Of a DNA stretch of 10,352 bases, positions 1 to 10,352 are shown in pieces (position 1 is the stretch's first letter; each line of letters opens with the position of its first letter). Position numbers and translations under genes: made by a program. This DNA is from Actinomycetota bacterium (GTDB taxonomy: Bacteria > Actinomycetota > Acidimicrobiia > Acidimicrobiales > Poriferisodaliceae): the NCBI GenBank assembly GCA_002731665.1, contig PCCJ01000053.1:1-10352 (forward strand), given 5' to 3'. The notes under the pieces are model-generated. The model was not told the DNA's origin, searched no databases, and saw nothing but the letters and a program-made list of their open reading frames with translations.

Positions 1-819
1 ACAAAATCAGGCATTATCGTCACAAACTCAGGAATCACTGCAGAAGTACTTAATAAGTCAGCCGCAGGATTTTTGGTTCGAAGCCCATGTGGCAACCAGG
101 TACTAATACCAGAAGGACAAGCAATCACCAGAACTCAAATCGTTTTGGATCCAGGCCACGGAGGCCGAAAAGATCCTGGAGCGGTGAGCAAAACAGGCTT
201 GAAAGAAAGTGACATAAATCTTTCTATCGCTTTAGCCACGCAACTAGAGCTAAGCAGGCTCAACATAAACTCAGTTTTAACGCGAACCGGTGACTACCCT
301 ACCCTTATCAACATTCGGGCACTTCTAGCAGATGCATTAAGCGCCGATGCTCTAATATCTATACATCACAACTCACCTTCAGCCAATCCCAGCAGTACGC
401 CAGGCGCCGAGGTATACGTCCAATCAACAAGTGCTCGATCTCAACGTCTAGGGGCATTAGTCTACGAAAAAACTTTTGACTACCTAGCATCGATAGAAAA
501 CATCAGCTGGGTCTCGCGCAGTGACGCTGGAGTTATTCAAGTACTTAACTCACAAGGCAGCGACGCTTACGGAATGATCAGAAGACCTACAACACCCTCT
601 ATTCTCTTAGAGCTCGGCTATCTCTCAAACCCTCAAGAAGCTGAGTTAATGACAACTGATACATACGTCAAAAATATTTCAAAGGCTATAGCAGCTGGCG
701 CCCAATCATTTCTCACGACAGACAACACTGTTTCGGACTCCGCGAACAAAGTCAGAATCTACAATCCCGGGCCCGGATTAAGCTCCCGCTCATGCGATGA
801 CGCCTTAGCTATGCCATAA
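1..819 (+). CDS. N-acetylmuramoyl-L-alanine amidase (Amidase_3), 5' truncated by window edge
   Basis: A zinc-dependent cell-wall amidase that would cleave the bond between N-acetylmuramic acid and L-alanine of peptidoglycan stem peptides, outside the membrane. The frame is open from base 1 with no stop, so the true start and any signal peptide lie outside the window; a TTG at 73 is possible but would be an arbitrary start inside conserved sequence. Counting from the first codon, the Amidase_3 ligands are visible: DPGHGG with His53, KESD with Glu69, SIHHN with His122, and the catalytic Glu204 in LLELGYLSNP. The region before the catalytic domain contains 'SPCGN', as in a short N-terminal non-catalytic domain. 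The protein ends soon after the catalytic fold with a polar tail and has no recognisable binding repeats in the visible part. Family assignment is secure; the exact physiological role (division, sporulation-like, recycling) is not shown. Confidence 0.93.
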   Translation, partial: TKSGIIVTNSGITAEVLNKSAAGFLVRSPCGNQVLIPEGQAITRTQIVLDPGHGGRKDPGAVSKTGLKESDINLSIALATQLELSRLNINSVLTRTGDYPTLINIRALLADALSADALISIHHNSPSANPSSTPGAEVYVQSTSARSQRLGALVYEKTFDYLASIENISWVSRSDAGVIQVLNSQGSDAYGMIRRPTTPSILLELGYLSNPQEAELMTTDTYVKNISKAIAAGAQSFLTTDNTVSDSANKVRIYNPGPGLSSRSCDDALAMP

Positions 820-958
820 CCCATACGGTGAACTACAAGAACACAATAAATATCAAGTTCGAAAACATCACTTCAGAGAGCGGATCACAACCAACGCACA
901 ACATTTGAGCTCTCGACACCACTTTATCCGGAGGCTCTTCTTAGCACGACCCAGAACA

Positions 959-991
959 GGACCGCTGACTTTGTTAACAGCGGCCTCTTTT
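959..991 (+). terminator. Rho-independent terminator candidate downstream of the amidase gene
   Basis: Stem CCGCTG (962-967) pairs with CAGCGG (978-983) across a 10-base loop. The stem extends by GG (959-960) pairing with CC (984-985) if A961 is bulged, and TCTTTT follows at once. This is classical intrinsic-terminator geometry on the plus strand, 140 bases after the amidase stop. Seen directly in sequence; function is inferred. Confidence 0.6.
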
Positions 992-1144
992 CAGACAACC
1001 AAACTTGCTCTCAGAACCATTGCCTCTTTCGTATCGCTCCACACGCCAGAACAGCTATTCCAAACAGTTCCGACAAAAGCTAAGCGTATTCAAGCAACGA
1101 ATCCCTACTATTAGAGTCACTCAAGCTAACTAAATAACGTCGAC

Positions 1145-1166
1145 GCCCCTTTATAAACCTCGGGGC
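1145..1166. repeat. Short inverted repeat GCCCC/GGGGC
   Basis: GCCCC (1145-1149) and GGGGC (1162-1166) can form a 5-bp GC-only stem over a 12-base loop, followed by a smaller AGAG/CTCT hairpin (1167-1177). No T-tract follows, so it is a weak terminator candidate at best. Confidence 0.3.
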
Positions 1167-1232
1167 AGAGCTTCTCTAGATCAGAATCAGCAGCGAGCAC
1201 TTCAAGTAGTAACTTGTTCCGGTTCTTAAAAG

Positions 1233-1258
1233 GCTAAAGCATCTCAACAGCTAAAGCA
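1233..1258. repeat. 9-base direct repeat GCTAAAGCA, 17-base period
   Basis: GCTAAAGCA occurs at 1233-1241 and again at 1250-1258, 57 to 82 bases upstream of the ATG of the predicted selenoprotein. A tandem site just upstream of a possible promoter could bind a regulator, but two short copies may also be chance. Confidence 0.3.
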
Positions 1259-1273
1259 GTTCAGAATCAACGA

Positions 1274-1302
1274 TTTACACCCTCTGCCTACATACGTAAT
1301 CT
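1274..1302 (+). promoter_or_regulatory. Possible promoter of the FrnE-like selenoprotein gene
   Basis: TTTACA (1274-1279) resembles a -35 element and TAATCT (1297-1302) a poor -10 element, 17 bases apart. Initiation near 1308-1310 would give an almost leaderless mRNA for the ATG at 1315, which would fit the absence of a Shine-Dalgarno sequence there. The -10 match is only about three of six, so this is tentative. Confidence 0.25.
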
Positions 1303-1314
1303 ACCCTCTAAAGA

Positions 1315-1953
1315 ATGCCCCTGGATTCAGTACAGATAACCGTATGGTCAGATTACCTGTGACCATGGTGTTGGGTCGGGGCCGTGCGTCTCGATGAATT
1401 AGTTCAACAAGAGGGTGACAACATAAATGTCCAGTGGAAGTCGTTTTTATTGCGACCTCACTCTGAGTTGAGAGATATGGCAGCATTCACTGAATATACG
1501 AAAAGCTGGGAGAGGCCCGCATCTCTTGAACCCCTCGCCCAATTCAGCACCCCATGGTCTGGCGAAAATCCTCCACCGTCGCATTCACTGCCAGCAGCCG
1601 TAGCAGGAAAAACCGCAGCAACATTTGGCGAAGCCGCGTGGCGCCGATACCACTACCAGATGCTTCGAGCTTACTTCACCAAGAATCATGATATTTCAGA
1701 TTCTGACGTCCTTCTAAACCTCGCTCAAGAAGTCGACATCGACAAGCATATTTTTGAGAAAACACTAGAAGCCAACAGGGAAATTTTTGAGAGCCAAATA
1801 TTCGCTGAACACAACGAGGCTTTAAGCAACGGTGTGAATGGTGTTCCCGCTGTTGTTATCGGCAATAAATATCTAATTTCTGGCGCTGTTGAAATAAACC
1901 ACTACAAGAAAGCACTTGCTCACTATCGAGACATTGAGTCCGGCGAAAGCTAG
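1315..1953 (+). CDS. FrnE-like DsbA-family oxidoreductase, predicted selenoprotein (UPWC active site)
   Basis: A 212-residue thioredoxin-fold thiol oxidoreductase of the DsbA/FrnE group, predicted to carry selenocysteine. The frame from ATG 1315 has one interruption, TGA at 1360-1362, exactly where the family has the first Cys of its CPWC motif: it reads SDYL-U16-P-W-C19-W, followed by GAVRLDEL. The rest is intact and family-like: the FLLRP segment, a helical domain with RAYF..NHDIS, and the cis-proline loop GVNGVPAVV (Pro178) followed by YLISGAV. An in-frame TAA at 1309 makes ATG 1315 the only reasonable upstream start. Starting instead at GTG 1384 would delete the first beta strand and the whole redox motif. 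No signal peptide is seen, so it is probably cytoplasmic like FrnE. No good Shine-Dalgarno precedes the ATG. egtB follows after 138 bases on the same strand. The alternative is a nonsense mutation or sequencing error at one base; the SECIS-like hairpin and otherwise undamaged frame argue against it. Confidence 0.82.
1360..1395 (+). promoter_or_regulatory. UGA Sec codon with candidate bacterial SECIS hairpin
   Basis: Directly downstream of TGA 1360-1362 the mRNA can fold an 8-bp stem, 1375-1382 with 1388-1395: G-U, U-A, C-G, G-C, G-U, G-C, G-U, C-G. The apical loop is CGUGC (1383-1387). Twenty bases separate the UGA from the loop, and a G is among the first two loop bases. Both fit what is known of bacterial SECIS elements read by SelB. 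The base after the codon is C (UGAC), a weak termination context in E. coli. Three G-U pairs make the stem only moderately stable, and a competing CATGG/CCGTG pairing (1364-1368 with 1382-1386) exists. Confidence 0.6.
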
Positions 1954-2001
1954 AAACCCTCCCCACTTCCACCCAGAAGAAACAGGAAAGTTAGCAAAAA
2001 T

Positions 2002-2029
2002 TTGCGATGGATCAATAATTCGCTAGCCT
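2002..2029 (+). promoter_or_regulatory. Weak promoter candidate upstream of egtB
   Basis: TTGCGA (2002-2007) and TAGCCT (2024-2029) are spaced by 16 bases in the 138-base gap before egtB. The -10 match is poor. A small TTGGC/GCCAA hairpin (2035-2047) would lie in the leader. egtB could equally be read through from the upstream selenoprotein gene. Confidence 0.2.
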
Positions 2030-2091
2030 GAAGATTGGCCTCGCCAAAGCAGCCAAATAGACTTTCTCACGCAGGTAGGGTCCGTATATAG

Positions 2092-3375
2092 ATGTCTCAG
2101 TCCAATGCTCAGATAGCTGACTTGCGGGACCGTTACCGGACCGTAAGAAATTTTACGGAAACTCTAGCGACTCCGCTAGGGGCAGAGGACCAAACTATTC
2201 AATCTATGCCTGATGCTTCGCCAACTAAATGGCATCGGGCACATGTGACTTGGTTCTTCGAGACATTTATTTTATCAGCATTTCAGAACGACTATCAGTC
2301 TCACTATCCAATGTACAACTACCTTTTCAATTCTTACTACGAAGCCATTGGAGACCGCCATCCTCGTTCTAATCGCGGTCTATTGTCACGTCCCACTATT
2401 GAGGAAATTTCTGAATACCGTCAAGCCATTGATCAATCGATGGAGTCATTTTTTTATACGCTTAGAGACTCGGCTGACACAACACTTCTTAACTTAATTG
2501 AGCTCGGGTTACACCATGAGCAACAGCATCAAGAGCTTATTCTGATGGACATTAAGCACGCATTATCTTTGAATCCTCTTGCCCCAGCCTATCTCAGCAC
2601 CTCTGCTCCAGAGATAACTAATCAAACACATTCAGAAACCGCTCTTAATTGGGTTCACTACCCAAGAGAGATCACAAGAATTGGACATGGAGCAGAGAGT
2701 TTTTCTTTCGACAACGAAGGCCCCAATCACGAAGTTCTAATTCAATCATTCAACATCGCTGACCGCCTTATCACCTGTGGCGAGTGGCTGAGTTTCATTG
2801 AGAATGGGGGTTACCAAAAGCCCGAGCTATGGCTCAGCGAAGGATGGCAAACCGTTATGAGCGCCGGCTGGGATAGTCCAGCTTACTGGTCACAGACTGC
2901 TGACAAAGATTGGCAGATTTTCACTCTGTCTGGCCAAACTAAATTGATTCCAGAGATGCCGGTTGCCCACATTTCCTATTACGAAGCTGATGCCTTCGCT
3001 CGCTGGTATGGAGCAAGGCTTCCCTTAGAAACTGAGTGGGAACATGCCGCCCGCAACTTAAAAGTAAGAGGTAACTTTAGCGACGATTCGTTTCTCAACC
3101 CGCTACCCGCTCAGGATGACTCACTTAAATTGAAACAAATTTTTGGTGATCTTTGGGAATGGACCGCTAGTCCTTACGTTGCTTACCCCGGTTTCTCAGC
3201 AGCATCTGGTGCCGTGGGGGAATACAACGGAAAATTTATGGTAAATCAAATGGTTTTGCGCGGTGGTTCATGCGCAACCCCGCGGGACCACATGAGACTT
3301 ACTTACAGAAATTTTTTTCCTCCCCACTCCCGTTGGATGTTCTCGGGTTTACGTTTAGCTAAGGATGAAACATGA
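2092..3375 (+). CDS. egtB: Ergothioneine biosynthesis protein EgtB (iron-dependent sulfoxide synthase)
   Basis: EgtB joins hercynine (trimethylhistidine) to gamma-glutamylcysteine or cysteine using O2 and a mononuclear iron, forming the C-S bond of ergothioneine as a sulfoxide. The N-terminal DinB-like domain shows His51 in WHRAHVTWFF and the HxxxH pair His142/His146 in LGLHHEQQHQEL, the expected three-histidine iron site. The C-terminal half is a formylglycine-generating-enzyme-like domain, ending in the typical LRGGSCATP, TYRNFFPP and SGLRLA segments. At 427 residues it has the usual family length. ATG 2092 is preceded by a purine-rich AGGTAGGG at a rather long distance. It overlaps egtD by ATGA, so the two are translationally coupled. 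Which thiol donor it uses cannot be read from the motifs; egtA, egtC and egtE are not in the window. Confidence 0.95.
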   Translation: MSQSNAQIADLRDRYRTVRNFTETLATPLGAEDQTIQSMPDASPTKWHRAHVTWFFETFILSAFQNDYQSHYPMYNYLFNSYYEAIGDRHPRSNRGLLSRPTIEEISEYRQAIDQSMESFFYTLRDSADTTLLNLIELGLHHEQQHQELILMDIKHALSLNPLAPAYLSTSAPEITNQTHSETALNWVHYPREITRIGHGAESFSFDNEGPNHEVLIQSFNIADRLITCGEWLSFIENGGYQKPELWLSEGWQTVMSAGWDSPAYWSQTADKDWQIFTLSGQTKLIPEMPVAHISYYEADAFARWYGARLPLETEWEHAARNLKVRGNFSDDSFLNPLPAQDDSLKLKQIFGDLWEWTASPYVAYPGFSAASGAVGEYNGKFMVNQMVLRGGSCATPRDHMRLTYRNFFPPHSRWMFSGLRLAKDET

Positions 3376-4358
3376 TGAACCAACAACAAGAGGAATTCAT
3401 CGTAGATCTCCGCATCGACGAGGAATGGATTAGTCATTCACTCGCTGCTGACATACACATGGGCATCACCAAGGCTAAAAAGTCGCTACCTCCCAAATGG
3501 TTCTACGATGAGTTAGGGAGCGAGCTCTTCGACAAAATAACTCAGCTCAGTGAATACTACCCCACCGAAGCAGAGCGAGAAATTCTAAATGTCCAGGCAG
3601 CTAACATTGCCAAAATCTCTCAAGCGGATCACTTAATCGAATTGGGATCCGGTTCTTCAGACAAAACTAGATCTATCCTCGATGCTTTCGCATCAGCGGA
3701 GCAACTCGATTTCTTTACGGCTCTAGATGTCAGCGAAGAAATTCTCCTAAGCTCCGCTAAACAACTTAAACAGCGGTACCCAAACGTAAAGGTCCGAGCC
3801 ATAGTAGGTGATTTCGATCATCATTTAGATGCCGTGCCACAATCAGGAAAGCGTTTATTCATCTTCTTGGGGGGAACAATCGGTAACTTCGAGCCAGAAG
3901 CTCGGCAAAAATTTTTGTTAGGCCTTACAACCCGATTCAAGCCTGGAGATTCTCTTTTGCTTGGAACAGACTTAGTTAAAGAAATTCCTCGTCTGGAGCT
4001 TGCATACAACGATCCAGAAGGTATTACTGCAGCATTTAACAAAAATATTCTTTCAGTTATTAACAAGAATCTTGGTGCCAACTTTGATATCGAAAAATTT
4101 GATCATGTCGCTCAGTTTGATACTGACCAAGAATGGATAGATATCGGCCTAAGAAGTCGCGGCGATCAACAAATTGACATTGAAAAGCTTAATCTAAAAG
4201 TTAATTTTCTCAATAACGAGATAATGAGGACAGAAATCAGCGCCAAGTTTCGCCCAGAGGGCATCGAACAAGAACTGAGCGCCGCAGGCCTTACGATCCA
4301 AAATTTTTGGACTGATAGCGCTAAAGATTTTGCAGTCACTTTGTCTACTCTGGCCTAA
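3372..4358 (+). CDS. egtD: L-histidine N-alpha-methyltransferase EgtD
   Basis: EgtD trimethylates the alpha-amino group of histidine with three S-adenosylmethionine molecules to make hercynine, the first committed step of ergothioneine synthesis and the substrate of the adjacent EgtB. Family landmarks are in order: PPKWFYDELGSELFD (40-54), LSEYYPTEAE (59-68), the SAM-binding LIELGSGSSDKT (88-99), ALDVS (117-121), GDF (146-148), the FLGGTIGNF loop (165-173), LLLGTDLVK, and near the C terminus TEISAKFRPEG, which holds the substrate-binding Glu and Ser region. The length of 328 residues is normal. The start is one of two consecutive ATGs; the first (3372) makes the 4-base ATGA overlap with egtB and has AAGGA at 3361-3365 with good spacing. 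The gene ends 44 bases before a convergent thioesterase gene. Confidence 0.96.
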   Translation: MMNQQQEEFIVDLRIDEEWISHSLAADIHMGITKAKKSLPPKWFYDELGSELFDKITQLSEYYPTEAEREILNVQAANIAKISQADHLIELGSGSSDKTRSILDAFASAEQLDFFTALDVSEEILLSSAKQLKQRYPNVKVRAIVGDFDHHLDAVPQSGKRLFIFLGGTIGNFEPEARQKFLLGLTTRFKPGDSLLLGTDLVKEIPRLELAYNDPEGITAAFNKNILSVINKNLGANFDIEKFDHVAQFDTDQEWIDIGLRSRGDQQIDIEKLNLKVNFLNNEIMRTEISAKFRPEGIEQELSAAGLTIQNFWTDSAKDFAVTLSTLA

Positions 4359-4402
4359 TAACAAGCGAGCCCGAGCTCAAAGTTAAACAGTTACATCAAC
4401 CA

Positions 4403-4822
4403 CTACTTAGTTAACGGCAACGCATAGGTACCTTGCCCGGTTGAGACTCTCCTGCTCGGCGTGTCATCACACCACAAGTAAACTGATCCAACCACACTGC
4501 GGCGATTCTTTACCTCTAAGTCAGCGCGAGCATAAAGTTTTTTACCAATAGCAGGCCTTAGAAAGCGAATAGAAAGTTCAGTGGTTACGCTCATTTCTTC
4601 AACTCTTCCTATCGCTCCGAAGGTAAGGAACCATAGAACTGCATCTGCTAAGCGAAACTGATCAGGTCCTGAAATAAATCCTCCAGGTCTGAGATCATCT
4701 GGGTTCACCGTAAGTAAAGCCAACGCATGAATTTCGGTAATCTCAAGGCAAGAGACTTTCATCGCAGGAAAAACATTGTCAACGAACTGGTTGACTTCTT
4801 CAACATTCGGGATTGTCGACAT
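4403..4822 (-). CDS. PaaI-like hotdog-fold thioesterase
   Basis: A 139-residue single hotdog domain of the PaaI/YbgC-type acyl-CoA thioesterase superfamily, expected to hydrolyse an acyl-CoA in the cytoplasm as a homo-oligomer. The diagnostic stretch is RPGGFISGPDQFRLADA (45-61), with the hot-dog helix and its acidic residue Asp60, followed by the paired strands MSVTTELSIRFLRPAIGKKL (77-96). I place the start at 4822 because GAGGA lies 7-8 bases upstream; an in-frame GTG at 4846 would add only eight residues with no ribosome binding site. The substrate is unknown. It converges with egtD and is divergent from the tRNA-Leu/PPOX pair. The sequence does not link it to ergothioneine synthesis. Confidence 0.85.
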   Translation of the reverse strand: MSTIPNVEEVNQFVDNVFPAMKVSCLEITEIHALALLTVNPDDLRPGGFISGPDQFRLADAVLWFLTFGAIGRVEEMSVTTELSIRFLRPAIGKKLYARADLEVKNRRSVVGSVYLWCDDTPSRRVSTGQGTYALPLTK

Positions 4823-4953
4823 AATTTTCCTCAAATTAAGCAGCACTACTTAGCCCAAACTTTGTGAACATTTACTTTGGGCAGGGCTCTCCAAATTTAG
4901 TCCTTAAACCTAAATTTTTTTATTCAAACAAGAAGTATTTACATCTTTCCGGC

Positions 4954-4968
4954 TCTGAGCGTCTCAGA
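4954..4968. repeat. Perfect short inverted repeat TCTGAG-CGT-CTCAGA
   Basis: A 6-bp perfect stem with a 3-base loop lies between the divergent thioesterase gene and tRNA-Leu, 33 bases before the tRNA. It lacks a T-tract in either direction, so it is more likely an operator-like or incidental palindrome than a terminator. TATCTT (4984-4989) nearby could be a -10 element for the tRNA. Confidence 0.3.
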
Positions 4969-5000
4969 CACCATCTCCACCCCTATCTTATGATCTAGAT

Positions 5001-5084
5001 GCGCCGGTGGCGGAATTGGCAGACGCGCAGGGTTTAGGTCCCTGTGTCCGAAAGGGTGTGTGGGTTCAAGTCCCACCCGGCGCA
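5001..5084 (+). tRNA. tRNA-Leu (anticodon UAG)
   Basis: A complete class II tRNA. Acceptor strand GCGCCGG (5001-5007) pairs with CCGGCGC (5077-5083), and the discriminator is A5084. The anticodon stem is CAGGG/CCCTG (5028-5032 with 5040-5044) with loop TTTAGGT, giving anticodon TAG at 5035-5037, which reads CUN leucine codons. A long variable arm, diagnostic of Leu/Ser/Tyr tRNAs, precedes the T arm GTGGG-TTCAAGT-CCCAC. The 3' CCA is not encoded and must be added by CCA transferase. A protein gene starts only 26 bases downstream. Confidence 0.97.
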
Positions 5085-5110
5085 CAAACAAATTGGGAGC
5101 GGGAACTAGT

Positions 5111-5536
5111 ATGAGCGAAATGTCGGAAACTGAACGCGATATTTTTGTGACTGATGTTCGAATAGCGGTACTTGCTATAGAAAGAAAACAGAAAGGGCCG
5201 CTTTGCGCTCCTGTTTGGTATCGCTATTCAACAGCTTCGGGTTTTCAGATACCTATGGCAAATGAGTCAGCCAAAGCACTTTTATTGCGCCGTCATGGCT
5301 TCGCAACGTTATGCATCCAAGATGAACAACTTCCATACAGATATGTGACTGCGGAAGGACCGGTTGAGTTAAAGAAGCTCAACGAAGCTGAAAGACACGA
5401 AGCAATTAAAGACATTGCTTCCAAATATCTTGGAGCCGAAGCCGGCAAATCATACGCCGACAATTTCCCTGACCATGAAGAAGCATTGGTCACACTCACT
5501 CCCCGCAACTGGAATTCAAATGTCCTTGGTAACTAA
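5111..5536 (+). CDS. PPOX-fold (FDOR-like) F420- or flavin-binding protein
   Basis: A 141-residue split-barrel protein of the pyridoxamine-phosphate-oxidase-like superfamily, in the subset usually annotated as PPOX-class F420-dependent oxidoreductases or deazaflavin/flavin reductases. Typical sequence is GPLCAPVWYRYS (29-40), the second barrel strand after the initial AVLAI, then ALLLRRHGFATLCIQDEQLPYRYVTAEGP (56-84). The frame stays open upstream into the tRNA, but ATG 5111 is the right start because GGGAGCGGG (5096-5104) provides a ribosome binding site; a second ATG at 5120 is possible. The gap of 26 bases after tRNA-Leu leaves little room for a promoter, so it is probably transcribed with the tRNA. 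The cofactor (F420, FMN or heme) and the substrate cannot be decided by eye. Confidence 0.8.
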   Translation: MSEMSETERDIFVTDVRIAVLAIERKQKGPLCAPVWYRYSTASGFQIPMANESAKALLLRRHGFATLCIQDEQLPYRYVTAEGPVELKKLNEAERHEAIKDIASKYLGAEAGKSYADNFPDHEEALVTLTPRNWNSNVLGN

Positions 5537-5548
5537 ATAGTTAATTTT

Positions 5549-5571
5549 ATAGTGTTTGAGTCCCACGCTAT
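5549..5571. repeat. Inverted repeat in convergent intergenic gap
   Basis: ATAGTGT (5549-5555) and ACGCTAT (5565-5571) form a 7-bp stem with one G-U pair and a 9-base loop, 13 bases after the PPOX stop. It may help end transcription of the PPOX gene, but there is no following T-tract. Confidence 0.3.
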
Positions 5572-5606
5572 GAGTTACTGAAAACCACAAATCTTCTATT
5601 TAGCTA

Positions 5607-5620
5607 GCTATCCGGATAGC
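5607..5620. repeat. 14-base perfect palindrome GCTATCCGGATAGC
   Basis: A perfect dyad with no spacer lies in the gap between the PPOX gene and the convergent LLM oxidoreductase gene. It could be a protein-binding site or the core of a bidirectional hairpin. No T-tract accompanies it on either strand. Confidence 0.4.
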
Positions 5621-5690
5621 ACAGAAATATTGATGATTCTTGACTCATTCAAATTTTCTTAGAAGGGCAATTTCTCAGCGATCTAATTAT

Positions 5691-6602
5691 TTACAAAAGT
5701 GATCGCAGGGCTTGCCTAGTTCTGGCTTCGTCTTCTTTGTTAGAACCAAACTCCACAGCTATAACGTCATCGGCGCCCGAATCGAATGTCGCTCGCAGTT
5801 GATCTCGGATTTCACGTTCATTGCCAATAACGCAAATATCTTCTGGCCCGCTTAGCGACTCTCGATCAAGCATCGCCCGGTAACTCGGTAGTTTTCCGTA
5901 GATCTGAAAAATTTTAGCTGCCCGTTCACGGCCGGCATCGAGATCATCCGTACAAAGAACCGGCAACCCAACGACAACACGTGGCTTTTGCCTTCCTGCC
6001 TCATCGGCTGCTTCTCTTATCGTTGGAACGGTAAGGTCAGCTAACGTTTTATTACCAGTCATCCAGGTAATTGTTCCATCAGCCATTTTGCCTGTCAGCC
6101 GAAGCATTTGAGGCCCAAGGGCCGCTACAAGAACATCGGGAGCAGGCGCCCCTTCCAACATCGTAGAATTTTTTCCTGACATAAGCTCGCCGGTGAAACG
6201 AACAGCTTCATTTCGCAATTGGGGGTTTAATATTTCTAGAAATTCTTGAAGATGCCGAACAGGACGTTCGAACGAATACCCATACTGCTTCTCGATTACC
6301 GGCTTATGAGATAAACCAATGCCAAGAGCTAAGCGGTTCCCAATAATTGATGTGACGGTAACGGCTCGCTGAGCCATAGAAATGGGGTGTTGTATGTACG
6401 TCGGGATTACAGCAGTACCGAGTTCAATTTCAGGAACAGCCATTCCGACATGACTCAGTGCCAATAAAGCGTCAACACCCATAGGCATTTGGGGAACCCA
6501 GTAAGAGTGAAAACCATCTGCATGAGCTAATTTCGCATCCATTATCAGCTCTTCTACATTAAGCAATTTCCCAGCCGGGCCCCGAAAAATTCCTATTTGC
6601 AT
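5691..6602 (-). CDS. LLM-class F420-dependent oxidoreductase
   Basis: A 303-residue bacterial-luciferase-like TIM-barrel enzyme, most similar in pattern to actinobacterial F420-dependent reductases/dehydrogenases. These exchange hydride between F420 and an organic substrate in the cytoplasm. Visible landmarks are MQIGIF as strand 1, the ELGTAVIPTYIQHPISMAQ block (60-78), GNRLALGIGLSH (88-99), the PDVLVAALGPQMLRLTGKMADG segment in the middle, and a C-terminal helical stretch after GADDVIAVEF. Length is normal for the group. ATG 6602 has a strong GGTAGGGGAG just upstream, which fixes the start. It is divergent from the dioxygenase-like gene, whose start is 72 bases away, so their promoters must overlap or be very close. 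The substrate is not evident. Confidence 0.88.
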   Translation of the reverse strand: MQIGIFRGPAGKLLNVEELIMDAKLAHADGFHSYWVPQMPMGVDALLALSHVGMAVPEIELGTAVIPTYIQHPISMAQRAVTVTSIIGNRLALGIGLSHKPVIEKQYGYSFERPVRHLQEFLEILNPQLRNEAVRFTGELMSGKNSTMLEGAPAPDVLVAALGPQMLRLTGKMADGTITWMTGNKTLADLTVPTIREAADEAGRQKPRVVVGLPVLCTDDLDAGRERAAKIFQIYGKLPSYRAMLDRESLSGPEDICVIGNEREIRDQLRATFDSGADDVIAVEFGSNKEDEARTRQALRSLL

Positions 6603-6674
6603 AACGACTCCCCTACCAAATTCACAAGCAATTCATTTTGCCACATGCGAAACTATAAATGCCAAGGAGAGCCA

Positions 6675-7874
6675 ATGTTGAGCAAAAATCAAATTAGCGA
6701 CTACGAACGCGACGGGTTTCTAGTCCTACGTCAACAGATATCCGAAGCTGACATACAGCGATTAGAACGCGGACTTGAGCGAAATCCGCCATTGGATGGG
6801 ACTCTATATGACGCCACAAGGCTGACTTATCCTGAACCTGGCAGATATACCCTCGCAAACAACTGCCTTAAGGATCCAGATCTAAGTTTTCTAGCCGAGC
6901 ACAAGTCAATTATTCCACCGGTAACTGAATTGCTCGGCGGCGAACCTCGACTAACAGCTTTTGTCATTTACGACCGAACGCCAGGTGGTTCAAGTATCCC
7001 AGGTCACAATGATTACAAACGTTGGCGTCCGGTCGGGTCTTCCATGAACTGGCTGTTCGCAATTACTCCATTCACTGACTTCGATTCCAAAACAGGACCC
7101 CTATTTGTCGCTCCCGGTTCACACCAGTTGCAACGGATTACCAACAACCACGAGCGCCCGCTAGCCGTCGCCCCTCCCGTCGCTCCCTCACCTTCCGCTT
7201 ATATAGACCCAATTCTTAAACGAGGCGACCTTCTGCTAATGAACATGCACTTGTGGCACAAGGCATCTGGCAATTCATCTCAAACACACCGAGTAGGTGC
7301 CTTTAACAAATACTGCTCTTCAGATGCCCCTCCCGCTACCGGATATTTTCTATATGATGATGACGTTCATGATGCGCTATCACTTGAAAAAAAATCTCTG
7401 TTAGGTGTACATAGCAACAAACAAATCAAAACGACTCGTCTGCTTCTTACGCGAAAGCGGCAAGACACTGAGATTCTTTTGTGCAACGATCGGCATCACC
7501 AGTTGATACTGCCGGGCGGTGAAGCGATTCCCGAAACCGCTATTGCCGACTGGGACCAGGGAAATTTTGTGGCATCTCTGCACGCGGCGATCCGCTCGCA
7601 ACTTAAAATCGAGGTGCCTTGGGTGTCTTATATCGGAGACTTCGCTGAGGCTGAAGGCCTTTGCCGGGTCTACGGCTACGACCTTAATCAGCTAGGATTT
7701 CCTGTCGAGTATGACAATGCTGTTTGGAAAACAATCCGAGAGATTGAAGCTGAAAGCAGCATCCTTAAATGGGGCTACGAACCTGCCGCACTAAACCTCT
7801 GGCTCGACCCATCTATCACCCGCGGCAAAGCCCTAACGCAAGCACAATGCCGAATAAACCAGTACGCATTTTGA
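6675..7874 (+). CDS. Phytanoyl-CoA dioxygenase-like protein with C-terminal degenerate Nudix domain
   Basis: A 399-residue two-part protein. Residues 1 to about 235 are a PhyH-family Fe(II)/2-oxoglutarate dioxygenase: the iron triad is His111-x-Asp113 (GHNDYKRW) and His195 in RGDLLLMNMHLWHKASGN, and the Arg of THRVGAF is placed to bind 2-oxoglutarate. From about residue 255 a Nudix-like fold follows: LLLTRKRQ, a strand ending ILPGGEAIPE (LPGG at 279-282), then the position of the Nudix helix. There the usual RE..EE residues read A304-A305-I-R-S308-Q309, so the pyrophosphatase metal ligands are missing. The start at 6675 is chosen for AAGGAGA (6664-6670); the frame upstream to 6597 lacks support and overlaps the divergent gene. 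The dioxygenase part is probably active and hydroxylates an unknown lipid or small molecule. The tail is more likely a binding or regulatory module. Confidence 0.83.
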   Translation: MLSKNQISDYERDGFLVLRQQISEADIQRLERGLERNPPLDGTLYDATRLTYPEPGRYTLANNCLKDPDLSFLAEHKSIIPPVTELLGGEPRLTAFVIYDRTPGGSSIPGHNDYKRWRPVGSSMNWLFAITPFTDFDSKTGPLFVAPGSHQLQRITNNHERPLAVAPPVAPSPSAYIDPILKRGDLLLMNMHLWHKASGNSSQTHRVGAFNKYCSSDAPPATGYFLYDDDVHDALSLEKKSLLGVHSNKQIKTTRLLLTRKRQDTEILLCNDRHHQLILPGGEAIPETAIADWDQGNFVASLHAAIRSQLKIEVPWVSYIGDFAEAEGLCRVYGYDLNQLGFPVEYDNAVWKTIREIEAESSILKWGYEPAALNLWLDPSITRGKALTQAQCRINQYAF

Positions 7875-7931
7875 ACTATTGCTAGATTCTTCTCAAAGAG
7901 AAATACGCATTTCGGCCGTGGAGATAAAGCC

Positions 7932-9563
7932 CTAAGATAGGGCGAAACCCTCGTATCCGTTAGAAGCAATTTCGTTGCAACGTTGCGTGTAGCTAGGAAA
8001 GCCACCAGCGTAAAGCATGAAGTTTTTTTCTTCACGACCTTCAATATTTTTGTTCACGCCCATGAACCACGAATCAGTTTTGCTCATCAATAGCCTAGAA
8101 ACAGACTCATGAACATGCTCAGTCCAAGAATTCTCTGCCATCTCAGACGCCTCGACACGACCAATTTTGTTTTTGAAAATATAAGCAACGAAATCTGATA
8201 CCCATTCAACATTTTGTTCTATGCACCTCGGCTGGTTACAAAACGTCGACGCGTTATGTGGACCTACCAAAGTGAACATATTCGGAAAACCAGAAACGCT
8301 CATTCCCAAATAAGTGCGTGGCCCTGAAGACCATTTATCTCTGAGAAGTTTTCTGTCCAAACCAACGAAATCAATAGAATTAAACGGACCCATAACCGCG
8401 TCAAAGCCTGTTGCGTAAATCACCAAATCAAATTCATGATCATATTGCGTTGTCTTAATTCCCCGACTTGTTATCGCCTCAATTGGTGCTTCATTTAGAT
8501 CAACAAGAAGCACATTCTCCTGGTTGTACACCTCATAGTATTTCGTTTCCATCGGCACACGTCTAGTACCGAATCCATGATCTTTAGGAACTAGTTTCTC
8601 TGCTATTTCCGGATTATTTACACGTTCGCGAATTTTCTTTTCCACAAACTCACTGAGAGTCTTATTTGCATCTTCATCGACCAAAACGTCCCGAAAATTT
8701 CCCATCCATATTCCAAACCCTGGCGAAGCATAGAGTTCTTCATAAAATTGGTTTCGTTCTGCAGCTGTGACGTCTAACGCTTTTCGGGAGTCCGCTGTAT
8801 GGATGAATCCAGCAAATGATGATTTGCACGTATCAAAAATATCCTTGTATCGATCTTTTATTAAAGACATTTCTTCATCGCTTATTAAGCCATTGTGTAA
8901 AGGAGCGCACCAGTTAGGGCTCCGTTGGAAAATAGTTAAATGTTCTGCTGATTTTGCTACCTCTTGTATCAGCTGCACCGCCGTTGCTCCAGTACCGATA
9001 ACGGCGACACGCTTTCCATCGAAATCAATGCCTTCCGATGGCCATTCAGCTGTATGGAAAGAAGGTCCATCAAAATCTCCCATTCCCGGATAATCAGGAA
9101 TTAGAGGTTTCGACAATATCCCGATTGCTGTTATCAAGATCTGGCACTCAACTCTAAAACCGTCTTCGGCCTCAACTTCCCATTTGTTAGTTGCATCATC
9201 GAATGTGCAAGAACGGACTTTAGTATCAAACCGAATATCTTCTCGTAGATCAAAGCGATCTGCGACATGTTGTAAATAACGCAGATTCTCTGGCTGCCCA
9301 GAAAATCTTTCTTTCCAATCCCACTCAGCGAGGAGCTCTTCGCTAAATGAGTAACCATAGGAATAACTTTCTGAATCAAAACGCGCCCCCGGATATCGAT
9401 TCCAATACCAAGTTCCGCCTACGTCAGAACCAGCTTCGAGCGCAAGAACAGAGACACCTAACTCGCGTAATTTATGAACCTGATAGATTCCAGACACACC
9501 AGTGCCGATCACCACAACCTCATATCGATTTTTTTCGCTTGGGTCCCCATTAATCTGGCTCAT
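7932..9563 (-). CDS. Type I Baeyer-Villiger monooxygenase (flavin-containing monooxygenase)
   Basis: A 543-residue FAD/NADPH enzyme that inserts oxygen next to a ketone carbonyl, giving an ester or lactone. The FAD Rossmann motif is GTGVSG (20-25), followed by GGTWYWNRYPGARFD typical of cyclohexanone/phenylacetone monooxygenases. The Baeyer-Villiger fingerprint FxGxxxHTxxWP is complete at 164-175 (FDGPSFHTAEWP). The NADPH Rossmann motif is GTGATA (190-195). The GTRRVP segment carries the expected active-site arginine, and YATGFD lies in the C-terminal half. Length is as usual and nothing is broken. ATG 9563 is preceded by only a weak GTGAG. A 7-bp perfect inverted repeat lies 32-51 bases upstream. 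It converges with the dioxygenase-like gene (57-base gap). The ketone substrate (cyclic, steroid, terpenoid or aryl) cannot be told. Confidence 0.95.
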   Translation of the reverse strand: MSQINGDPSEKNRYEVVVIGTGVSGIYQVHKLRELGVSVLALEAGSDVGGTWYWNRYPGARFDSESYSYGYSFSEELLAEWDWKERFSGQPENLRYLQHVADRFDLREDIRFDTKVRSCTFDDATNKWEVEAEDGFRVECQILITAIGILSKPLIPDYPGMGDFDGPSFHTAEWPSEGIDFDGKRVAVIGTGATAVQLIQEVAKSAEHLTIFQRSPNWCAPLHNGLISDEEMSLIKDRYKDIFDTCKSSFAGFIHTADSRKALDVTAAERNQFYEELYASPGFGIWMGNFRDVLVDEDANKTLSEFVEKKIRERVNNPEIAEKLVPKDHGFGTRRVPMETKYYEVYNQENVLLVDLNEAPIEAITSRGIKTTQYDHEFDLVIYATGFDAVMGPFNSIDFVGLDRKLLRDKWSSGPRTYLGMSVSGFPNMFTLVGPHNASTFCNQPRCIEQNVEWVSDFVAYIFKNKIGRVEASEMAENSWTEHVHESVSRLLMSKTDSWFMGVNKNIEGREEKNFMLYAGGFPSYTQRCNEIASNGYEGFALS

Positions 9564-9594
9564 AGGCTCACATTAACTGAGAGAATCATGTGCC

Positions 9595-9614
9595 GCGTGG
9601 TCTTGATACCACGC
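9595..9614. promoter_or_regulatory. Operator-like inverted repeat upstream of the BVMO gene
   Basis: GCGTGGT (9595-9601), six-base spacer CTTGAT, ACCACGC (9608-9614): a perfect 7-bp inverted repeat, 32 bases upstream of the BVMO ATG. Next to it lies an A/T-rich stretch (9615-9631) suitable for a promoter on the minus strand. No T-tract follows on the minus strand, and no plus-strand gene ends here, so a repressor site (TetR- or similar type) is a better guess than a terminator. Confidence 0.4.
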
Positions 9615-9740
9615 ACTAATTAATTTTTAATGCTCGTAGTTACAATTGGCTTTGCTTCTTTCTGCTCCGGACAAGCGTCAGCTGTTCGGTACACAAGCGA
9701 GGACAAAAAGTCTTGAAGCAAACAGCGGCAGAGAGACTAT

Positions 9741-10352
9741 TCAATACGGTGCTAAGTCGTAAAATCTGAAGTGTTGATTAATCGTGCGATGCCACTTATT
9801 TCGCGACAGCTCGCTGTTGATTGCAGCCAAACCTGTTCCATATTTACTAAGTCGGACAGGCCTATGACCACACCGCCACAAAACGCGGTCAATGGATGCA
9901 GAGCTGTGCGGAGATTTCGTTTCAATTACCACACCGTTAATTGACGTTTCTTTCCCTTCGGTAGCTTCACATTTGACGCCCAAATCTGCAGTTAACCGCA
10001 CACCGTTTTCTACATCTACAACTGAAATACGCTCGTACGACGTCCGCAAAGTTGTTAGAAGCGTTTCAGCAAGGCCTTCCCGACCCAAGGCCTTGTTCAC
10101 AAATTTTATGCCTTCGACCGTCAAACTCGGCACCACCGAAAAGTTTTCTGGGAGCCGACTCTTCAAACTTCGTCCACGATGGTCGCGAAGCTTTACTTCT
10201 ACAAGAGATTTCTGCGAATCCAAGTAAGTTCGGGTCCTTACTTTCCAGCGCCTCCTGCGACGGTGGGCCGTGGCACGAAATGATTCCAAATCCGCCGTAT
10301 CAAAGTACCAAGATTCATATGCGAACGACCTCTTCTCAGTAATTTCTAAAGC
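9741..10352 (-). CDS. VTC-domain (polyphosphate polymerase-like) protein, 5' truncated by window edge
   Basis: The C-terminal 203 residues of a protein with the VTC catalytic fold (triphosphate tunnel metalloenzyme superfamily), which in yeast Vtc4 polymerises polyphosphate from ATP. The frame is open to base 10352, so the gene starts outside; a TTG at 10289 is inside conserved sequence and is not a real start. Visible elements are YFDT near the edge, the basic strand RRRRRWKVRTRTY, EVKLRDHRGR (tunnel-lining basic and acidic residues), a central ENGVRLTADLG strand, then VVIETKSP and the typical end RPVRLSKYGTGLAAIN...KWHRTINQHF. Bacterial versions often stand next to membrane or CotH-type genes, which would lie beyond the window. 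The enzymatic product is inferred from the family only. Stop is TGA at 9741. Confidence 0.85.
   Translation of the reverse strand, partial: ALEITEKRSFAYESWYFDTADLESFRATAHRRRRRWKVRTRTYLDSQKSLVEVKLRDHRGRSLKSRLPENFSVVPSLTVEGIKFVNKALGREGLAETLLTTLRTSYERISVVDVENGVRLTADLGVKCEATEGKETSINGVVIETKSPHSSASIDRVLWRCGHRPVRLSKYGTGLAAINSELSRNKWHRTINQHFRFYDLAPY

What the first reader, a model, noticed from the sequence alone, without database searches (positions are those of the whole stretch)
1315..1953. In-frame TGA at the catalytic cysteine: a FrnE/DsbA-type selenoprotein (UPWC)
A naive reading starts this gene at GTG 1384 and yields a DsbA-fold protein lacking its active site. Reading the same frame upstream through one TGA gives 15 more residues with family-typical SDYL, then U-P-W-C, back to an ATG at 1315 directly after an in-frame TAA. 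The TGA falls exactly on the attacking cysteine. The rest of the frame is undamaged, and three other genes here use TGA as a normal stop. Sec in the first position of a CxxC motif is an established pattern for thioredoxin-fold selenoproteins. A FrnE-type member in what looks like an F420-using actinobacterium is, to my knowledge, not a standard example.
Basis: partly seen in the sequence, partly recalled or inferred. Interest (0 to 1): 0.93.

Follow-up and report, generated by a model that had tools for sequence, protein, structure and literature searches.

The report
Selenocysteine FrnE-type redox enzyme
In an actinobacterial gene for a predicted protein-disulfide enzyme, the codon for the attacking residue is TGA, normally a stop; all 75 orthologues compared keep that TGA where the relatives found in other phyla have cysteine, so it is very likely read as selenocysteine, and standard annotation would miss the active site.

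The parts
1315..1953 (+). Coding sequence of a FrnE/DsbA-type protein, 212 residues, with TGA read as Sec; start ATG 1315, stop TAG 1951-1953
   Evidence: PF01323 DSBA over residues 7-201, E 5.8e-26; orthologues 91% and 89% identical over 211 residues in the genomes of two Acidimicrobiales/Acidimicrobiaceae MAGs
1360..1362 (+). TGA, predicted Sec codon (residue 16), first position of the UPWC active site
   Evidence: TGA in 76 of 76 orthologue rows; TGT/TGC in 11 of 11 loci from other phyla and in two stop-free paralogues
1369..1371 (+). TGT, Cys19, the predicted resolving cysteine and the only Cys of the protein
   Evidence: Cys at this column in all 32 sequences of alignment A2
1375..1395 (+). 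Predicted bacterial SECIS hairpin: 8 pairs (1375-1382 with 1388-1395), loop CGUGC
   Evidence: 92.6% of 592 cells paired over 74 distinct sequences, 26 cells with a change on both sides, none of 500 shuffles as high; 18 of 48 cells paired in 6 Cys relatives
1384..1386 (+). GTG at which a table-11 reading begins, removing the active site (predicted annotation artefact)
   Evidence: 33 of 120 listed database relatives begin at query residues 17-30
1843..1848 (+). Val177-Pro178, the loop expected to face the active site (cis-Pro loop of thioredoxin folds; role recalled, not computed)
   Evidence: V177 and P178 invariant in the 32 sequences of A2
1297..1302 (+). TAATCT, possible -10 element 12 nt before ATG 1315; weak, would fit a short leader
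   Evidence: GTAATCTAC kept in the window, L022 and L023; a related GATCTA in many other family rows (by eye); not tested statistically

Best explanation
The frame 1315-1953 very likely encodes a cytosolic FrnE/DsbA-type disulfide oxidoreductase whose predicted attacking residue (16) would be selenocysteine, inserted at an in-frame TGA. Shown: the TGA stands at the catalytic column in every orthologue row compared, the frame on both sides is conserved, a hairpin just downstream covaries, and the two closest genomes hold selA, selB, selD and tRNA-Sec. Inferred: SelB bound to that hairpin delivers Sec-tRNA (anticodon UCA) to the UGA; the selenolate of Sec16, just before the first long helix, attacks a disulfide of a substrate, Cys19 resolves the mixed selenosulfide, and a cellular reductant regenerates the enzyme, because the protein has no further cysteine and lacks the C-terminal CXXXXC pair that is proposed to do this in Deinococcus FrnE. 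Location, substrate and reductant are untested.
Against: The window's genome is not held. Five of 59 carriers in the order sample show no selA match at E<=1e-60; of the 24 family carriers, 3 (G009, G010, G018) show no selD match and 6 no tRNA-Sec at E<=1e-9; incomplete MAGs are a likely cause but completeness is not reported. Folding energy after the TGA against synonymous recoding does not discriminate: mean z -0.25 (se 0.18) in the family, -0.77 (0.13) in the rest of the order, -0.57 (0.10) in the Sec paralogue, but also -0.49 (0.19) in Cys relatives; single-sequence folds of the window are unremarkable (z -0.33 to -0.95). In one search two of five covariation measures (number of pairs with change on both sides, further pair types) do not exceed the shuffles. 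The invariant GU of the loop is also demanded by the Val codon. No peptide, 75Se or expression data exist.
Confidence: 0.93

Rival explanations
1. The TGA is a real stop and the functional protein starts at GTG 1384, a truncated DsbA-fold protein without its active site.
For: It is what table 11 predicts; 33 of 120 listed relatives begin at the corresponding place.
Against: Codons 2-15 and 17-23 are under purifying selection (pN/pS 0.19 and 0.03 in 20 family members); the residues before and after the TGA are kept in the orthologue rows; homologues with Cys have the same N-terminus.
Confidence: 0.03
2. Sequencing error or recent pseudogene: a TGC/TGT codon misread or mutated to TGA.
For: A single base separates TGA from a Cys codon.
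Against: The same TGA is in 75 orthologue rows from 75 other genomes and in 30 of 30 rows of a paralogue; the rest of the frame is intact.
Confidence: 0.005
3. TGA is read through as another residue (Trp or Cys) by a near-cognate tRNA or code reassignment.
For: Reading through TGA without Sec is known in other bacteria (recalled).
Against: Three window genes end in TGA; Cys is the counterpart in 11 of 11 loci from other phyla; Sec machinery and a Sec-type selD are in the nearest genomes.
Confidence: 0.03

Closest known systems
DsbA-like selenoprotein family (COG2761, UXXC) of the 2005 Sargasso Sea survey; 'DsbA-like protein form 1' (PF01323, UxxC) in the 2026 review
   Same: DsbA fold of the COG that holds frnE, Sec in first position of a UxxC motif, SECIS-like stem-loop after the TGA (PMC1088965, PMC13188914, PMC1978522; passages only)
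   Different: Their sequences (AACY01178397, NIP15863.1) could not be fetched, so identity with this clade is open; none of the passages that I read on DsbA-like selenoproteins names Acidimicrobiales
FrnE of Deinococcus radiodurans (DR_0659; PDB 5cnw, 5cp1)
   Same: Best solved match by sequence and structure, same fold over 202 residues, CPWC at the same place; predicted cytoplasmic oxidoreductase (PMC8945050, passages)
   Different: Cys instead of Sec; about 26% identity; has a C-terminal CXXXXC pair that is absent here
Cys-type DsbA family proteins, mainly Myxococcota/Deltaproteobacteria (L003-L008)
   Same: 35-41% identical; grouped with other Cys proteins next to the Sec orthologues in the tree (SH-aLRT 68); same CPWC/UPWC context
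   Different: Cys at the catalytic column, hairpin not formed
Second Sec DsbA-like paralogue in the same family of genomes (L047-L076)
   Same: Motif [FY]-[LIM]-U-P-W-C, TGA in 30 of 30 rows
   Different: 22-31% identical, separate group (SH-aLRT 85), its own downstream sequence

Membership tests
Bacterial selenoproteins (UGA decoded as Sec) | In-frame UGA aligned with conserved Cys of homologues | tested here: met
   76 of 76 orthologue rows TGA; 11 of 11 loci from other phyla TGT/TGC
Bacterial selenoproteins (UGA decoded as Sec) | SECIS stem-loop just downstream of the UGA with G in a small apical loop | tested here: met
   Hairpin with loop CGUGC; percentage paired, cells changed on both sides and covariation score above all 500 shuffles and all slid versions, two other measures not. 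Energy test does not discriminate
Bacterial selenoproteins (UGA decoded as Sec) | selA, selB, selD, tRNA-Sec in the same genome | tested here: inconclusive
   Own genome not held; all four present in the two nearest genomes G001 and G002
Bacterial selenoproteins (UGA decoded as Sec) | Selenium in the protein | not testable with these tools
   Needs 75Se labelling or mass spectrometry
FrnE (DsbA family, COG2761) | DsbA-like thioredoxin domain | tested here: met
FrnE (DsbA family, COG2761) | CXXC (here UXXC) at the N-terminus of the first long helix | tested here: met
   Residues 16-19, helix 17-36
FrnE (DsbA family, COG2761) | No export signal (predicted cytoplasmic) | tested here: inconclusive
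   By eye no signal peptide: only 15 residues precede the active site; no predictor run
FrnE (DsbA family, COG2761) | C-terminal CXXXXC (present in many, not all FrnE; S. roseofulvus FrnE lacks it, so not defining; PMC8945050, passages) | tested here: not met
   Cys19 is the only Cys
FrnE (DsbA family, COG2761) | cd03024 / COG2761 profile match | not tested
Published DsbA-like UxxC selenoproteins | Sequence relation to AACY01178397 or NIP15863.1 | not testable with these tools

The most novel reading that the evidence does not exclude
In this actinobacterial order the FrnE orthologue is Sec-locked: it has been kept only as a selenoprotein, and where the Sec machinery is lost the gene is lost rather than turned into a Cys enzyme, which would mean that its unknown substrate demands selenium chemistry. 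Support: 77 orthologues seen, each with one TGA (76 checked at residue 16), and no Cys orthologue at E<=1e-25 in 338 non-carrier genomes of the order sample, 158 of them without a selA match.
Probability: 0.45. Interest if true: 0.6.

Novelty: new member of a known kind. Interest (0 to 1): 0.42.

Why it matters
It moves one hidden active site from 'truncated DsbA family protein' to a predicted selenoenzyme, and suggests that one actinobacterial family carries two DsbA-type selenoproteins plus a Sec-type SelD. It also gives a natural set for asking why Sec is not exchanged for Cys in this enzyme, and points to a correctable annotation error: 45 of 120 listed database relatives begin after the active site.

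Tried and rejected
Folding energy: single-sequence folds were unremarkable, and the synonymous-recoding test did not separate Sec from Cys sequences; only covariation and the contrast with Cys relatives support the hairpin. In one search the criteria for a SECIS-like hairpin were loose: 25 of 25, 47 of 50 and 30 of 30 Sec rows passed, but so did 8 of 13 Cys rows, so I do not use that count.

Pseudogene or sequencing error: rejected by the related genomes. Whole-genome check of the window's organism: no genome is held. EgtB as the selenoneine enzyme SenA (selenium next door): 335 bits against a SenA cut-off of 420, but 559 against the EgtB cut-off of 360, so ordinary EgtB. Rfam on the window at gathering scores finds only the tRNA.

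Conserved neighbourhood: egtB follows the gene in L001 and L002; of the 22 other family loci (flanks up to 1.5 kb) 21 show no window gene at E<=1e-8 and one (L045) has a 47% LLM relative, so no functional link with the ergothioneine genes is claimed.

Rows set aside: fragments L046/L083 (G020) and L080 (G011) end at contig edges and do not reach residue 16; L079 (G014:C12, partial, TGA) was not counted; L001 and L002 are the same genes as L022 and L023 and were counted once; L137 (one TGA) was used in the tree but not in the 76. The Cys group of 13 is the 11 loci outside Acidimicrobiales plus two paralogues (L077, L078) chosen because one search shows no stop in them. The tree used 15 of 30 paralogue rows and 18 of the 75 listed CPWC proteins; it is a quick search, supports are moderate (78, 68, 85), and the program warned of long branches that meet. 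The first look scored at most 7 candidates per genome. pN/pS and Fisher values pool related genomes.

Literature searches. No held paper joined selenoprotein, DsbA and Acidimicrob- (0) or selenocysteine, selenoprotein and Acidimicrob- (0); one search listed 9 papers with FrnE-like words and selenoprotein, judged by title only; of the 3 papers I read passages of one (PMC5649159), which reports SelA and SelB co-occurring in sponge symbiont bins of various phyla and lists Acidimicrobiia bins. The library holds open-licence papers only.

Full report
Observation. Table 11 finds an ORF at 1384-1953 starting with GTG. Reading the same frame from ATG 1315 gives 212 residues with one TGA at residue 16 in SDYL-U-PWC. 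The claim about the bases is exact apart from one codon (AGA) between the in-frame TAA (1309-1311) and the ATG. Three window genes use TGA as a stop (by eye).

Homologues. A scan of one genome per species returned 13 loci. The two closest, L001 (Acidimicrobiales MAG) and L002 (Acidimicrobiaceae MAG), are 90% and 88% identical and carry TGA at the same codon; the other 11 (Myxococcota/Deltaproteobacteria, one unnamed bacterium, Armatimonadetes) have TGT or TGC. L002 is syntenic with the window from the amidase through egtB, egtD, the hotdog, PPOX, LLM and PhyH genes to the FMO gene at 83-94% protein identity, so the window is a close relative of that genome.

Breadth. In the 39 genomes of L002's family, 38 have a match at E<=1e-3; 24 have a full-length orthologue and all 24 have exactly one TGA; two more have only fragments at contig edges. 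Thirty rows of a second, 22-31% identical DsbA-like paralogue also have one TGA. In an even sample of the order, 59 of 397 genomes match at E<=1e-25 and all 59 rows have one TGA. In a phylum sample 3 of 396 match at E<=1e-20, all with one TGA, two of them seen before. Aligning the retrieved rows puts TGA at residue 16 in 76 of 76 orthologue rows (window, 24 and 51; 74 distinct sequences after the TGA) and 30 of 30 paralogue rows, and TGT (8) or TGC (5) in the 13 Cys rows, of which two are paralogues picked for having no stop. The Pro codon after it occurs as CCG 24, CCT 23, CCA 19, CCC 10 and the Cys19 codon as TGT 47, TGC 29.

Selection. pN/pS for codons 2-15 is 0.11 (three closest) and 0.19 (20 family members), for codons 17-23 0.09 and 0.03, for codons 25-45 0.20 and 0.16, and for the stretch upstream of the ATG 0.61 and 1.05. 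The segment before the TGA behaves as coding.

SECIS. In alignment A1 (76 sequences, 54 columns) an 8-pair stem at columns 16-23 with 29-36 has 92.6% of 592 cells paired, 26 cells with both sides changed and a covariation score that none of 500 shuffles reaches; the counts of pairs changed on both sides (344 of 500 shuffles as high) and of further pair types (166 of 500) do not stand out; slid versions pair 37-47%. Pair 21-31 is C-G instead of G-C in 7 sequences, where a silent Gly third base goes with a Leu-to-Val change; RNAalifold finds six of the same pairs by itself. Related sequences inflate such counts. The six Cys relatives L003-L008 pair 18 of 48 cells, none with 7 or more of the 8 pairs, against 70 of 74. 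Energy tests do not help: mean z against synonymous recoding is -0.25 (family), -0.77 (rest of the order), -0.57 (paralogue) and -0.49 (Cys rows).

Machinery. In the family, selB is over its cut-off in 39 of 39 genomes, selA in 39 of 39, selD in 36 of 39 (each with at least one copy holding one in-frame TGA), and tRNA-Sec in 32 of 39 at E<=1e-9. Among the 24 carriers 3 lack a selD match and 6 a tRNA-Sec match. The tRNA of L002's genome has UCA in the anticodon loop. In G001 and G002 SelD reads GAG-U-ACK, a second gene in which TGA is very likely Sec. In the order sample selA is found in 234 of 397 genomes at E<=1e-60: 54 of 59 carriers and 180 of 338 non-carriers, odds ratio 9.5, p 6e-9 without correction for relatedness.

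Evolution. In a quick 123-row tree the Sec orthologues are one side of a branch (support 78) next to Cys proteins (68), and the Sec paralogue is separate (85); two changes of state suffice; the program warned of long branches that meet. Within the order sample no Cys orthologue was seen at E<=1e-25, also among 158 genomes without a selA match.

Known context. DsbA-like COG2761 proteins with UXXC, nine sequences, were among 15 new selenoprotein families of the Sargasso Sea (PMC1088965, passages); DsbA-like selenoproteins appear in later surveys (PMC1794560, PMC5029168, PMC9312934, PMC13188914; passages). frnE (DR0659) is COG2761 (PMC1978522, passages). So this is a member of a known kind. Of 120 listed protein relatives (188 found, best 120 shown), 33 start at query residues 17-30, 12 start later and 75 contain CPWC; that the 45 are TGA-truncated is inferred from the DNA of close kin, not read from their own contigs, and some of the 12 may simply be cut by contig ends.

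Noticed in passing
L047-L076 (family genomes): A second DsbA-like protein, often about 219 residues, with [FY]-[LIM]-U-P-W-C; TGA in 30 of 30 rows and a conserved GC-rich stretch after it.
   Followed up: partly
L084, L085: SelD of the two nearest genomes is itself a predicted selenoprotein frame (GAG-U-ACK).
   Followed up: partly
L079 (G014:C12:91900-92600): Partial match to residues 3-46 with TGA in the same place (43% identity), possibly a third Sec copy or a fragment.
   Followed up: no
window:2092-4358: egtB and egtD overlap by four bases; EgtB also scores 335 bits to SenA, under its cut-off.
   Followed up: partly
window:6675-7874: PhyH-domain protein whose C-terminal half (after residue about 206 of 399) matches no Pfam or NCBIfam model at E<=0.001.
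   Followed up: no
window:1297-1302: TAATCT 12 nt before ATG 1315, kept in L022 and L023, could mean a short-leader or leaderless mRNA.
   Followed up: no
G035:C144:4414-5334 and G035:C31:3-833: One family genome has a second selD match without a TGA beside the TGA-bearing one.
   Followed up: no
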